Shown here: in pieces, positions 1-64,000 of the stretch
Numbering within the stretch: position 1 is the stretch's first letter
Layout: each line of letters begins with the position of its first letter
NCBI RefSeq assembly: GCF_003050935.1
Contig: NZ_QAOX01000002.1
Location: 806,001 to 870,000 of the forward strand
Reading direction: 5' to 3'
DNA length: 64,000 bases
From: Luteibacter sp. OK325
Lineage (GTDB): Bacteria; Pseudomonadota; Gammaproteobacteria; Xanthomonadales; Rhodanobacteraceae
Translations under genes and position numbers: made by a program
Notes under the pieces: model-generated
The model's database searches: none
The model's input: the letters and a program-made list of their open reading frames with translations, nothing else
Told to the model about the DNA's origin: nothing

Positions 1-420
1 GTAAACGGCTACCGAATCGGCCGTGGCCAGGGCGGCCATCGTGCCGGCGCCGATCGCACCATCCACACCGAGCTGCGGCGAGGCACCGAGTGAGTTCAAC
101 ACCCGTTGCAGCAGCTTCGAGGCATTGGCGCCGGCATTGACCTGGAAGTCGAAGACGATGTTCGCCAGCGGCTGCAGGGCGATCTCGTCGCCGTGCACCT
201 TGTCCCAGTAGAGCGCCTTGTAGATCGTGCCGGCCTGGGCGTCGGTCAGGGCGCGCAGGTTGTCGAGCGTGGGCTGGAGGTTCAGCAGGCGCAGCGCGCA
301 CTGCTGGAACGTCCCGATGGTTACGCCCTTGTTGGTCGCGCCGCCCGGATCGGCGGGGTCGTTGACGAACCCGCCCTCGTGCTTGAGCAACGTGGGAAAA
401 AAGGTACTGAAGTCGGCCAT
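1..420 (-). CDS. Glycoside hydrolase family 108 muramidase, 3' end cut by window
   Basis: The first 140 codons are present; the reading frame stays open to base 1. The protein begins MADFSTFFPTLLKHEGG and continues with the NDPADPGGATNKGVT block. This is the signature of GH108 (N-acetylmuramidase, formerly 'secretion activator protein'), in which the Glu of the HEGG motif (residue 15) is the catalytic acid. A TLDNLRALT / IYKALYWDKV segment and the start of a C-terminal peptidoglycan-binding region (LQRVLNSLG, about residue 105 on) follow. GGGAGATCACTC precedes the ATG as a ribosome binding site. Members cleave peptidoglycan glycan strands and often serve phage lysis or protein secretion. No holin or phage gene is visible here, so its role is open. 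Confidence 0.85.
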   Translation of the reverse strand, partial: MADFSTFFPTLLKHEGGFVNDPADPGGATNKGVTIGTFQQCALRLLNLQPTLDNLRALTDAQAGTIYKALYWDKVHGDEIALQPLANIVFDFQVNAGANASKLLQRVLNSLGASPQLGVDGAIGAGTMAALATADSVAVY

Positions 421-537
421 GAGTGATCTCCCGATGCGGCGTAGTGGGCCCTGGTGGGATCACTATCGGTTCGCATCGGCACGCGCGGGATCGGGAAAAC
501 ACTGATTACCGCGCGTGCGAATCCTGATCGCGTCATG

Positions 538-1188
538 TCATGGTTCGAGGGCGGTGAGTCCTTCGCGCAGGGCGTAACGCGTGAGCTGCGCAATGCCGTT
601 GATGCCGAGCTTGGCCATGATGTGCTCGCGGTGCGTGCCGACGGTCTTGACGCTCACGTGCAGGCGCACCGAGATGTCCCGTGCACTGAACCCTTCGGCG
701 AACAACTGGGTGATTTCCCGTTCGCGCGGACTCAACGGCTCGCGCGGCGCGAAGGAAGGTGAGCTCGTGCGTCGCATGCCATCCACCAGCAGATGGGCGA
801 TATCCGGGCTGATGAAGAAACGCGAACGCATGACGCTGTCGATCGCCTCGTGCAGCACCTCGAAACCGTCGCGTTTGAGCACATAGCCGTGCGCGCCGGC
901 GTCGAAGGCGGCGCGTACCCAGCGTGAATCGTCGTACGACGATAAGCAAAGCAGCCGCGTACGTGGACATCGCGGCGCGATGCGGCGTATCGCTTCCAGG
1001 CCGCTCAGGCCGCGCATGGCGCAGTCGAAGACGATCAGTCCGGGCTGGCAGCGAAGCGCCACGCGCACGCAGTCGCGTCCGTCGGCGGTGCTACCGATCA
1101 CCTCGTAGCGTGGCAGCGCGGCCAGCAGCGACGCGACGCCCTCGCGCAGCAACGCCTGCTCGTCGGCAAGCAGCACGGTCAGCGGCAT
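538..1188 (-). CDS. NarL/FixJ-family response regulator (REC + LuxR-type HTH)
   Basis: The N-terminal receiver domain (about residues 1-120) has the acidic pocket as Asp9-Glu10, the phospho-acceptor Asp55 in IVFDCAMRG, and a Lys in GYVLKRDG. The C-terminal LuxR/GerE helix-turn-helix (about 150-210) carries LSPREREITQLFAEGFSARD and VKTVGTHREHIMAKLG. It should bind DNA when phosphorylated by a sensor kinase, but no kinase gene is in the window, so it is an orphan here. The ATG at 1188 is chosen because the protein then begins MPLTVLLADE as usual in the family; a GTG at 1200 adds four residues. Neither start has a strong ribosome binding site. Confidence 0.85.
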   Translation of the reverse strand: MPLTVLLADEQALLREGVASLLAALPRYEVIGSTADGRDCVRVALRCQPGLIVFDCAMRGLSGLEAIRRIAPRCPRTRLLCLSSYDDSRWVRAAFDAGAHGYVLKRDGFEVLHEAIDSVMRSRFFISPDIAHLLVDGMRRTSSPSFAPREPLSPREREITQLFAEGFSARDISVRLHVSVKTVGTHREHIMAKLGINGIAQLTRYALREGLTALEP

Positions 1189-1223
1189 CACCGGAAACAC
1201 CCAGCCAGGGTGGGCACGCGGTC

Positions 1224-1254
1224 AAAACGTAAAACACCGCCACGAGGGGCGGTG
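1224..1254 (-). terminator. Rho-independent terminator after the CHAT-like gene
   Basis: A 7-bp stem (CACCGCC / GGCGGTG) is followed, in the minus-strand direction, by TTTTACGTTTT. It lies downstream of the gene at 1369-1887 and upstream of the response-regulator gene, so the two are probably transcribed separately. Confidence 0.6.
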
Positions 1255-1319
1255 GTGTGGTCATGCGAAGACATCCTGGACCCCCTTGAAGACCCTCTGC
1301 CAGCTCCCCTGCCGGATGG

Positions 1320-1347
1320 ACGGCCGCCGGGCTCTCCCGGCGGCCGT
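1320..1347 (-). terminator. Strong hairpin, possible first terminator of the CHAT-like gene
   Basis: A perfect 12-bp stem (ACGGCCGCCGGG / CCCGGCGGCCGT) with a 4-base loop lies 21 bases beyond the stop codon of the gene at 1369-1887. It has no clear U-tract on either strand, so it may act as an mRNA 3'-end stabiliser ahead of the terminator at 1224-1254. Confidence 0.4.
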
Positions 1348-1368
1348 TACGCGCGCGGGCGTCGGACC

Positions 1369-1887
1369 TTAAAGATTGCCGATGCCTGTCGTGATCTCGT
1401 CGACACCGTCCTGCTTGGCGAATTCCTTCCATAGGTCGCTACCCGATGGATTGATCGGCGAGATGCCGTCCGTCCCGCCACCGGCGAAAGCGGTGCTCTT
1501 GCCCACTTCGTCGAAGAGGAGGTCGCGCTTGGTGGCCAGCACGCGGGCGCCGGTATCGTTGGCCAGGCGTTGCGCGGGCGCCCACAGCTCGTTGGTGTCG
1601 CTCAGCGTGCCGCCGCTCTTGGTGACTGCGCTCTCGCAGTTGGCCATCACGACACGCTGGACGCCGAGTCGGGTCACGCACTGGGCGAGCGATTTCAGTA
1701 TGTCCACCCCTTTGATCTCGTCGCGGTGGCCGACCACGATCAACAACGAAAATTCTTTCGAAGTGACGTTGCCGAGCGCGGATCCGTCGACCCAGTTCGA
1801 TACTGCGGGATACAGCGCTTGCAATCGCTTCGCTTCGCGCTCGCCGTCGGCGGAGCCGCTCGGCCAGGTAATAAGAGTCTTTGCCAT
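1369..1887 (-). CDS. Small CHAT/caspase-like protein of unknown function
   Basis: A 172-residue soluble protein with no signal peptide. GGAGCGTGTCCC before the ATG is a reasonable ribosome binding site. The middle resembles a clan CD cysteine peptidase core: a hydrophobic strand ending in His (FSLLIVVGH, His54), then about 25 residues, then a second strand ending in Cys (VQRVVMANCES, Cys84). In CHAT and caspase folds this His/Cys pair is catalytic, and 'CES' matches the usual 'ACeSg' of CHAT domains. I infer the fold only from this pattern; substrate and partners are unknown. It stands alone, closed by hairpins at 1320-1347 and 1224-1254. It could instead be a non-peptidase protein with a similar alpha/beta core. 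Confidence 0.6.
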   Translation of the reverse strand: MAKTLITWPSGSADGEREAKRLQALYPAVSNWVDGSALGNVTSKEFSLLIVVGHRDEIKGVDILKSLAQCVTRLGVQRVVMANCESAVTKSGGTLSDTNELWAPAQRLANDTGARVLATKRDLLFDEVGKSTAFAGGGTDGISPINPSGSDLWKEFAKQDGVDEITTGIGNL

Positions 1888-2002
1888 GGGACACGCTCCA
1901 GTCGGTGGGTAGGTGCGAGAACCGTAGTTCGGTGCACCCCACCGGCCGTATCGGCCAAATGCTGATTTTCGCGACGGGAACTACTTAGATGAGAACTGCG
2001 CC

Positions 2003-3541
2003 TCACATGTTGATGCGCGTGGCCTCGGCCGGGAGCACGGTCAGTTCGCGCCAGTCCAGTTGCTCGAGCAGGAAGTTGTAGTCATCGTCGCTGAGCTGGA
2101 ATGCTAGCCGGCAGCGCTCCAGCTCGGCACGCTGGGCCGCCACCGCCGCCTGGGACAACGCGCAATGACGGTCGAAGGCCTCGGTGCGGGCCGGCTGATC
2201 CAGCGCATCGGCTTCGATGCGGTAGAGCGCTGCGAGGCGTTTGCCCTCCTCGTCCGCTTCGATCGCCATGCGCTCCAGTGCCGCCTTGACCAGTCCCAGC
2301 CGCACCGTCCGCAGTTCCTGCTCGCCCACCGATCGCTGGTCGAGCCCGAGCAGGCGGATCACCGGGGCGAGGGTCAGTCCCTGCACTACCAGCGTCACCA
2401 GCACCACCGCGAAGGCGCTGAGCACCACCGTATCGCGTTGGGGGAAGTCGTCCGGAAGGATGAAGGCGGTGGCTAAGGTGACCAGCCCACGCATGCCACA
2501 CCAGCCGGCCAATGTCGCTTGTTGCCAGCTGGCGGGTGGCTCCTGTCCGCGACGTGCCCGGTACCAGACGACGGTGCGGTTGAAGGCCAGCGTAAAGACG
2601 ACACGCACGACGACCACGATGGCGGTGACGATCCCCGCGAAGATCAGCGCCTGGCGAAGATGCTCGCCGCTCATGTCGCCGACGATGCGTCGCGCCTGCA
2701 GGCCCATCAGCAGGAACGCGGTGACATTGAGGACGAACACCACTGCACCCCACACCGCATACGACTGCACGCGCAGCCTTGGCGAACTCGGATCCGAGCG
2801 TCGGGCGGCGACGGTCATCGCCATGGCGACCACGGCCAGCACGGGCGAGACATGCAGGTGCTCGGCGACGATCCACACCAGGAAGGTCGTGATGAACTGG
2901 AACAGGTTGCTGTCCAGCGTCCCGGTGATGAAGCGCGTGGCGTATGGCAACAGCACTCCCACCATCATGCCGAACAGCACGCCTCCCGGCGCCGCCAGGC
3001 CAAAACCCAGCACCTGTGCTGTCGTGACCGCGCCCGCCGTCTGCACCGACAAGGCCACGCCGAACAGCAGTAGCGCCGCCGCGTCGTTGAACAGGCTCTC
3101 GCCACGCAGGACCGCGTCGGTGCTACGCGGAATAGCCATGCCGGAGAGGATCGCCGTGGCCGCCGCGGCATCCGGTGGCGCGACGATGGCACCGAGCACC
3201 AGCGCCGCGGCGAACGGCAGGCCGGCGAGCGCCCAGCCGGCCCAAGCGACGAACAACGCCGTCAGCAACACGCCGCCGAGGGCTAGCGCGAGCAGCGGCA
3301 ACCAGAAGCGCTTCGCGCGGGAAAACGGGAAATCGAAGGCCGCATCCATCAACGCCGGCGCGATGAACAAGGGCAAGGCGGTGCGCGGATCGATCGGAAA
3401 ATCCGGCGCACCCGGCAGCAAGGCCACTCCCACTCCCGCCAGCGCGAGCATGGACGGATACGGCAACGAAAGGCGTCGGGCCACTTGCAGAAGCACGATG
3501 GCCGCCGCGAGCAACAGAAGCAGGCTCTCGAATAGAGTCAA
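2003..3541 (-). CDS. CPA1-family Na+/H+ antiporter
   Basis: A 512-residue inner-membrane protein with about 12 hydrophobic segments up to residue 400 and a cytosolic helical tail of about 110 residues. Diagnostic CPA1 blocks are GAIVAPPDAAAATAIL (about residues 117-132) and RGESLFNDAAALLLF, holding the conserved Asn-Asp pair of the transport site. It should exchange Na+ or K+ for protons to control cytoplasmic pH. The start is TTG at 3541, supported by GGGAGGCG eight to nine bases upstream; the first ATG would remove the first membrane segment. It probably forms a single-gene unit. Confidence 0.85.
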   Translation of the reverse strand: MTLFESLLLLLAAAIVLLQVARRLSLPYPSMLALAGVGVALLPGAPDFPIDPRTALPLFIAPALMDAAFDFPFSRAKRFWLPLLALALGGVLLTALFVAWAGWALAGLPFAAALVLGAIVAPPDAAAATAILSGMAIPRSTDAVLRGESLFNDAAALLLFGVALSVQTAGAVTTAQVLGFGLAAPGGVLFGMMVGVLLPYATRFITGTLDSNLFQFITTFLVWIVAEHLHVSPVLAVVAMAMTVAARRSDPSSPRLRVQSYAVWGAVVFVLNVTAFLLMGLQARRIVGDMSGEHLRQALIFAGIVTAIVVVVRVVFTLAFNRTVVWYRARRGQEPPASWQQATLAGWCGMRGLVTLATAFILPDDFPQRDTVVLSAFAVVLVTLVVQGLTLAPVIRLLGLDQRSVGEQELRTVRLGLVKAALERMAIEADEEGKRLAALYRIEADALDQPARTEAFDRHCALSQAAVAAQRAELERCRLAFQLSDDDYNFLLEQLDWRELTVLPAEATRINM

Positions 3542-3597
3542 GGGCGGCGCCTCCCAAGGTACGGTGCTTGGAGGTTACGTCTCTGCGACCGATGAGG

Positions 3598-4182
3598 CTA
3601 CTTCGCGGCAAAACCCCGCTTCACACCCCTGCCCAGCCACCAGCCGATCACGGCACCGGCGAGCAACCAGCCGAAGGCCTGCTCGATCAGGGTGCCGAAG
3701 GTAAACGCCGCGGGGAACCGGTACCAGTTCCAGAACGGCACGCTGAGCGACAGCCAGGCGAAGACGCCGAAGGCCAGGCCGGTATATAGCCCCCGGATGG
3801 CGTTGACCGTGGAGCGGATAAGGACCAGGGCGATCAGCAAGGCGGCAAGCGTGTCGGACAACCACTGATGGAACAGGTTGTAGCCCATCTGCATATAGTC
3901 GCGGCCATAGGGCGCATAGACGATGAAGGCGAAGGGCGAGGCTTTGGCCTTGGTAGAGAAAGCTTCGACGGCCTTGGGATCGTCGTGCTTGGCCATGTCG
4001 AAATACGGCAGGATGAAGATCGCATGCTCGTTCGGCAGGTTCTCGTGCAGTGCGGCCAGAACCTTGTCTTCGTTGAGCGGCGCCCGGACCGACATCTCGC
4101 CGATCGGCAGCACCATGTGCGCGAACGCACCCCACAGGAACATCACTAATCCGCCAAGCAAGGTGGCAATGGCAATGCGCAT
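3598..4182 (-). CDS. Small integral membrane protein, function unknown
   Basis: A 194-residue protein with an N-terminal membrane segment (MRIAIATLLGGLVMFLWGAF), a polar domain of about 80 residues, and three or four C-terminal hydrophobic segments from about residue 100 (LAALLIALVLI, GLAFGVFAWLSL, FGWLLAGAVIGWWLG). GGAGAAGG precedes the ATG at 4182. A longer in-frame reading begins inside the REP element at 4298-4380 (MNRLLQ is translated REP sequence) and is rejected. I recognise no functional family. The stop lies 56 bases before the antiporter start, so the two genes may share a transcript. Confidence 0.7.
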   Translation of the reverse strand: MRIAIATLLGGLVMFLWGAFAHMVLPIGEMSVRAPLNEDKVLAALHENLPNEHAIFILPYFDMAKHDDPKAVEAFSTKAKASPFAFIVYAPYGRDYMQMGYNLFHQWLSDTLAALLIALVLIRSTVNAIRGLYTGLAFGVFAWLSLSVPFWNWYRFPAAFTFGTLIEQAFGWLLAGAVIGWWLGRGVKRGFAAK

Positions 4183-4297
4183 GATCCTTCTCCGTGGCCG
4201 TGGTGGGTCGAGGGTACGACCGGATCGGGCCTCGGGGATATCGGTCTTTTGGGAGGGTGTCAGGCACCCCGACGACGCGCCGCGGCAGCGCGCTTCC

Positions 4298-4380
4298 TGT
4301 AGGAGCCGATTCATCGGCGAAAGGGTGCTAGCCCCATCCCTGCCCGCTGCCGCGGGATCGCCGATGAATCGGCTCCTACA
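4298..4380. repeat. REP pair, ATTCAT class, with central GC hairpin
   Basis: Two facing copies of the ATTCAT-class REP (TGTAGGAGCCGATTCATCGG and its reverse complement) flank a spacer that itself contains CCCGCTGCCGCGGG, giving three consecutive hairpins. The same spacer recurs at 11366-11498. It lies between two minus-strand genes. Confidence 0.9.
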
Positions 4381-4406
4381 ACTGCACGGGTGCGGGGAGG
4401 GTCGCG

Positions 4407-5738
4407 TCAGGACTTCTTTTCACGCGCCGCCGCGCGAGCCGCGCGCAACGCCGCCAGCTTCTCGCCCAGCTTCAGTTCCAGGCCGCGATCGACCGGCTCA
4501 TAGAACGTCATGCCAACAAGTTCATCCGGCAGGCACTGCTGGTCCAGCGCTACACCACCCTCGGCATCATGGTCGTACTGATAACCGCTGCCGTAGCCAA
4601 GGCCTTTCATCAGCTTGGTCGGCGCGTTGCGCAGGTGCATCGGCACATCCAGCGTGCCCATCTGCTTCACCGTAGCCTTCGCCTTGTTGAACGCCATGTA
4701 CGCCGCATTGCTCTTCGGCGAGATGGCCAGCCAGATCGCCAGCTGCGCGAGGCCAAGCTCGCCCTCAGGACTGCCAAGGCGCTCGAAGGTATCCCAGGCA
4801 TCGAGTGCCATGCGCCACGCACGTGGCTCAGCAAGGCCGACGTCTTCGACGGCCATGCGTGTCATGCGGCGCGCGAGATAGAGCGGATCGCAGCCGCCGT
4901 CGAGCATGCGGGTAAGCCAGTACACGGCGGCATCCGGATCGGACGAGCGCACGGATTTGTGCAGCGCCGAGATCTGGTCGTAGAACTGCTCGCCGCTCTT
5001 GTCGAAACGACGCGTGCGATCGGCCAGCACCTGCTCGAGCGTGACATCGTCGATATGCCCGCCGTCGGCCAGTTCGGCGGCGATTTCCAGCAGGGTGAGC
5101 GCGCGACGCACGTCGCCATCGGCGGCGCTGGCAATCAATCGCAGCGACGCGTCTTCAACGGTGAGGTTGAGATCACCCAGGCCGCGTTCGCTGTCGGCAA
5201 GCGCACGACGGAGCGCGGCGACGATGTCGTCCGGACTGACCGAATCGAGCACGTGCACGCGGCAACGCGACAGCAGCGCGGAGTTGAGCTCGAACGATGG
5301 GTTCTCGGTGGTCGCGCCGACGAAGATGATGACGCCGCGTTCGATGTGCGGCAGGAAGGCATCCTGTTGCGCCTTGTTGAAGCGATGCACCTCGTCGACG
5401 AAGAGCACGGTGCGGCGTCCCTGCGCGAAGTTGCCTTCGGCTTCGGCGAGCGCCTTGCGCACGTCCGGCAGGCCGCTCATCACCGCGGAAATCGCGCGGA
5501 AGTCCGCGTCCGCATAGCGCGCCACCAGCAGGGCCAGCGTGGTCTTGCCGCAGCCGGGCGGCCCCCACAGGATCATCGAATGGACCTTGCCCGCTTCGAG
5601 CGCGCGGCGCAGCGGCTTGCCTTCGCCGGCCACGCGCTGCTGCCCGACGATCTCGTCGAGGCTGCGCGGGCGCATGCGCTCGGCCAGCGGCTTCAGGGCT
5701 TCGGGTTCGGCGAACAGGCCGGGGGACTGAAAGGACAT
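4407..5738 (-). CDS. rarA: Replication-associated recombination protein A (AAA+ ATPase)
   Basis: RarA/MgsA is a clamp-loader-like AAA+ ATPase that acts at stalled replication forks with SSB. The 443-residue protein has Walker A GPPGCGKTT (59-67), Walker B VLFVDEVHRF (111-120), sensor region GATTENPSFELNSALLSRC and the C-terminal tetramerisation region ending in LPDELVGMTFYEP. Length fits the family. The ATG at 5738 has an upstream ACCGAGTCCC and no strong ribosome binding site. It lies downstream of DUF2339/DUF3999 and lolA-ftsK in the same direction, an order resembling that of Xanthomonas. Confidence 0.95.
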   Translation of the reverse strand: MSFQSPGLFAEPEALKPLAERMRPRSLDEIVGQQRVAGEGKPLRRALEAGKVHSMILWGPPGCGKTTLALLVARYADADFRAISAVMSGLPDVRKALAEAEGNFAQGRRTVLFVDEVHRFNKAQQDAFLPHIERGVIIFVGATTENPSFELNSALLSRCRVHVLDSVSPDDIVAALRRALADSERGLGDLNLTVEDASLRLIASAADGDVRRALTLLEIAAELADGGHIDDVTLEQVLADRTRRFDKSGEQFYDQISALHKSVRSSDPDAAVYWLTRMLDGGCDPLYLARRMTRMAVEDVGLAEPRAWRMALDAWDTFERLGSPEGELGLAQLAIWLAISPKSNAAYMAFNKAKATVKQMGTLDVPMHLRNAPTKLMKGLGYGSGYQYDHDAEGGVALDQQCLPDELVGMTFYEPVDRGLELKLGEKLAALRAARAAAREKKS

Positions 5739-5794
5739 GGGACTCGGTGCTGACGGTGAACGCCTAGTATCGCGCGTTCACCGTGCAGGCGGGC

Positions 5795-7168
5795 TCAAGG
5801 CGTTTCACGGGGGCCGCCAGGCGGCTTCCGCAGCAGGCTCAAGGCCATGCCGCCCACCACAAGCACGCCCAGGCCGAGGACCACCCAGAGGATCACTCGG
5901 GTCCAGTCGAAGGGGGCATTCGGCACGGCCAAAGCCTCTTCGCCCGCCATGCGCTCGGCTGGGCCGGTGCTGGCCTCGCTGGGCCGCCAGCCTTCCGGCT
6001 GCTGCTTGCGCAGGCCCGCCAGGGCATCGGCGACGGGCCACGCAGGGCGGCGCGCCAGGTGGCTGCCGGCGAGTAGCCGGTAAGGTGCCTGACCCTCCGG
6101 GAGGAAGACGAAGCGATCCGGCACCCACCCCAGCGCGAGATGCGGCGGATCGCGCAGCGGCGTGGCGGAGTGCAGGCGAAGCGCGTCACGGCGGCCGGCC
6201 GGGATCCTGAGCAGGGTGATCCCGTCGCCCTGCCCGGCGGTAACCACGAGCGTACCGAGCGACTCGCTCAGGTGATCGCCCTCGAGGGACATCGCATCGA
6301 CGCGCGCCACCGCATCGCTACCGCGCTGCAGACGCAATGCGTTGATCGGCAGCGCGGCGGGAAGCTTGTAGTCGTAGTCGACACCCTGCCCGCTGGCCTG
6401 CGTGCTGGTCGGCTGCACCTCGACCCACTGGCGTGGGGCTTCGTCGGCGCTGAGTTTTTCTTCCACGCGGCCGTTGAGGGTCGCGGTGGCCTCGCCTGCC
6501 GTCGCCCAGTGCACGCTGCCGCTGACAATGCGCACACGGAAATAGCGACCCGCCGCACCTTCGATCTTCACCGTACTGACGTCCGGCGTGTTGCCGCTAC
6601 GACCCATCGACAGGATCGTGGCCTGGCGGACCAGGCTCGTCCACGACTGCAGGTCGTCGCTGACGTCGATCGAGACGTTGTCGAGCTGGACATCCGCACC
6701 CTCGCTCACCTGGGTGGGCGGGAAGGTGATCTGCGAGAGGGTGATGGGTGTATGCGCATCGATCAGCCACTCCTTCACCGGGCCCGGCGCGTTGTCGTTG
6801 CCGGGCTGGATGACGATGTCGCCATTGGTGCTGCGCTCGATGCGCGGCCCGGGCGAGCCCGCTTCGGCCGGCGGCACGGCGAGCAAGGGCAAGCTCAGCG
6901 TTACCGGGCGCGATACGGACTGCAGCGGCTGGTACGGCGCCGAGGGCACTTGCTGCCCGGACGCATCGACGACCACGACGTCGCCCAGTGCCGCATCGGG
7001 CCGCGTCCACAGGTAAGCGTCCTGCGGTAGCGCTACGACATACGCCGGCGCACCGGGTGCCGCCTTGATCGGATACGCGAAGGCGAACTGGTCGGCGGGC
7101 GCGGCGGCATACGCGCAGGAGGCGACGAGGGCGAGGGCCAACAGACCGTGGCGAACGTCAGGACGCAT
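5795..7168 (-). CDS. DUF3999 family protein
   Basis: A 457-residue protein with a signal peptide (MRPDVRHGLLALALVASCAYA), a large periplasmic beta-rich region and one C-terminal membrane segment (VILWVVLGLGVLVVGGMALSLL) followed by a short basic tail. This architecture and its position directly after a DUF2339 gene are typical of DUF3999; no biochemical role is established. The ATG at 7168 overlaps the end of the DUF2339 gene by 11 bases (ATGCGTCCTGA), so translation is probably coupled. The longer open frame to 7342 lies wholly inside the DUF2339 gene and is rejected as the start. The two products probably work together in the inner membrane. Confidence 0.8.
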   Translation of the reverse strand: MRPDVRHGLLALALVASCAYAAAPADQFAFAYPIKAAPGAPAYVVALPQDAYLWTRPDAALGDVVVVDASGQQVPSAPYQPLQSVSRPVTLSLPLLAVPPAEAGSPGPRIERSTNGDIVIQPGNDNAPGPVKEWLIDAHTPITLSQITFPPTQVSEGADVQLDNVSIDVSDDLQSWTSLVRQATILSMGRSGNTPDVSTVKIEGAAGRYFRVRIVSGSVHWATAGEATATLNGRVEEKLSADEAPRQWVEVQPTSTQASGQGVDYDYKLPAALPINALRLQRGSDAVARVDAMSLEGDHLSESLGTLVVTAGQGDGITLLRIPAGRRDALRLHSATPLRDPPHLALGWVPDRFVFLPEGQAPYRLLAGSHLARRPAWPVADALAGLRKQQPEGWRPSEASTGPAERMAGEEALAVPNAPFDWTRVILWVVLGLGVLVVGGMALSLLRKPPGGPRETP

Positions 7169-9923
7169 GCGAGGACTCCGGAGGGGATTCGGCACTTTGC
7201 CGCGGCGGCGCAGGTGCGAGGTAACCGATGACGGTGCAGAGCAGGCCATAGGCGATGAACGAAGCAATGCCGAACAGGTTGCCCAGGTGCCCGCGATCCA
7301 CCAGCAGCAGCTTCGCCAGTACGAGCGCCATGGTCGCCGCACCGGCGATCCACAACAGGCGCTGGCCGCGTTTCGAACCGAGTACCCAGGCGACGACGCC
7401 GATGATGCTCCAGACCACCGTGAGCGAAAGCTCGGCGAGGCTCGAGCCCGGCATGGCGTTATCCCACGGCACGCCGCCGAGATGATGCACGGAGCGCAGC
7501 GTCATGCTCGTGGCGATGATGAAGAACATCACCGCCAGCACCGCAGGGCGAACGCGACGCACGCTGGCCGGCATGCTCGCATCGGAGATGCCGCGCGCGG
7601 TGAGCAGGAGCACGGCGATCAGCAGCAGGTCGACCGGGTTGAGTACGGGGATGAAGACCAGCGGATTCGACGCGCCCGCCGTGCCCAGCGCGATGACGCC
7701 GGCGAAGAACAGGGCCAGCGCAGCACAGGCGCCCACGGCGTTGCGAATCGCCTCCGCATAGACACCCAGCGGCGCGGCGATGATCCGCGGGCGCCACAAC
7801 ACCAGCGCCGCCAGAAGCAGCGTCGGCATCGCGGCAGCGAGCACTTCCCAGCCCTGCCCCATGGTCTTCACGTAATCGAAGGCGAGCACGATGGCGGCCG
7901 TGCCAATGGCGAGCCAGCGCACCCAGCCAATCGTCGCGGCGAGGATCGACGCCACGCGATGCGCGGCGATGGCGCGCAGCGTAAACCAGCCTGTCACGAG
8001 CATGACCAGCACACCCGCGAGTGGCCACCCGGCAAGCGGCTGGATGCTCTCGTTTGCGACGGAGAGTCCCACCACCATGCCCGCGAACAGGAACAGCGGC
8101 GCACCGAAAGCAAGCACCACACCGAGATCGAGCTTGCGTACACGCTTGCACGCTTCAGCCAGCAAGCACGCGGTGACCGCGAGCAAGGCCAGCCAGTAAC
8201 CAAAGGCCAGCGGCCGGTCGATCACGAAGGTATCGATCTCGTTGATGAAACTCACCAGCCACCAGATCACCGCCCAGATCAGCAGGCCGACACGTGCGAG
8301 ACCGGACACGCCACGCGACATGCCATGTCGGTCGAACTGCCACACGCCGACGCCGGCACCGACTACCAGCAGCAGGCTGCCGATGAAAGCCGCATTGAGG
8401 ATGGGAAGATCATTGGCGTGATGCGTGAAGAGCGCCGCAATGGCCCACGCCACACCGGCGGCCAGCTGCAGGAACACACCGGCCCAACGCGGCAGACGCC
8501 GCGCCTGACGGAAGCCCAGCCAGATCAGGCCCGCACCTTCGAGCGCGAACACGCTCGCGGTCACGCTGGCACTGAGTGCGAGCGGCACGGCAATCGTCGC
8601 GAAGGCCACGGCCAGCACGGCCCAGGTATCGCGCAGCAAACCCATGTCGTCGCGCTTGCGAATGGCGAACGCGATGGCGACATAGATCGCCGCGGCGACC
8701 AGTGCCCAGATAGCCAGCGGCATCGGCGCCCAGTCGAGCAAGGCACCTTGCAGCAACAGGCTGGCGATGGGGTTGCCGAACATCAGGCAGCCATCGAGGA
8801 TCGCGCGGTCACGCTTGGGTGAACGCAGCACGTGCAGCCAGGGCACGGCGAGATAAAGCAGGAAATGCAGGATCAGGAACGGCTCGGTGCTGGCGAACAA
8901 CGCCGGCCGATAACTCAGTACACCCCACGCGGTACCCACGCCAAAGGTTGCGATGAAGCCGAGCACGTTGAGCACGCGCCAGGCCTTCTTCCAGGCGATA
9001 CCGAGAATGCCAAGGTTGAGGACGGCGTAATACGAGAACAAGGCGACGTGATTGCCCTGCCCCGTCGACGCGATGATCGGCGCGGCGAAACCGGCAATCA
9101 GACCCAGCACGGCAAGCGCCAGCGCATCCTGCAACACGGCCAATACGCCGAGGCCGGCAACGAAGACGATAAGCAAGGCAAACGTCGCCGTTGCCGGCAA
9201 CAAGCCGTAAAGCCGGTACGCGGCAAACACCGTCATCACCAGCACGCCCAGCGCACCACCCTGCAACGACAACGCAAACGCACGTCGCTTGTCCCGCTGC
9301 ATCCAGCCGAAACCCACACCCGCAATGGCAACCAGCGCCACCAAGCTAAGGCGAACCGACATCGGCATATGGAACAGCCCCTGGTCCGAGGCGTACTTCA
9401 GGAACGCAGCCACACCGGCAAACAACACCAGCATGCCCACCTTCACCGGCACATTACCCTCGGTAATCCACCGCTTCGCCGCATCCGCCAACCGCTCAAA
9501 CCAGGTCGGCCCACTCGGCACCGCTGGATTAATGTGGGAGCCGGCTCCGCCGGCGATCGGAGAAGCCTCAGGCCTCATGTCCAGGCCGGCTCCGCCGGCA
9601 ACAGGCACAGCAGGGGCAGGCTCTGTGTAGGAGCCGGCTCCGCCGGCAACAGGCGCCGAATCAGGCCACTCCGCCCGGGTATCCGGCAAGGCCTCCGACG
9701 AAGAAGACCTCGGCTCCATGTGGGAGCCGGCTCCGCCGGCGACAGGCACCGCAGCACCAGGCGTCAACTCAGCCAACCGCCCCCGAACCGCATCAAGGTC
9801 ACGCTTGAGCCCCGACATCCGCCCCCAGAGCAACCCGATCGCAAAGCCCGCGACCGCGCCCTCCCAGCCCTGCGTAACCAGCGCCCCGACGATCGCGCCA
9901 ATGATGGCCCAGACGACAATCAT
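7158..9923 (-). CDS. DUF2339 polytopic membrane protein with REP-encoded linker
   Basis: A 921-residue protein. The N-terminus is a glycine-rich membrane hairpin (MIVVWAIIGAIVGALVTQGW, AVAGFAIGLLWG) and a short coiled region (LKRDLDAVRGRLAEL). A low-complexity linker (about residues 55-135) is followed by some two dozen hydrophobic segments (about 140-905), the hallmark of DUF2339. Function is unknown; an envelope role is likely. The linker contains four copies of an (A)GGAG(S) peptide encoded by four REP elements, all in one frame and orientation (see 9533-9743). The ATG at 9923 is chosen because the protein then starts with the conserved membrane hairpin; 45 bases upstream there is another possible start. 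Translation is coupled to the DUF3999 gene. Confidence 0.85.
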   Translation of the reverse strand: MIVVWAIIGAIVGALVTQGWEGAVAGFAIGLLWGRMSGLKRDLDAVRGRLAELTPGAAVPVAGGAGSHMEPRSSSSEALPDTRAEWPDSAPVAGGAGSYTEPAPAVPVAGGAGLDMRPEASPIAGGAGSHINPAVPSGPTWFERLADAAKRWITEGNVPVKVGMLVLFAGVAAFLKYASDQGLFHMPMSVRLSLVALVAIAGVGFGWMQRDKRRAFALSLQGGALGVLVMTVFAAYRLYGLLPATATFALLIVFVAGLGVLAVLQDALALAVLGLIAGFAAPIIASTGQGNHVALFSYYAVLNLGILGIAWKKAWRVLNVLGFIATFGVGTAWGVLSYRPALFASTEPFLILHFLLYLAVPWLHVLRSPKRDRAILDGCLMFGNPIASLLLQGALLDWAPMPLAIWALVAAAIYVAIAFAIRKRDDMGLLRDTWAVLAVAFATIAVPLALSASVTASVFALEGAGLIWLGFRQARRLPRWAGVFLQLAAGVAWAIAALFTHHANDLPILNAAFIGSLLLVVGAGVGVWQFDRHGMSRGVSGLARVGLLIWAVIWWLVSFINEIDTFVIDRPLAFGYWLALLAVTACLLAEACKRVRKLDLGVVLAFGAPLFLFAGMVVGLSVANESIQPLAGWPLAGVLVMLVTGWFTLRAIAAHRVASILAATIGWVRWLAIGTAAIVLAFDYVKTMGQGWEVLAAAMPTLLLAALVLWRPRIIAAPLGVYAEAIRNAVGACAALALFFAGVIALGTAGASNPLVFIPVLNPVDLLLIAVLLLTARGISDASMPASVRRVRPAVLAVMFFIIATSMTLRSVHHLGGVPWDNAMPGSSLAELSLTVVWSIIGVVAWVLGSKRGQRLLWIAGAATMALVLAKLLLVDRGHLGNLFGIASFIAYGLLCTVIGYLAPAPPRQSAESPPESSHAS
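9533..9743 (+). repeat. Four in-frame REP copies inside the DUF2339 gene
   Basis: GCTCCGC-class REPs occupy 9533-9557, 9578-9602, 9626-9650 and 9719-9743, each with the core GAGCCGGCTCCGCCGGC or a close variant. Spacings are 45, 48 and 93 bases, all multiples of three. On the coding strand they encode PVAGGAGSHMEP, PVAGGAGSYTEP, PVAGGAGLDMRP and PIAGGAGSHINP. Confidence 0.95.
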
Positions 9924-10016
9924 GCCTACCCCTCTCCCCGTACATCCTGTGTGCGGGGAGTCTGGCATGAAACGCCGGCTCCGTAGGAACCTGCGACTGG
10001 AAGCGGGGCCCCCTGA

Positions 10017-11114
10017 TTACCGGCAGCTGGCAGGCAGGTACTGCTTCTGGATATCGTCCGACCCGCAACGCCAGTTCACCTGCGACCCGGACACCCACGG
10101 GGTCAGCCTGAGCGAATCATTGTGGATGTTCCGATTGGCATCGTTGGCGTAGATGACGACGATCGTGCCGTTATCCACCGTCACGCTGGCGGTGTACTTG
10201 CCACGGATGTCGTCAGGCAACGCAAGCCCGGCCGCCACGTTGTTCACGGGCATCTGGCCGTGACTGGTATAGAACTCCGCAACGGCCGTCTTGGCACGGT
10301 CGGCAAGAACCACGCCTTCGCTGACCTGCACACGCGTCAGATAGCTGTTGTACGCGGGGATGGCGATCGCCGCGAGGATCCCGAGCACGAACGGGAAGAT
10401 CATCAGCAACCAAAAGACCCCCGTGGGTGCTTTGGGCACGGTCTGGCCGGTGTCCTTCCAGCGCGCCAGCCAGGTGAATTGGCCCTGGAGGTAGAACACC
10501 TGGAAAAAGAACAGCGTGATACCGCTGATCTCCACCGGCAGCCCGCGCCGCGCGCCTTCTTCCCGCAACGACCGCGCCACGGAGAAGCAGCCGACGATGA
10601 CGACGATGCACGCCGCGATGGTCAGCAAGCCACCAAGCATCGGCGCCTTGAAGGCCGGGCCAGCGAACGCACCGACGATAGTGAGAACGACACCAGCCAC
10701 GAACAGTTCCCTGGCGCTGCTCGACCGGTCGATCTTCTTCACCCAACTCGACTGCACGAACATCCAGACCCAGGTGAAGATGCCGATGGTCATCAGGCCC
10801 AACAGGAATACGAGGAACCAGTGCATCGACGGCGGACGGGGAAAGCTTGCGCGATCACCCTGCGGGGCCGAGGCGCCATAGGGCGCACCTGCTGATTGGA
10901 ACGGCGGTGGGGGCGGGGGCGCAGACGCACCATCGACGACCGTATCGCCAAAACGAAATGTCGAAAGAGGCACCCAGTTCGTCATGCCGCTCCGCCATGC
11001 CAGCGTCTCGGGCGTGACCTGCCCTTCGCGAAGCCACTGGTGGATGTTTGCTTCGGTATAGGGACCGTATTTCTGGCCGTTGCGGCCGATCCAGATCGAG
11101 TCGTTGTTCGTCAT
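10017..11114 (-). CDS. GYF_2-domain membrane protein with pilin-like C-terminus
   Basis: A 365-residue protein. Residues 1-55 form a GYF_2-type domain (IWIGRNGQKYGPYTEANIHQ ... GQVTPETLAWRSGMTNWVPL). A proline-rich linker (PPPPPPF) follows, then four or five membrane segments (about 105-265). The last of these, FVLGILAAIAIPAYNSYLT, matches the start of type IV pilins but lacks the GFTLIE prepilin peptidase site; it leads to RVQVSEGVVLADRAKTAVAEFY and a small C-terminal domain with two cysteines, like a minor pilin. The ATG at 11114 begins the GYF domain; an earlier frame start at 11204 adds unrelated residues. Function is unknown. It could be a membrane sensor or a pilin-derived scaffold. Confidence 0.7.
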   Translation of the reverse strand: MTNNDSIWIGRNGQKYGPYTEANIHQWLREGQVTPETLAWRSGMTNWVPLSTFRFGDTVVDGASAPPPPPPFQSAGAPYGASAPQGDRASFPRPPSMHWFLVFLLGLMTIGIFTWVWMFVQSSWVKKIDRSSSARELFVAGVVLTIVGAFAGPAFKAPMLGGLLTIAACIVVIVGCFSVARSLREEGARRGLPVEISGITLFFFQVFYLQGQFTWLARWKDTGQTVPKAPTGVFWLLMIFPFVLGILAAIAIPAYNSYLTRVQVSEGVVLADRAKTAVAEFYTSHGQMPVNNVAAGLALPDDIRGKYTASVTVDNGTIVVIYANDANRNIHNDSLRLTPWVSGSQVNWRCGSDDIQKQYLPASCR

Positions 11115-11365
11115 GGCGATGTCGCATCCCTCTGAAGTCTGTCGTCCGATTGAAACGCGAGGCGAGCCCACGCGCGTCGCGCACACGGGCACGGCGGAGC
11201 ACATTACTGAGAGTGCAGTTCGAATCAGCCAGAAAGGTGAGGTGGCGCAACGCGGCGAACCCTCGACGGGTGCCGCTCCTTCCCTGTTGCGTCTTCGCTT
11301 TCCCCTGCGACGCCCCTGCCGTCACCGGGATGTACTTTCAGGGCGAACAGCCAGCACGTCAACCC

Positions 11366-11498
11366 TGTGGGAGCCGATTCATCGGCGATCGGGTTTACTG
11401 GGGACCTTGCCCGCTGCCGCGGGATCGCCGATGAATCGGCTCTCACATTTCGCCGATGAATCGGCTCCTACATTTTGCCGCTGAAGCGGCTCCCACAG
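11366..11498. repeat. REP cluster, three ATTCAT-class and one CTTCAG-class copy
   Basis: A facing pair (11366-11389 and 11424-11447) encloses the CCCGCTGCCGCGGG hairpin also seen at 4298-4380. Two further minus-oriented copies follow (to 11472 and 11498), the last with the GCCGCTGAAGCGGC stem. It ends 10 bases from the lolA stop codon. Confidence 0.9.
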
Positions 11499-11507
11499 TT
11501 CTGCGGG

Positions 11508-12158
11508 TTATTTGACCGGCTGGGTCTGCAGTACCGGCGCGTCACCGATCACATCGGCGCCCTGCGGCGGCACGAAGTCGAATGTACCCGGCGCGACGGG
11601 ACCGTTCTTCACCCAGCCGGCGAACTGGATCGTCGTGGTGTTGCCGAGCTGATCCTTGAACACCATGCGCGCCAGCCCACCCGTATCGAACCCGAGGTCG
11701 GCGAAATCGAACTGCGGATCTTTCCCGGTGGACTGCAGCCGCAGCCATACCAGGCCGTCGTGCTCGCCCTTCTCGGTGACCTTGAAGTCCTTGTCCATCT
11801 GCGACAGGTCGGTGAGCACAGTGAGCGGACTCTGTGCTTCTTCGCTGCTTTGCTTGCGCACGGTGACCTGCTCGAGGTCCGGGTCGTACAGCCACACGCG
11901 GCTGCCGTCGGCGACGATGGTCTGCTTGTACGGCGCCAGGGTTTCCCAGCGGAACTGGCGCGGCGCTTCGAGCGCCATGGTGCCCGTGGTGGTCTTGCCC
12001 GGGTCGCCGTTCGCATTGGTCAGGGTCTGGCTGAAACGGCCCGTGACCGAATGCAGCCCCTTGGAAAAGGCATCCAGCCGCTCACGCGCGGGGCCCGCGG
12101 CAGCAAAGGCCGGCAGGCTGAGGAGGGACAGGGTCGCGACAAGCAGGAAGCGTTTCAT
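11508..12158 (-). CDS. lolA: Outer-membrane lipoprotein carrier protein LolA
   Basis: A 216-residue periplasmic protein with signal peptide MKRFLLVATLSLLSLPAFAA. LolA takes lipoproteins released by LolCDE across the periplasm to LolB. Recognisable blocks are LHSVTGRFSQTL, GTMALEAPRQFRWE, VADGSRVWLYDPDLEQVTVR, and the C-terminal DFVPPQGADVIGD. Length is normal. The ATG at 12158 is used because it starts the signal peptide; GGAAATCGCCTG before it is a weak ribosome binding site. It follows ftsK and a small unknown gene in the same direction, and ftsK-lolA-rarA is a common gammaproteobacterial neighbourhood. Confidence 0.92.
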   Translation of the reverse strand: MKRFLLVATLSLLSLPAFAAAGPARERLDAFSKGLHSVTGRFSQTLTNANGDPGKTTTGTMALEAPRQFRWETLAPYKQTIVADGSRVWLYDPDLEQVTVRKQSSEEAQSPLTVLTDLSQMDKDFKVTEKGEHDGLVWLRLQSTGKDPQFDFADLGFDTGGLARMVFKDQLGNTTTIQFAGWVKNGPVAPGTFDFVPPQGADVIGDAPVLQTQPVK

Positions 12159-12189
12159 CAGGCGATTTCCGTAGGGTTCGGCGCGATTG

Positions 12190-12618
12190 TCAGCGATCGG
12201 TTTCGAACAGCGACTTAAGCATGTCGATGGCTTCGGCAGGGCTGATCTCCCCTGCCTCCATCTTCTCGCTGATATCGGCAATGGCCTTGCCGTCGCGATG
12301 CCAGAACGGCGCGGCGCGCGTGGCGTGGTGCACCGGGCGCGCTTCCTGGCCCAGCACGACGATCTCGGCGATCTCCTCCTGTTCGGCGAAGATCACTTCC
12401 AGCGCGTCGTCGACGCCGGCGGTGTGGCCGGTGGGATAGTCGCGGGTGACGAAGCAGGCGCGGCCATCGTCGGCGCGCAGTTCCAGCCCGGGAATGGACG
12501 GGTTGAGTTCGAAAATGCTCTCGACTTCGTCCAGCACCTCGGCGGTGGGCGCGAGGTCACCGGTAACGAGCAAGCCCCAGGGGCGCTGGCGTAGCGCACC
12601 CGGCTTCATGGCGTTCAT
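12190..12618 (-). CDS. Conserved-looking small acidic protein, function unknown
   Basis: A 142-residue soluble acidic protein, MNAMKPGALRQRPWGLLVTG..., with no signal peptide or membrane segment. The C-terminal 35 residues (AIADISEKMEAGEISPAEAI DMLK) look helical and amphipathic. It sits 6 bases after ftsK and 31 bases before lolA, so it almost certainly belongs to that transcript. I do not recognise the family. A second ATG three codons in (12609) is equally possible. Confidence 0.75.
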   Translation of the reverse strand: MNAMKPGALRQRPWGLLVTGDLAPTAEVLDEVESIFELNPSIPGLELRADDGRACFVTRDYPTGHTAGVDDALEVIFAEQEEIAEIVVLGQEARPVHHATRAAPFWHRDGKAIADISEKMEAGEISPAEAIDMLKSLFETDR

Positions 12619-12624
12619 CGGGTA

Positions 12625-14970
12625 TCAGTCCTTCGGAGGCGGCGGCGCGAGGACTTCGCGGTTGCCGTTGTGCTGCGGCGAGCTGACGATGCCGTCCTGC
12701 TCCATCTGTTCGACGAGACGGGCGGCGCGGTTGTAGCCGATGCGCAGGTGGCGCTGCACGCCGGAAATGGAAGCGCGACGCGTCTCGGTGACCACGCGCA
12801 CGGCCCGGTCGTAGAGGGCGTTGTCACTGTCGCTGTCGCCTTCGGCGTCCTGCGGCAGGCCGGAGTCGTTGATGATCTTGCCGTCGGAGGTGGACTGCAC
12901 TTCCTCGAGCACGCCGGTGATGTAGTTCGGCGCGCCCTGCGCACGCAGCCACTCGACGACGTTATGCACTTCGTGGTCGTCGACGAAAGCACCGTGCACG
13001 CGCTCCGGCGTAGCCGTGCCCGGCGGGAGGTAGAGCATGTCGCCGTGGCCGAGCAGTGCTTCGGCGCCGGACTGGTCGAGAATGGTGCGCGAGTCGATCT
13101 TCGACGACACCTGGAACGCGATGCGCGTGGGGATGTTCGCCTTGATCAAACCGGTGATCACATCCACCGACGGACGCTGCGTGGCGAGGATGAGGTGCAC
13201 GCCCGCGGCGCGCGCCTTCTGCGCCAGGCGTGCGATGAGCTCTTCGACCTTCTTGCCGACGATCATCATCATGTCGGCGAATTCGTCGATGATGATGACG
13301 ATGTGCGGCAGCGGCTCGAGCGGTTCGGCGACCATGCCCGGCATGTCCGGGTTGGCGCGGAACAGCGGATCGAGCAGCGGCTGGCCGCTGTTCTCGGCGT
13401 CCTTCACCTTCTTGTTGAAGCCACCGAGGTTGCGCACGCCCACGGCAGCCATGAGCTTGTAGCGGCGTTCCATCTCGGCCACGCACCAGCGCAGGGCGTT
13501 GGCGGCTTCTTTCATATCCGTGACGACCGGCGCCAGCAGATGCGGAATACCCTCGTAAACCGAGAGCTCCAGCATCTTCGGGTCGATCATGATCATGCGC
13601 ACGTCTTTCGGGCTGGCCTTGTACAGCAGGCTCAGCACCATGGCGTTCACCGCCACGGACTTACCCGAACCGGTGGTACCGGCGACGAGCAGATGCGGCA
13701 TCTTGGCGAGATCGGTGACCACCGCCTTGCCGCCGATATCCTTGCCCAGCGCCAGCGCCAGCGGCGACTTCATCTGGTCGTACTTTTCCGAACGCAGAAT
13801 TTCGGAGAGATAGACGATCTGCTTCTTGGTGTTGGGGATTTCCAGGCCGATGACGTTCTTGCCGGGAATCACATCCACCACGCGCACGCTGACCACGGAG
13901 AGGCCGCGCGCAATGTCCTTGTCGAGGCTGGACACCTGGCTGCCGCGTACACCGGCGGCGGGTTCCAGCTCGAAACGGGTAATCACCGGACCCGGATAGA
14001 CGCCCATGACGCGGGCCTCGATGCGGAAATCCTTGAGCTTGAGCTCCACCTGGCGCGAGAGCACTTCGAGGGTTTCCTCGGAATAGCCCGGGCCTTGCGG
14101 CGGTGCTTCGTCGAGCAGCGACAGCGGCGGTACTTCGCCGTTCATCGATGCGCCGGTGAACAGGGGAATCTGGTTTTCGCGGGACGCGCGATCGCTCTTG
14201 ACCACCATCGGGACCGGGGTCTCGATACGCACGGGCTCGCGCCGGGCCTGCTTGATCGCGTCAGCCTTCTTGACCACTTCACGTTCGGCGCGCGCGTTGC
14301 GTGCGGCCATGACTTCCGGTGCGCGACGCACCTTGCCGCCGAACCAGCCGCCCATGCGCACGACGCCCTGCCCGGTCAGGTCCATGAGCTTGAACCAGGA
14401 CAGGCCGGTGGCGAGGGTGACGGCGATGAGGAACACGGCCAACAGCAGCAGCGGTGCGCCCTTGTCGCCAAGGGCGCTGTGCAGGCCGTGGCCCACCCAC
14501 TTGCCGACGATGCCGCCCGGGCCTTCCGGCAGCACGGGGGAATCGACGTTCAGGTACACCAGCGCGGGGCCGGTGATGAAGAAGAACACAAACCCGATCA
14601 GGCGCAGCGAGGGCTCCCACGGCGCGACGAGTCGTTCGCCGCGCGCGCGGAGCACCTGGATGCCGAGGGCCAGCAGGAGCAGCGGAAAGCAGTAAGAAAC
14701 CAGGCCGAAGATGTACCTGAGCAGGTTGGCGATGTTTGCCCCGACCGAGCCACCGAAGTTGGTGGCCCGCTCGGCAATGCCCATGTGACCCCAGCTCGGG
14801 TCCTGGTCGTTGTAGCTGAGCAGGCAGACGAGCAGGTACAGGGCGAGCGGCAACAGCAGCAACGCCCCGGCCTCGCGCAGGCGGCGCTTGAGCTCGTCGC
14901 TCAAGCCCTCGCTCTGGGCCTTGACCTGGCTTCTAGCCTGTTTCTTTACGACTTTCGCGCTGCGCGCCAC
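12625..14970 (-). CDS. ftsK: DNA translocase FtsK
   Basis: FtsK anchors at the division septum and pumps DNA to resolve chromosome dimers with XerCD at dif. The 781-residue protein has four membrane segments (about 34-52, 82-107, 122-140, 172-192), a short linker, the alpha/beta motor with Walker A GTTGSGKS (431-438) and Walker [13 protein letters not shown], and the C-terminal winged-helix gamma domain (from about 715) that reads KOPS sites. The linker is far shorter than in E. coli, as is usual in this order. The start is GTG at 14970 with GAGG about ten bases upstream. It heads the ftsK-unknown-lolA run. Confidence 0.96.
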
Positions 14971-15002
14971 TTAGCAGAGAACCTCGGATCGGGTTTTCGG
15001 CA

Positions 15003-16067
15003 TCATGCCATGCCCTGAAGGGCCGGGTGCACGAGCTTGCCACCCTCGACGTTGATACCGCCGGCCAGGGCCGCGTGGTCGCGCCACTCGCTACCGGCGG
15101 CCAGGCGCTGCACGTACGGCAGGATGGCGGCCGAGATGGCGGTGGACGAGGTCTGCGGGACGGCGCCGGGCATGTTGGTCACGCAGAAGTGCGTCACGCC
15201 GTGGACGTCGTAGGTCGGCTCCTTCCAGGTGGTCGGACGCGAGGTTTCGAAGCAGCCGCCCTGGTCGATCGAGATGTCGACGAGCACGGAGCCCTTCTCC
15301 ATCGTCTTGACCATGGCTTCGGTGACGACGCGCGGCGCCTTGGCGGACGGGATCAGCACTGCACCGACGACGATGTCGGCATTGCGGACTTCTTCGGCGA
15401 CCGAGGACTCATAGGCGTACAGCGCGGTGACGTTCGGGCCCATCGCCATCATTTCGGCGAGGCGGTCCTGGCGCTTGTCGAACACGACCACGTTGGCGCC
15501 GGCCGAGGCGGCCAGGGCGGCAGCGTTACCACCGGCAGCGCCGGCGCCGAGCACGACGACCTTGCCACGCGGGGTGGAGGCCATGCCGCCGAGCAGCTTG
15601 CCCTTGCCACCGTTGGGCTGGTGCAGGAGGGTGGTACCGATCTGGGTGGCGATGCGGCCGGCGATGACGGACATCGGCAGCAGCAGGGGCAGCACGCCGT
15701 TCTCGTCCACGGACTCGAAGGCGATACCGGTCAGGCCGATGTCCAGGAGGCTCCTGGTCAGCGCCGGCTCGGCGGCCAGGTGCAGGTAGCAGAACAGCAG
15801 GTGGTGCTTCTTGAGCAGCTTGAGATCGCCCTCGATCGGCTCCTTGACCTTGACGATCAGCTCGCCCTTCTCATAGACGGCAGCGGCGTCGGCCACCACG
15901 GTCACACCCAGCAGGGAGTAGTCGGCGTCCGAGTAGCCGCTCTTGGTGCCGGCGCCGGACTGGATGAAGACCTCATGGCCACGGCGGACCAGATCGGCGG
16001 CCGCGGCCGGGATGAGGGCCACGCGGCCTTCGAGGGTCTTGGTTTCGGAGGGGATACCAATGCGCAT
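15003..16067 (-). CDS. ald: Alanine dehydrogenase
   Basis: NAD-dependent oxidative deamination of L-alanine to pyruvate and ammonia. The 354-residue protein has the N-terminal catalytic part MRIGIPSETKTLEGRVALIP with the conserved Arg and Lys (IVKVKEP), and the Rossmann motif VVVLGAGAAGGNAA (about 170-183). VDISIDQGGCFETSRPTTW and HFCVTNMPGAVPQTSS are hallmark blocks of Ald. Length is slightly below the usual 370. It is divergent from trxB across a 160-base region that holds no other gene, so both promoters lie there. Confidence 0.95.
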   Translation of the reverse strand: MRIGIPSETKTLEGRVALIPAAAADLVRRGHEVFIQSGAGTKSGYSDADYSLLGVTVVADAAAVYEKGELIVKVKEPIEGDLKLLKKHHLLFCYLHLAAEPALTRSLLDIGLTGIAFESVDENGVLPLLLPMSVIAGRIATQIGTTLLHQPNGGKGKLLGGMASTPRGKVVVLGAGAAGGNAAALAASAGANVVVFDKRQDRLAEMMAMGPNVTALYAYESSVAEEVRNADIVVGAVLIPSAKAPRVVTEAMVKTMEKGSVLVDISIDQGGCFETSRPTTWKEPTYDVHGVTHFCVTNMPGAVPQTSSTAISAAILPYVQRLAAGSEWRDHAALAGGINVEGGKLVHPALQGMA

Positions 16068-16144
16068 CTTATGGAGGATCCTGAATGAGATAAAAGCCGC
16101 CCCGTGGGGACAAGGCGACAGCCGTCATTGCATCGATGTCTTGA

Positions 16145-17191
<1,047 letters not shown>

Positions 17192-17200
17192 CCGGAACCG

Positions 17201-17223
17201 GCCCCGCGCCTCGTGCGCGGGGC
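17201..17223 (+). other. Intergenic hairpin between trxB and the FemAB-like gene
   Basis: A perfect 9-bp stem (GCCCCGCGC / GCGCGGGGC) with a 5-base loop starts 9 bases after the trxB stop and ends 9 bases before the next ATG. There is no U-tract. The purine stretch that would serve as ribosome binding site lies in the right arm, so the hairpin may limit translation of the next gene. Confidence 0.45.
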
Positions 17224-17232
17224 AATCGCCGC

Positions 17233-18369
17233 ATGCCCGGCATTCGTTTTCTCGACAGCCTTGGCGGCATTCCGGCCGCCGACTGGGACGCGCTTGTCCC
17301 GGATGGCAACCCGTTCGTGTCGCACGCCTTCCTGAGCGGCATGGAAGCGAAGGGCTGCCTGCGCGAAGACTATGGCTGGAAGCCGTACCACCTGGGCATC
17401 TTCGACCACAACGAACGCCTGGTCGCCGCCGCTCCCACCTACCTCAAGGGCAACTCGCACGGCGAATTCGTCTTCGACTGGAGCTGGGCCTCGGCCTGGG
17501 AACGCGCCGGCGGCGAGTACTACCCGAAGATGCTGGTCGCCTCGCCCTACTCGCCCGTTCCCGGCCCGCGCCTGCTGGTGCGCGAGGGCGTGGAGGCGGA
17601 GATCCTGCGCAACCGGCTCACGGCCGCGCTGGTGGACGAAGCGGACCGTCTCGGCCTCTCCTCGATCCACGCCAACTTCCTCGCCGACGCCGACCTGCGC
17701 GCCTTCGACGATCGCTGGCTGGTCCGCGCGGATTACCAGTTCCACTGGCATAACCAGGGCTACGCCGATTTCGACGCCTTCCTCGCCTCGCTCAAGGCGA
17801 AGAAGCGGAAGAACATCCGCCAGGAACGCGCGCATGCGATGGACTCGGGCCTGCACATGGAAATGCGCGGCGGCGACGAACTCTCCGACACCGAGTGGCG
17901 GCAGATCCACGCGCTTTACGAACTCACCTTCGATTTGAAGGGCAACCACGCCGCGCTCACCGCGCGCTTCTTCCAGCACCTGGGCCGTACGCTCGGCGCC
18001 AGGGTGCAGGTAGCCATGGCACGCGACGACCACGACATCGTCGCCATGGCGCTGTTCCTGCGCGGCGGCGACGCGTTGTACGGACGCTACTGGGGCGCCA
18101 GCGTGGAAGTCTCCGGGTTGCACTTCGAGCTCTGTTACTACCGCGGTATCGACTATGCGATCCGCGAAGGCATCGGCCGTTTCGAACCCGGCGCCCAGGG
18201 CGAGCACAAACTGGCCCGCGGCTTCCTGCCGACGCTGACCCACTCGCGCCATTACATTGCACACGATGGCTTCCGCCAGGCCGTGGCCGGCGCGCTCGAA
18301 CAAGAAGCGCTGCATCGCGAAGCGTATCGTGACGAACTGCTCGCTCATTCGCCGTACGCGGACCGATGA
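17233..18369 (+). CDS. FemAB/GNAT-like acyltransferase family protein (PF04339 type)
   Basis: A 378-residue soluble protein. SHAFLSGMEAKGCLREDYGW, PTYLKGNSHGEFVFDWSWA and YPKMLVASPYSPVPGPRLL are hallmark blocks of the family formerly called DUF482, which has tandem GNAT folds. No substrate is established; peptidoglycan-type aminoacyl transfer has been suggested for relatives. The ATG at 17233 starts the conserved FLDSLGGIPAADWD block. The stop overlaps the aat start by 4 bases (ATGA), so the two are co-translated. The trxB-this gene-aat order is typical of Xanthomonadales. Confidence 0.85.
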   Translation: MPGIRFLDSLGGIPAADWDALVPDGNPFVSHAFLSGMEAKGCLREDYGWKPYHLGIFDHNERLVAAAPTYLKGNSHGEFVFDWSWASAWERAGGEYYPKMLVASPYSPVPGPRLLVREGVEAEILRNRLTAALVDEADRLGLSSIHANFLADADLRAFDDRWLVRADYQFHWHNQGYADFDAFLASLKAKKRKNIRQERAHAMDSGLHMEMRGGDELSDTEWRQIHALYELTFDLKGNHAALTARFFQHLGRTLGARVQVAMARDDHDIVAMALFLRGGDALYGRYWGASVEVSGLHFELCYYRGIDYAIREGIGRFEPGAQGEHKLARGFLPTLTHSRHYIAHDGFRQAVAGALEQEALHREAYRDELLAHSPYADR

Positions 18370-19076
18370 TTCGCCTGCCGCAACTCAACCCGCTTCGCCC
18401 CGGTCTCTTTCCCGATCCGGAGGACGCGCTCGTCGAACCCAACGGCCTGCTGGCCTGGGGCGGCGATCTGTCGCCCGAGCGTCTGATCTCGGCATACGCG
18501 CAGGGTGTGTTTCCGTGGTTCAACGAGGACGAGCCGATCCTCTGGTGGTCACCGGATCCGCGCTGCGTGTTCCGTACCGATGGTGTCCACATCAGCCGCA
18601 GCCTGCGCAAGCAGCTGTCGAAGTCCAACTGGCGGATCACCGCCGATACCTCGTTCACCCGCGTGATGCGCGCCTGCGCCGCACCGCGTAGCGGCCTGGT
18701 CGGCACCTGGATCGGCGACGACATGATCGCCGCGTACGAAGAGCTGCACCGGCAGGGTCATGCGCACAGCGTGGAAGTGTGGGACCGCGGCTCGCTGGTC
18801 GGCGGCATCTACGGCGTGGCCGTGGGCCGGTTGTTCTGCGGCGAATCCATGTTCTCCGCGCGCACCGGCGGCTCAAAGGTCGCGCTGGCTGGCATGTGCC
18901 AGTTGCTGCATCGCTGGGGGTTCCCGTTCCTCGATGCGCAGGTGACCAACGACCACCTGTTGTCGATGGGCGCGGTGGAGATTCAGCGCCGTCAGTTCGT
19001 CGCGCAGGCGAAGCGTCTGGCGGCGATGCCTGGTCTGGTCGGGTCGTGGGTGCAGCATCCTATTGCCCTGCCGTGA
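18366..19076 (+). CDS. aat: Leucyl/phenylalanyl-tRNA--protein transferase
   Basis: Adds Leu or Phe to N-terminal Arg or Lys of proteins, marking them for ClpS/ClpAP degradation. Blocks include NGLLAWGGDLSPERLISAYA, GVFPWFNEDEPILWWSPDPR, HSVEVWDRGSLVGGIYGVAVG and FCGESMFS. The length of 236 residues is normal. The start overlaps the previous stop by 4 bases. REP-derived repeats begin about 20 bases after the stop. Confidence 0.95.
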   Translation: MIRLPQLNPLRPGLFPDPEDALVEPNGLLAWGGDLSPERLISAYAQGVFPWFNEDEPILWWSPDPRCVFRTDGVHISRSLRKQLSKSNWRITADTSFTRVMRACAAPRSGLVGTWIGDDMIAAYEELHRQGHAHSVEVWDRGSLVGGIYGVAVGRLFCGESMFSARTGGSKVALAGMCQLLHRWGFPFLDAQVTNDHLLSMGAVEIQRRQFVAQAKRLAAMPGLVGSWVQHPIALP

Positions 19077-19096
19077 CCCGATCGCCGTGTGATCCT

Positions 19097-19275
19097 GATC
19101 TCTGTGGGACCTTGATCTCTGTGGGACCTTGATCTCTGTGGGAGCCGCTTCAGCGGCGATGCTTCTGTGAGGGGGAAAGAGCAAGAGCATCGCCGCTGAA
19201 GCGGCTCCCACAGGAAGCTCGGAGCTCCCACAGGAAGCTCGAAGCTCCCAGAGGAAGCTCGAAGCTCCCAGAGGA
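19097..19275. repeat. REP pair flanked by two short tandem expansions
   Basis: A CTTCAG-class facing pair (about 19136-19213) is flanked on the left by about three copies of a 17-base unit (GATCTCTGTGGGACCTT) and on the right by three copies of a 20-base unit (AGGAAGCTCGAAGCTCCCAG or a close variant). Each tandem unit carries a fragment of the REP head, GTGGGA or its complement. It separates convergent genes. Confidence 0.85.
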
Positions 19276-19295
19276 AGCACTCACAGAAAGCAATC

Positions 19296-20693
19296 CTACC
19301 GACCCCTGTGCCCGCTCATCTCAGCCCCGGCATTCCTCGGCAGCGCCAGACACACTGGCGCGGCAATCAACGACACGAACGTCACCACCAGAAACGCCAC
19401 GCTGAAATCCGGCAGCTGCGCATGCTCATGCCCGTTCCACGTGACCGATACATGCAGCGCCGCGGCAGCCACGCAGATGCCCACGGACAGCATCAACTGC
19501 TGGAACGTCGTATAGAAACTGGTGGCGCTGGAGAACCGCTCGCTCGGAATATCCGCGTAAGCAACCGTGTTGTACGCGCTGAACTGCAGCGACTGGAAGA
19601 ACCCGCTCAGCAGCAGGATCGTGTAGATCGTCCACAACGGCCAGTCCGGCCGGAAGGCCGCGCACAAGGCCACGCAGACCATCGACAGCACGCCGTTCCA
19701 GACCAGGGTGGCGCGGAAGCCCCACATGCGCAGCACCGGCGCGGCGGTAGCCTTCATCAGCATGGCGCCGAGCGCGGAAACGAAGGTCACCACGCCGCTG
19801 TGCGCGGCGGAAAAACCGAAGCCAAGCTGCATCATCAGCGGCAGCAGGAACGGCACGGACCCCGCCGTGATGCGCGTGAGCGAACCGGCGATCACCGAGA
19901 GGCGGAAGGTGGGAAAGCGCATCAACGACAGGTCGAGGATGGGGTTCGCCACGCGGCGCGAATGCCACACGTAGACGGCACCGACGATGAGCCCGCCAAA
20001 CATGAGCCCCGCCGAAGCGGAACCGGCGGTACCGCCGCGGCTGGCCATCTCCAGCCCGAACACCAGGCATGAGAGCGATATGCCCGACAGCACGAAGCCC
20101 ACACGGTCGAAGCGCTGCCGCTCGGCAATGCGCACGTCGGGCACGTACTTCGTCGCCAGCCACATGCCGGCGATACCGATCGGCACGTTGATATAGAAAA
20201 TCCAGCGCCACGATGCCCAGGTGACGATGAAACCACCCAGCGGCGGCCCGATCACCGGGCCGATCAGTGCCGGCACGAGCAACCACGACATGGCGCTGAC
20301 CAGTTCGGACTTCGGCACCGAACGCAGCAGCACCAGGCGACCCACCGGGACCATCATCGCGCCACCCATGCCCTGCAGAAGGCGCGAAAGCACCAGCAGC
20401 GGCAGGTTGCCGGAGAGCCCGCAGAGAATCGAACCGATGGTGAAAAGCGCGATGGCCGAGCGGAAGACGTTACGCGAACCGTAGCGATCGGCGATGGCGC
20501 CGCTGGCGGGAATGAACACCGCGAGGCTGAGCATGTACGAGGTGAGCGCCACGCTCATGTGCAGCGGCGACACGTCGAACGATTCAGCCATGGAAGGCAA
20601 CGCCGTGGCCAGGATGGTGCCGTCCAGCTGCTCCATGAACATCGCACTCGCGATGATCAGGGCTACGGTGCGGAAGCCAGGGGCGGGAGTCAT
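19296..20693 (-). CDS. DHA2-family MFS drug:H+ antiporter
   Basis: A 465-residue transporter with about 14 membrane segments. The motif LDGTILATALPSMAESF (segment 1), the loop ADRYGSRNVF (motif A region), LSRLLQGMGGAMMVPVGRL and the antiporter motif C region ALIGPVIGPPLGGFIV identify the EmrB/QacA (DHA2) group, which expels lipophilic drugs with proton exchange. No membrane-fusion partner of EmrA type is adjacent. A second DHA2 gene lies at 54293-55768. The substrate cannot be told from sequence. Confidence 0.85.
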   Translation of the reverse strand: MTPAPGFRTVALIIASAMFMEQLDGTILATALPSMAESFDVSPLHMSVALTSYMLSLAVFIPASGAIADRYGSRNVFRSAIALFTIGSILCGLSGNLPLLVLSRLLQGMGGAMMVPVGRLVLLRSVPKSELVSAMSWLLVPALIGPVIGPPLGGFIVTWASWRWIFYINVPIGIAGMWLATKYVPDVRIAERQRFDRVGFVLSGISLSCLVFGLEMASRGGTAGSASAGLMFGGLIVGAVYVWHSRRVANPILDLSLMRFPTFRLSVIAGSLTRITAGSVPFLLPLMMQLGFGFSAAHSGVVTFVSALGAMLMKATAAPVLRMWGFRATLVWNGVLSMVCVALCAAFRPDWPLWTIYTILLLSGFFQSLQFSAYNTVAYADIPSERFSSATSFYTTFQQLMLSVGICVAAAALHVSVTWNGHEHAQLPDFSVAFLVVTFVSLIAAPVCLALPRNAGAEMSGHRGR

Positions 20694-20739
20694 CCGGGGA
20701 GGGGTGGCGGGGGAAGCACATAGTTTGCGCCCGCAAGGA

Positions 20740-21603
20740 TCAAAGGTCGAGTGAACGTAAACTTAGGAAGCGGCGCTCCTCGTCGGTGAAGGGATCGATG
20801 AAGCTGAGCTCGCGTGCCAGCAGCTGGAGCGGTTCGCTGAAGTCCGCCGCTTCGTCACGCAGCTCGGGATACATGGGATCCCCCAGGATCGGCGCACCCA
20901 TGGCCGCCATATGCACGCGCAACTGGTGCTTGCGTCCGGTGACGGGTTCCAGGCGATAACGCCAGGCGCGGTCGCCCCGCTCGATCACGTCCACGTGGGT
21001 GGTTGAGTTCGCGGGACCTTCCACTTCGCGTGTGCGGAAGAACGGTTCACCACGTTCGATGCGGCTGCAGCGGGAAAGCGGAAAGGTGAGCCCGGGTAAA
21101 GGCGCCGCCAGCGCCTCGTAGGTCTTGGCAATGGCACGCTCGCGGAACAGGCGTGTATACGCGTCGCGACTGGACGGCCGTGCCGAGAACACGACCAGGC
21201 CGGCCGTCGCGCGATCGAGCCGGTGCAGCGCGACGAGATCCGGGTTGCCGAGGCGGCGGACCAGGCGCACCGACAAGGTCTCCTCGACGTAACGCCCGGC
21301 CGGCATCACCGGCAGGAAGTGCGGCTTGTCCGCCACGACGAGGTCGTCGTCCTGGTAGACGATGGTTTCCTCGAAGGGAATGCGCGGCTCGGCTTCGACC
21401 TCGCGCCGGTAGGTGACGATGTGCCCGGGCCGGTACGGCGTGAGGTGGTCGACCGGGTGGCCGTCCGCTTCGACGAGGCCGCGTTCCATGCGGTTCTCCC
21501 AGTCGTCGCGGCTGACCGCCGGGAAGCGCTCGCACAGAAAATCGAGCACGCTCGGCCAACCGCCGGGAGGCAAGGCAATCCTGCTGTGGGGCATGTGGTC
21601 CAT
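20740..21603 (-). CDS. RluA-family pseudouridine synthase
   Basis: A 287-residue RNA-modifying enzyme. The catalytic block VALHRLDRATAGLVVFSA holds the conserved Asp of HRLD; the RluA signature VTGRKHQLRVHMAAMGAPILGD follows near residue 220. The N-terminal region has an S4-like fold (WPSVLDFLCERFPAVSRDDW). The exact rRNA or tRNA target is not evident; it is closest in style to the YqcB/RluA-type 23S enzymes. The ATG at 21603 is used, with another three codons in. It is divergent from the HDOD gene. Confidence 0.88.
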   Translation of the reverse strand: MDHMPHSRIALPPGGWPSVLDFLCERFPAVSRDDWENRMERGLVEADGHPVDHLTPYRPGHIVTYRREVEAEPRIPFEETIVYQDDDLVVADKPHFLPVMPAGRYVEETLSVRLVRRLGNPDLVALHRLDRATAGLVVFSARPSSRDAYTRLFRERAIAKTYEALAAPLPGLTFPLSRCSRIERGEPFFRTREVEGPANSTTHVDVIERGDRAWRYRLEPVTGRKHQLRVHMAAMGAPILGDPMYPELRDEAADFSEPLQLLARELSFIDPFTDEERRFLSLRSLDL

Positions 21604-21698
21604 GGGGTCATCCTAACCTCGCCAGCGCATGCGCCGCCAAGTGTTTCCCACCGGGCCGCGGCTTATACTGGCGCCGTCCCCCTATCGAGACACTCCGC

Positions 21699-22751
21699 GT
21701 GATCGGCCGGTTCCTCAGGAAGTTGTTCGGCGGCGGCAGTACGCCTCCCGCCCCTAAACTCGTGCCCGCACGCCCCGTCGTGACCATCGCGCCGGTGGTC
21801 GTCGACGTGCCCGTGGCCGTGGAGGCGCCCGTGAGCGCGCTGGCCCCCGAAGAAATCGAAGACCGCTTCTATCGCCTGATACTTGGCCTCTCGCCCTCGG
21901 ACGATGCCGCCTTCTCCCCCGTCGAGCAGGGCGTGCTGCGCCGCGTGCGCGAGGCCTTCGGCGGCGAGCGCTTTGATGTCGGCTCCCTGCCCCGGCTGCC
22001 TTCGGTAGTGCCCCAGCTGATGCGCTCGTTGCGCAACGACGACAGCGACAGCCATGCGCTGGCCGAGCTGATCGCCCGTGACACCGTGCTGGTGGGTGAG
22101 ATCGTACGCGTGGCCAACAGCGCTTTCTTCAAGACGGCGCGCCCGGTGACCGGCCTGCCCCAGGCGATCACCCTGCTCGGCCAGGACGGCCTGCGCCGCG
22201 TGGTGATGCAGCTGGTGATGCGCCCTATCCTGCGCACGAACATGGGCGGTGCCAGCCAGCACGCCGGCGAGCGCCTGTGGGAGCACGCCGAGCGCTGCGC
22301 CCGCGCCTGCATCTATCTGGGCCGCAACGTGTGCGACCCGTTCGAAGCCTTCCTTGCCGGCCTGATCAGCCAGACCGGCGCGCAGACCATCCTGCTCGAG
22401 CTCGAGGAACAGAACGACACCCGGGCCACGGCGCTCAGCCGTCCCCTGGTGGCCGCGCTGGCCCAGCAGATCGAACGCCTCTCACTGCACGCGGCGCGTC
22501 ACTGGGCCTTCCCCTCGCGCGTGGTTCAGGCACTGGCCGAGCGCGCGGACCCCGCGGACGCAGGCGCGCGCACGCCGCTGGGACGCGCCCTGCTTGCCGC
22601 AAGCCGCGTGGCGATGCTCGATGTACTGATCGAACAGGGCCTGGCCGACCCGGACTCCGCCCTGTTGGCGAGCCCGGGCCAGACCTTCACCCAGGCCCAG
22701 TTGATCGCCTGCCGCGATGCCTTGCGAACCGCAGCCCCCGCCGAAGCCTGA
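21699..22751 (+). CDS. HDOD-domain protein
   Basis: A 350-residue protein beginning at GTG (21699). A low-complexity Pro/Val-rich linker (about 14-50) precedes an HDOD domain (about 95-290: LPRLPSVVPQLMRSLRND, LAELIARDTVLVGEIVRVAN, SQTGAQTILLELEE). HDOD domains resemble HD phosphohydrolases without the metal residues and act in signalling or stress control. No GGDEF, EAL or kinase domain is fused. The short positively charged N-terminus (MIGRFLRKLFGG) may touch the membrane. Regulation is unknown. Confidence 0.8.
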   Translation: MIGRFLRKLFGGGSTPPAPKLVPARPVVTIAPVVVDVPVAVEAPVSALAPEEIEDRFYRLILGLSPSDDAAFSPVEQGVLRRVREAFGGERFDVGSLPRLPSVVPQLMRSLRNDDSDSHALAELIARDTVLVGEIVRVANSAFFKTARPVTGLPQAITLLGQDGLRRVVMQLVMRPILRTNMGGASQHAGERLWEHAERCARACIYLGRNVCDPFEAFLAGLISQTGAQTILLELEEQNDTRATALSRPLVAALAQQIERLSLHAARHWAFPSRVVQALAERADPADAGARTPLGRALLAASRVAMLDVLIEQGLADPDSALLASPGQTFTQAQLIACRDALRTAAPAEA

Positions 22752-22791
22752 GCCCCACGCAGAACCCGATGCCCCCGGCACCCGATCCACC

Positions 22792-22889
22792 TGTGGGAGC
22801 GTGGGAGCCGATCCACCTGTGGGAGCCGATTCATCGGCGATTGTGGGAGCCGCTTCAGCGGCGATTGTGGGAGCCGCTTCAGCGGCGAT
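22792..22889 (+). repeat. REP cluster, all copies in one orientation
   Basis: Two truncated heads (CCACCTGTGGGAGC) are followed by one ATTCAT-class and two adjacent CTTCAG-class REPs, all plus-oriented. It lies between the convergent HDOD and lipoprotein genes and may serve as a bidirectional 3' end. Confidence 0.9.
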
Positions 22890-22916
22890 AGGTGCTCGCC
22901 ACGCACCCACCTGCCG

Positions 22917-23459
22917 TCAGCGACGAACGCCCGTAGCAACCACATCCGCCCACAGCTGATCAGCCAGTTTGCTCGAGGCGCCGCTAATCAGACTCGGCAC
23001 GATCGTATCCAGACGCGGCGGATCCGTCTGCACGGGCGCGGTCTGGCTGACGTGATAGACCTTCGAGGCGACGATGCCACGGGCGACGATGCGGCAATTC
23101 ACCGTCAGCTCCATGGTCACGACCGAAGGCTCACCGTCCGGCGTATGCACCGCCGTGACCTGCTGCAGGCCGCGGCAGCCGATGATCAGGTCGGTGAAGT
23201 ACTTCGGCTGCAGCGAGGTGCGCAGCCCGGCCTCGACCGCGGAGGCGATATCCGGCGACACCTGCACCTTGGCCGAGTCGGACAGGCCGCCGACGTTGAT
23301 CACATGGTCACCCTTGTTTTCCAGGGTAAGCCACGGCGAGGCCGGGCTTGCCGCCACGGTGCGGCTCATGTCGCTTTCGATCATGGTCTTGCCGCCGCAA
23401 GCGGACAGCATCATTACCGCGGTGGCGGTCACCGCGAACTTCGTTACCGCAAACTTCAT
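22917..23459 (-). CDS. Putative lipoprotein, function unknown
   Basis: A 180-residue protein with a lipoprotein signal: MKFAVTKFAVTATAVMMLSACGG, where LSAC is a lipobox and Cys21 the predicted lipidation site. The mature part has a possible disulfide pair (IIGCRGLQQ, TVNCRIVAR) and no membrane segment. The ATG at 23459 is chosen because it opens the signal sequence; earlier in-frame starts lie in non-coding sequence. I do not recognise the family. It is divergent from the Mrr-like gene about 200 bases away. Confidence 0.75.
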   Translation of the reverse strand: MKFAVTKFAVTATAVMMLSACGGKTMIESDMSRTVAASPASPWLTLENKGDHVINVGGLSDSAKVQVSPDIASAVEAGLRTSLQPKYFTDLIIGCRGLQQVTAVHTPDGEPSVVTMELTVNCRIVARGIVASKVYHVSQTAPVQTDPPRLDTIVPSLISGASSKLADQLWADVVATGVRR

Positions 23460-23657
23460 CACGTGCTCAAACCCCTGTATTTCCCCGAGACAACCCTCCC
23501 AATTTAGCGGGTGCGCGTCGCAGCGGCAACCGCTCACGAATGTGAAGACGCCTGTTTGACGGACTAAAGGCTGGTTCCGTGACGCCGATAACCTTTTAGA
23601 CCCGACCGCGCGAGCGGTTATGATGCCGGACTGATCGCTGGCAGGACCTCGACAACG

Positions 23658-24530
23658 ATGTTTTCCGCTCGACCGACTTCCGCTGCTGGAACAGCTGCGC
23701 TCGCGCGCCTGACCTGGCAAGATTTCGAGCACCTGCTTGCCGAGCATTACCGCGCCCAGGGTTACCGCGTGGAACACCACGCCCCCGCCACCTCGCTGAA
23801 GACACTCGCCGCCGGCGTCGACCTGCGCCTGACCCGCGGCACCGAGTCGGTGATTCTCCAGTGCAAGCACTGGGACGCCCTCGAGGTGGAGGTGCAGGAG
23901 GTCAACGAACTACTCAGCGTGATGCTCAACGAGGCGGCGACGAAGGGCATCCTCGTCACCCGCGGGCGCTTCAGCACCGAGGCGATCGGCATCCAGCGTC
24001 GCCAGCCGCGATTGCAGCTGATGGATGGCGACGTGCTGAGCGCGTTGCTCAAGCTTCCCGACCACCTCGACAGCCCCGTGGCGGGCAGCGCGGTGGCCTC
24101 ACCGGTCGCGAAGAAGAGCGCAAAGGCGGCCCGCCGCCGCCGCACGTCGTCGCACGGTTCGCGCCTGCTGCCCGTCCTGCTCGGCGTCGGCATTCTTGTC
24201 CTGCTTGGCCTGTTCGCCTGGAAGACCATGTCTCGCCACGACACGGTGGCGGACACGGCGCCACCGCCGGCGGATGCGACGCCGGCAGCCGCGCCGCTGC
24301 CCGCTCCGATTCGCGATCTGCCGCCCGCGCCACCGGCGCCGCTCAGCGGCGCCTCGGGCATCGTGTCCGTGCCAGGGTCGTCTTCCCTGCCCCCGCCGCC
24401 GACACACGAGCTGATGGAACGCCAGCGCGCGCTCGAAAAATCCGAGCGCGAGCGCGCCTCTCGGCAAAAGAGCGAAGACGGCATGAAAGTGCTCGAGCAG
24501 AATACGCGCGAGCTTGGTTCGCACGACTGA
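23658..24530 (+). CDS. Membrane-anchored Mrr-like restriction endonuclease-fold protein
   Basis: A 290-residue protein. Residues 15-135 form a Mrr-cat (PF04471-like) nuclease domain: LTWQDFEHLLAEHYRAQGYRV, then GVDLRLTRGTESVILQCKHW, which gives the Asp and Gln-x-Lys of the PD-(D/E)XK site, then ILVTRGRFSTEA. A basic linker (AKKSAKAARRRR) leads to one membrane segment (about 172-190: LLPVLLGVGILVLLGLFAW), a Pro/Ala-rich stretch and a charged coiled tail. No methyltransferase is nearby, so a classical restriction system is unlikely. A role in DNA quality control at the membrane is only a guess. Confidence 0.75.
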   Translation: MFSARPTSAAGTAALARLTWQDFEHLLAEHYRAQGYRVEHHAPATSLKTLAAGVDLRLTRGTESVILQCKHWDALEVEVQEVNELLSVMLNEAATKGILVTRGRFSTEAIGIQRRQPRLQLMDGDVLSALLKLPDHLDSPVAGSAVASPVAKKSAKAARRRRTSSHGSRLLPVLLGVGILVLLGLFAWKTMSRHDTVADTAPPPADATPAAAPLPAPIRDLPPAPPAPLSGASGIVSVPGSSSLPPPPTHELMERQRALEKSERERASRQKSEDGMKVLEQNTRELGSHD

Positions 24531-24633
24531 GGGCAGCTTCGCCGAAGGCGATCGAAACGTCGTTTCGGCATGCGTGTGGCAAGTGATTCTTTCATCGCGT
24601 TTCCTCCCGAAAACGTGCCTGTTATCGGAGGCG

Positions 24634-24661
24634 ATTCGTTCGTGCATTGTCACGAATGAAT
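24634..24661. promoter_or_regulatory. Inverted-repeat operator candidate upstream of the type III PKS gene
   Basis: ATTCGTTCGTG and CACGAATGAAT (10 of 11 positions complementary) surround a 6-base spacer, 68 bases before the PKS start. The size and symmetry fit a dimeric TetR/MarR-type repressor site. A shorter palindrome, CGAAACG-T-CGTTTCG, lies at 24553-24567. No regulator gene is adjacent. Confidence 0.5.
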
Positions 24662-24728
24662 AACACCGAGCGGCCTAGCCTTTCCTATCTCAGGGACACG
24701 GGGAAACGTCTCACACGGAAGTGAAGTC

Positions 24729-25832
24729 ATGGCCACCCTTTGCCGCCCCGCGGTAGCGGTTCCCGAGCACGTCATCACCCTCGATGACACGCTGCGACTC
24801 GCACGCGAGCTCCATGCAAAACACGAACAACTGCCGCTGGCCCTGCGCCTGATCAAGAACACGCAGGTGACCAAGCGCCATCTCGTCCAGCCGATCGAAG
24901 ACACGCTCAGGCACCCGGGATTTGAACAACGAAACGCGGTGTACGTGCGCGAAGCGAAGGCCCGCGTGCCCGACGTCGTCGCTCGCGCCCTCAAGCATGC
25001 CGACCTGACGGCCGATCGCATCGATGCAATCGTCTTCGTCTCCTGTACCGGCTTCACCATGCCCTCGCTCATCCCATGGATGATCAACGAGCTCGGCTTC
25101 CGCGCCGACACCCGTCAGCTACCCATTGCGCAGATGGGTTGTGCCGCGGGCGGTGCAGCCATCAACCGCGCCCACGATTTCTGCCTTGCCTACCCCGGCG
25201 CCCACGTGCTCGTGGTGGCATGCGAGTTCTGTTCGCTGTGCTACCAACCCACCGATCTGGAAGTGGGCAACCTGCTGTCGAACGGCCTGTTCGGCGACGC
25301 TGTCGCCGCCGCGGTCGTGCGCGGCGAGGGTGGCACGGGCGTGCGACTGGCCGGCAATGGATCGCGCCTGGTGCGCGGCACCGAAGACTGGATTTCTTAC
25401 GCGATCAAGGCGACGGGCTTTCACTTCCAGCTCGATCGCCGCGTACCGGGCACGATGGAACAGCTTGCCCCCGAACTGCGCTCCGTCGCCGCCGAATTCG
25501 GCTGGGATGCCGGCGCCCTGGATTTCTACATCATCCATGCGGGCGGTCCGCGCATCCTGGACGATCTCTCGCATTTTCTCGGCGTCGCGCCAGCCATGTT
25601 CCAGCACAGCAGGGCCACGTTGATGGAGTACGGCAACATCGCCTCCGCGGTCGTCTTAGATGCGCTTCGCCGCTTTTTCGAGGCCGGCGGTGCGTCCCCC
25701 GGCGCGCATGGCCTCATCGCGGGATTCGGTCCGGGGATCACCGCCGAAATCACCCTCGGCCACTGGTGCGGGCATCCGGAACGTCCCGCCCAGCAAACAT
25801 CCCACCTCATCCGCAAGGAAGCGATGACATGA
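24729..25832 (+). CDS. Type III polyketide synthase, RppA (tetrahydroxynaphthalene synthase) type
   Basis: A 367-residue homodimeric thiolase-fold enzyme. The Cys-His-Asn triad is Cys138 (LPIAQMGCAAGGAA), His270 (YIIHAGGPRILD) and Asn303 (MEYGNIASA), at the same numbers as I recall for Streptomyces RppA. Also matching are Cys106 (VSCTGFT), Tyr224 (WISYAIKATG) and Ala305, positions reported to affect malonyl starter use and chain length in RppA. This suggests five malonyl-CoA units giving 1,3,6,8-tetrahydroxynaphthalene or a related pyrone; the product is an inference. The stop overlaps the aldo/keto reductase start by 4 bases. An operator candidate lies at 24634-24661. The RppA partner genes for a P450 or cupin are absent. 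Confidence 0.9.
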   Translation: MATLCRPAVAVPEHVITLDDTLRLARELHAKHEQLPLALRLIKNTQVTKRHLVQPIEDTLRHPGFEQRNAVYVREAKARVPDVVARALKHADLTADRIDAIVFVSCTGFTMPSLIPWMINELGFRADTRQLPIAQMGCAAGGAAINRAHDFCLAYPGAHVLVVACEFCSLCYQPTDLEVGNLLSNGLFGDAVAAAVVRGEGGTGVRLAGNGSRLVRGTEDWISYAIKATGFHFQLDRRVPGTMEQLAPELRSVAAEFGWDAGALDFYIIHAGGPRILDDLSHFLGVAPAMFQHSRATLMEYGNIASAVVLDALRRFFEAGGASPGAHGLIAGFGPGITAEITLGHWCGHPERPAQQTSHLIRKEAMT

Positions 25833-26797
25833 GCACGAACCCCGCCCTGTCCCAGCCGTTTCTTCTCGGCGGCGATCTCCCGGTCAACCGCCTTGGCTAC
25901 GGTGCCATGCACCTCACCGGCTACGGCATGTGGGGACCGCCCGCCGACGAGCGCAACGCCATCCAGGTGCTACGCCACGCGGTATACGAGCTTGGCATCA
26001 ACTTCATCGACACCGCTGACTCTTACGGCCCAGGGGACAACGAGGAGATCATCCGCAAGGCGTTGCATCCCTACCCCAAGGATCTGGTGATCTGCACCAA
26101 GGGCGGCATGCTTCGGTCAGGCAAGCTGGACTGGATCCATGACGCACCGGGGGCACCGTACATTCAACCCCTGGGCGATCCGCGATACCTGCGCCAGCAA
26201 GTGGAGCTGAGCCTGCGCCGGCTGGGCGTGGATTGCATCGCGCTGTACCAGTTGCACAGCATCGATCCGAAGGTGCCGCTTGCCGAGAGCCTGGGTGAAC
26301 TGGTCCGCCTGCAGGAGCAGGGCAAGATCCGCCATATCGGCCTGTCGAACCAGCCGGGCGTAAGCGTCAGGCAGCTCAAGAGAGCGCAGGAGACCGCGCG
26401 CATCGTCGCCATCGAGAATCTTTACAACCTCGCCGATCGCGCGGACGACAACGTACTGGACTACGCCACAAAGCACGATATCGCGTTTATTCCGTGGTTT
26501 CCGCTCGGTCACGGCGGACTTGTCGGGATCGGTAGCGCGCTGGAACCCATCGCGAAGCGTTGGAAGATCACCCCCTCGCAACTCGCGCTCGCCTGGTTGC
26601 TACACCGCTCACCGAACATCCTCCTGATACCCGGCACCACCTCGGTCCCGCATCTGAAGGAGAACGCCGTTGCGACGCAAGTGGTCCTTAGTCGGGACGA
26701 CCTGCGCTCGATCGCCAGGGCCGTCGATCAGGCAGGCCTACCCAGTTGGCGCCCCGTGCGGAAGGCGCCGGCGCGGTCCGCTGCCGCCGCCCACTGA
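25829..26797 (+). CDS. Aldo/keto reductase, partner of the type III PKS
   Basis: A 322-residue (beta/alpha)8 NADPH-dependent oxidoreductase. The catalytic tetrad is visible as Asp61 and Tyr66 (NFIDTADSYG), Lys91 (DLVICTKGG) and His143 (LYQLHSID). The cofactor-binding end is IPGTTSVPHLKENAVA. The start shares ATGA with the PKS stop, so the two are co-translated. Context suggests it reduces a keto group of the polyketide or of a derived naphthol or quinone, but a general aldehyde reductase role is possible. Confidence 0.85.
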   Translation: MSTNPALSQPFLLGGDLPVNRLGYGAMHLTGYGMWGPPADERNAIQVLRHAVYELGINFIDTADSYGPGDNEEIIRKALHPYPKDLVICTKGGMLRSGKLDWIHDAPGAPYIQPLGDPRYLRQQVELSLRRLGVDCIALYQLHSIDPKVPLAESLGELVRLQEQGKIRHIGLSNQPGVSVRQLKRAQETARIVAIENLYNLADRADDNVLDYATKHDIAFIPWFPLGHGGLVGIGSALEPIAKRWKITPSQLALAWLLHRSPNILLIPGTTSVPHLKENAVATQVVLSRDDLRSIARAVDQAGLPSWRPVRKAPARSAAAAH

Positions 26798-26819
26798 TGC
26801 CACCTGCCCGGAGCCTCCC

Positions 26820-27239
26820 ATGTCGACACTGCATCCCAACATCGCCACGCTCAGGTCCATCTACGAGGATCTCCGCCGCATCGAACGCCATGCCGACGAG
26901 GACATGGTCCTGCATACCGCCCAGCGCCAGGCCGGAGACCCTGGCCGCATTTACGGCAAGGCCGCGGTGGTCGAAAAGATGCAGGCACTCCTTCGTGAGA
27001 GCGGGCGAACGTTGACCATGAGGGTGGACAGTATCGTCGCCAACGACTATTTCGGTGCCGTCCTTGGCAGCATTCGCGCCCGACGGGGAGGCAGCGAGAT
27101 CGGCATGCCGTTCTGCGGCCTGTGGCGCTTTCGTGACGGATGCATCCTTGAGCACTGGGAGAACTCGTACGACATTGCGGAACTCGATGCCTTCATGCGT
27201 GGCGATGCCCCGGAAGAGAGTACCTGGGTACGAGGCTGA
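26820..27239 (+). CDS. SnoaL-like (NTF2-fold) protein of the PKS cluster
   Basis: A 139-residue single-domain protein. The blocks RIYGKAAVVEKMQALL, AVLGSIRARRGG and PFCGLWRFRDGCILEHWENS fit the SnoaL/NTF2-like cone fold, used by polyketide cyclases and small isomerases. GGAG stands seven bases before the ATG, 22 bases after the reductase stop. In this setting it may steer cyclisation or isomerisation of the PKS product; that is inference from the neighbours. Confidence 0.75.
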   Translation: MSTLHPNIATLRSIYEDLRRIERHADEDMVLHTAQRQAGDPGRIYGKAAVVEKMQALLRESGRTLTMRVDSIVANDYFGAVLGSIRARRGGSEIGMPFCGLWRFRDGCILEHWENSYDIAELDAFMRGDAPEESTWVRG

Positions 27240-27338
27240 CCCAGGGTTGTGCGGCGCAAATAGGGCCCGTTCTTTCACGCCGACGCAATCCCCTGCCGCA
27301 TACGCTCAAGGGAGTCCCCGTCGCCTGGAAAGCTCCCC

Positions 27339-29714
27339 ATGTCCGAGACGCTCGCGCCCGACCTCCTACGCCGCATGCACGCCTACTGGCGCGCCGCCAA
27401 CTACCTCACCGTTGGCCAGATCTACCTCCGTGACAACCCCATGCTGGACGAGCCCCTCGCCAGGGAGCACCTCAAGCATCGCCTGCTCGGTCACTGGGGT
27501 ACGACCACGGGCCTGAACTTCATTTACACCCATCTCAATCGCGCGATCGTCGAGCGCGATCTCAACATGATCTACGTGATCGGCCCCGGTCATGGCGGCC
27601 CCGGCCTGGTGGCACACACCTACCTCGAAGGTTCGTATACCGAGATTTATCCGCATATCGACCGCAGCGTAGCCGGCATGCGCGAGCTGTTCCGCCAGTT
27701 TTCCTGGCCTTATGGCATCCCCAGCCATGTGGCGCCGGAAACGCCGGGTTCCATCCACGAAGGTGGCGAACTCGGGTATTCGCTGTCACATGCCTTCGGC
27801 GCGGCCTTCGACAATCCCGACCTGATCGTGAGTTGTGTTGTCGGCGACGGCGAAGCCGAAACCGGCGCGCTGGCTACCGGCTGGCATTCGAACAAGTTCC
27901 TCAATCCCGTGCGCGACGGCGCGGTCCTGCCGATCCTCCACCTCAACGGCTTCAAGATCGCCAATCCCACGGTGCTCGCGCGCATCGAACCGGAAGAACT
28001 GCGTGACCTCATGCGCGGCTACGGCTATGAGCCGCACTTCGTCGAAGGCCACGAGTTCGAGCCGATGCACCAGGCCTTCGCTGCGGCGCTCGATACCTGC
28101 CTGGACGAGATCCGGCGTATCCAGACCGAAGCGCGCGAGGGCAAGGCCTCCGAGGCGAAGCGTCCGCGCTGGCCGATGATCGTGCTGCGCAGCCCCAAGG
28201 GCTGGACCGGCCCGAAGGTGGTCGATGGCAAGCCGGTGGAAGGTACGTGGCGCGCGCATCAGGTGCCCATCGACAAGTTCGACAACGAGGGTCACCTGAA
28301 GATTCTCGAAGACTGGATGAAGAGCTACGACGCCCACGAGCTGTTCGACGAGCGCGGGCAGTTCCGCGAGGAATACGCTTCGCTTGCGCCGCGCGGCCAG
28401 CGACGCATGGGCATGAATCCGCATGCCAATGGCGGCTTGCTGCTGAAGCAATTGCACATGCCGCACTTCCGTCCCTTCGCCGAGGACGTCAGGACACCCG
28501 GCGACCACAAGGCCGAAGCGACGCGCGTGCTCGGTAAGTTCCTGCGCGGCGTGATGCAGCAGAACATGCAGACCTTCCGCGTATTCGGTCCGGATGAGAC
28601 GGCGTCGAACCGCCTGGAAGCGATCTACGAAGTCAGCGGCAAGACCTGGCTGGCCGAGTACGAAGGCGTCGACGAGAACCTCTCGCCCGAGGGCCGCGTG
28701 ATGGAGGTGCTCAGCGAGCACCAGTGCCAGGGCTGGCTCGAAGGCTACCTGCTCACCGGCAGGCACGGCTTCTTTTCCTGCTACGAAGCCTTCATCCACA
28801 TCATCGATTCGATGTTCAACCAGCACGCGAAGTGGCTCAAGGTCACGCGCAAGATGTCCTGGCGGCCGCCGATCGCTTCGCTCAATTATCTGTTGAGCTC
28901 GCATGTGTGGCACCAGGATCACAACGGCTTCTCGCACCAGGATCCGGGCTTCATCGACCATGTCGCCAACAAGAAGTCCGAGATCGTGCGCGTCTACCTG
29001 CCGCCGGATGCGAACTGCCTGCTCTCGGTCGCCGACCATTGCCTGCGTAGCCGGCACTACGTCAACGTGATCATCGCCGGCAAGCAGCCGGACTGGCAGT
29101 GGCTCGATATGGAAAGCGCCGTGCGCCATTGCACCGCTGGTGCAGGCATCTGGTCGTGGGCCGGTCGTGGCGAGGAAGATCCCGATGTCGTGATGGCATC
29201 CGCCGGCGATGCACCCACCGTGGAAGTGCTCGCCGCGATCATGCTGTTGCGCGACTACGTGCCGGACATCCGCATTCGCATGGTGAACGTGGTGGACCTG
29301 ATGTCGCTGGAAACCCCGGACGAACATCCGCACGGCATGGACGACGACGTCTTCGACGACCTGTTCACCAGGGACAAGCCAGTCATCTTCGCCTTCCATG
29401 GTTACCCGGGCATCATCCACAAGCTCACTTACCGCCGGCACAACCACGACAACATCCACGTGCGTGGGTACAAGGAAGAAGGCACGACCACGACCGCGCT
29501 GGACATGATGGTGCTGAACAACATGGACCGCTTCCAGCTGGCACTCGACGTGATCAATCGCGTGCCGCGTCTTGCCGGCGAACGCGAGAAAGCCACGCAG
29601 CGCTACTGGTCGGACATCCAGCGCCACAAGCTCTACGTGAGTGAACACGGGCAGGACCTGCCTGATGTGCGCGACTGGCAGTGGAAAGCCGAGCCCGAGG
29701 AGCTCGCGGAGTGA
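27339..29714 (+). CDS. xfp: Xylulose-5-phosphate/fructose-6-phosphate phosphoketolase
   Basis: Thiamine-diphosphate enzyme that splits xylulose-5-P (or fructose-6-P) with phosphate to acetyl-phosphate and glyceraldehyde-3-P (or erythrose-4-P). The 791-residue protein shows [27 protein letters not shown], the ThDP motif [10 protein letters not shown]...SNKFLNP, and [26 protein letters not shown] precedes the ATG. The stop overlaps the acetate kinase start by 4 bases, so acetyl-phosphate passes to the next enzyme. This makes a short acetate/ATP-yielding branch of the pentose phosphate pathway. Confidence 0.97.
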
Positions 29715-30748
29715 GCATCGCCACAGGCCATGTGCTCGCCCTCAATACCGGATCTTCGTCGCTGAAGTACGGGCTGTATCGTGTCGATGGCGATACGTGC
29801 GAAGCCTTGTTGAGCGAGCAGACCGAATCGGCAGGCGCCGGCAGCGATCCGGTGGCCACCATTGTCGGCAGCCTTCGCGATCGCGGGCTGCCGGCGCCGG
29901 ACGCGATTGGCCATCGTCTTGTGCACGGCGGGCCCAACGTCCGCGCGCATGCGCGTATCGACGAGCAGCTGATGGTGCATCTCGATGAAGCGCGTGCGTT
30001 CGCGCCGTTACATGTGCCGGCGGCGGTGCAGATGGTGAAGCGTTGCCGCGTGGCTTTTCCGGGTGTGCCGCAGGTAGCCTGTTTCGACACCGCCTTCCAC
30101 GCGACCATGCCCGAAGTAACCCGTACCCTGCCCTTGCCTGCAGACCTGCGAGCGGGTGGCATCGAGCGTTACGGCTTCCACGGCCTGTCGTACGAGTCCA
30201 TCGTGCGCCAGCTCGGCGATGCCGTGCCTTCCCGCCTCGTCATCGCGCATCTGGGCAACGGCGCCAGCCTGTGCGCGGTGCGCGATGGCAAATCGATCGA
30301 TACGACAATGGGACTGACACCGACGGGAGGCATCGTGATGGGCACGCGTCCGGGGGATCTGGATCCGGGTGTGTTGCTTTATCTCATGCGCGAGCGCGGC
30401 TTCGACGCCAAGCGTCTGGAAACGCTGGTCGATCGCGAGTCGGGATTGAAAGGCTTATCGGGCGGCACGAGCGATATGCGCGAGTTGCACAAGATGGACA
30501 ACACGGCGTCGCATCTCGCACTGGATGTGTTCGTGCACGTGGCACGCAAGCACATCGCGGGGATGATCACCTCGCTAGGTGGTATCGACCTGCTGGTCTT
30601 CACCGGAGGTATCGGCGAGAACGACGCGGTAACCCGCGATGCCATCCTCGCCGGCCTGCAGTGGATCGGCAACTTCGACTCCCGCGTCATCCCCACGGAG
30701 GAGGATGAACAGATCGCCCGTCACACCTGGAAGCTGGCCACCGCCTGA
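29711..30748 (+). CDS. ackA: Acetate kinase, short form
   Basis: Converts acetyl-phosphate and ADP to acetate and ATP. The start is GTG at 29711 inside GTGA shared with the phosphoketolase stop. The 345-residue protein keeps the ASKHA motifs: [73 protein letters not shown] and [10 protein letters not shown]. It is about 50 residues shorter than classical AckA (about 400), with the losses in loops between motifs. The tight coupling to xfp indicates dedicated use of the phosphoketolase product. Confidence 0.95.
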
Positions 30749-30769
30749 CTGGTAGGAGGCTGTGCTTTT

Positions 30770-30964
30770 TGTGGGAGCCGATTCATCGGCGATGCTCTAT
30801 GTGGGAGCCGATTCATCGGCGAATGGGTGCTCGCAACACCCTGGCGGCCGCTTCGCGGCCATCGCCGATAAATCGGCTCCTACATGGAGCCATCGCCGCT
30901 GAAGCGGCTCCCACACTGAGCTGGCTACGGAGCGGCTGTATGTGGGAGCCGATTCATCGGCGAT
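30770..30964. repeat. REP cluster with a shared three-hairpin composite
   Basis: Two plus-oriented ATTCAT-class copies are followed by a CGGCCGCTTCGCGGCC hairpin, a minus-oriented ATTTAT variant, a minus-oriented CTTCAG copy and a final plus-oriented ATTCAT copy. The stretch around the CGC hairpin (CACCCTGGCGGCCGCTTCGC) recurs in the 33594-33879 cluster. It ends 5 bases from the fumarase stop. Confidence 0.9.
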
Positions 30965-30968
30965 GCCC

Positions 30969-32486
30969 TCAGACAACAACCACCGGAATCTTCCCGATCC
31001 GCGACTGCCATTCCTTCGGCCCGGAGATATGCACCGACGAACCAGCACTGTCGACAGCCACCGTCACCGGCATGTCCTTCACCTCGAACTCGTAGATCGC
31101 TTCCATACCGAGGTCTTCAAAGGCCAGCACACGCGAAGCCTTGATCGCCTTCGACACCAGGTAAGCGGCGCCACCCACGGCCATCAGGTAGACCGCCTTG
31201 TTATCGCGAATCGCGTCGATAGCGGTGGGGCCACGCTCGCTCTTACCGACCATGCCAAGCAGCCCGGTCGTCTCGAGCATCTGCCGCGTGAACTTGTCCA
31301 TGCGCGTGGCCGTGGTCGGGCCAGCGGGACCGACCACTTCGTCACGCACAGGATCCACCGGACCCACGTAGTAGATGAAGCGATTGGTGAAGTCGACCGG
31401 CAGCGCTTCGCCTCGGTTGAGCATGTCGATCATGCGCTTGTGCGCGGCATCGCGGCCGGTGAGCAGCTTGCCGTTGAGCAGGATGGTCTCGCCCGGCTTC
31501 CAGCTCTGCACTTCTTCGCGAGTGATCGTGTCGAGGTTCACGCGACGACCCTTCGAGGAGTCGTAGGTGAGCTTCGGCCAGTCTTCCAGCGACGGCGGAT
31601 CGAGCGCGACCGGACCCGAACCGTCGAGCACGAAGTGCGCGTGGCGCGTGGCGGCGCAGTTCGGGATCAGCGCGACCGGCAGGTTGGCTGCGTGGGTCGG
31701 GTAATCCTTCACCTTGATGTCGAGCACGGTGGTGAGGCCACCCAGGCCCTGCGCGCCGATGCCGAGCGCGTTGACCTTCTCGTACAACTCAAGGCGCAGC
31801 TCTTCGGCGCGGTTGGACGGGCCACGGGCGATCAGGTCGACGATGTCGATCGGCTCCATGAGCGCCTCCTTCGCCAGCAGCATTGCTTTCTCGGCGGTGC
31901 CACCGATGCCGATGCCGAGCATGCCCGGCGGGCACCAGCCGGCGCCCATCGTCGGCACGGTCTTCAGCACCCAGTCCACGATGGAGTCGGAGGGATTGAG
32001 CATGGCGAACTTGGACTTGGCTTCCGAACCGCCGCCCTTCGCGGCGACGATGACGTCGAGCTTGTCCCCGGGAACGATCGTCACGTTGACCACGGCCGGC
32101 GTGTTGTCACGCGTATTCATGCGCTTGCCGGCGGGATCAGCGAGCACGGAAGCGCGCAGCTTGTTGTCCGGATGGTTATAGGCGCGACGCACGCCTTCGT
32201 TGACCATGTCCTCGACGCCCATGCTGGCGTCGTCCCAGCGCACGTTCATGCCCACCTTGAGGAAGACGGTGACGATGCCGGTGTCCTGGCAGATCGGCCG
32301 GTGGCCCTCGGCGCACATGCGCGAGTTGATGAGGATCTGGGCGATGGCGTCCTTGGCAGCCGGAGACTCTTCGCGCTCGTAGGCGGCGGACAGGTTCCGG
32401 ATGTAGTCGACCGGGTGGTAGTACGAGATGTACTGGAGGGCGTCTGCGACGCTCTGGATGAGGTCGTCCTGCTTGATCGAGGTCAT
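30969..32486 (-). CDS. Fumarate hydratase class I (iron-sulfur type)
   Basis: Hydrates fumarate to malate in the TCA cycle using an oxygen-sensitive [4Fe-4S] cluster. The 505-residue protein has the three cluster cysteines at Cys66 (HRPICQDTG), Cys185 (GAGWCPPG) and Cys277 (LIPNCAATRH). Both the N-terminal alpha and the C-terminal beta domain (KLLTGRDAAHKRM, YYVGPVDPVRDEVVGPAGPT) are in one chain, as in FumA/FumB. The ATG at 32486 starts the normal N-terminus (MTSIKQDDLIQSVADALQ). It is divergent from the thioredoxin gene. Confidence 0.95.
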   Translation of the reverse strand: MTSIKQDDLIQSVADALQYISYYHPVDYIRNLSAAYEREESPAAKDAIAQILINSRMCAEGHRPICQDTGIVTVFLKVGMNVRWDDASMGVEDMVNEGVRRAYNHPDNKLRASVLADPAGKRMNTRDNTPAVVNVTIVPGDKLDVIVAAKGGGSEAKSKFAMLNPSDSIVDWVLKTVPTMGAGWCPPGMLGIGIGGTAEKAMLLAKEALMEPIDIVDLIARGPSNRAEELRLELYEKVNALGIGAQGLGGLTTVLDIKVKDYPTHAANLPVALIPNCAATRHAHFVLDGSGPVALDPPSLEDWPKLTYDSSKGRRVNLDTITREEVQSWKPGETILLNGKLLTGRDAAHKRMIDMLNRGEALPVDFTNRFIYYVGPVDPVRDEVVGPAGPTTATRMDKFTRQMLETTGLLGMVGKSERGPTAIDAIRDNKAVYLMAVGGAAYLVSKAIKASRVLAFEDLGMEAIYEFEVKDMPVTVAVDSAGSSVHISGPKEWQSRIGKIPVVVV

Positions 32487-32601
32487 GGCGCTACGGCTGG
32501 CTCGCGAGGCTGGCAAAGCACGGATTTTAGCGCACCTGCCGGTGTAAGGTGCCGGCAAGTTGGCCGGTCTATTCACGGCACCCAGAAAACACGGAGTTTC
32601 C

Positions 32602-33576
32602 ATGCGTCAGATCCGCCTCGCTTTCCTCGCCCTGTTTGTCGCCCTGGCCGCCCTGGCCGCGGCCGGACCGGCGACGGCCGCCCAGACCGCGCCCGAGTTC
32701 ACCGGGATTGCCAAGTGGCACAACTCCGCGCCGCTGACCATGAAGGGACTGCGCGGCAAGGTGGTCCTGATCGACTTCTGGACCTACTCCTGCATCAACT
32801 GCCTGCGCACCCTGCCCCACGTCACCCACTGGTACGACCAGTACAAGGACAAGGGCCTGGTGATCATCGGCGTGCATTCGCCCGAATTCCCGTTCGAGAA
32901 GCAGGAAGGCAACGTCCGTGATGCCATCGCCCGTTTCGGCATCAAGTACCCGGTGGCCCAGGACAACGACCTGGAAACCTGGGACGCCTGGGACAACAAG
33001 TACTGGCCAGCCGAATACCTGGTGGACCAGCGCGGCAACGTCGTCGCGCACCACTACGGCGAAGGCAATTACATGGATATGGAGAACGCGATCCGCACCC
33101 TGCTCGGGCTGCCGCGCCTGGCCGACGCCGACGCCAAGGCCGAAACCGACAAGGACGCCCCGGACTTCGCCCAGCTGGGCTCGCCGGAAATGTATTTCGG
33201 CGCCGATCGCAGCGAGAACAACGGCAGCCCCGAGGGCAAGGACACCGGCACGCGCGACTTCACCGCGCCTTCCCGCCTGGAGCTCAACAAGTTCGCCCTG
33301 GTCGGACGCTGGGAAATCGGCCGCGACAACGCCAGCCTGGTCGGCGCCTCAGGTGAAATTCGCCTGCACTTCAAGGCGAAGATGGTCCACATGGTCGCCA
33401 GCGCCAACGACCCGGTCACCGTTGACGTGGCCGTGGACGGCAAACCCCAGCCCGCCGTTACCGTGCAGGCCAGCAAGCTCTACACCCTGTTCGACGGCGA
33501 CGGTTACAAGGATCACATCCTCACGATCAAGATCCCGAAGGCGAATTTCCACATGTTCACCTTCACCTTCGGCTAA
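32602..33576 (+). CDS. Secreted DipZ-like thioredoxin-fold protein
   Basis: A 324-residue protein with a signal peptide (MRQIRLAFLALFVALAALAAAG, cleavage near ATAAQ). A thioredoxin/TlpA-like domain (about 30-170) has the redox motif Cys-Ile-Asn-Cys in IDFWTYSCINCLRTLPH. A C-terminal beta domain of about 110 residues (ELNKFALVGRWEIGRDNA to the FTFTFG end) matches the module that follows the thioredoxin domain in DipZ. DipZ normally also has a CcdA-like membrane part; here there is none, so electrons must come from elsewhere. Its likely role is periplasmic disulfide reduction. Confidence 0.85.
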   Translation: MRQIRLAFLALFVALAALAAAGPATAAQTAPEFTGIAKWHNSAPLTMKGLRGKVVLIDFWTYSCINCLRTLPHVTHWYDQYKDKGLVIIGVHSPEFPFEKQEGNVRDAIARFGIKYPVAQDNDLETWDAWDNKYWPAEYLVDQRGNVVAHHYGEGNYMDMENAIRTLLGLPRLADADAKAETDKDAPDFAQLGSPEMYFGADRSENNGSPEGKDTGTRDFTAPSRLELNKFALVGRWEIGRDNASLVGASGEIRLHFKAKMVHMVASANDPVTVDVAVDGKPQPAVTVQASKLYTLFDGDGYKDHILTIKIPKANFHMFTFTFG

Positions 33577-33593
33577 CCGCGAGGCGCGCATTT

Positions 33594-33879
33594 CTGTGGG
33601 AGCCGATTCATCGGCGATGCCCTTTGTGGGAGCCGATTCATCGGCGATTGGTGCTTGCGACACCCTGGCGGCCGCTTCGCGGCCATCGCCGCTGAAGCGG
33701 CTCCTACCGAGCAAAGGCATCGCCGCTGAAGCGGCTCCTACCGAGCAAAGGCATCGCCGCTGAAGCGGCTCCTACCGAGCAAAGGCATCGCCGCTGAAGC
33801 GGCTCCCACCAGAGCAAAGGCATCGCCGCTGAAGCGGCTCCTACCGAGCAAAGGCATCGCCGCTGAAGCGGCTCCCACA
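33594..33879. repeat. Large REP cluster with a six-copy 34-base tandem array
   Basis: Two plus-oriented ATTCAT copies and the CGGCCGCTTCGCGGCC hairpin are followed by six minus-oriented CTTCAG copies starting at 33687, 33721, 33755, 33789, 33824 and 33858. The period is 34 bases (once 35), and the linker CCTACCGAGCAAAGGCAT or a close variant separates units. It fills most of the space between the thioredoxin and YqjI genes. Confidence 0.92.
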
Positions 33880-33925
33880 AGGCCGCCACGGCCCTGGCCA
33901 CTTGCCAAGAGTGTTTCTTAAGATA

Positions 33926-33950
33926 TATCGTACGATCACTACGTACGATA
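33926..33950. promoter_or_regulatory. Operator of the YqjI-type repressor
   Basis: A perfect 9-bp inverted repeat, TATCGTACG and CGTACGATA, with a 7-base spacer lies 16 bases upstream of the yqjI-like start. The symmetry extends to 11 of 12 positions on each side. PadR regulators of the YqjI type repress their own operon, so this is the likely autoregulatory site. Confidence 0.7.
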
Positions 33951-33965
33951 CATCGGAGAACACCC

Positions 33966-34577
33966 ATGCACTTTTTCCACGATGCCAAACACCGCTTCCA
34001 CGACAAGATGGCCGCCATGGCCATGGGCCGCGGTGGTCGCTTCGGCGGCGGCCCGTTCGGCTTCGACGACCGTGATGGCATGCGCGGCGGGCGCGGTGGC
34101 GGGCGTTTCGGCGGCGGCCGCATGTTCGGCACCGGCGACCTGCGCCTGCTGCTGCTGGCCCTTATCGAAGAGCAGCCGCGCCACGGCTACGAGCTCATCC
34201 GCACCATCGAAGAGATGTTCGAGGGCCAGTACAGCCCCAGCCCCGGCGCCATCTACCCGACCCTGACCATGCTCGAAGAGCTCGGTTACGCCCGCGTGGA
34301 AGCCGAGACCGGCGGCAAGAAGCTCTACGCCATCACCGAAGCCGGCAGCAAATTCCTCCAGGAAAACCGCGACACCCTCGAAGCCCTCACCGAGCGCCTC
34401 CAGGTGATGTCCCGCCACATGCGTCGCATGGGCGTGCCGGATGGCATCCGCGAAGCCATGCACACGATCAAGCACCAGCTCATGAACCACCACAAGAGCT
34501 GGGATGACGCCGAAACCAAACGCGTCGCTGGCATCATCCACGCCGCGGCAAAGGCCATCGCGGAGCGCAACGCATGA
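33966..34577 (+). CDS. yqjI: PadR-family metal-responsive regulator, YqjI type
   Basis: A 203-residue repressor. The N-terminal 55 residues are rich in His and Gly (MHFFHDAKHRFHDKM, then GGRGGGRFGGGRMF), like the metal-binding tail of E. coli YqjI, though here without cysteines. A PadR winged helix (about 56-130) follows: GDLRLLLLALIEEQPRHGYELI and SPSPGAIYPTLTMLEELGYA, then a helical dimerisation tail. YqjI in E. coli senses nickel and iron and represses the ferric reductase gene yqjH. Here yqjH follows directly with a 4-base overlap, and an operator lies just upstream. Confidence 0.88.
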   Translation: MHFFHDAKHRFHDKMAAMAMGRGGRFGGGPFGFDDRDGMRGGRGGGRFGGGRMFGTGDLRLLLLALIEEQPRHGYELIRTIEEMFEGQYSPSPGAIYPTLTMLEELGYARVEAETGGKKLYAITEAGSKFLQENRDTLEALTERLQVMSRHMRRMGVPDGIREAMHTIKHQLMNHHKSWDDAETKRVAGIIHAAAKAIAERNA

Positions 34578-35332
34578 GCGCAACCGAACGGCATGCCATC
34601 CAGCGCGTGCGCCACGAACTGAAGATGCGCCTGCTCGACGTCAAGCAGGTGACACGACTCACGCCGCACATGGTCCGCGTCACCCTCACCGGTGCAGACC
34701 TGCAAGGCTTCGTCTCCGCTTCGCCGGACGACCACGTCAAGGTGTTCCTACCGGTCGAAGATGGCGCGATCAACCGCCCGACGATGGGCCCGGACGGCCC
34801 CGTCTATCCCGAAGGCGTCACGCCGTCTCCGGCACGCGATTACACGCCGCGCCGTTACGACGCTGCCACCAACGAGCTCGACCTCGACTTCGTGCTGCAC
34901 GGCGAAGGCCCGGCCTCCACATGGGCGGAGTCAGTCAAAGTCGGCGATAAGCTCGGCGTCGGCGGCCCGCGTGGATCCATGGTCATCCCCGACGACTACG
35001 ACCACTACGTGCTGGTCGGCGACGAAACCGCCCTGCCCGCCATTGGCCGCTGGCTCGAGGAAATGCCGGCGAGCACGCCTGTCACGGTGTTTGCCGAAAT
35101 CACCTCGCTCGAGGAGAAGCAATCGCTCCGTCGCGATGTGCGCTGGTTCGTTCGCGGTGAATCGCCCTCAATGGATGGGGCCCTCGCGGCGCTGCCGATC
35201 CCGGCAGGTGACACCTTCTGGTGGGTCGCTGTCGAGTCCATGCGTGCACGCGCGCTGCGTTCGCTGCTGGTCGAGAAGCGCGGCATCGACAAGGACTGGG
35301 TGAAGGCGACGGGGTACTGGCAGACCGATTGA
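34574..35332 (+). CDS. yqjH: Siderophore-interacting FAD protein / ferric reductase, YqjH type
   Basis: A 252-residue NADPH-dependent ferric-siderophore reductase. The FAD-binding motif is ARDYTPRRYDAA (about 88-99), followed by LDFVLHGEGPASTWAESVK. The C-terminal NAD(P)H domain has HYVLVGDETALPAIGRWLEEM and ends in WVKATGYWQ, all typical of SIP proteins. ATGA overlaps the yqjI stop, so regulator and enzyme form one autoregulated operon, whereas in E. coli the two genes are divergent. Confidence 0.92.
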   Translation: MSATERHAIQRVRHELKMRLLDVKQVTRLTPHMVRVTLTGADLQGFVSASPDDHVKVFLPVEDGAINRPTMGPDGPVYPEGVTPSPARDYTPRRYDAATNELDLDFVLHGEGPASTWAESVKVGDKLGVGGPRGSMVIPDDYDHYVLVGDETALPAIGRWLEEMPASTPVTVFAEITSLEEKQSLRRDVRWFVRGESPSMDGALAALPIPAGDTFWWVAVESMRARALRSLLVEKRGIDKDWVKATGYWQTD

Positions 35333-35447
35333 GCGTGGCGCGGGTCGATCACACCAGCTACACGTCGCTTAACCGGCCCCTTCCGCAAACACATAACCTT
35401 GCCAGCCCACCGGTTACCTCTGTCACCGTTATGGGAGTGGAGGCGAC

Positions 35448-37619
35448 ATGATGCGGCGTGGAAGGAAGATAGTGGCGTGGGTGGTGGGGATCCTGGTCCT
35501 GCTGATCATCGTGATCATCCTGTTTATTGCCCTGTTCGACTGGAACAGGCTTAAACCGACGATCAACGAGAAGGTCTCCGAGGCCATCGGCCGGCCTTTC
35601 GCCATCAACGGAGACCTCTCCGCGCACTGGTCGCGCGAGCCCGGCGAAGACGGGCTGGTGAGCCTGATCCCGTGGCCGCACTTCACCGCGCTCGACATCA
35701 CCGTGGCCAATCCCGACTGGGCGAAGACGAAACAGTTCGCCACGCTGCAGTCCTTGCAGTTCCGCCTTTCGCCGTTTCCGCTCATCTCCCATCGCATCGT
35801 CGTGCCGGAGATCCGCCTGGGCCAGCCGAACATCGACCTGGAACGCGTGAAGAACGGCGACAACACCTGGACGTTTAAGATGCCCGAAAGCTCCGGGCCG
35901 TCCGAATGGCAGCTCGAGCTGAATGCGATCGCCTTCGACAAGGGGCATATCGATTTCAACGATGCGACCAATCAGATCGCCATGGGCATCGACGTGACGC
36001 CGCTGGGCAAGGGCATTCCGTTCGACGAGATCATGGCCCAGCAGGAGAAAGATTCGCGCGCCCAGGCGGCGAAGACCAACGGCGCCACGACGAAAACGCT
36101 GGCGAAATCCGGTGCGGGCGATAAGGATCGCGAGGACGAGACCAAAAAGAAGCAGGTCTACCTGTTCGCCTGGGAGGCCAAAGGTACGTATAAGAAGTCT
36201 ACCGTCAAGGCCAGCGCGAAGACCGGTGGCGTGCTTGCCCTGCGCGATGCCAATCGCCCCTTCCCCGTGCAGGCCGATGCGCGCTTCGGCGATACGCATA
36301 TCGCCTTCGTCGGCACCCTGACCGACCCGCTCAATGTCGGCGCGCTCGATATCCGCCTGTGGTTCTCGGGCACGAGCATGTCGCACCTCTACGACCTCAC
36401 CGGCGTGACCCTGCCGGATACGCCGCCGTTCGCGACGGAAGGCCATCTCAAGGCCAACCTCAAGAAAGGCGCGAGCGTCTTCACTTATGACCATTTCACC
36501 GGCAAGGTCGGCGGCAGCGACCTCGCCGGCAGTCTTACCTTCAACACCGGTGGCCCGCGCCCGAGCCTGACCGGCGCGCTGAAGTCCAACCAATTGCTCT
36601 TCAGCGATCTCGCCCCTCTGGTCGGTGGCGGTTCGAACGAAGAGAAGGCCGAGCGCGGCGATGCGGTGAAGCAGCCGGACGACAAGGTGCTGCCGGTTGA
36701 GCCGTTCAAGACCGATCGCTGGAACGCGATGGATGCCGATGTCGAATTTACCGGGGTGAAGATCATCCATGGCGATCGCCTGCCGGTGGATAACCTCTAC
36801 ACCCATCTCATCATGAAGGACGGAAGGCTTGCCCTCGACCCGCTGAAGTTCGGCGTGGCCGGCGGCACCGTCGGCAGCAACATCCATGTGGACGGCTCGA
36901 CCACGCCGATGAAGGGCACGTTCAACATGGGCGCGCGCCACCTGAAGCTGAAAGAGTTGTTCCCGAAACTGGCGCCCGGCGATACGACGCTGGGTGAGCT
37001 CAACGGCGACGCCTCCCTGACGGCCGTGGGCAATTCACCTGCTGCCCTGCTCGGGAGCTCGAATGGTGAGATCAAGTTGTTGATCAACGACGGCGCTGTC
37101 AGCAGTTCGCTACTTGAACTTGCCGGTCTGAATGTCGGCAGCTACGCAGTGAACAAGCTGTTCGGCGACGAGACGGTCAAGATCAATTGCATGGCGGCCG
37201 ACCTCGTCACCACCAATGGCGACATGAACTCGAAGCTGTTCGCCTTCGATACCGAGAAGGCGCTGATCAACGTCACCGGTGACATCGACTTCAAGAGCGA
37301 GAAGCTCAACCTCGATATCGTGCCGCACACGAAGGGCTTCCGCCTTTTCTCGCTGCGCTCGCCGCTGTATGTGCATGGGACGATGAAGAACCCGTCTGTC
37401 GGCGTGCATCCGGGACCCTTGATCCTGCGCGGCGGCGGTGCCGTCGCGCTCGCCGTCTTCGCCGCTCCGGTCGCTGCCATCGCCGCCCTCGCCGTCCCCG
37501 AAAGCGGCAAGGCCGACGCCACCCAGTGCAAGCCCCTCCTCGACGATCTCAAGAGCGCCCCGCCCAAAGCCCCACCCCCCGGCAAAACCCAGGCCCAGGC
37601 CGACGCCAGGAAGAAATAA
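35448..37619 (+). CDS. AsmA-family envelope protein
   Basis: A 723-residue protein with one N-terminal membrane anchor (about 8-30: IVAWVVGILVLLIIVIILFIALF), the AsmA start motif FDWNRLKPTINEKVSEAIGRPF, and a long periplasmic beta-rich body. A low-complexity basic stretch lies at about 200-235 (DKDREDETKKKQ). The C-terminal block (FAFDTEKALINVTGDIDF, LDIVPHTKGFRLFSLRSPLY) is the AsmA_2 part. AsmA proteins are thought to carry phospholipid between the membranes. Two adjacent ATG codons open the gene, and GGAGGCGAC precedes them. It appears monocistronic. Confidence 0.9.
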   Translation: MMRRGRKIVAWVVGILVLLIIVIILFIALFDWNRLKPTINEKVSEAIGRPFAINGDLSAHWSREPGEDGLVSLIPWPHFTALDITVANPDWAKTKQFATLQSLQFRLSPFPLISHRIVVPEIRLGQPNIDLERVKNGDNTWTFKMPESSGPSEWQLELNAIAFDKGHIDFNDATNQIAMGIDVTPLGKGIPFDEIMAQQEKDSRAQAAKTNGATTKTLAKSGAGDKDREDETKKKQVYLFAWEAKGTYKKSTVKASAKTGGVLALRDANRPFPVQADARFGDTHIAFVGTLTDPLNVGALDIRLWFSGTSMSHLYDLTGVTLPDTPPFATEGHLKANLKKGASVFTYDHFTGKVGGSDLAGSLTFNTGGPRPSLTGALKSNQLLFSDLAPLVGGGSNEEKAERGDAVKQPDDKVLPVEPFKTDRWNAMDADVEFTGVKIIHGDRLPVDNLYTHLIMKDGRLALDPLKFGVAGGTVGSNIHVDGSTTPMKGTFNMGARHLKLKELFPKLAPGDTTLGELNGDASLTAVGNSPAALLGSSNGEIKLLINDGAVSSSLLELAGLNVGSYAVNKLFGDETVKINCMAADLVTTNGDMNSKLFAFDTEKALINVTGDIDFKSEKLNLDIVPHTKGFRLFSLRSPLYVHGTMKNPSVGVHPGPLILRGGGAVALAVFAAPVAAIAALAVPESGKADATQCKPLLDDLKSAPPKAPPPGKTQAQADARKK

Positions 37620-37639
37620 TGCCCACGGCCCTTGCCTCC

Positions 37640-37752
37640 CGTGGGAGCCGCTTCAGCGGCGATGCTCGTTGTGGGAGCCGCTTCAGCGGCGATGGGACCG
37701 CCCGGAAGATTGGCTGCCGCCGCGGCCTTCGCCGATGAATCGGCTCCCACAG
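37640..37752. repeat. REP cluster, CTTCAG and ATTCAT classes
   Basis: Two plus-oriented CTTCAG copies (37640 and about 37670) face one minus-oriented ATTCAT copy ending at 37752. It lies between the convergent AsmA gene and the SDR pseudogene. Confidence 0.9.
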
Positions 37753-37767
37753 ATAGGGCCAGGAAAA

Positions 37768-38622
37768 TCACGCGCTGGCTCGTAGCATCCGGTAGTCCTT
37801 CGACACGACCTCCTCCTTGACACGCTCCGTCAGGACATCCAGGTCGTCGTACACGGTGACATACCGTCCGCTCAGCCCGTCATACGCTCCCGACAACAAC
37901 AAGACCAGCTTCTCAGCCGACTCCTCCGGCGAAGCCGCTTTGCCAGATTCAAGTTGCGCGCGACACCACGCAGCGACCTTCGCTTCAGCAGGACTCTTCG
38001 AAGCAAGCAACTCCATCGCTTCGGTTGCCAGCCCAAGGGGAAGGAACCCCGGATGGTACGCAAACACGCTCAGCGAGAAATCCCGGCACTCCGAGGCCAG
38101 GTTCTCGCTGAACTTGATCAGCGCGGCCTTGGAAACCGAATAGGCAGAGACCGTAGGCCAGCGAAACGCCCCCGCTTCGCTGACGATGTTCACTACACGA
38201 CCCCGTCGGCGTTCTGCCATTTTCGGAATCACCACGTGGCTACACACGGCGGCGCCACCAAGGTTCACTTCGATAGCGCTCCACCAGGCATCCCAGTCGC
38301 ACTCCCACGCATTACCGATGGGGCCACGGACGCCGGCGTTGTTTATCAACACATCGATCGGGCCGATCTTCTCTTCGATTCTTGCAACGACTCACCGCAC
38401 CGCGGTCTTCCTGGTCACGTCCACCACGTAGGTGGCAACCTTTCCACCCTCGGCCTTTATCGATCTCGCAACGTCCTTGAGTTCAAGGGCGGAACGCGCG
38501 ACAAGCACCACCACGGCACCCTCGGCCGCAAGGCGGCGTGCATACAAGCGACCGATGCCGCGGCCACCACCTGTAATAAGCACGATCGAGTCACGCAACG
38601 GACTTTCGGGCTGCTTTGCCAT
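37768..38622 (-). pseudogene. Short-chain dehydrogenase split by an in-frame stop codon
   Basis: One reading frame runs from the ATG at 38622 (AAGGAG upstream) to 37768, broken by TGA at 38392-38394. Before the stop come the Rossmann motif VLITGGGRGIGRLYARRLAA and DVTRKTAVR; after it VVARIEEKIGPIDVLINNAG and the catalytic Ser-Tyr-Lys (NIVSEAGAFRWPTVSAYSVSK). In the neighbouring paralogue the stop position holds Asp (QDIVARI), so this is a nonsense mutation of a normal enzyme of about 284 residues. An internal ATG at 38352 would give only the catalytic half. Whether suppression occurs cannot be told. Confidence 0.8.
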
Positions 38623-38625
38623 CAC

Positions 38626-38781
38626 TCACTCCTTGAGAAAACCCATGGCGCTCATCACTTCCTTTCTTACCCATCGGTTGTAGCCGCGGCCGGAAACGTA
38701 GTTTCGATGTTTGTGGCCTAGATATCTGCCGAATCGGGCGCGCTGTAATGCCCTTTGTCAGAGGCTAGCAAGCCATTCCTG
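38626..38781. other. Intergenic DNA between the two SDR copies
   Basis: About 155 bases with no open frame I can support. It separates the two related SDR remnants and contains the ribosome binding site of the downstream copy. Confidence 0.5.
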
Positions 38782-39096
38782 CTACAGGCGCGGCCTCAGC
38801 ATCCGAAGGTCCTTGACACTATCTTCGATGGTGCGCCACCAGGCATCCCACTCGCATTCCCACGCATTGCAGATGGGACCAAGGGTGCCCGCGTTGTTTA
38901 TCAGCACATCGATCGGCCCCTTTTCGCCGTCGATTCTTGCAACGATGTCTTGCGCGGAGGCCATGTCGGTGACATCTGCAGCGAGACGGAGTGCATAAGA
39001 ACGGCCAATGTCGCGGCTGCCGCCTGTGATAAGCACGATCTCGTCGCTTAGCGAAGAGCTCCCGATGTGACATGGCGCCTCTTCGATGACATTCAC
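38782..39096 (-). pseudogene. Internally deleted copy of the adjacent short-chain dehydrogenase
   Basis: A 104-residue frame from GTG at 39096 (AAGGAG upstream). It aligns to the neighbour at 37768-38622 in three pieces: the Rossmann start (IVLITGGSRDIGRSYALRLAA), the middle (DVTDMASAQDIVARI ... IDVLINNAGTLGPICNAWEC), and the extreme C-terminus (VKDLRMLRPRL). About 37 residues are missing after the glycine motif and about 140 after WDAWWRTIE, including the catalytic Tyr-Lys. Both deletions keep the frame. It cannot be an active dehydrogenase. Confidence 0.75.
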
Positions 39097-39291
39097 GGCG
39101 CCTCTCCTTGGCTGGACCTACTTGCGTCCCGATGCTCAGACGCGCCGAACGTGGTCGCCGGCGAAGAATCCATATCACAACATATGAATTGGTATCAATG
39201 AGCATCGGCAGGCGATTTCGGCAGCTGCACGCCAACCTTTGGGGGTGTGCGCATTTTATGAAAGTGCGCGCCAGATGAAAACCTAACTACA

Positions 39292-39324
39292 CTCCGGGCG
39301 GTGGCAGCCGACCGCCGCCCGGAG
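39292..39324 (-). terminator. Hairpin downstream of the secreted protein gene
   Basis: A 10-bp stem (CTCCGGGCGG / CCGCCCGGAG) with a 13-base loop lies 33 bases beyond the stop of the gene at 39357-39995. On the minus strand it is followed by TAGTTAGGTTTTC, a moderate U-rich tail. Confidence 0.5.
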
Positions 39325-39356
39325 AAGTCATCCAACGGATAGGGGCGCGGGGCGGC

Positions 39357-39995
39357 CTAGAGGGCCTCGTATCCGCCTGCTCTATTGAGGAAATACTTCG
39401 TTCCGCAAGGCTCTCCATATGAGTTCTTGCAACCGCTCGACGACTCGTAGGATCCAGGCTTGTCGCTAACCCACGTGCCCATGGATTCTATCCCGCCTTC
39501 CGGGATCCGGATGAGCGTATAGACAACTTTCCTTTGAGTGTCACGCAATTGGTGATGCTGGTATTTATTGGTGTATTGATACCTCGCTGGGGCTTTTCGC
39601 TCGCCTCCCACCACGGGCAAGTCCACACTTGATGTTTCGCTACCGACATAGTCAGGGTTCGCCTTTCTTATGCACTTCGTGAAGGTCGCTGCAAATCTTG
39701 CATCGCCTACGTTGTACTCGACGTAGTCAGTAGGATTTTGAACGGGGACATAGAAACCCCCGTTCACACCCAGAGCATCCTCTGCCGGATGCACTCCTTC
39801 CTTATGCGAACTGCCCGCCGGTTCTTCCCGAAGCATCTGCACGCATTCTTCAATGGCGGCTTCGACGAGTTGTTGTCCGGATGGACTGCACGCTTGCTGG
39901 GCATGACTCGAGGAAGCGAGGAAGCAGATCAATAGAGTCGCAACAGCTGCGACATATGACTCGGAACAGATGGGCACGCCACGCTTGATATCCAT
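39357..39995 (-). CDS. Secreted protein of unknown function
   Basis: A 212-residue protein with a signal peptide (MDIKRGVPICSESYVAAVAT LLICFLASSSHAQ, cleavage near residue 33). The mature part has six cysteines (one near position 36, then EECVQM, FTKCIRK, SGCKNS, EPCGTK, consistent with disulfides) and many charged residues. AGGA lies eight bases before the ATG at 39995. No family is recognised. Its codon use is visibly less GC-rich than that of the flanking core genes, in line with an acquired region. It is divergent from the plus-strand secreted genes starting at 40301. Confidence 0.65.
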   Translation of the reverse strand: MDIKRGVPICSESYVAAVATLLICFLASSSHAQQACSPSGQQLVEAAIEECVQMLREEPAGSSHKEGVHPAEDALGVNGGFYVPVQNPTDYVEYNVGDARFAATFTKCIRKANPDYVGSETSSVDLPVVGGERKAPARYQYTNKYQHHQLRDTQRKVVYTLIRIPEGGIESMGTWVSDKPGSYESSSGCKNSYGEPCGTKYFLNRAGGYEAL

Positions 39996-40300
39996 ATCAT
40001 CTTTCCTTTCAGTGAGAAGTTCGCCTTCGGCGTGTGTAGGACGCGCCGCAAGCACGGTCACCTTTACTCCCATTGGAGAAAGAGTGAAATATGTTTCAAG
40101 CTATAGGGCAACCCTGAACATATTTCGGCATGCAGAATCGGTCGACGTGAAGCATCGGCTCGGGAATTTCGCCGTTTTCGACCAGAAAGCGGACTTAGCC
40201 GGTTCGCCAAACACAGCATTCGCGTCCATATAACAAGCTCCGGCGTATCTGCCCTCGGTGGGGAACGAAGGTTGGCTCAATGCACCAGGGAGGGTTAGCT
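39996..40300. other. Divergent intergenic region
   Basis: About 300 bases between the minus-strand gene at 39357-39995 and the plus-strand pseudogene from 40301. It is relatively AT-rich (for example GTGAAATATGTTTCAAGC) and must hold both promoters. I see no gene or strong repeat in it. Confidence 0.5.
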
Positions 40301-40731
40301 ATGTCCGTCCAGCACGTAGTAAAACAACGTCTCTTTCGCCGATCCCTATTCGGCGCGGCACTCCTCGTAGCCCTGCCATGCGTGGCAGAGCAGGCGGCAT
40401 TCACCACCAACATCGAAATGTCGAATGCTGTGTCGGCTCCCGTCTTCGCGATGGCGTCCCCGGTTGCGGGCCTGATCAGACAACCGTGTCGTTCGGTGGT
40501 CTCGCTCCCGAGCAGCGGTGTAAGACGCCCGGCGTATGGCCGATCGACAATGCGCTCGCGTTGGCGCTGAAGCCTGTCACCCGCGTTTGCGTCGGACCTG
40601 CAGTCATCGGATTCACGAGCGTATTCGTCAAGGGCCTGGGCTACTTCGGCTGGGACGATGTGGGGCCCGGTCAGTGCAGCGATATCTATCCGACGGCACA
40701 GACGCTGGTTGCACTACGGGTCCGTCAATAA
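40301..40731 (+). pseudogene. Frameshifted gene for a small secreted protein
   Basis: An ATG at 40301 with a strong AGGGAGG site opens a signal peptide (MSVQHVVKQRLFRRSLFGAA LLVALPCVAEQA). The frame then loses sense near 40450, while the other plus frame takes over with CGPDQTTVSFGGLAPEQRC and continues to a stop at 40731 (FVKGLGYFGWDDVGPGQCSD). A net loss of one base around 40440-40470 would join them into a protein of about 143 residues with four cysteines in the mature part. Family unknown. It lies in the accessory region, just upstream of the HAF-like gene. Confidence 0.6.
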
Positions 40732-40789
40732 CGCGGAGATGTCGTGAATTATGGTCGATAAGGCAGCTGATCATCAAGGAGAACTCAGC

Positions 40790-42058
40790 ATGGAAACGAT
40801 CAACAGGTTTTCACGTTTACCACTGGGACTGGCAGCGATCATTAGTACGTTAAGTGGAGTCTTCGCGGCTCCTGTGGCCGCCCAGACGGCATTCCCAAAT
40901 CCGTCAGGTCAGGCACAATGCGAGGCGAATGACATCAACGATAGCCTCGGAGTGGCGGGTGGCTGCGTTCCGTCGAACGCCAGCGGATCGAGAGTGGCGA
41001 CCTACGCCGCCGGTCCGGCAAGCATGCCGAGGATTCTTCAGGCATTGAGCGGCGGTCAGCCATGCACTGCAACCGGACTCCCGAACAACAATACGCTGAT
41101 TGGATCATGCGAAAACGCCGGCGGCGTTGTACTGGGCGTGATCTGGCTCACCCCGGAGAGTACACCGGTCACGTTGTCCCCCCTGCCGGCTCTCAAGGGA
41201 GCCCTGACGCAACTGGTCTCGGATGTCGCTTCCTCTCCGATGGCCTACAACCAGAACGGCGCGGTGGTCGGTGCAAGCACATCCCCTGGTGGCATCGACA
41301 CCGCGGTGCTATGGCCACCGCAAACAGGCTCCGGTGCTTCCATGGTGGTTGTTTCATCGTATGGCGATAATTGCGAGGCAGTAGACGTCAACGGAGTCAA
41401 CGTCAACGGTTATCCTACGATAGCTCTTAACTGTCCCGCAGGCTTTTCGTCAGGCCGCGCCGGCACACGCGTGGGGAAAGTTGCAGTCAATAATGCGCTG
41501 CTCGGTGGCTATCAACTGGTTCAACTACCGTTGCCAGCCGCTGGACTTAACTGCACGGCGGGAGGAATCAATGATGCGCTTCAGATTGTCGGCACTTGTC
41601 ACTTCGCCGGGACGGATAATCCTCGAGCTGCGTACTGGACAAGCCCGACCAGCACACCGCAACTTTTGACGGCATCCGGTGGCGCGCGGAACGCCGGACG
41701 CTTCATCAATGCCAGCGGCAAGATCGCATTTAGCTATCAGAAGAGCACCGGTGAGGTGGAATCAGGCCTTTGGGATCCCGTTCCTAACGTGACGACGTAC
41801 GTTGCCGACCTGCCGGGCGGCTCTCGCTGCGAAGCTGTAGGACTGGGTGATAACAACACGATGGCGCTCAACTGTGAGAACGCAGACGAGCAGGTCCAAC
41901 CGGCAAAATGGACGGCGGCAGGCGGCACTGTAGCGCTGGGGTACCTCAGCGGAGGCGAGGCAGGTGCTCTTACCGCATCTAACGAGGCCGGGACAGCCGC
42001 ATCCGTAAGCGGGGAAGACTCTGCCGAGAATGAGGTAGGCGGAGAGGTGGGCCTCTAA
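40790..42058 (+). CDS. Secreted HAF-like repeat protein with paired cysteines
   Basis: A 422-residue exported protein (signal peptide to about Ala31) with AAGGAG eight bases before the ATG at 40790. Five repeats carry a cysteine pair around an 'x-A-x-x-[I/L]-N-[D/N]...[I/V]-x-G' core: Cys44-Cys59, Cys92-Cys107, Cys195-Cys215, Cys255-Cys270, Cys347-Cys362. Four of the five are exactly 15 residues apart. Between them are W or Y strands (VIWLTPES, AVLWPPQ, AYWTSPTS, PAKWTAAG), like HAF/beta-propeller repeats. I infer a disulfide-capped propeller. Function is unknown; an extracellular or cell-surface role is likely. The small gene at 42090 follows. Confidence 0.7.
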   Translation: METINRFSRLPLGLAAIISTLSGVFAAPVAAQTAFPNPSGQAQCEANDINDSLGVAGGCVPSNASGSRVATYAAGPASMPRILQALSGGQPCTATGLPNNNTLIGSCENAGGVVLGVIWLTPESTPVTLSPLPALKGALTQLVSDVASSPMAYNQNGAVVGASTSPGGIDTAVLWPPQTGSGASMVVVSSYGDNCEAVDVNGVNVNGYPTIALNCPAGFSSGRAGTRVGKVAVNNALLGGYQLVQLPLPAAGLNCTAGGINDALQIVGTCHFAGTDNPRAAYWTSPTSTPQLLTASGGARNAGRFINASGKIAFSYQKSTGEVESGLWDPVPNVTTYVADLPGGSRCEAVGLGDNNTMALNCENADEQVQPAKWTAAGGTVALGYLSGGEAGALTASNEAGTAASVSGEDSAENEVGGEVGL

Positions 42059-42089
42059 CTAACGCGAGCATTTCCAGGAGGGATTAGTC

Positions 42090-42419
42090 ATGAATCGTTT
42101 CCAGGCCATCTGGACCAACCTTGCCGGCCTGCGCGGGTCGATCGTTACATCCGGTGTCTTTCTTGCAGCGGCGGCGGTAACCACCCTTGTGAGCACGCTA
42201 GCGCCCGAGATCGCGGCCGCAAAGACGAATCACATCTTCGTCAGGAGTCAGGAAGACTTCGATCGACTGCACGCTACCCTGGGCGACAATGACGACGGCA
42301 AGGCAGCACAGAAATATTGCGAGAAGATGTCACGTCACAAGATTTGCATTCGTGTATTTAGTACCGAGTACTCGCGTTACAGACCTCAGGCTCGTTCAGG
42401 CCAGACCGTCGTTCCGTGA
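42090..42419 (+). CDS. Small secreted basic protein, function unknown
   Basis: A 109-residue protein with an N-terminal signal or anchor (SIVTSGVFLAAAAVTTLVST, cleavage possible after EIAAA near residue 44). The mature 65 residues are charged and hold one cysteine pair (KYCEKMSRHKICIRV, Cys77 and Cys86). CCAGGAGGGATTAGTC upstream of the ATG is a strong ribosome binding site. It starts 31 bases after the HAF-like gene and is probably co-transcribed. No family is recognised. Confidence 0.65.
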   Translation: MNRFQAIWTNLAGLRGSIVTSGVFLAAAAVTTLVSTLAPEIAAAKTNHIFVRSQEDFDRLHATLGDNDDGKAAQKYCEKMSRHKICIRVFSTEYSRYRPQARSGQTVVP

Positions 42420-42564
42420 TGTACTGTGATGTGATGCCAGATGGTGCAGGCGCCTTGATGATAGATCGCCTCCGACGTGAACAGCGTCACGGGCGATCTG
42501 TCTTACATGGCTGCCGAGCAGGCGAAGCTTGTGGTTCAACGACGCGCCCGGCAAGCTTCTCCCT

Positions 42565-43461
42565 ATGCTGCCTTCCCGAAAAGCCCACCTCCAGATCCAC
42601 TTCTGCGTCCTGCTCTGGGGCTTCACGGCCATCCTCGGCAAGCTGATCACCCTGGAGGCGTTGCCGCTGGTTTGGTGGCGCATGTTGCTGGTGTCGGCCA
42701 CCCTGCTCTGCGTGCCACGTGTGTGGCGAGGGCTGCGTGCGTTATCACCACGCCTGCTCCTTTCCTACGCGGGCATCGGTGTGATCGTCGCCCTGCACTG
42801 GCTCACGTTCTACGGCGCGATCAAGCTCGCCAACGCGTCCGTGGCGGCGACCTGCATCGCCTTGTGCCCGGTGTTCCTTGCCATCGTCGAACCCTGGGTA
42901 GCCGGCCGTCGCTTCGATCCACGCGAATTGCTGATCGGTGCTGCGGTCGTGCCGGGCGTGGCGCTCGTGGCGGGTGGCTTGCCTGGCGAGATGCGCCTGG
43001 GCCTGGCGATTGGTGTGCTCTCGGCGCTGTTCGTCGCGTTTTTCAGTGCGTTGAACAAGCGGCTGATCGATCAGGCGGATGCGCTTACGGTGACCTGCGT
43101 GGAGCTGGGTACGGGGACGTTGTTCCTTACGTTGCTTGCGCCGTTCATCGCGACGCCGGCGTTCGTTCTGCCGAGCCTGCACGATGGGGTGTTGATGGTG
43201 ATTCTGGCGTATGGCTGCACCTTGCTGCCGTTCGCTCTGGCGCTGGCGGCGCTACGCCACCTGACGGCGTTCGCGACGCAGATGGTGACGAACCTGGAGC
43301 CGGTCTACGCGATCGTGCTGGCGATTCCACTACTCGGCGAGCAGCGGGAATTAGGGTGGACGTTCTATCTGGGTGTGGCGGTGATTATTGGTGCGGTGTT
43401 CGCGCATCCGTTGTTGCATCGGGGCGAGGCGGCGGCGCCGTCGGATCTGGTTGCACCGTAA
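42565..43461 (+). CDS. EamA-family (DMT superfamily) transporter
   Basis: A 298-residue protein with ten membrane segments in two EamA repeats. WGFTAILGKLITLEALPLVWWRMLL opens repeat 1; LIGAAVVPGVALVAGGLP and the ATQMVTNLEPVYAIVLAIPLLGEQ block close repeat 2, typical of metabolite exporters. Substrate unknown. The ATG at 42565 begins the membrane-proximal basic stretch; a TTG at 42529 would add 12 residues. Confidence 0.82.
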   Translation: MLPSRKAHLQIHFCVLLWGFTAILGKLITLEALPLVWWRMLLVSATLLCVPRVWRGLRALSPRLLLSYAGIGVIVALHWLTFYGAIKLANASVAATCIALCPVFLAIVEPWVAGRRFDPRELLIGAAVVPGVALVAGGLPGEMRLGLAIGVLSALFVAFFSALNKRLIDQADALTVTCVELGTGTLFLTLLAPFIATPAFVLPSLHDGVLMVILAYGCTLLPFALALAALRHLTAFATQMVTNLEPVYAIVLAIPLLGEQRELGWTFYLGVAVIIGAVFAHPLLHRGEAAAPSDLVAP

Positions 43462-43469
43462 GCCTCGTG

Positions 43470-43654
43470 TGTGGGAGCCGATTGATCGGCGACGCCGCGC
43501 CAGCGGCGAAGAGCATCGCCGGCGGAGCCGGCTCCCACATAGAGCGAAGAGCATCGCCGGCGGAGCCGGCTCCCACATAGAGCGAAGAGCATCGCCGGCG
43601 GAGCCGGCTCCCACAGGGGAGCGAAGAGCATCGCCGGCGGAGCCGGCTCCTACA
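43470..43654. repeat. REP cluster with a four-copy 38-base tandem array
   Basis: One plus-oriented ATTGAT-variant REP and an imperfect GCCGCGCCAGCGGC stem are followed by four minus-oriented GCTCCGC-class copies starting at 43513, 43551, 43589 and 43628, period 38-39 bases, separated by ACATAGAGCGAAGA-type linkers. The cluster ends at the base before the stop codon of the small frame at 43655-43789. Confidence 0.92.
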
Positions 43655-43789
43655 TTAGCGGCGGCCGCCGCGGGACGAGACGGTGCGCTGGCGGCGCGCG
43701 CGTTCCGCCGCAGACCTTGCAGTGCCTTTCTTTCGCGAATTCGAAGGTGACGAACGCTTGGCTCGCACTTGCGGGCTGGATGACTTCAC
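43655..43789 (-). CDS. Possible small Arg/Ser-rich basic protein
   Basis: A 44-residue frame from GTG at 43789 with GGAG six bases upstream (KSSSPQVRAKRSSPSNSRKK ... RTVSSRGGRR). About one residue in three is Arg or Lys. The REP array begins at the very next base after its stop, as also happens after the DUF2461 gene, and this favours a real coding end. Against it, a strong hairpin at 43810-43839 separates it from the oxygenase gene and leaves almost no room for a promoter. It might be a nucleic-acid-binding peptide, or non-coding. Confidence 0.35.
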   Translation of the reverse strand: MKSSSPQVRAKRSSPSNSRKKGTARSAAERARRQRTVSSRGGRR

Positions 43790-43809
43790 GAGGTGCTCCG
43801 GAAACAGAA

Positions 43810-43839
43810 CCGGGAGGGTCGATGCTCCGACCCTCCCGG
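43810..43839 (-). terminator. Terminator hairpin after the 2OG oxygenase gene
   Basis: A perfect 12-bp stem (CCGGGAGGGTCG / CGACCCTCCCGG) with a 6-base loop lies 22 bases downstream of the stop at 43862. On the minus strand TTCTGTTT follows, a weak U-tract. Confidence 0.65.
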
Positions 43840-43861
43840 TGAAAAACCCGCTAAGGGTTCG

Positions 43862-44797
43862 TCAGATGAGTTTGATTTCGCGCAGACGCTCGAGCAGGTA
43901 TTCGTGAGCCGTGATCGGCTCCGGGTAGCGCCTGGGGTTGTCCGGCGTGACACAGGAAGGCAGCACGTCGAGGACGACGTCCGGGTTCGGGTGCAGGAAA
44001 AACGGCACCGAATACCGGGGCTTGCGCGCATTTGCGTTCTGCGGATTGATCACGCGATGCGTCGTCGACGGGTACACGTGGTTGGTCAGCCGCTGCAGCA
44101 TGTCGCCGATGTTGACCACGATGGCGTCGCCTTCGGTCGTGATGGGCAGCCAGTCGCCCTCACGCGTGAGCACTTCCAGGCCTTCGGCGCTGGCGCCGAC
44201 CAGCAGGGTGATGAAGTTGATGTCCTCATGAGCGCCTGCGCGCACGTTGGGGACATCTTCCTGCACGATCGGCGGGTAGTGGATCGGGCGCAGGATCGAG
44301 TTGCCGAAGTCGATCTTGTCGTCGAAGAACGACTCCGGCAGGTCGATGTGCAAGGCCAGGGCGCGCAGCACGCGCGCGCCGAGCTGGTCGAGCGCTTCAT
44401 AGATGCCGTAGCCCTTGTCTTCGAAATCCGGTACTTCGGCCGGCCAGACATTGGGCGGCATGACGTCGGCGAACTTCGAGTCGCGCGGAATCTCGCGACC
44501 GATGTGCCAGAACTCTTTCAGGTCCGCGAACTTGCTGTCTTTCGCGGTTTCGACCTTGAACGGCGTGTAGCCACGCGCACCACCGCCACCGGGGATGTGG
44601 TACCTGCGCTTGGTGTCGTCCGGCAGGGCGAAGAAACGCTTGAACGCGTCGTAGGCGCCGTCGACAGCCTCGACCGGAATGCCGTGGCCGCTGATGCAGC
44701 AGAAACCGAATTCGCGATAGGCCGCGCCCAGCTCGGCCACGAAGGCTTCGCGGTCGGTGTCGTAGCGGCGGATATCGAGGGTGGGAACCTTTTTCAT
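43862..44797 (-). CDS. 2-oxoglutarate/Fe(II)-dependent oxygenase, isopenicillin N synthase family
   Basis: A 311-residue enzyme. The N-terminal DIOX_N part (MKKVPTLDIRRYDTDREAF, FGFCCISGHGIP) is followed by the double-stranded beta-helix with the iron ligands His-x-Asp (AGAHEDINFITLL) and His (YPSTTHRVINP), and the RYSVPFF arginine/serine that binds 2-oxoglutarate. Plant-type and bacterial members oxidise many small molecules; the substrate is unknown. It is followed by a terminator and lies 19 bases after glmM in the same direction, so it may share its transcript. Confidence 0.88.
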   Translation of the reverse strand: MKKVPTLDIRRYDTDREAFVAELGAAYREFGFCCISGHGIPVEAVDGAYDAFKRFFALPDDTKRRYHIPGGGGARGYTPFKVETAKDSKFADLKEFWHIGREIPRDSKFADVMPPNVWPAEVPDFEDKGYGIYEALDQLGARVLRALALHIDLPESFFDDKIDFGNSILRPIHYPPIVQEDVPNVRAGAHEDINFITLLVGASAEGLEVLTREGDWLPITTEGDAIVVNIGDMLQRLTNHVYPSTTHRVINPQNANARKPRYSVPFFLHPNPDVVLDVLPSCVTPDNPRRYPEPITAHEYLLERLREIKLI

Positions 44798-44816
44798 GCT
44801 CTGTCCGGTGGAGGCG

Positions 44817-46220
44817 TCAGGCGGTCGCCTGAGCCGCCGATTTTACGGCGTCCGCCAGCCTCGCCGCCAGCCGTTCCACTTCGGCGGCGTCGGCCGCCTC
44901 GATCGTCACGCGGACCAGCGGCTCGGTGCCCGAGGCGCGCAGCACCACGCGGCCGCGCCCTTCCAGCACGGCTTCGACCTCCTCCAGCACCCGCTTCACC
45001 GAATCACTGCCCAGGGCCGCCTTGGCGCCCTCGACGCGGACGTTGAGCATGGTCTGCGGCAGCTTGACCAGGCCGGCGCGGGCGTCCGCGAAGCTCTCGT
45101 TGTCGTCGGCCAGCGCTTCGAGCAGGGCCAGCGCGGCGACGATGCCGTCGCCGGTGGTGAAGCGGTCCAGGCACAGCACGTGGCCGGAGGTCTCGCCACC
45201 CAACACGCCGCCGTGCTCCTTCAGCTGCTGCAGTACGTAACGGTCGCCGACGTTGGCGCGGATGAAGGGGATATCCATCTGTTTCAGGGCGCGCTGCAGG
45301 CCGTAGTTGCTCATCAGCGTGCCGACCACCGGGCCCGGCAGGCTGCCGCGGCGCTTCCAGTGACGGGCAATGACGTAGAGCATGTCGTCGCCGTCGGTCA
45401 CCGTGCCGTCGCGATCGACGATGCGCACGCGGTCGCCGTCACCGTCGAAGGCGATGCCGAGGTCCGCGCCGCGCTCGACCACGGCTTTGGCCAGGGCGTC
45501 GGGGTCCGTGGAACCTACGCCGCGGTTGATGTTGAGGCCGTCCGGCTCGACGCCGATGGCGGAGACCTCGGCGCCCAGCTCACGAAACACTTTCGGCGCG
45601 ACCTGGTAGGTGGCGCCATGCGCGCAGTCCAGCACCACGCGCAGGCCGTTGAGGGTGAACTCGTCGGCCACGGTGGACTTGCAGAACTCGGCGTAGCGGG
45701 TCACGGCGTCGTCGATGCGGCTGGCCTTGCCCAACGCGTCGGAGGCGACGGTGACGAAGTCGGCCTCGATCTCGGCTTCGATCTCGGCCTCCAGCTCGTC
45801 GTCGAGCTTCTCGCCCATGGCCGAGAAGAACTTGATGCCGTTGTCCTGGTGCGGGTTGTGCGAGGCACTGATCACGATACCGGCGTCGGCACGCAGCGAG
45901 CGGGTGAGGAAGGCCACCGCAGGCGTCGGCATCGGGCCGAGCAGGCGCACGTTGGCGCCCGAGGCGACCAGGCCGGCTTCCAGAGCCGACTCGAACATAT
46001 AGCCGGAAACGCGTGTGTCCTTGCCGATGACCACGGTGACCTTGCGGCCATGGTCGCGGCGGTCCGGACCGGCCCCGACACCACGGCTGTCGGCGGCGCG
46101 ACGGCGCGCCAGCACGGCTCCCAGGGCCCGGCCGAGGCGGAGGATGAAATCCGCGCTGATGGGATAGGTGCCCACGTGGCCGCGGATGCCGTCGGTGCCG
46201 AAGTATTTGCGCTCGCTCAT
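44817..46220 (-). CDS. glmM: Phosphoglucosamine mutase
   Basis: Converts glucosamine-6-P to glucosamine-1-P for UDP-GlcNAc, peptidoglycan and LPS synthesis. The 467-residue protein starts [14 protein letters not shown]. The phosphorylated serine is Ser120 ([12 protein letters not shown]) and the magnesium loop DGDGDR is at 259-264. The C-terminal phosphate-binding [11 protein letters not shown] is present. AGGA stands eight bases before the ATG at 46220; two nearby upstream starts exist. Compared with E. coli (Ser102), about 18 extra Arg/Gly/Asp-rich residues lie at 41-58, between helix 1 and the [10 protein letters not shown] strand. A direct repeat, [12 protein letters not shown], lies near 144-155. 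Confidence 0.96.
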
Positions 46221-46330
46221 GCTGATCATCCTGCCGGGGACGGAGAAGCATACTCCGACAGCCGCTTTAGCCAGATATTCCAAAGGCCTGTAGCACTTTC
46301 GTCAGACGCGTCGAAGGGGTCGGCGCTTTC

Positions 46331-46400
46331 TGTGGGAGCCGGCTATGCCGGCGATGGGGACATGAGGCAACCTGCCATCGCCGCTGAAGCGGCTCCCACA
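46331..46400. repeat. REP pair of mixed classes
   Basis: A plus-oriented GCTATGC-core REP faces a minus-oriented CTTCAG REP across a 21-base spacer. It ends 4 bases from the folP stop codon. Confidence 0.9.
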
Positions 46401-46404
46401 GGGT

Positions 46405-47307
46405 TCAATCGTCGTCGGGCCAGCGGGGCATGGAGGGTTTGTCGATGCGGGGCGCGGTGTCCCCTGCCTTTACGGCGGCCCAGACCGCCAGGGCGTCGAC
46501 CGTGGGGCCGACGTCATGGACGCGGACCAGGATGGCGCCTCGCTGGGCGGCGATCAGGGCCGCAGCCACCGAGCCATGGACGCGCGAGGCGGGGTCGCTT
46601 CGGCCGGTCATGGCGCCGATCATCGACTTGCGGGAGACGCCCACGTAGGCGCCGGCGCCCAGCTCGGCGAAACGCGCCGTGGCGCGCAGCAGGGCGAGGT
46701 TGTGCTCGAGGTTCTTGCCGAATCCGAAGCCCGGATCGACCAGGACACGGCGCTTGTCGATGCCGGCCAGCTCGCAGGAGAACAGGCGGTCGGTGAGGAA
46801 GCGATGCACATCGCCGACCACGTCGTCGTAGTCCGGCGCGTCCTGCATGCCCCGCGGCTCGCCCTGCATGTGCACCAGGCACACCGGCACGCGCAGTTCG
46901 GCGGCGGTGTCGAGTGCGCCTTCGCGGCGCAGCGCGTAGACGTCGTTGATCATGCCGGCGCCCGCGCCGATCGCGGCGCGCATCACTTCCGGTTTGGAGG
47001 TATCGATGGACAAAGGCACGGTGGTCGCCGCGGCGAGGCGTTCGATCAGCGGTACGACGCGCCGGATCTCGTCCTCGGCGGATACATCGGCTGCCCCGGG
47101 GCGGGTGGACTCGCCGCCGATGTCGAGCATGTCCGCGCCCTCCTCCACCAGCTTCAGCGCATGCGCATAGGCGGCGTCCAGGCTGTCGTGCTGGCCGCCG
47201 TCGGAGAACGAATCCGGCGTGACGTTGACGATGCCGACCACGCGCGGCCGGTCGAGCACCAGGGCGCGGCCGTTGCAGTCCAGTACGTTGGCGAAGGGGT
47301 CGTTCAT
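46405..47307 (-). CDS. folP: Dihydropteroate synthase
   Basis: Joins 6-hydroxymethyl-dihydropterin diphosphate with p-aminobenzoate in folate synthesis; the target of sulfonamides. The 300-residue TIM barrel has VVGIVNVTPDSFSDGG, the pterin-binding DIGGESTRPGA, SIDTSKPEVM, INDVYALR and LVDPGFGFGKNLEHN, and VGVSRKSMIG. The usual folP-glmM order of gammaproteobacteria is preserved (same direction, REP pair between). The start lies 4 bases downstream of the orn stop, so the two are probably co-transcribed. Confidence 0.96.
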   Translation of the reverse strand: MNDPFANVLDCNGRALVLDRPRVVGIVNVTPDSFSDGGQHDSLDAAYAHALKLVEEGADMLDIGGESTRPGAADVSAEDEIRRVVPLIERLAAATTVPLSIDTSKPEVMRAAIGAGAGMINDVYALRREGALDTAAELRVPVCLVHMQGEPRGMQDAPDYDDVVGDVHRFLTDRLFSCELAGIDKRRVLVDPGFGFGKNLEHNLALLRATARFAELGAGAYVGVSRKSMIGAMTGRSDPASRVHGSVAAALIAAQRGAILVRVHDVGPTVDALAVWAAVKAGDTAPRIDKPSMPRWPDDD

Positions 47308-47311
47308 GCGT

Positions 47312-47878
47312 TCAGCCCTGCTGGGTGCCCGCCATCGGGCCCATGAAACGGCGGTAATAGCGCAGCTCGTCGATCGAATCGCGGATGTCGGACAGCGCCG
47401 TATGCGCGGAGTCCTTGTTGAAGCCGCGCGCGATGTCCGGCGACCAGCGGCGCGAGAGCTCCTTCAGCGTGGAGACGTCCAGGTTACGGTAGTGGAAATA
47501 GCGCTCCAGTTTTTGCATCTCGCGGTGCAGGAAGCGGCGGTCCTGGCAGATGGAGTTGCCGCACATGGGCGACTTGCCGGCCGGCACCCACTTCTTGAGA
47601 AAGGTGATGGTGGCCTCTTCGGCCTGCTCGGGCGTGGCGTCCGATTCCACCGCGCGGCCCCAAAGGCCCGAGCGCTGGTGCTGGTTGCGGTTCCAGGCGT
47701 CCATCTTCTGCAGGCGGGCATCGCTGTGGGAGATGGCGAAGACCGGGCCTTCGGCCAGCACGTTCAGATCCTTGTCGGTCACGATCGTGGCGATCTCCAG
47801 GATGGAGTCGTTGTCCGTGTCCAGGCCCGTCATCTCCAGGTCGATCCAGATGAGGTTGTCCTCGTGTGCGGGCGTCAT
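47312..47878 (-). CDS. orn: Oligoribonuclease
   Basis: A 3'-5' exoribonuclease that degrades 2-5 nucleotide RNAs and pGpG. The 188-residue DEDDh protein has Asp13 and Glu15 ([12 protein letters not shown]), the motif II/III Asp in [13 protein letters not shown], and [18 protein letters not shown]. Length is standard. It is divergent from sbcB with 50 bases between the starts. Confidence 0.96.
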
Positions 47879-47928
47879 GGGTTCTCCTTGGAAGTACTGC
47901 GCAGTCTAGCCTATGCGATCATGCCCCG

Positions 47929-49359
47929 ATGGCCGAACCGACCTTCTTCTGGCACGACTACGAAACCTTCGGCGCCGACCCCCGCCGGGACCGCCCCAGC
48001 CAGTTTGCCGGCATCCGCACCGATGCCGACCTGAACGTGGTTGGTGAGCCGCTGATGATCTACTGCAAACCGCCGCGGGACATGCCCCCGCAACCGGCCG
48101 CCTGCCTGATTACCGGCATCGCCCCCCAGCTGACCGAGCGCGAAGGCATGCGGGAAGCCGAGTTCGTCGCGGCGATCCACGAGCAGCTGGCCATGCCCGG
48201 CACCTGCACCGTCGGCTACAACTCGCTGCGCTTCGACGATGAGTTCACCCGCCACCTCCTGTACCGGAACTTCTACGACCCCTACGGGCGCGAGTGGGAA
48301 AACGGCAATTCACGCTGGGACCTGATCGACCTGGTGCGCCTGTGCGAGGCCCTGCGGCCGGACGGCATCGTCTGGCCGACGCGTGAAGACGGCAGCCCCA
48401 GTTTCAAGCTGGAGCACCTGGCCACCGCCAACGGACTGAAGCAGGACCGCGCGCACGACGCCCTCTCCGACGTAGAAGCGCTGATCGCCCTCGCCCGCCT
48501 GATTCGCCAGCACCAGCCGAAACTGTGGGACTGGTACTACGGGCTGCGCCGCAAGCAACGCGTGTTCGAGCTGCTCGACGTGGCCGCGATGACGCCGGTG
48601 GTGCATGTGTCTTCGCGCTACCCGGCGAGCCGTCATTGCCTCACCGTTATCGCGCCGTTGGCTGCGCATCCGTCGCGCGCCGGCGAAGTGATCGTCTACG
48701 ACCTCAGCGCCGATCCTTCCGACCTGCTCGCGCTGGACCCCGGCGATGTGGCCGACCGGGTCTTCACCTCGCGAGCCGACCTGCCCGAGGGCGTGGAGCG
48801 CATCGCCCTGCGTACCGTGCGCGCGAACCAGGCGCCGGCACTCGCGCCGCTCTCGGTGCTCAAAGGCGCCGACCACGGCCGCCTTGGCCTGGACATGGCC
48901 GCCGTGGAGCGCCACCTCGACATGCTGCGCAACGCCGAAGGCCTCGCCGAGAAGCTGCGCCAGATCTATGGCCAGGCCGCCGCGCTGCCGCCGGCCGAGG
49001 ATCCGGAGCTTGCCCTCTACGGCGCCTTCCTGCCCGACGCCGATCGCCGCCTGCTCGGCGACGTGCGCGCAACGCCACCGGACCAGCTCGGCACGCGCGC
49101 GTTCAACTTCCGCGATCCGCGCTACCCGGAACTGCTGTTCCGCTACCGTGCGCGGAACTGGCCGGAAACGCTGAGCCCCGAAGAGCGCGACCGCTGGGAG
49201 GCCTTCCGCGTGGACCGCCTCACCCGGCACAGCGCGCTGACCACGCTCACCCTCGACGACTACAACGCCGAGCTCGCCACCTTGCGCGCCCTGCCCGGCT
49301 CACCCCTCCCGCTGCTCGACGAGCTGGAAGCCTGGGGCCTCGAACTCGCACCGAACTGA
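47929..49359 (+). CDS. sbcB: Exodeoxyribonuclease I
   Basis: A 3'-5' single-strand DNA exonuclease acting in recombination and mismatch repair. The 476-residue protein opens with the DEDD exonuclease motif (FFWHDYETFGADP, Asp10 and Glu12), then GYNSLRFDDEFTRHLLYRNFYDPY, RAHDALSDVEALIALARLI, and the SH3-like and C-terminal domains (GAFLPDADRRLL, NFRDPRYPELLFRYRARNWPETL). The ATG at 47929 is supported by the family N-terminus. The DUF2461 gene follows after 8 bases. Confidence 0.95.
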   Translation: MAEPTFFWHDYETFGADPRRDRPSQFAGIRTDADLNVVGEPLMIYCKPPRDMPPQPAACLITGIAPQLTEREGMREAEFVAAIHEQLAMPGTCTVGYNSLRFDDEFTRHLLYRNFYDPYGREWENGNSRWDLIDLVRLCEALRPDGIVWPTREDGSPSFKLEHLATANGLKQDRAHDALSDVEALIALARLIRQHQPKLWDWYYGLRRKQRVFELLDVAAMTPVVHVSSRYPASRHCLTVIAPLAAHPSRAGEVIVYDLSADPSDLLALDPGDVADRVFTSRADLPEGVERIALRTVRANQAPALAPLSVLKGADHGRLGLDMAAVERHLDMLRNAEGLAEKLRQIYGQAAALPPAEDPELALYGAFLPDADRRLLGDVRATPPDQLGTRAFNFRDPRYPELLFRYRARNWPETLSPEERDRWEAFRVDRLTRHSALTTLTLDDYNAELATLRALPGSPLPLLDELEAWGLELAPN

Positions 49360-49367
49360 CCCGACCC

Positions 49368-50054
49368 ATGGCCAAGACCTATTTCACGCCCGCGACCTTT
49401 CGCTTCTTCAAATCACTCATGCGCCACAACAACCGCGAGTGGTTCCACGAGCACAAGGACGATTACGAAAAACATGTGCGCGAGCCCTTCCTTGCCTTGA
49501 TCGGCGACCTCGATGCACCGCTGAAGAAAATCAGCCCGCACTACCGTGCCGACACGCGCAAAGTGGGAGGCTCGCTGTATCGCATTCATCGCGACACGCG
49601 CTTCGCCAACGACAAGCAACCGTACAAAGGCTGGCAGGGCTCGCGCTTTTTCCACGAACGCCGCCACGAGATCCAGGCACCGGGCTTCTACCTGCACATC
49701 CAGCCGGACGAGTGCTTCGCCGGTGGCGGCATGTGGCATCCGGAACCGCCGGTCCTGAAGAAGCTGCGCGACTTCCTCGCCGATAACCCGGATTCGTGGA
49801 AGCGTGCGACGCATGGGAAGGCGTTCCGGGAGCGCTTCGAGTTCTGGGGCGAAAGCCTCACCCGCCCGCCGCGCGGATTCGATCCGAACCACGAGTTGAT
49901 CGACGACCTGAAGCGGAAGAACTTCGCCGCCGGCCAGAACTTCGACGAGGCGCTGGCGTGTTCACCTGAGTTGCTGCCGTTCGTGGTCGACACCTTCAAG
50001 CGGCTCGCGCCGATGGTCGACTACCTGTGCGCCGCCCAGGAACTCGAATTCTAA
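49368..50054 (+). CDS. DUF2461 family protein
   Basis: A 228-residue soluble protein. FTPATFRFFKSLMRHNNREWF, YRIHRDTRFANDKQPYKGW, HEIQAPGFYLHIQPDECFAGG and MWHPEPPVLKKLRDFLADN are the core blocks of DUF2461 (TIGR02453). Its biochemical role is not known. It starts 8 bases after sbcB and likely shares its transcript. The stop codon is followed directly by a REP cluster. Confidence 0.88.
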   Translation: MAKTYFTPATFRFFKSLMRHNNREWFHEHKDDYEKHVREPFLALIGDLDAPLKKISPHYRADTRKVGGSLYRIHRDTRFANDKQPYKGWQGSRFFHERRHEIQAPGFYLHIQPDECFAGGGMWHPEPPVLKKLRDFLADNPDSWKRATHGKAFRERFEFWGESLTRPPRGFDPNHELIDDLKRKNFAAGQNFDEALACSPELLPFVVDTFKRLAPMVDYLCAAQELEF

Positions 50055-50172
50055 TGTAGGAGCCGCTTCAGCGGCGATTGTGGGAGCCGATTCATCGGCG
50101 ATTGTGGGAGCCGATTCATCGGCGATAGCCAGGCCGCCTCAACCCCATCGCCGGCATAGCCGGCTCCCACAC
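50055..50172. repeat. REP cluster starting at the DUF2461 stop codon
   Basis: One CTTCAG copy and two ATTCAT copies in plus orientation face one GCTATGC-core copy in minus orientation. The first REP base directly follows the TAA. It separates convergent genes. Confidence 0.9.
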
Positions 50173-50189
50173 AAATCAACAGCCCCACC

Positions 50190-50573
50190 TCACCGCTCAT
50201 ACAACTCAATCGGCAAATCATCCGGATCAGCGAAAAACGTAAACCGCTTCCCGGTGAACTCGTCCACCCGAATCGGCTCGCACACGACGCCCCGCTCGCC
50301 CAACGTCGCCACCACCGCGTCGACATCGATCACGACAAACGCCAGGTGCCGCAACCCCTGCGCTTCCGGCCGTGACGGCCGCTTCGGCGGCGACGGGAAC
50401 GAGAACAGCTCAAGCTGCACACCCGGGCTGACTTCGAGATCGAGCTTCCAGGAATCGCGCGCTTCGCGATAAACCTCGTGGACGATCTTCAGGCCGAGGG
50501 TTTCCGTGTAGAAAGCCTTCGACCGCGGGTAGTCGGAGCAGATGATGGCGATGTGGTGAACGGATTCAAGCAT
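50190..50573 (-). CDS. yaeR: VOC-family protein, YaeR/GloA2 type
   Basis: A 127-residue glyoxalase-fold protein. It aligns closely with E. coli YaeR: VHHIAIICSDYPRSKAFYTE, EVYREARDSWKLDLEV, LELFSFPSPPKRPSRPEAQG, LRHLAFVVIDVDAVVA, and FTFFADPDDLPIELYER. Metal-binding His and Glu residues of the fold are present, but the reaction of YaeR is unknown. The ATG at 50573 opens the domain; an in-frame extension reading through translated REP sequence (to 51011) is rejected. Confidence 0.9.
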   Translation of the reverse strand: MLESVHHIAIICSDYPRSKAFYTETLGLKIVHEVYREARDSWKLDLEVSPGVQLELFSFPSPPKRPSRPEAQGLRHLAFVVIDVDAVVATLGERGVVCEPIRVDEFTGKRFTFFADPDDLPIELYER

Positions 50574-50585
50574 GCCAACCCTTTT

Positions 50586-50902
50586 TGTAGGAGCCGATTC
50601 ATCGGCGATTATGGGAGCCGATTCATCGGCGATTATGGGAGCCGATTCATCGGCGATTGTGGGAGCCGATTCATCGGCGATGGCCGCGGCGGCGGCCGCC
50701 AGCAGGCAAAAGCATCGCCGCTGAAGCGGCTCCCACACGAGGCAAAAGCGTCGCCGCTGAAGCGGCTCCCACACGAGGCAAAAGCATCGCCGATGAATCG
50801 GCTCCCACACGGGGCAGAAGCATCGCCGCTGAAGCGGCTCCCACAAGGGACAGAGGCGGCTCTCACACGGGGCAGAAGCATCGCCGATGAATCGGCTCCT
50901 AC
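50586..50902. repeat. Largest REP cluster of the window
   Basis: Four plus-oriented ATTCAT copies in a row (50586 to about 50685, 30-base period) are followed by six or seven minus-oriented copies alternating CTTCAG and ATTCAT stems, joined by ACACGAGGCAAAAGC- or ACACGGGGCAGAAGC-type linkers. The cluster fills the 340 bases between the co-directional epmA and yaeR genes. Confidence 0.93.
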
Positions 50903-50911
50903 CGAGCAGGG

Positions 50912-54261
<3,350 letters not shown>

Positions 54262-54292
54262 TCAGGCTCTGATCGTCTATAATGTTACAGCC

Positions 54293-55768
54293 ATGCCACC
54301 CCACGACGTCATCGACAGCCTCCCACCAACCGACGTCCACGCTCTCTCCACCGACCGCCCGGCACTCGCGCCGGCGGAGCCGTCGAGCAGGGCCCGCTAC
54401 CGCGGCCTGATCTGGCTCGTATCGGCTGCGTTCTTCATGCAGGCGCTGGATTCGACGATCGTCAACACGGCCGTGCCCACCATCGCCGGCGCGCTCGATG
54501 TGAGCCCGCTGAGCATGCGCACCGCCCTGACCAGCTACGTGCTGACCCTGGCGATCTTCATCCCGATGAGCCCCTGGCTGTGCGACCGCTTCGGCACGAG
54601 GCGCGTTTTCGGCGGGGCGATCACGGTTTTCGCGCTGGGCTCGCTGCTCTGCGGCCTGGCACAGACGCTGCCGGAGCTGGTCGCCTCGCGCATCGTCCAG
54701 GGCCTGGGCGGCGCCGCGCTCATGCCGGTGGGCCGCTATGTGCTGGTGCGCAGCATCGACCGCCGTGAGTTCGTCAGCGCGATGACCACCGTGGCTACCT
54801 TCGGCCTGCTCGGCTCGGTCTTCGGCCCCCTGCTCGGCGGCGCGCTGGTGGAATTCACCAACTGGCGACTGATCTTCCTGATCAACGTGCCGGTGGGCAT
54901 CGTCGGCCTGCTGCTCAATCGCCGGGAAATGCCCGAGTACCGCCTCGATCAGGCCAACCGTTTCGACACCGCCGGTTTCCTGCTTTTCGCCGGTTCCTCT
55001 GCCTTGTTCCTGATGGCCGCGGAAACCGTGGGCACGTCGGGCCACTGGTTGAGTGTCTCCGGTTACGCGCTCGCCGCGGCGGGCCTGGGCGTGCTCTACG
55101 TGCGTCACAGCCGTCGCACGGAACACCCGGTGAGCGACCTCTCGCTGCTTAAGGTGCGCAGCGTGTGGGTGTCGCTGGCCGGCAACCTGTTCACGCGGCT
55201 GGGCGTGTCGGGCATGTACCTGCTGCTGGTGCTGTTCCTGCAGATCGGCTGCGGCTGGTCGCCCCTGCATGCCGGCCTGATGATGGTCCCCCAGGCGATC
55301 GGCTCGATCACGGTCAAGCCCTTCATCCACCGGCTACTCACGCACTTCGGCTATCGCCGCCTGCTGCTGGGTAACACCATCGCGGTCTCCATCGTGCTGT
55401 GCTCGTTTGCCCTGCTCACGCCGGAAACGCCGATGTGGATCATCGCCAGCTTCGTCTACGTCTACGGCGCCTTCATGTCGCTGCAGTACACCTCGATGAA
55501 TACCCTGGCCTATGTCGACCTGGACGTGCGCCATGCCGCCATGGCCTCGTCCATGGCCTCGACCGCCCAGTATCTCTCCATGAGCTTCGGCATCGCCCTG
55601 GCCTCCCTGCTGATGGGCGGCTTCCTCAGTTCGCATAGTGCACAGGGTTATGTGTGGGCCTTCCGCTGGTCGGTCATCGTGCTGGGCATGATCACCCTCG
55701 CCGCCAGCTGGATCTTCAGCCGCCTGCGCGACACCCGGACGGGAAAAGTGGTCGACGCCACGGCATAA
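54293..55768 (+). CDS. DHA2-family MFS drug:H+ antiporter
   Basis: A 491-residue transporter with about 14 membrane segments. LDSTIVNTAVPTIAGALDVSP (segment 1), CDRFGTRRVFGGAITVFALGS (motif A), SRIVQGLGGAALMPVGRYVL and GLLGSVFGPLLGGALVEF (motif C) place it with EmrB-like exporters. It shares the layout of the gene at 19296-20693 but differs throughout. No adaptor gene accompanies it. It starts 44 bases from ligA, divergently. Confidence 0.85.
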   Translation: MPPHDVIDSLPPTDVHALSTDRPALAPAEPSSRARYRGLIWLVSAAFFMQALDSTIVNTAVPTIAGALDVSPLSMRTALTSYVLTLAIFIPMSPWLCDRFGTRRVFGGAITVFALGSLLCGLAQTLPELVASRIVQGLGGAALMPVGRYVLVRSIDRREFVSAMTTVATFGLLGSVFGPLLGGALVEFTNWRLIFLINVPVGIVGLLLNRREMPEYRLDQANRFDTAGFLLFAGSSALFLMAAETVGTSGHWLSVSGYALAAAGLGVLYVRHSRRTEHPVSDLSLLKVRSVWVSLAGNLFTRLGVSGMYLLLVLFLQIGCGWSPLHAGLMMVPQAIGSITVKPFIHRLLTHFGYRRLLLGNTIAVSIVLCSFALLTPETPMWIIASFVYVYGAFMSLQYTSMNTLAYVDLDVRHAAMASSMASTAQYLSMSFGIALASLLMGGFLSSHSAQGYVWAFRWSVIVLGMITLAASWIFSRLRDTRTGKVVDATA

Positions 55769-55825
55769 AGCGTTACTCTCGGCAACACCGCACCCTCCTC
55801 GGCGGCGTCGATCAGGAACGATCCC

Positions 55826-57013
55826 ATGCACGATTCTGCAGGCATCCTGCTTACCCTCTTCATCATCTTCGTCGCCGCGCAGATTGGCGGAGAGATCGCG
55901 CAACGCCTGCGTTTACCGGCCGTCGTCGGTGAAATCGCCGCCGGTTGCGTGGTCGGTCCCTCGGCGCTGGGCTGGGTGACCGTGCCGGATATCGCCACCG
56001 GCACACCGCTGGACGTGCTCGCCGAAATCGGCGTGATCCTGCTCCTTTTCTCAGTCGGCCTGGAAACGCGGCTCGACGATCTGAAAAAGGTCGGCGCCAG
56101 TGCCTTCATGGTCGGCGTGCTCGGCGTGATCATCCCCTTCGCATGCGGCGCGGTGTGGGCACACGGCTCCGGCTTCGACTGGATCCGCTCGATGTTCGTC
56201 GCGGCGGCCTTTGTCGCCACCTCGGCCGGTATCACCGCACGCGTGTTGCAGGAACTGGGCGTGCTGCAACGGCGCGAGGCGCGGATCATCCTCGGCGCCG
56301 CCGTGATCGACGACATCCTGGCCATGCTCCTGCTGGGCATCGTCTCGTCGCTGCAAGGCGGCGGTGAGGTGAACGTCGGCAGCCTCGTCGGCACCCTGGT
56401 CGGTGCGATCGGCTTCGTCGCCGTGATCGGCTGGGGCGGCACGCGGGTCATGCGTCGCGGCTCCGGCTGGCTGGATAAACCAAGCAACCCGATGTCGCCG
56501 CTGGCGATCGTGCTGGCCCTGTGCCTGGGCCTCGCCTTCCTCTCGATGAAATTCCACCTGGCCGCGATCATCGGCGCCTTCCTCGCCGGCATGATCGCCT
56601 CGGAAACCAGTCAGCGGCATCAGCTCGAAGAGCAGACCGCGCCCCTGCTGGCCTTTCTCACCCCGTTCTTCTTCGTCGTTACCGGCGCCAAGGTGAACCT
56701 GTCCGCCCTCGCCAGTGCGAGTGCGCTGGGCATGCTCGCCGTGGTCACCATCATCGCCATCTTTTCCAAGCTGGCCGGTGGTTACCTCGGCTCGATGTCG
56801 CTGGGCCGGCGCGGTGCGCTTATCGTCGGCTTCGGCATGGTGCCGCGCGGGGAGGTCGGCGTGGTGATCGCCTCACTGGGCCTCGCGGCCGGCGTGTTCG
56901 ACGAGAAGATCTACGCGGTCATCGTGGCGATGTCGTTGCTCACCGCCATGGTCACTCCTCCGGTGCTCGCCCTGCTGCTGAAGGAGCGCCCCGCGCCGAC
57001 TGATACGCCGTAA
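55826..57013 (+). CDS. CPA2-family cation:proton antiporter
   Basis: A 395-residue membrane protein with about 12 segments. LPAVVGEIAAGCVVGPSALG, FSVGLETRLDDLKKVG, and VIDDILAMLLLG, with the ion-binding Asp pair, mark the KefB/NapA-type exchangers. The cytosolic TrkA-N domain of KefB/KefC is absent. It would swap Na+ or K+ for protons. The 3' end overlaps the convergent phrB gene by about 60 bases, an unusual convergent overlap. Confidence 0.87.
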   Translation: MHDSAGILLTLFIIFVAAQIGGEIAQRLRLPAVVGEIAAGCVVGPSALGWVTVPDIATGTPLDVLAEIGVILLLFSVGLETRLDDLKKVGASAFMVGVLGVIIPFACGAVWAHGSGFDWIRSMFVAAAFVATSAGITARVLQELGVLQRREARIILGAAVIDDILAMLLLGIVSSLQGGGEVNVGSLVGTLVGAIGFVAVIGWGGTRVMRRGSGWLDKPSNPMSPLAIVLALCLGLAFLSMKFHLAAIIGAFLAGMIASETSQRHQLEEQTAPLLAFLTPFFFVVTGAKVNLSALASASALGMLAVVTIIAIFSKLAGGYLGSMSLGRRGALIVGFGMVPRGEVGVVIASLGLAAGVFDEKIYAVIVAMSLLTAMVTPPVLALLLKERPAPTDTP

Positions 57014-58400
57014 GCGCATCCTCGCGGCTGCGCTTGAGGTCGACCAGCGGCCGCGGGTACCCCGACTGTTTCAGGAAGGCCTCGTCCTCCCACGGCGCGT
57101 GGACGAGGCGGCCCGGTGCGTTCGCGAGCTCCGGCACCCATCGGCGGATATACGTGCCGTCCGGGTCGAACTTCTCCGACTGCGTCACCGGATTGAAGAT
57201 ACGGAAGTACGGCGCGGCATCCGCGCCACTACCGGCCACCCACTGCCAACCCATCGCGTTGTTGGCCAGGTCGGCGTCGACCAGGGTGTCCCAGAACCAC
57301 TTCTCGCCGAGCAGCCAGTGCTGGCGAAGGTTCTTCGTTAACAGGCTCGCCACCAGCATGCGCACGCGGTTGTGCATCCAGCCCGTGGCCCACAGCTCGC
57401 GCATGCCGGCATCGACGATGGGGATGCCGGTCTTACCCTCCTTCCAGCGTCTCAGCGCATGGGCGTCGCGCTTTTCCCAGCGGAAGGCATTGAACTTCGG
57501 ATTGAAGTTTTCCTTCGGTGTTTTCGGAAAGTGGTAGAGCAGATGGTGGCCGAACTCGCGCCAGCCGAGCTGACGCAGGTAAGGTTCGATGTCGGCGCCG
57601 TTCTTCCGTTTCCTGACGCGCTCACGCAGGCCTTCCGCCACCTGGAGGGGCGAGATCTCGCCGAAATGCAGGTGTGGCGAGAGGCGCGAGGTACCGTGCC
57701 GGGCCGGTATGTCGCGGCCTTCCACGTAGTGGCCCACGGCGTCATCGGCGAAGAGGTCGAGCATCTCCAGCGCGCCCTGCTCGCCCGGCGACCAATCGGC
57801 GAAGCCGCGTGCCCAGTCGAGCGTTGGCAGCAGGCCGAGTGCATCGACCGACAACGTTTTCGGCAAGGTCGTCAGGTGCATGGGCTTCGGTTCGGCCACC
57901 GGCGCGACCTCGTCGATGCGCGTGCGCAGGTTGCGCCAGAACGGGGTGAACACCCGGTAGGGTTCGTTCTGTTGAGTGGCGATGTCCCAGGGCTCGCACC
58001 AGAGTGCGGCATTGAACGAGGCGACCTCGACGCCGTCGCCTTCGAGCGCACGTCGCACCGCCTTGTCCCGGGCGATTGCCTTGGGTTCGTAGAGGCGGTT
58101 GAAGTAGACGGCCGTCGCACCAGTGGCCTCGATGGCGGCGCGCAGGGCATCCACGGTGGGCCCCTGCAGGATCTGCAGGATCTGCAGGCTGCCATGGTGC
58201 CGGCGCAGGGAGACATCCAGGCCTTGCAGCGAGTGATGAAGCCACCAGCGACTCGCGGCGCCGGGCGCCCATTCACCGTCCTCGCCGGGCGCGTGGATAT
58301 AGAGTGGCAGCACCTTCTCGTGGGCAGCCACGGCGGCGCTGAGGGCGGGATTATCTGCAAGACGCAGGTCGCGGCGGAACCAGACGATGGCTGTAGTCAT
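56952..58400 (-). CDS. phrB: Deoxyribodipyrimidine photolyase
   Basis: Repairs UV-induced pyrimidine dimers with blue light. The 482-residue protein has the N-terminal antenna domain (IVWFRRDLRLADNPAL) and the FAD domain: HGTSRLSPHLHFGEISP, LGWREFGHHLLYHFP, the conserved GIPIVDAGMRELWATGWMHNR and NNAMGWQWVAGSGADAAPYFRIFNP. The ATG at 58400 is used, as photolyases start close to IVWFRRDLR; one at 58415 adds five residues. Its 3' end overlaps the antiporter gene in the opposite strand. Confidence 0.96.
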   Translation of the reverse strand: MTTAIVWFRRDLRLADNPALSAAVAAHEKVLPLYIHAPGEDGEWAPGAASRWWLHHSLQGLDVSLRRHHGSLQILQILQGPTVDALRAAIEATGATAVYFNRLYEPKAIARDKAVRRALEGDGVEVASFNAALWCEPWDIATQQNEPYRVFTPFWRNLRTRIDEVAPVAEPKPMHLTTLPKTLSVDALGLLPTLDWARGFADWSPGEQGALEMLDLFADDAVGHYVEGRDIPARHGTSRLSPHLHFGEISPLQVAEGLRERVRKRKNGADIEPYLRQLGWREFGHHLLYHFPKTPKENFNPKFNAFRWEKRDAHALRRWKEGKTGIPIVDAGMRELWATGWMHNRVRMLVASLLTKNLRQHWLLGEKWFWDTLVDADLANNAMGWQWVAGSGADAAPYFRIFNPVTQSEKFDPDGTYIRRWVPELANAPGRLVHAPWEDEAFLKQSGYPRPLVDLKRSREDALTAYQSARGAPSAAGRAPEE

Positions 58401-58514
58401 CCACGTAGTATCCATGCAACACGTGAAGCCGGAATCGCTCCACCTTCGTTCAGCCGTAATGCTTAGACTGTGCCCATGCGGCTAACCCTGCCAGCCGCCC
58501 GAAAGGAGATCACC

Positions 58515-58964
58515 ATGAATTTCAAGACCGTCCTCGGTATTCCCATGGCCGCCCTGCTCGCCACGGCTGCCATCGCACCTGCCTCGGCCGCCACGATTAC
58601 CCGCTCCGACGGCATCTACGTCCGTTGCGACCAGTGCGGTGTGGTGCAGAGCATCGAGCGCAACGTCGTCCAGGGCCGTGACCACGGCACGGCAGGCGCG
58701 GTGATCGGCGCCATCGCCGGCGGCGTCCTCGGCAACCAGGTCGGCCGCGGTAACGGCCGCAAGGTCGCCACGGTCGCCGGCGCAGTCGGTGGCGGCTTCG
58801 CCGGCAACGCCATCGGCAAGGGCGGCGGCAGCGAGAGCTACACCCTGCGCCTGAAGATGGGCGGCGGCGGTTACACCAATGTCCAGGTAGCCGACGCTTC
58901 GTCCATCCGCGAGGGCGACATCGTGGTTGTCGACGAAAAGGGCAACGTGCAGCGCGTGCAGTAA
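58515..58964 (+). CDS. Glycine-zipper (17 kDa antigen-like) envelope protein
   Basis: A 149-residue protein with signal peptide MNFKTVLGIPMAALLATAAI (cleavage near PASAA). A Gly-zipper membrane-like motif, AGAVIGAIAGGVLGNQVGRG and AGAVGGGFAGNAIGKGGG (about 58-100), is followed by a beta domain. The Cys pair YVRCDQCGVVQ is unusual, as no lipobox is present. The GAAAGGAGATCACC stretch before the ATG at 58515 is a near-ideal ribosome binding site. Glycine-zipper proteins sit in the outer membrane or periplasm and often respond to envelope stress; the function here is unknown. Confidence 0.82.
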   Translation: MNFKTVLGIPMAALLATAAIAPASAATITRSDGIYVRCDQCGVVQSIERNVVQGRDHGTAGAVIGAIAGGVLGNQVGRGNGRKVATVAGAVGGGFAGNAIGKGGGSESYTLRLKMGGGGYTNVQVADASSIREGDIVVVDEKGNVQRVQ

Positions 58965-58990
58965 GCGCACGCGTTGTTGCTCGGGCTTTG

Positions 58991-59059
58991 TGTGGGAGCC
59001 GGCTACGCCGGCGATGGGGTTACGGTGACCTGGCTATCGCCGCTGAAGCGGCTCCTACA
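58991..59059. repeat. REP pair overlapping the 3' end of lpxK
   Basis: A plus-oriented GCTACGC-core REP faces a minus-oriented CTTCAG REP. The minus copy (about 59037-59059) and part of the spacer are coding sequence for the C-terminus of LpxK, whose stop is at 59020. Confidence 0.9.
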
Positions 59060-60021
59060 TGTGCAGCGATGGCGTCGTAGAACGCGTCGGGTAGCACGGC
59101 GCGCACGGGCACACGCCACCAGTTCGCACGGGCAAAGTCACGGCACTTCACCGCGTCTTTGTCCGTCATCAATACAGGGCACCCGTCAGCGAAGGTGAAG
59201 TCGTCACGCGTAAACGCGTGGTGGTCGGCGAAGGGATGGCCGTGCACCGCTATGCCCTGGGCAGCGAGGCTGGCGAAGAAACGTGCGGGATTGCCGATGC
59301 CTGCGACGGCATGCGCCGGGCGCCCGGCGAAATCCGCCAACGGAGCGGATAGAGACGGATCCGCCATGTTGATGGCGACGCCGCCTTCCAGTGCCATACC
59401 GATCTCGGAGCCCACGGGCGTGCCGCTGTTAACGACAACGAAGTCGACGTCGGCCAGACGACTCGCCGGCTCGCGCAATGGCCCCGCCGGAAGCAGATGT
59501 CCATTGCCCAACCGACGCTCACCATCGATCACGCAGATCTCGACATCACGCCCGAGCCGATGATGCTGTAGTCCATCGTCGGCGAGAATCAGATCGCATC
59601 CGGCATCGATCAATAACTGCGCCGCTTCCGGTCGCTCGCGCCCGATCGCAACAGGCACGCCACTGTGACGAATCAGGCTCGGCTCATCGCCGACCTTCGC
59701 AGGGTCGTCCTGGCCGGTGAGCAGATAGGGCCCGTGCTCGATACCGCCATAACCGCGACTCACGACCCCGGGCACGAAACCCCGCGCCGACATCGCCGCC
59801 GCCAGCGCCACGATCAGCGGCGTCTTGCCGGTGCCACCAATGGTGATGTTGCCGACCACGACGACCGGGACGGAAAGCCGCACGACGGAAGAAGGATCGT
59901 TGCGAAAGCCCTCCGCCCGACGCCGTACGACAGTGCGATACAGCGCCTCGAACGGGCGAGTCCAGAGCGGCGGGCTCCCGCCGCCATACCAATGTCGCTG
60001 CAGTGAGGCGCCGAGGCCCAC
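59020..60021 (-). CDS. lpxK: Tetraacyldisaccharide 4'-kinase
   Basis: Phosphorylates the 4' position of lipid A disaccharide at the inner membrane. The 333-residue protein starts at GTG (60021), MGLGASLQRHWYGG. The P-loop is GGTGKTP (62-68) after VVVVGNITI; ILADDGLQHHRLGRD is the hallmark active-site block. The last 13 or so residues (HVGAASAAIARSP) are encoded by a REP element, so the native C-terminus has been replaced or extended. It is the fourth gene of exbB-exbD-msbA-lpxK, with a 3-base gap after msbA. Confidence 0.95.
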   Translation of the reverse strand: MGLGASLQRHWYGGGSPPLWTRPFEALYRTVVRRRAEGFRNDPSSVVRLSVPVVVVGNITIGGTGKTPLIVALAAAMSARGFVPGVVSRGYGGIEHGPYLLTGQDDPAKVGDEPSLIRHSGVPVAIGRERPEAAQLLIDAGCDLILADDGLQHHRLGRDVEICVIDGERRLGNGHLLPAGPLREPASRLADVDFVVVNSGTPVGSEIGMALEGGVAINMADPSLSAPLADFAGRPAHAVAGIGNPARFFASLAAQGIAVHGHPFADHHAFTRDDFTFADGCPVLMTDKDAVKCRDFARANWWRVPVRAVLPDAFYDAIAAHVGAASAAIARSP

Positions 60022-60024
60022 CGC

Positions 60025-61797
60025 TTAGCTCGCCGCTTGCTCGTGGAACTGCATGCGGTGCAGGGCCGAATACCGGCCGCCGATGTCGAGCAGTTCGCGG
60101 TGCGTGCCGAGCTCGACGACCCTGCCCTGATCCATCACGGCGATCTGGTCGGCGTGTTCGATGGTCGACAGGCGATGCGCGATCACCAGCGTGGTGCGGT
60201 CGCGCATGAGGCGCGTGAGCGCGTCCTGGATCAGCCGTTCCGACTCGGTGTCGAGCGCACTGGTGGCTTCGTCGAGGACGAGGATCGGCGCGTTCTTGAG
60301 AATGGCGCGGGCAATGGCGATACGCTGGCGCTGGCCGCCGGAAAGCGAGTTACCGCCCTGCCCGATCTGCGTCTGCAGGCCCTCGGGCAGACGGTCGATG
60401 AACTCCATCGCGTTCGCCGCCTTGGCCGCAGCGACGATGTCTTCTTCGGAGGCGTCGGCCATTTCGCCGTAGGCGATGTTGGCCGCGACGGTGTCGTCGA
60501 ACAGCACGACGTTCTGGCCCACCCAGGCGATCTGCCGGCGCAACGAAGGCAGTGTGTACTGCGAATAATCGCGGCCGTCGACGAGGATGCGGCCTTCGCT
60601 CGGCTGATAGAAACGCGGCAGCAGACTGACCAGGCTGGACTTGCCGCTACCGGAACGACCGACCAGCGCCGTCACCGTGCCGGGCTTGCAGACCAGGTCC
60701 ACGCCACGCAGGGCGACGTGGTTGTTGCGCTCGTACACCAGGTGGATGTTCTCGAAACGAATGTCGCCCCTGGTACGGACGAGGTCTTCCGTGCCGGTGT
60801 CGATTTCCGCCGGCGTGTCGATGATCTCGAACAGGTCTTCGGCGGCCGTGACACCCTTCTGCAGGCTGGCCTGGATACCGGCCAGACGCTTCAGCGAGGG
60901 CAGCATGCCACCCATGGCGGTGAGCACGGCGGTGAAGATGCCAGGAGTGATCGTCTCGATGACGCCCGGGCGTGAGCCGAGGAACACCAGCGTGGCGAGA
61001 GCGACGGCGCCGACGGTCTGGATCGTGGCGCTCGAAGCGGCGCTGGTCGCCGACACCTTGAGGTTGAGGCGACGCTGACGCTCGGCGATCTCGCCGAAGC
61101 GGTCGCCTTCGCGCGCCTGGCCACCGTAGATGCGTACTTCGCGATTGGCCGCGACCGCTTCTTCGACGGCACTGGTCACGGTGCCCATGTTGCCCTGGAT
61201 GCGCTTACTGATCTTGCGATAGCGGCGGCTGATGACGGTGACGATCACCACCACGCAAGGCACCAGCACGAGCAGCGCCATCGCCAGATAAGCACTCCAG
61301 TACAGCATGACGCAGAGCATGCCGACGACGGTGAGGCCTTCGGTGATGGCTACCTTGAGCGAATCCGCCGAGGCCGACGCGACCTGCTCGCTGGTGTAGG
61401 TAATGCGCGAAATCTGTTGCCCCGACGGCTCCTTGGCGAAGAACGTCGCCGGCAGGCGCAGGTAGGAAGCGAAGACGTCGATGCGGATGGCCTGCACCAC
61501 GTTACGACCGACATAAGCGATGCCATAGTCGGTGGCGTAGGAGGCGATGCCGCGCACGCCAAAGATCGCGATGATCCAGATCGGCATCCAGAAGATCGTG
61601 TACGGATCCTTTTCGACGAATATCTTGTCGACCAGCGTCTTGAGCAGGCTGGTGAACAGAGACAGGCACGCCGGGTCGATGATCATGCCGAGGACGGCGA
61701 TGAGGCCCGCGGTACGAAAGCGCCGCGTATAACCGAGCAGGCGCTTATAGGTCTGCCAGGTCTTGGCGTCCCAGACCGACACTTTTTCCTTGCTCAC
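60025..61797 (-). CDS. msbA: Lipid A export ATP-binding/permease protein
   Basis: A homodimeric ABC flippase that moves core-lipid A across the inner membrane. The 590-residue protein has six membrane helices (about 28-320), Walker A GRSGSGKS (380-387), the signature LSGGQ (485-489), Walker B ILVLDE (505-510) and the His of the switch in LVIAHRLSTIEHAD. It starts at GTG (61797) overlapping the exbD stop by 4 bases. Confidence 0.96.
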   Translation of the reverse strand: MSKEKVSVWDAKTWQTYKRLLGYTRRFRTAGLIAVLGMIIDPACLSLFTSLLKTLVDKIFVEKDPYTIFWMPIWIIAIFGVRGIASYATDYGIAYVGRNVVQAIRIDVFASYLRLPATFFAKEPSGQQISRITYTSEQVASASADSLKVAITEGLTVVGMLCVMLYWSAYLAMALLVLVPCVVVIVTVISRRYRKISKRIQGNMGTVTSAVEEAVAANREVRIYGGQAREGDRFGEIAERQRRLNLKVSATSAASSATIQTVGAVALATLVFLGSRPGVIETITPGIFTAVLTAMGGMLPSLKRLAGIQASLQKGVTAAEDLFEIIDTPAEIDTGTEDLVRTRGDIRFENIHLVYERNNHVALRGVDLVCKPGTVTALVGRSGSGKSSLVSLLPRFYQPSEGRILVDGRDYSQYTLPSLRRQIAWVGQNVVLFDDTVAANIAYGEMADASEEDIVAAAKAANAMEFIDRLPEGLQTQIGQGGNSLSGGQRQRIAIARAILKNAPILVLDEATSALDTESERLIQDALTRLMRDRTTLVIAHRLSTIEHADQIAVMDQGRVVELGTHRELLDIGGRYSALHRMQFHEQAAS

Positions 61798-62222
61798 CGG
61801 GCCGCGCCCGCTTCGCTCGGCGTGGTCGCAATCGACAGACGGGTGAAGCCCACCTGGCCAAGCGCATCCATCGCGCGAACCACGTTCTGGTGCGGCGTCA
61901 TCGCATCGGCGCGGATCACCACGAGGCGGTCACGGTCGTTGCCGGCGACGCGCTCGATGGTCGCCTTGAGCGGCTCGATGCCCTCACCGAGCACCTCGTC
62001 GCTGCCGACCGAGTAGTGGCCGTCGCGGTCGACGACCAGGGTGAGCGCGTTGTCCGTGGACTCGCGCGCCTGGCTGTCGGCCTTGGGCAGGTTGACCTTC
62101 AGGCGGGAGTGCTCGACGAAGGTGGTGCTGAGCACGAAGAACATCAGCAGGGTCAGCAGCACGTCGATCAACGAAATGACGTTGATCTCGAAATCGTCCT
62201 CGCGACGGGAACCGATGCGCAT
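61794..62222 (-). CDS. exbD: Biopolymer transport protein ExbD/TolR family
   Basis: A 142-residue protein with a single N-terminal membrane helix (FEINVISLIDVLLTLLMFFVL) containing the proton-carrying Asp in ISLIDVLLT, and a periplasmic domain. With ExbB it makes the proton channel that energises TonB-like machinery. It overlaps msbA and starts 3 bases after exbB. In this operon it may drive an LPS- or envelope-related process rather than iron uptake. Confidence 0.9.
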   Translation of the reverse strand: MRIGSRREDDFEINVISLIDVLLTLLMFFVLSTTFVEHSRLKVNLPKADSQARESTDNALTLVVDRDGHYSVGSDEVLGEGIEPLKATIERVAGNDRDRLVVIRADAMTPHQNVVRAMDALGQVGFTRLSIATTPSEAGAAR

Positions 62223-62225
62223 GGA

Positions 62226-62885
62226 TCAGCCAGCCTGCGAGGTAGCGGCTTCCGACGCGGCGGTGCGACGGCGCGGTGCCGGGCGCGGAGCGGACAGGTC
62301 GTCCAGCAGCGCCGTGGCTTCCTTCTCCATCTGCACGACATAACCGCCCACTTTGGAACGGAAGTAACGGTGCAGCACGTAGGCGGGAATCGACACGACC
62401 AGGCCGAACGCCGTGCAGATGAGCGCCTCGCCGATACCGCCGGCCATCTTGGTCGGATCGCCGATACCGCCGGCCATCACGCTGAGGAACATGCGGATGA
62501 GGCCGATAACGGTGCCGAGCAAGCCCAGCAACGGGCCGATGAGGGCGACGGTGCCCAGCGTATTGAGGTAGCGCTCCATGCGGTGGACCACATGGCGACC
62601 GGTGTCCTCGATACGCTCCTTGATGATCTCGCGCGGGCGGTCGCGAACGGCGAGCGCGCCGGCGAACAGTTCGCCCAGCGGCGAGCCTTTCTCGAGTGCC
62701 TGGAGGTGGGAGCTGTCCAGCGCGGAGGAACGCGCCCACTCACGCACTTCGGCGCCGAGGCCGGGCGGGAAAACGGCAGCATGCCGGAGCGCCCAGAAAC
62801 GCTCGAGGACGATGGCGAGCGCAACGAACGAACAAATGAGGATCGGCAGCAAAGCCCAGCCGCCAGCCAGAAGGATCTCGAGCAC
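62226..62885 (-). CDS. exbB: MotA/TolQ/ExbB proton channel family protein
   Basis: A 219-residue protein with three membrane segments (about 5-28, 108-135 and 152-175). The family core LNTLGTVALIGPLLGLLGTVIGLIRMF and GIGEALICTAFGLVVSIPAYV is intact. It begins at GTG (62885) and is the first gene of exbB-exbD-msbA-lpxK. A REP cluster lies upstream, so the promoter is probably within 62886-62960. Confidence 0.92.
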   Translation of the reverse strand: MLEILLAGGWALLPILICSFVALAIVLERFWALRHAAVFPPGLGAEVREWARSSALDSSHLQALEKGSPLGELFAGALAVRDRPREIIKERIEDTGRHVVHRMERYLNTLGTVALIGPLLGLLGTVIGLIRMFLSVMAGGIGDPTKMAGGIGEALICTAFGLVVSIPAYVLHRYFRSKVGGYVVQMEKEATALLDDLSAPRPAPRRRTAASEAATSQAG

Positions 62886-62961
62886 GTCAACCCCGGATGA
62901 ACAAAAGTCAGGCCGGCATCATAGCAGGGCCCGCCACGGGGACTGAGGCACCCTTAACACT

Positions 62962-63103
62962 TGTGGGATCGGCCTCTACCTGTGAGAGCCGCTTCACCTG
63001 TGGGAGCCGCTTCACCTGTGGGAGCCACTTCACCTGTGGGAGCCGCTTCAGCGGCGATGGGTGCTTGCCTCAACCCCCAATCGCCGCTGAAGCGGCTCCC
63101 ACA
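62962..63103. repeat. REP pair with an 18-base tandem expansion of the head
   Basis: About four copies of an 18-base unit (CACCTGTGGGAGCCGCTT, with single changes) run from about 62978 into a complete plus-oriented CTTCAG REP, which faces a minus-oriented CTTCAG copy ending at 63103. Only the last tandem unit keeps the full palindrome. Confidence 0.9.
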
Positions 63104-63122
63104 CAAAGCCGCTCAAAGGGCG

Positions 63123-64000
63123 TTACCTGTGCCCGAGGAACTCGACCTCGCTGAGGTCCAGACCGTTCGTATCACCGGAAACGAGACGCAGGCGGTACCA
63201 GGCGTACGGCTTCGGCGCGCTCACGGCGAACGCCCGGGTCTGCCGGCGCCACGGCCAGGTCTCACCGTCACGCTTGTCGACCGTCTGGTAGTGCTTGCCG
63301 TCCGCCGAGCCTTCGAGCACCCAGGCGGATGCATCGCCGGCCTTGGCTCCCGAGGTCAGGGTGAGCATCTCCACGGTCACCGGGTGCTCGAAGTGCCAGC
63401 CGACCGCCGGAGCTTTCGCGTCGAGGTGGGCCGAGGTGTCGGAGGTGTTGTCGAACAGCTTGTCCAACTCGGGACCCTTCAGCGAACCGAAGGCCTTGCC
63501 GCCCTCGCTCGTCAGATCCACCAGCGGCGCCGGCTTGCTGCCTTCGGCGCTGATCGAGGCCGGCAGCGCTTCGGCACCGGTGCCCCAGGTCGACGGCGTC
63601 GGCCCCATGGTGAACTCGAGCGTCGCGCCCTTCGCCAGCAGTTCGTGCGGCAGCGTGACCTTGTTCCAGGGCTTGCCGTTGACGCTCAGCGACTGCACGT
63701 AGCGATTGGTGTCGCTCACGCCCGGAGCCTTGATGTCGATCGTCGCACCCCCTTCCAGGCGAAGGCTCATGTGCGGGAAGTGCGGCGCGCCGATCACATA
63801 CTCCGGCGTGCCCATGCGCAGCGGATAGAAGCCAGCGGCGCCGAACAGCCACCACGCCGACATCTCGCCGTTGTCTTCATCGCCCGGGTAGCCCTGGCCG
63901 ATCTCGCTGCCCACATACAGGCGGGACACGGCGTCGCGCAGCTTGTCCTGGGTTTTCCAGGGCTGGCCGGCTTCGTCGTACATCCAGATGATGTGGTGCG
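63123..64000 (-). CDS. GH92 alpha-mannosidase, C-terminal part
   Basis: The gene is cut by the window end; 292 C-terminal residues are seen. The GH92 signature GYPGDEDNGEMSAWWLFGAAGFYP, with the paired acidic residues of the calcium-dependent inverting mechanism, lies near the start, preceded by HHIIWMYDEAGQPWKT. After the GH92 barrel end (ATIDIKAPG, LSVNGKPWNKV) a discoidin-like (F5/8 type C) module of about 130 residues follows (FDNTSDTSAHLDAKAPAVGW ... VLEGSADGKHYQTVDKRDGE). Such enzymes cut alpha-mannose from glycans. No surrounding polysaccharide locus is visible. Confidence 0.9.
   Translation of the reverse strand, partial: HHIIWMYDEAGQPWKTQDKLRDAVSRLYVGSEIGQGYPGDEDNGEMSAWWLFGAAGFYPLRMGTPEYVIGAPHFPHMSLRLEGGATIDIKAPGVSDTNRYVQSLSVNGKPWNKVTLPHELLAKGATLEFTMGPTPSTWGTGAEALPASISAEGSKPAPLVDLTSEGGKAFGSLKGPELDKLFDNTSDTSAHLDAKAPAVGWHFEHPVTVEMLTLTSGAKAGDASAWVLEGSADGKHYQTVDKRDGETWPWRRQTRAFAVSAPKPYAWYRLRLVSGDTNGLDLSEVEFLGHR

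Follow-up and report, generated by a model that had tools for sequence, protein, structure and literature searches.

A co-conserved type III polyketide synthase, aldo/keto reductase and SnoaL-like gene set in Luteibacter and its possible reductive naphthol chemistry

In the rppA (HPQ-melanin and flaviolin) clusters of Streptomyces, the type III polyketide synthase (PKS) has oxidative partners, a cupin and a P450 (PMC8773403, excerpt). A PKS of the same grade is encoded in Luteibacter sp. OK325, within the 64,000-nucleotide stretch of DNA analysed here (the window); in contrast, its partners are reductive in type, namely an aldo/keto reductase (AKR) and a SnoaL_2/NTF2-like protein (hereafter SnoaL). 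Do these three genes belong together and, if so, what would such partners make of the product of an enzyme resembling tetrahydroxynaphthalene (THN) synthase?

A three-gene insertion between native genes

The first-pass annotation had described three co-directional genes, the first two overlapping and the third a short distance on. The gene coordinates bear this out: all lie on the + strand (Table 1), the PKS and AKR genes share an ATGA overlap at 25829–25832, and 22 nt separate AKR from SnoaL. Their Pfam domains are, in gene order, chalcone/stilbene synthase N and C, Aldo_ket_red and SnoaL_2. No match to a sigma-70-like promoter or to a terminator was found within 24500–27400.

Table 1 Features of the cassette and its flanks (window coordinates)
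Feature	Position	Strand	Length or basis
Left flank, native: Mrr-type restriction-endonuclease-like gene, outside cassette	23658..24530	+	
Insertion (cassette) between Mrr-like gene and phosphoketolase	24535..27273	.	blastn against the empty site of G017
11-nt inverted repeat, 6-nt spacer, upstream of PKS, within insertion	24634..24661	.	
Type III PKS, RppA/THN-synthase grade	24729..25832	+	367 aa
Aldo/keto reductase (AKR)	25829..26797	+	322 aa
10-residue insertion, AKR residues 103–112	26135..26164	+	AKR alignment
SnoaL_2/NTF2-like protein	26820..27239	+	139 aa
Glu114 codon, aligned to IdmH Thr131	27159..27161	+	profile alignment with 6hnn
Right flank, native: phosphoketolase, acetate kinase next; outside cassette	27339..29714	+	

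Compared by blastn with a genome of the same genus in which the site is empty (G017), window positions 24001–24534 and 27274–27700 match stretches that lie only 7 nt apart, which delimits an insertion of ~2.74 kb made up of the three genes with 194 nt before and 34 nt after them. A phosphoketolase match occurs in 20 of the 23 genus genomes, and the Mrr-like gene lies directly upstream of it in 17 of these 20 loci, with 78–147 nt between the matches. In the remaining three, one genome (G016) has no Mrr match, while the window genome (G000) and G010 carry extra genes. At the same site in G010, the first ~26 PKS codons continue directly into the latter half of the AKR gene, followed by a SnoaL gene whose product is 76% identical to the window's, the whole remaining one open frame throughout; judged from its sequence, this locus is a deleted remnant of the cassette. 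Luteibacter rhizovicinus (record NZ_SMCS01000007.1, locus L010, genome G011) carries the cluster at another site, and a phosphoketolase match is absent from that genome.

We found no direct repeats of length at least 10 within either flank of the insertion and, when its two end regions were compared, the longest exact match was 6 nt, with no transposon-end repeat. GC content of the cassette genes is 0.62–0.65 against 0.65 for the window, and their base composition carries no foreign signature. A functional link to the downstream phosphoketolase and acetate kinase genes was considered and rejected, because 18 of the 20 phosphoketolase genomes have neither cassette nor remnant.

The inverted repeat upstream of PKS had been put forward as a candidate for the cassette's own operator. 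The repeat is real (arms 24634–24644 and 24651–24661, 10 of 11 pairs), yet it stands at background: when the same 198 bases were shuffled 1000 times by mononucleotide, 28 of the shuffles contained an equally good repeat, as did 24 of 323 tiles of that length from the window. Alignment of the sequences upstream of the other three intact loci and of the G010 remnant showed no intact copy, and the insertion holds no regulator gene. Operator status is doubtful, although the repeat could still serve the cassette since it lies within the insertion.

Conservation of the gene set

In a family sample of 197 genomes, eight had a PKS match at E ≤ 1e-10, four of them RppA-grade (78–100% identity) and four remote (31–33%). 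The SnoaL profile matched five of the 197, comprising the four with an RppA-grade PKS plus G010, a co-occurrence with Fisher P = 8e-8 when kinship is ignored. The order PKS-AKR-(tailoring)-SnoaL is kept in all four intact loci, which occupy different sites in three genera: PKS-AKR-SnoaL in the window, PKS-AKR-OMT-SnoaL in G098 and G147, and PKS-AKR-NmrA reductase-DUF6081-SnoaL-berberine-bridge-like oxidase in L. rhizovicinus. Joint conservation in relatives had been proposed beforehand as the check on this set, and that is what we observed; the three genes are a real, inserted and co-conserved unit. Horizontal spread of this mini-cluster would be the best explanation of its occurrence.

As a contrast set we used 20 other type III PKS loci of 9–17 kb, 18 of them RppA-grade, consisting of 13 of 28 plasmid records with a PKS match and all seven matches of another search. 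Queries with the cluster AKR and SnoaL at E ≤ 0.01 matched none of the 20 loci, the 18 RppA-grade ones included. Annotated neighbours in these loci included cupin, P450, aminotransferase, methyltransferase and prenyltransferase genes. In two of them, an NTF2-family gene is annotated ~4 kb upstream; neither gave a match to the cluster queries.

Outside the family, Pseudomonas graminis has an orphan cluster-type SnoaL, and a Pseudonocardiales metagenome-assembled genome (MAG) has one beside an SDR; a search run without a positive control gave no PKS match in either genome. Among 276 genomes drawn around the MAG, eight matched the SnoaL model at E ≤ 1e-12, the MAG itself strongly and the rest at 26–30% identity to the window protein. 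The viral contigs, plasmids and phages searched contained no SnoaL relatives.

Properties of the three proteins

Among solved structures, the PKS is closest to 1u0m (E = 4.9e-171, no gaps over residues 1–347), which we take to be the Streptomyces coelicolor THN synthase (database title, 'putative polyketide synthase'). With 18 actinobacterial RppA-grade proteins the window PKS shares 61–73% identity, and 13 checked active-site positions are identical across these and the four family PKSs, except position 171 in L076; residue 184 is Ser, and Cys in 1u0m. The first-pass annotation had recognized Cys138-His270-Asn303 together with Cys106, Tyr224 and Ala305 and taken them as the RppA pattern for THN. 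All of these residues are present, as is Cys168, but the pattern is not diagnostic of a THN synthase, because Ncs, the naringenin chalcone synthase of Streptomyces clavuligerus, has every one of the six (PMC4640377 and PMC8773403, excerpts). Ncs is 74–76% identical to two RppAs in one source (PMC4640377, excerpt), with identities of 68 and 75% in the other (PMC8773403, excerpt). THN is the likely product of the window PKS, though likely rather than proven, because the assignment is by homology and Ncs warns against this type of reasoning.

A tree of 24 rows places the four Rhodanobacteraceae PKSs in one group with 100/100 support, inside which loci L013 and L014 pair (87/95). Sampling 369 genomes of the class, 398 of the phylum and 240 of the order gave no PKS at E ≤ 1e-60 from outside the family, the matches being the window genome alone or together with L. 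rhizovicinus. Plasmid records matching the PKS at 60–80% identity numbered 24, from Streptomyces (22) and Embleya (2). The PKS clade, the absence of the gene from other sampled relatives and these plasmid matches fit, we infer, a single acquisition from Actinomycetota.

In the AKR, the catalytic tetrad, presumably Asp-Tyr-Lys-His as in AKRs generally, was placed by motif at D61, Y66, K91 and H143 (positions from the alignment). The solved structures closest to it are AKR13B2 and pyridoxine 4-dehydrogenase rather than plant chalcone reductase, and its best NCBIfam model is PRK10376 (266 bits, under the cut-off of 280). All four cluster AKRs, and none of 15 others, carry 10 inserted residues between catalytic Lys91 and His143, a region whose loops shape the AKR substrate pocket. 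The residue after the catalytic His is Ser in cluster AKRs and Arg in 10 of the 15 others, the other five differing throughout the segment. Cluster AKRs form one clade (100/100) with L013 and L014 together inside it (92/92), as in the PKS tree. Other AKRs of the same broad type occur in all 23 genus genomes at 45–53% identity, and the window genome retains two further ones. Given an insertion of its own in the pocket-shaping region and the two other AKRs kept in the genome, it is a fair inference that the cluster enzyme likely has a changed, bulkier substrate. AKRs of this broad group also adjoin NTF2-like genes in Gluconobacter and Deinococcus without a PKS, so the AKR-SnoaL pair is not in itself naphthol-specific.

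The third protein matches Pfam SnoaL_2 with 36.8 bits (curated cut-off 27). At E ≤ 10 the Pfam SnoaL cyclase model matches five of six members; the score of the window protein is 13.8 bits against a cut-off of 28.4. Nearest in a PDB profile search were IdmH and 1tuh, followed by StmD/NgnD, TerC, AclR and unnamed NTF2-like proteins; at E ≤ 10, 55 PDB sequences were named, none of them a scytalone dehydratase, and the Pfam matches of the SnoaL at the same threshold did not include that family either. In the alignment with 6hnn, Glu114, His112 and Gly100 fall on IdmH Thr131, His129 and Asn117, the positions of SnoaL Asp121 (catalytic), His119 and His107 (PMC6830212, excerpt). Set beside the SnoaL/IdmH polyketide cyclases, the window protein belongs to SnoaL_2 and has a carboxylate at the Asp121 position and His at the His119 position, but has Glu for Asp, Gly in place of His107 and a sub-cut-off score to the SnoaL model. 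The His at the His119 position is Tyr in the P. graminis copy. Glu114 occurs in 7/7 cluster-type rows (identity of at least 44%) and 0/7 distant rows; because it is strict at the Asp121 position in the former, Glu probably preserves the acid/base carboxylate.

A single group of the five cluster copies is unsupported in the SnoaL tree (one change, 6% of bootstrap trees); the orphan P. graminis protein falls among them, and we saw no congruence with the PKS and AKR trees. An AlphaFold2 model from four sequences (pLDDT 54.7) was too weak for pocket comparison. Foldseek with this model returned 683 matches at E ≤ 10 and none at E ≤ 0.001; the top matches were NTF2-like folds (ketosteroid isomerase, SnoaL-like) and, coming from a weak model, were excluded from the evidence.

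Possible products of the cassette

Beside a THN-type PKS, one dedicated ketoreductase and one acid/base NTF2-fold enzyme are the minimum for removing a single oxygen from a polyhydroxynaphthalene. Our best reading, tentative and stopping just short of probable, is a reductive branch of THN chemistry that yields a deoxygenated naphthol. The reduced naphthol suggested from the letters of the window is thereby retained, on predicted chemistry. The PKS, to go by its close homologues, would condense five malonyl-CoA into a pentaketide and THN. A dedicated NAD(P)H-dependent AKR would then reduce one ring ketone, acting either on the keto form of THN, to give a scytalone-like tetralone, or on a pre-aromatic intermediate, and SnoaL_2, with Glu114 as acid/base, would remove water and restore aromaticity. 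The net product would be a naphthol lacking one of the oxygens of THN, such as 1,3,8-trihydroxynaphthalene; a second round of reduction and dehydration could lead to 1,8-dihydroxynaphthalene (1,8-DHN). Relatives may decorate the naphthol with the O-methyltransferase of two loci, or with the NmrA-type reductase, DUF6081 protein and berberine-bridge-like oxidase of L. rhizovicinus.

In favour of this reading we counted the PKS similarity, the co-conservation, the agreement of PKS and AKR trees, the AKR insertion, Glu114, the parallel with fungi, and the absence of a cupin or P450 gene both from the insertion and from between PKS and SnoaL in relatives, unlike oxidative THN pigment clusters and the annotated actinobacterial loci. 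Against it we counted the homology-based PKS product, the AKR–NTF2-like pairs without a PKS, the loss of His107 (Gly100), the lack of a sequence link between SnoaL and scytalone dehydratase, the unsupported SnoaL tree and poor SnoaL model, the cassette composition, which is not foreign, and the different class of the fungal reductases.

Fungal naphthol reductases are SDRs. In fungi, THN reductases and scytalone dehydratase deoxygenate THN toward 1,8-DHN (PMC8788799, excerpt), and SnoaL and scytalone dehydratase are both classed as NTF2-like (PMC3924330, excerpt). The Luteibacter set would share the reduce-then-dehydrate logic of the fungal DHN-melanin pathway (type I PKS, 4HNR/3HNR, scytalone dehydratase) but has a type III PKS, an AKR as reductase and a SnoaL_2 protein with no detectable sequence relation to scytalone dehydratase. 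A bolder form of the reading, possible though somewhat unlikely, would make the cassette a convergent bacterial counterpart of DHN-melanin synthesis in 2.7 kb, with the AKR standing in for the SDR naphthol reductase and SnoaL_2 for scytalone dehydratase, the product being 1,3,8-trihydroxynaphthalene or 1,8-DHN, methylated or oxidised in relatives, and the cassette moving between Rhodanobacteraceae.

RppA clusters themselves are known; the reductive partners beside an RppA-type PKS are what is new here. Among the open-licence literature matches listed (titles and abstract openings), none describes such a three-gene set, and to our knowledge the AKR and SnoaL_2 families are not known for THN deoxygenation. 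If the reading is true, bacterial THN would have a reductive fate beside its known oxidative ones, and the cassette might provide DHN-type pigments from a bacterium. The set would also be small enough to express whole, allowing a direct test of deoxygenation of a type III PKS product.

The AKR could instead act before THN exists, reducing the released linear or half-cyclised polyketide, with SnoaL as a cyclase setting a new ring pattern. Plant chalcone reductase is of the AKR class. Chalcone synthase (CHS) and chalcone reductase are a known plant pair (PMC8551677, excerpt), likewise a type III PKS with a reductase partner, though with another starter and another AKR group, whereas the Luteibacter set has an additional SnoaL and is a bacterial operon; the presence of the cyclases IdmH and StmD among the nearest solved relatives of SnoaL points the same way. 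Yet the active-site positions of the PKS equal those of RppA-grade enzymes beside cupin or P450 genes, so it should close both rings itself, and the AKR's own closest structures do not include chalcone reductase. We consider such interception unlikely.

Less likely still is a non-catalytic SnoaL that escorts an unstable intermediate from PKS to AKR, in the manner of NTF2-like ActVI-ORFA, which keeps shunt products from forming and whose action as a cyclase is considered unlikely (PMC11315284, excerpt). The missing His107 would agree with such a role, but the invariance of Glu114 among cluster-type proteins, in contrast to distant rows, suggests chemistry. It is improbable that the PKS takes an aromatic starter as a chalcone-type enzyme, with the AKR making a deoxychalcone, the argument for this being the closeness of Ncs to two RppAs and its identical diagnostic residues. 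Finally, a chance neighbourhood of three unrelated genes, conceivable in that AKR and NTF2-like families are generally large and common, is very improbable and was rejected because the three are co-conserved in relatives: the set recurs in 4/4 intact loci at different sites, L013 and L014 group in both PKS and AKR trees, and SnoaL occurs in only one other of the 197 family genomes.

A cassette remnant in a same-genus genome

At the site of the window's type III PKS-AKR-SnoaL cassette, the same-genus genome G010 carries a remnant of that cassette, in which the start of the PKS is fused into the second half of the AKR, with the SnoaL gene following. This remnant is the product of a deletion in the same cassette. 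The SnoaL gene of G010 seems to have been retained without its PKS and AKR partners.

A secreted-looking protein of ~185–190 aa adjoins the cluster in two loci (L010, from Luteibacter rhizovicinus, and L014), and a shortened copy adjoins the G010 remnant. It was not found in the window or in L015, a further locus, and a Pfam search with two copies gave no match at E ≤ 0.001.

Related genes in other pairings

The Pseudomonas graminis cluster-type SnoaL is an orphan surrounded by unrelated genes, and a search of that genome for a PKS found no match. A Pseudonocardiales MAG encodes a further reductase-SnoaL pair: an SDR directly followed by a cluster-type SnoaL, then an amidohydrolase. Near the Gluconobacter and Deinococcus plasmid AKRs, no PKS was found; their neighbours are NTF2-like, SRPBCC or ester-cyclase genes.

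On a Streptomyces sp. YIM 121038 plasmid, two MaoC dehydratase genes follow an RppA-grade PKS, a set that may represent a further type III PKS route involving dehydration. Methyltransferase genes flank the stretch on either side.

Short repeats in the window

Short recurring repeats, visible in multi-frame translations as repeated 'WEPIHRR' / 'ADESAPT' stretches, are perhaps REP-like elements.

Coordinates of the features described
Feature	Location	Remark
Cassette remnant, G010	L032:6884-8441	at window cassette's site
Secreted-looking protein	L010:1073-1630; L014:10265-10834; L032:7129-7479	
Locus with AKR of the cluster AKR's broad group, Gluconobacter plasmid	L057:1519-3359	
Locus with AKR of the cluster AKR's broad group, Deinococcus plasmid	L113:382-2319	
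Cluster-type SnoaL, Pseudomonas graminis	L011:6001-6423	49% identity
SDR, cluster-type SnoaL, amidohydrolase, Pseudonocardiales MAG	L012:244-2593	
RppA-grade PKS locus, Streptomyces plasmid	L058:7235-11074	PKS 61% identical to window PKS
Short recurring repeats	window 22780-22910; 30769-31050
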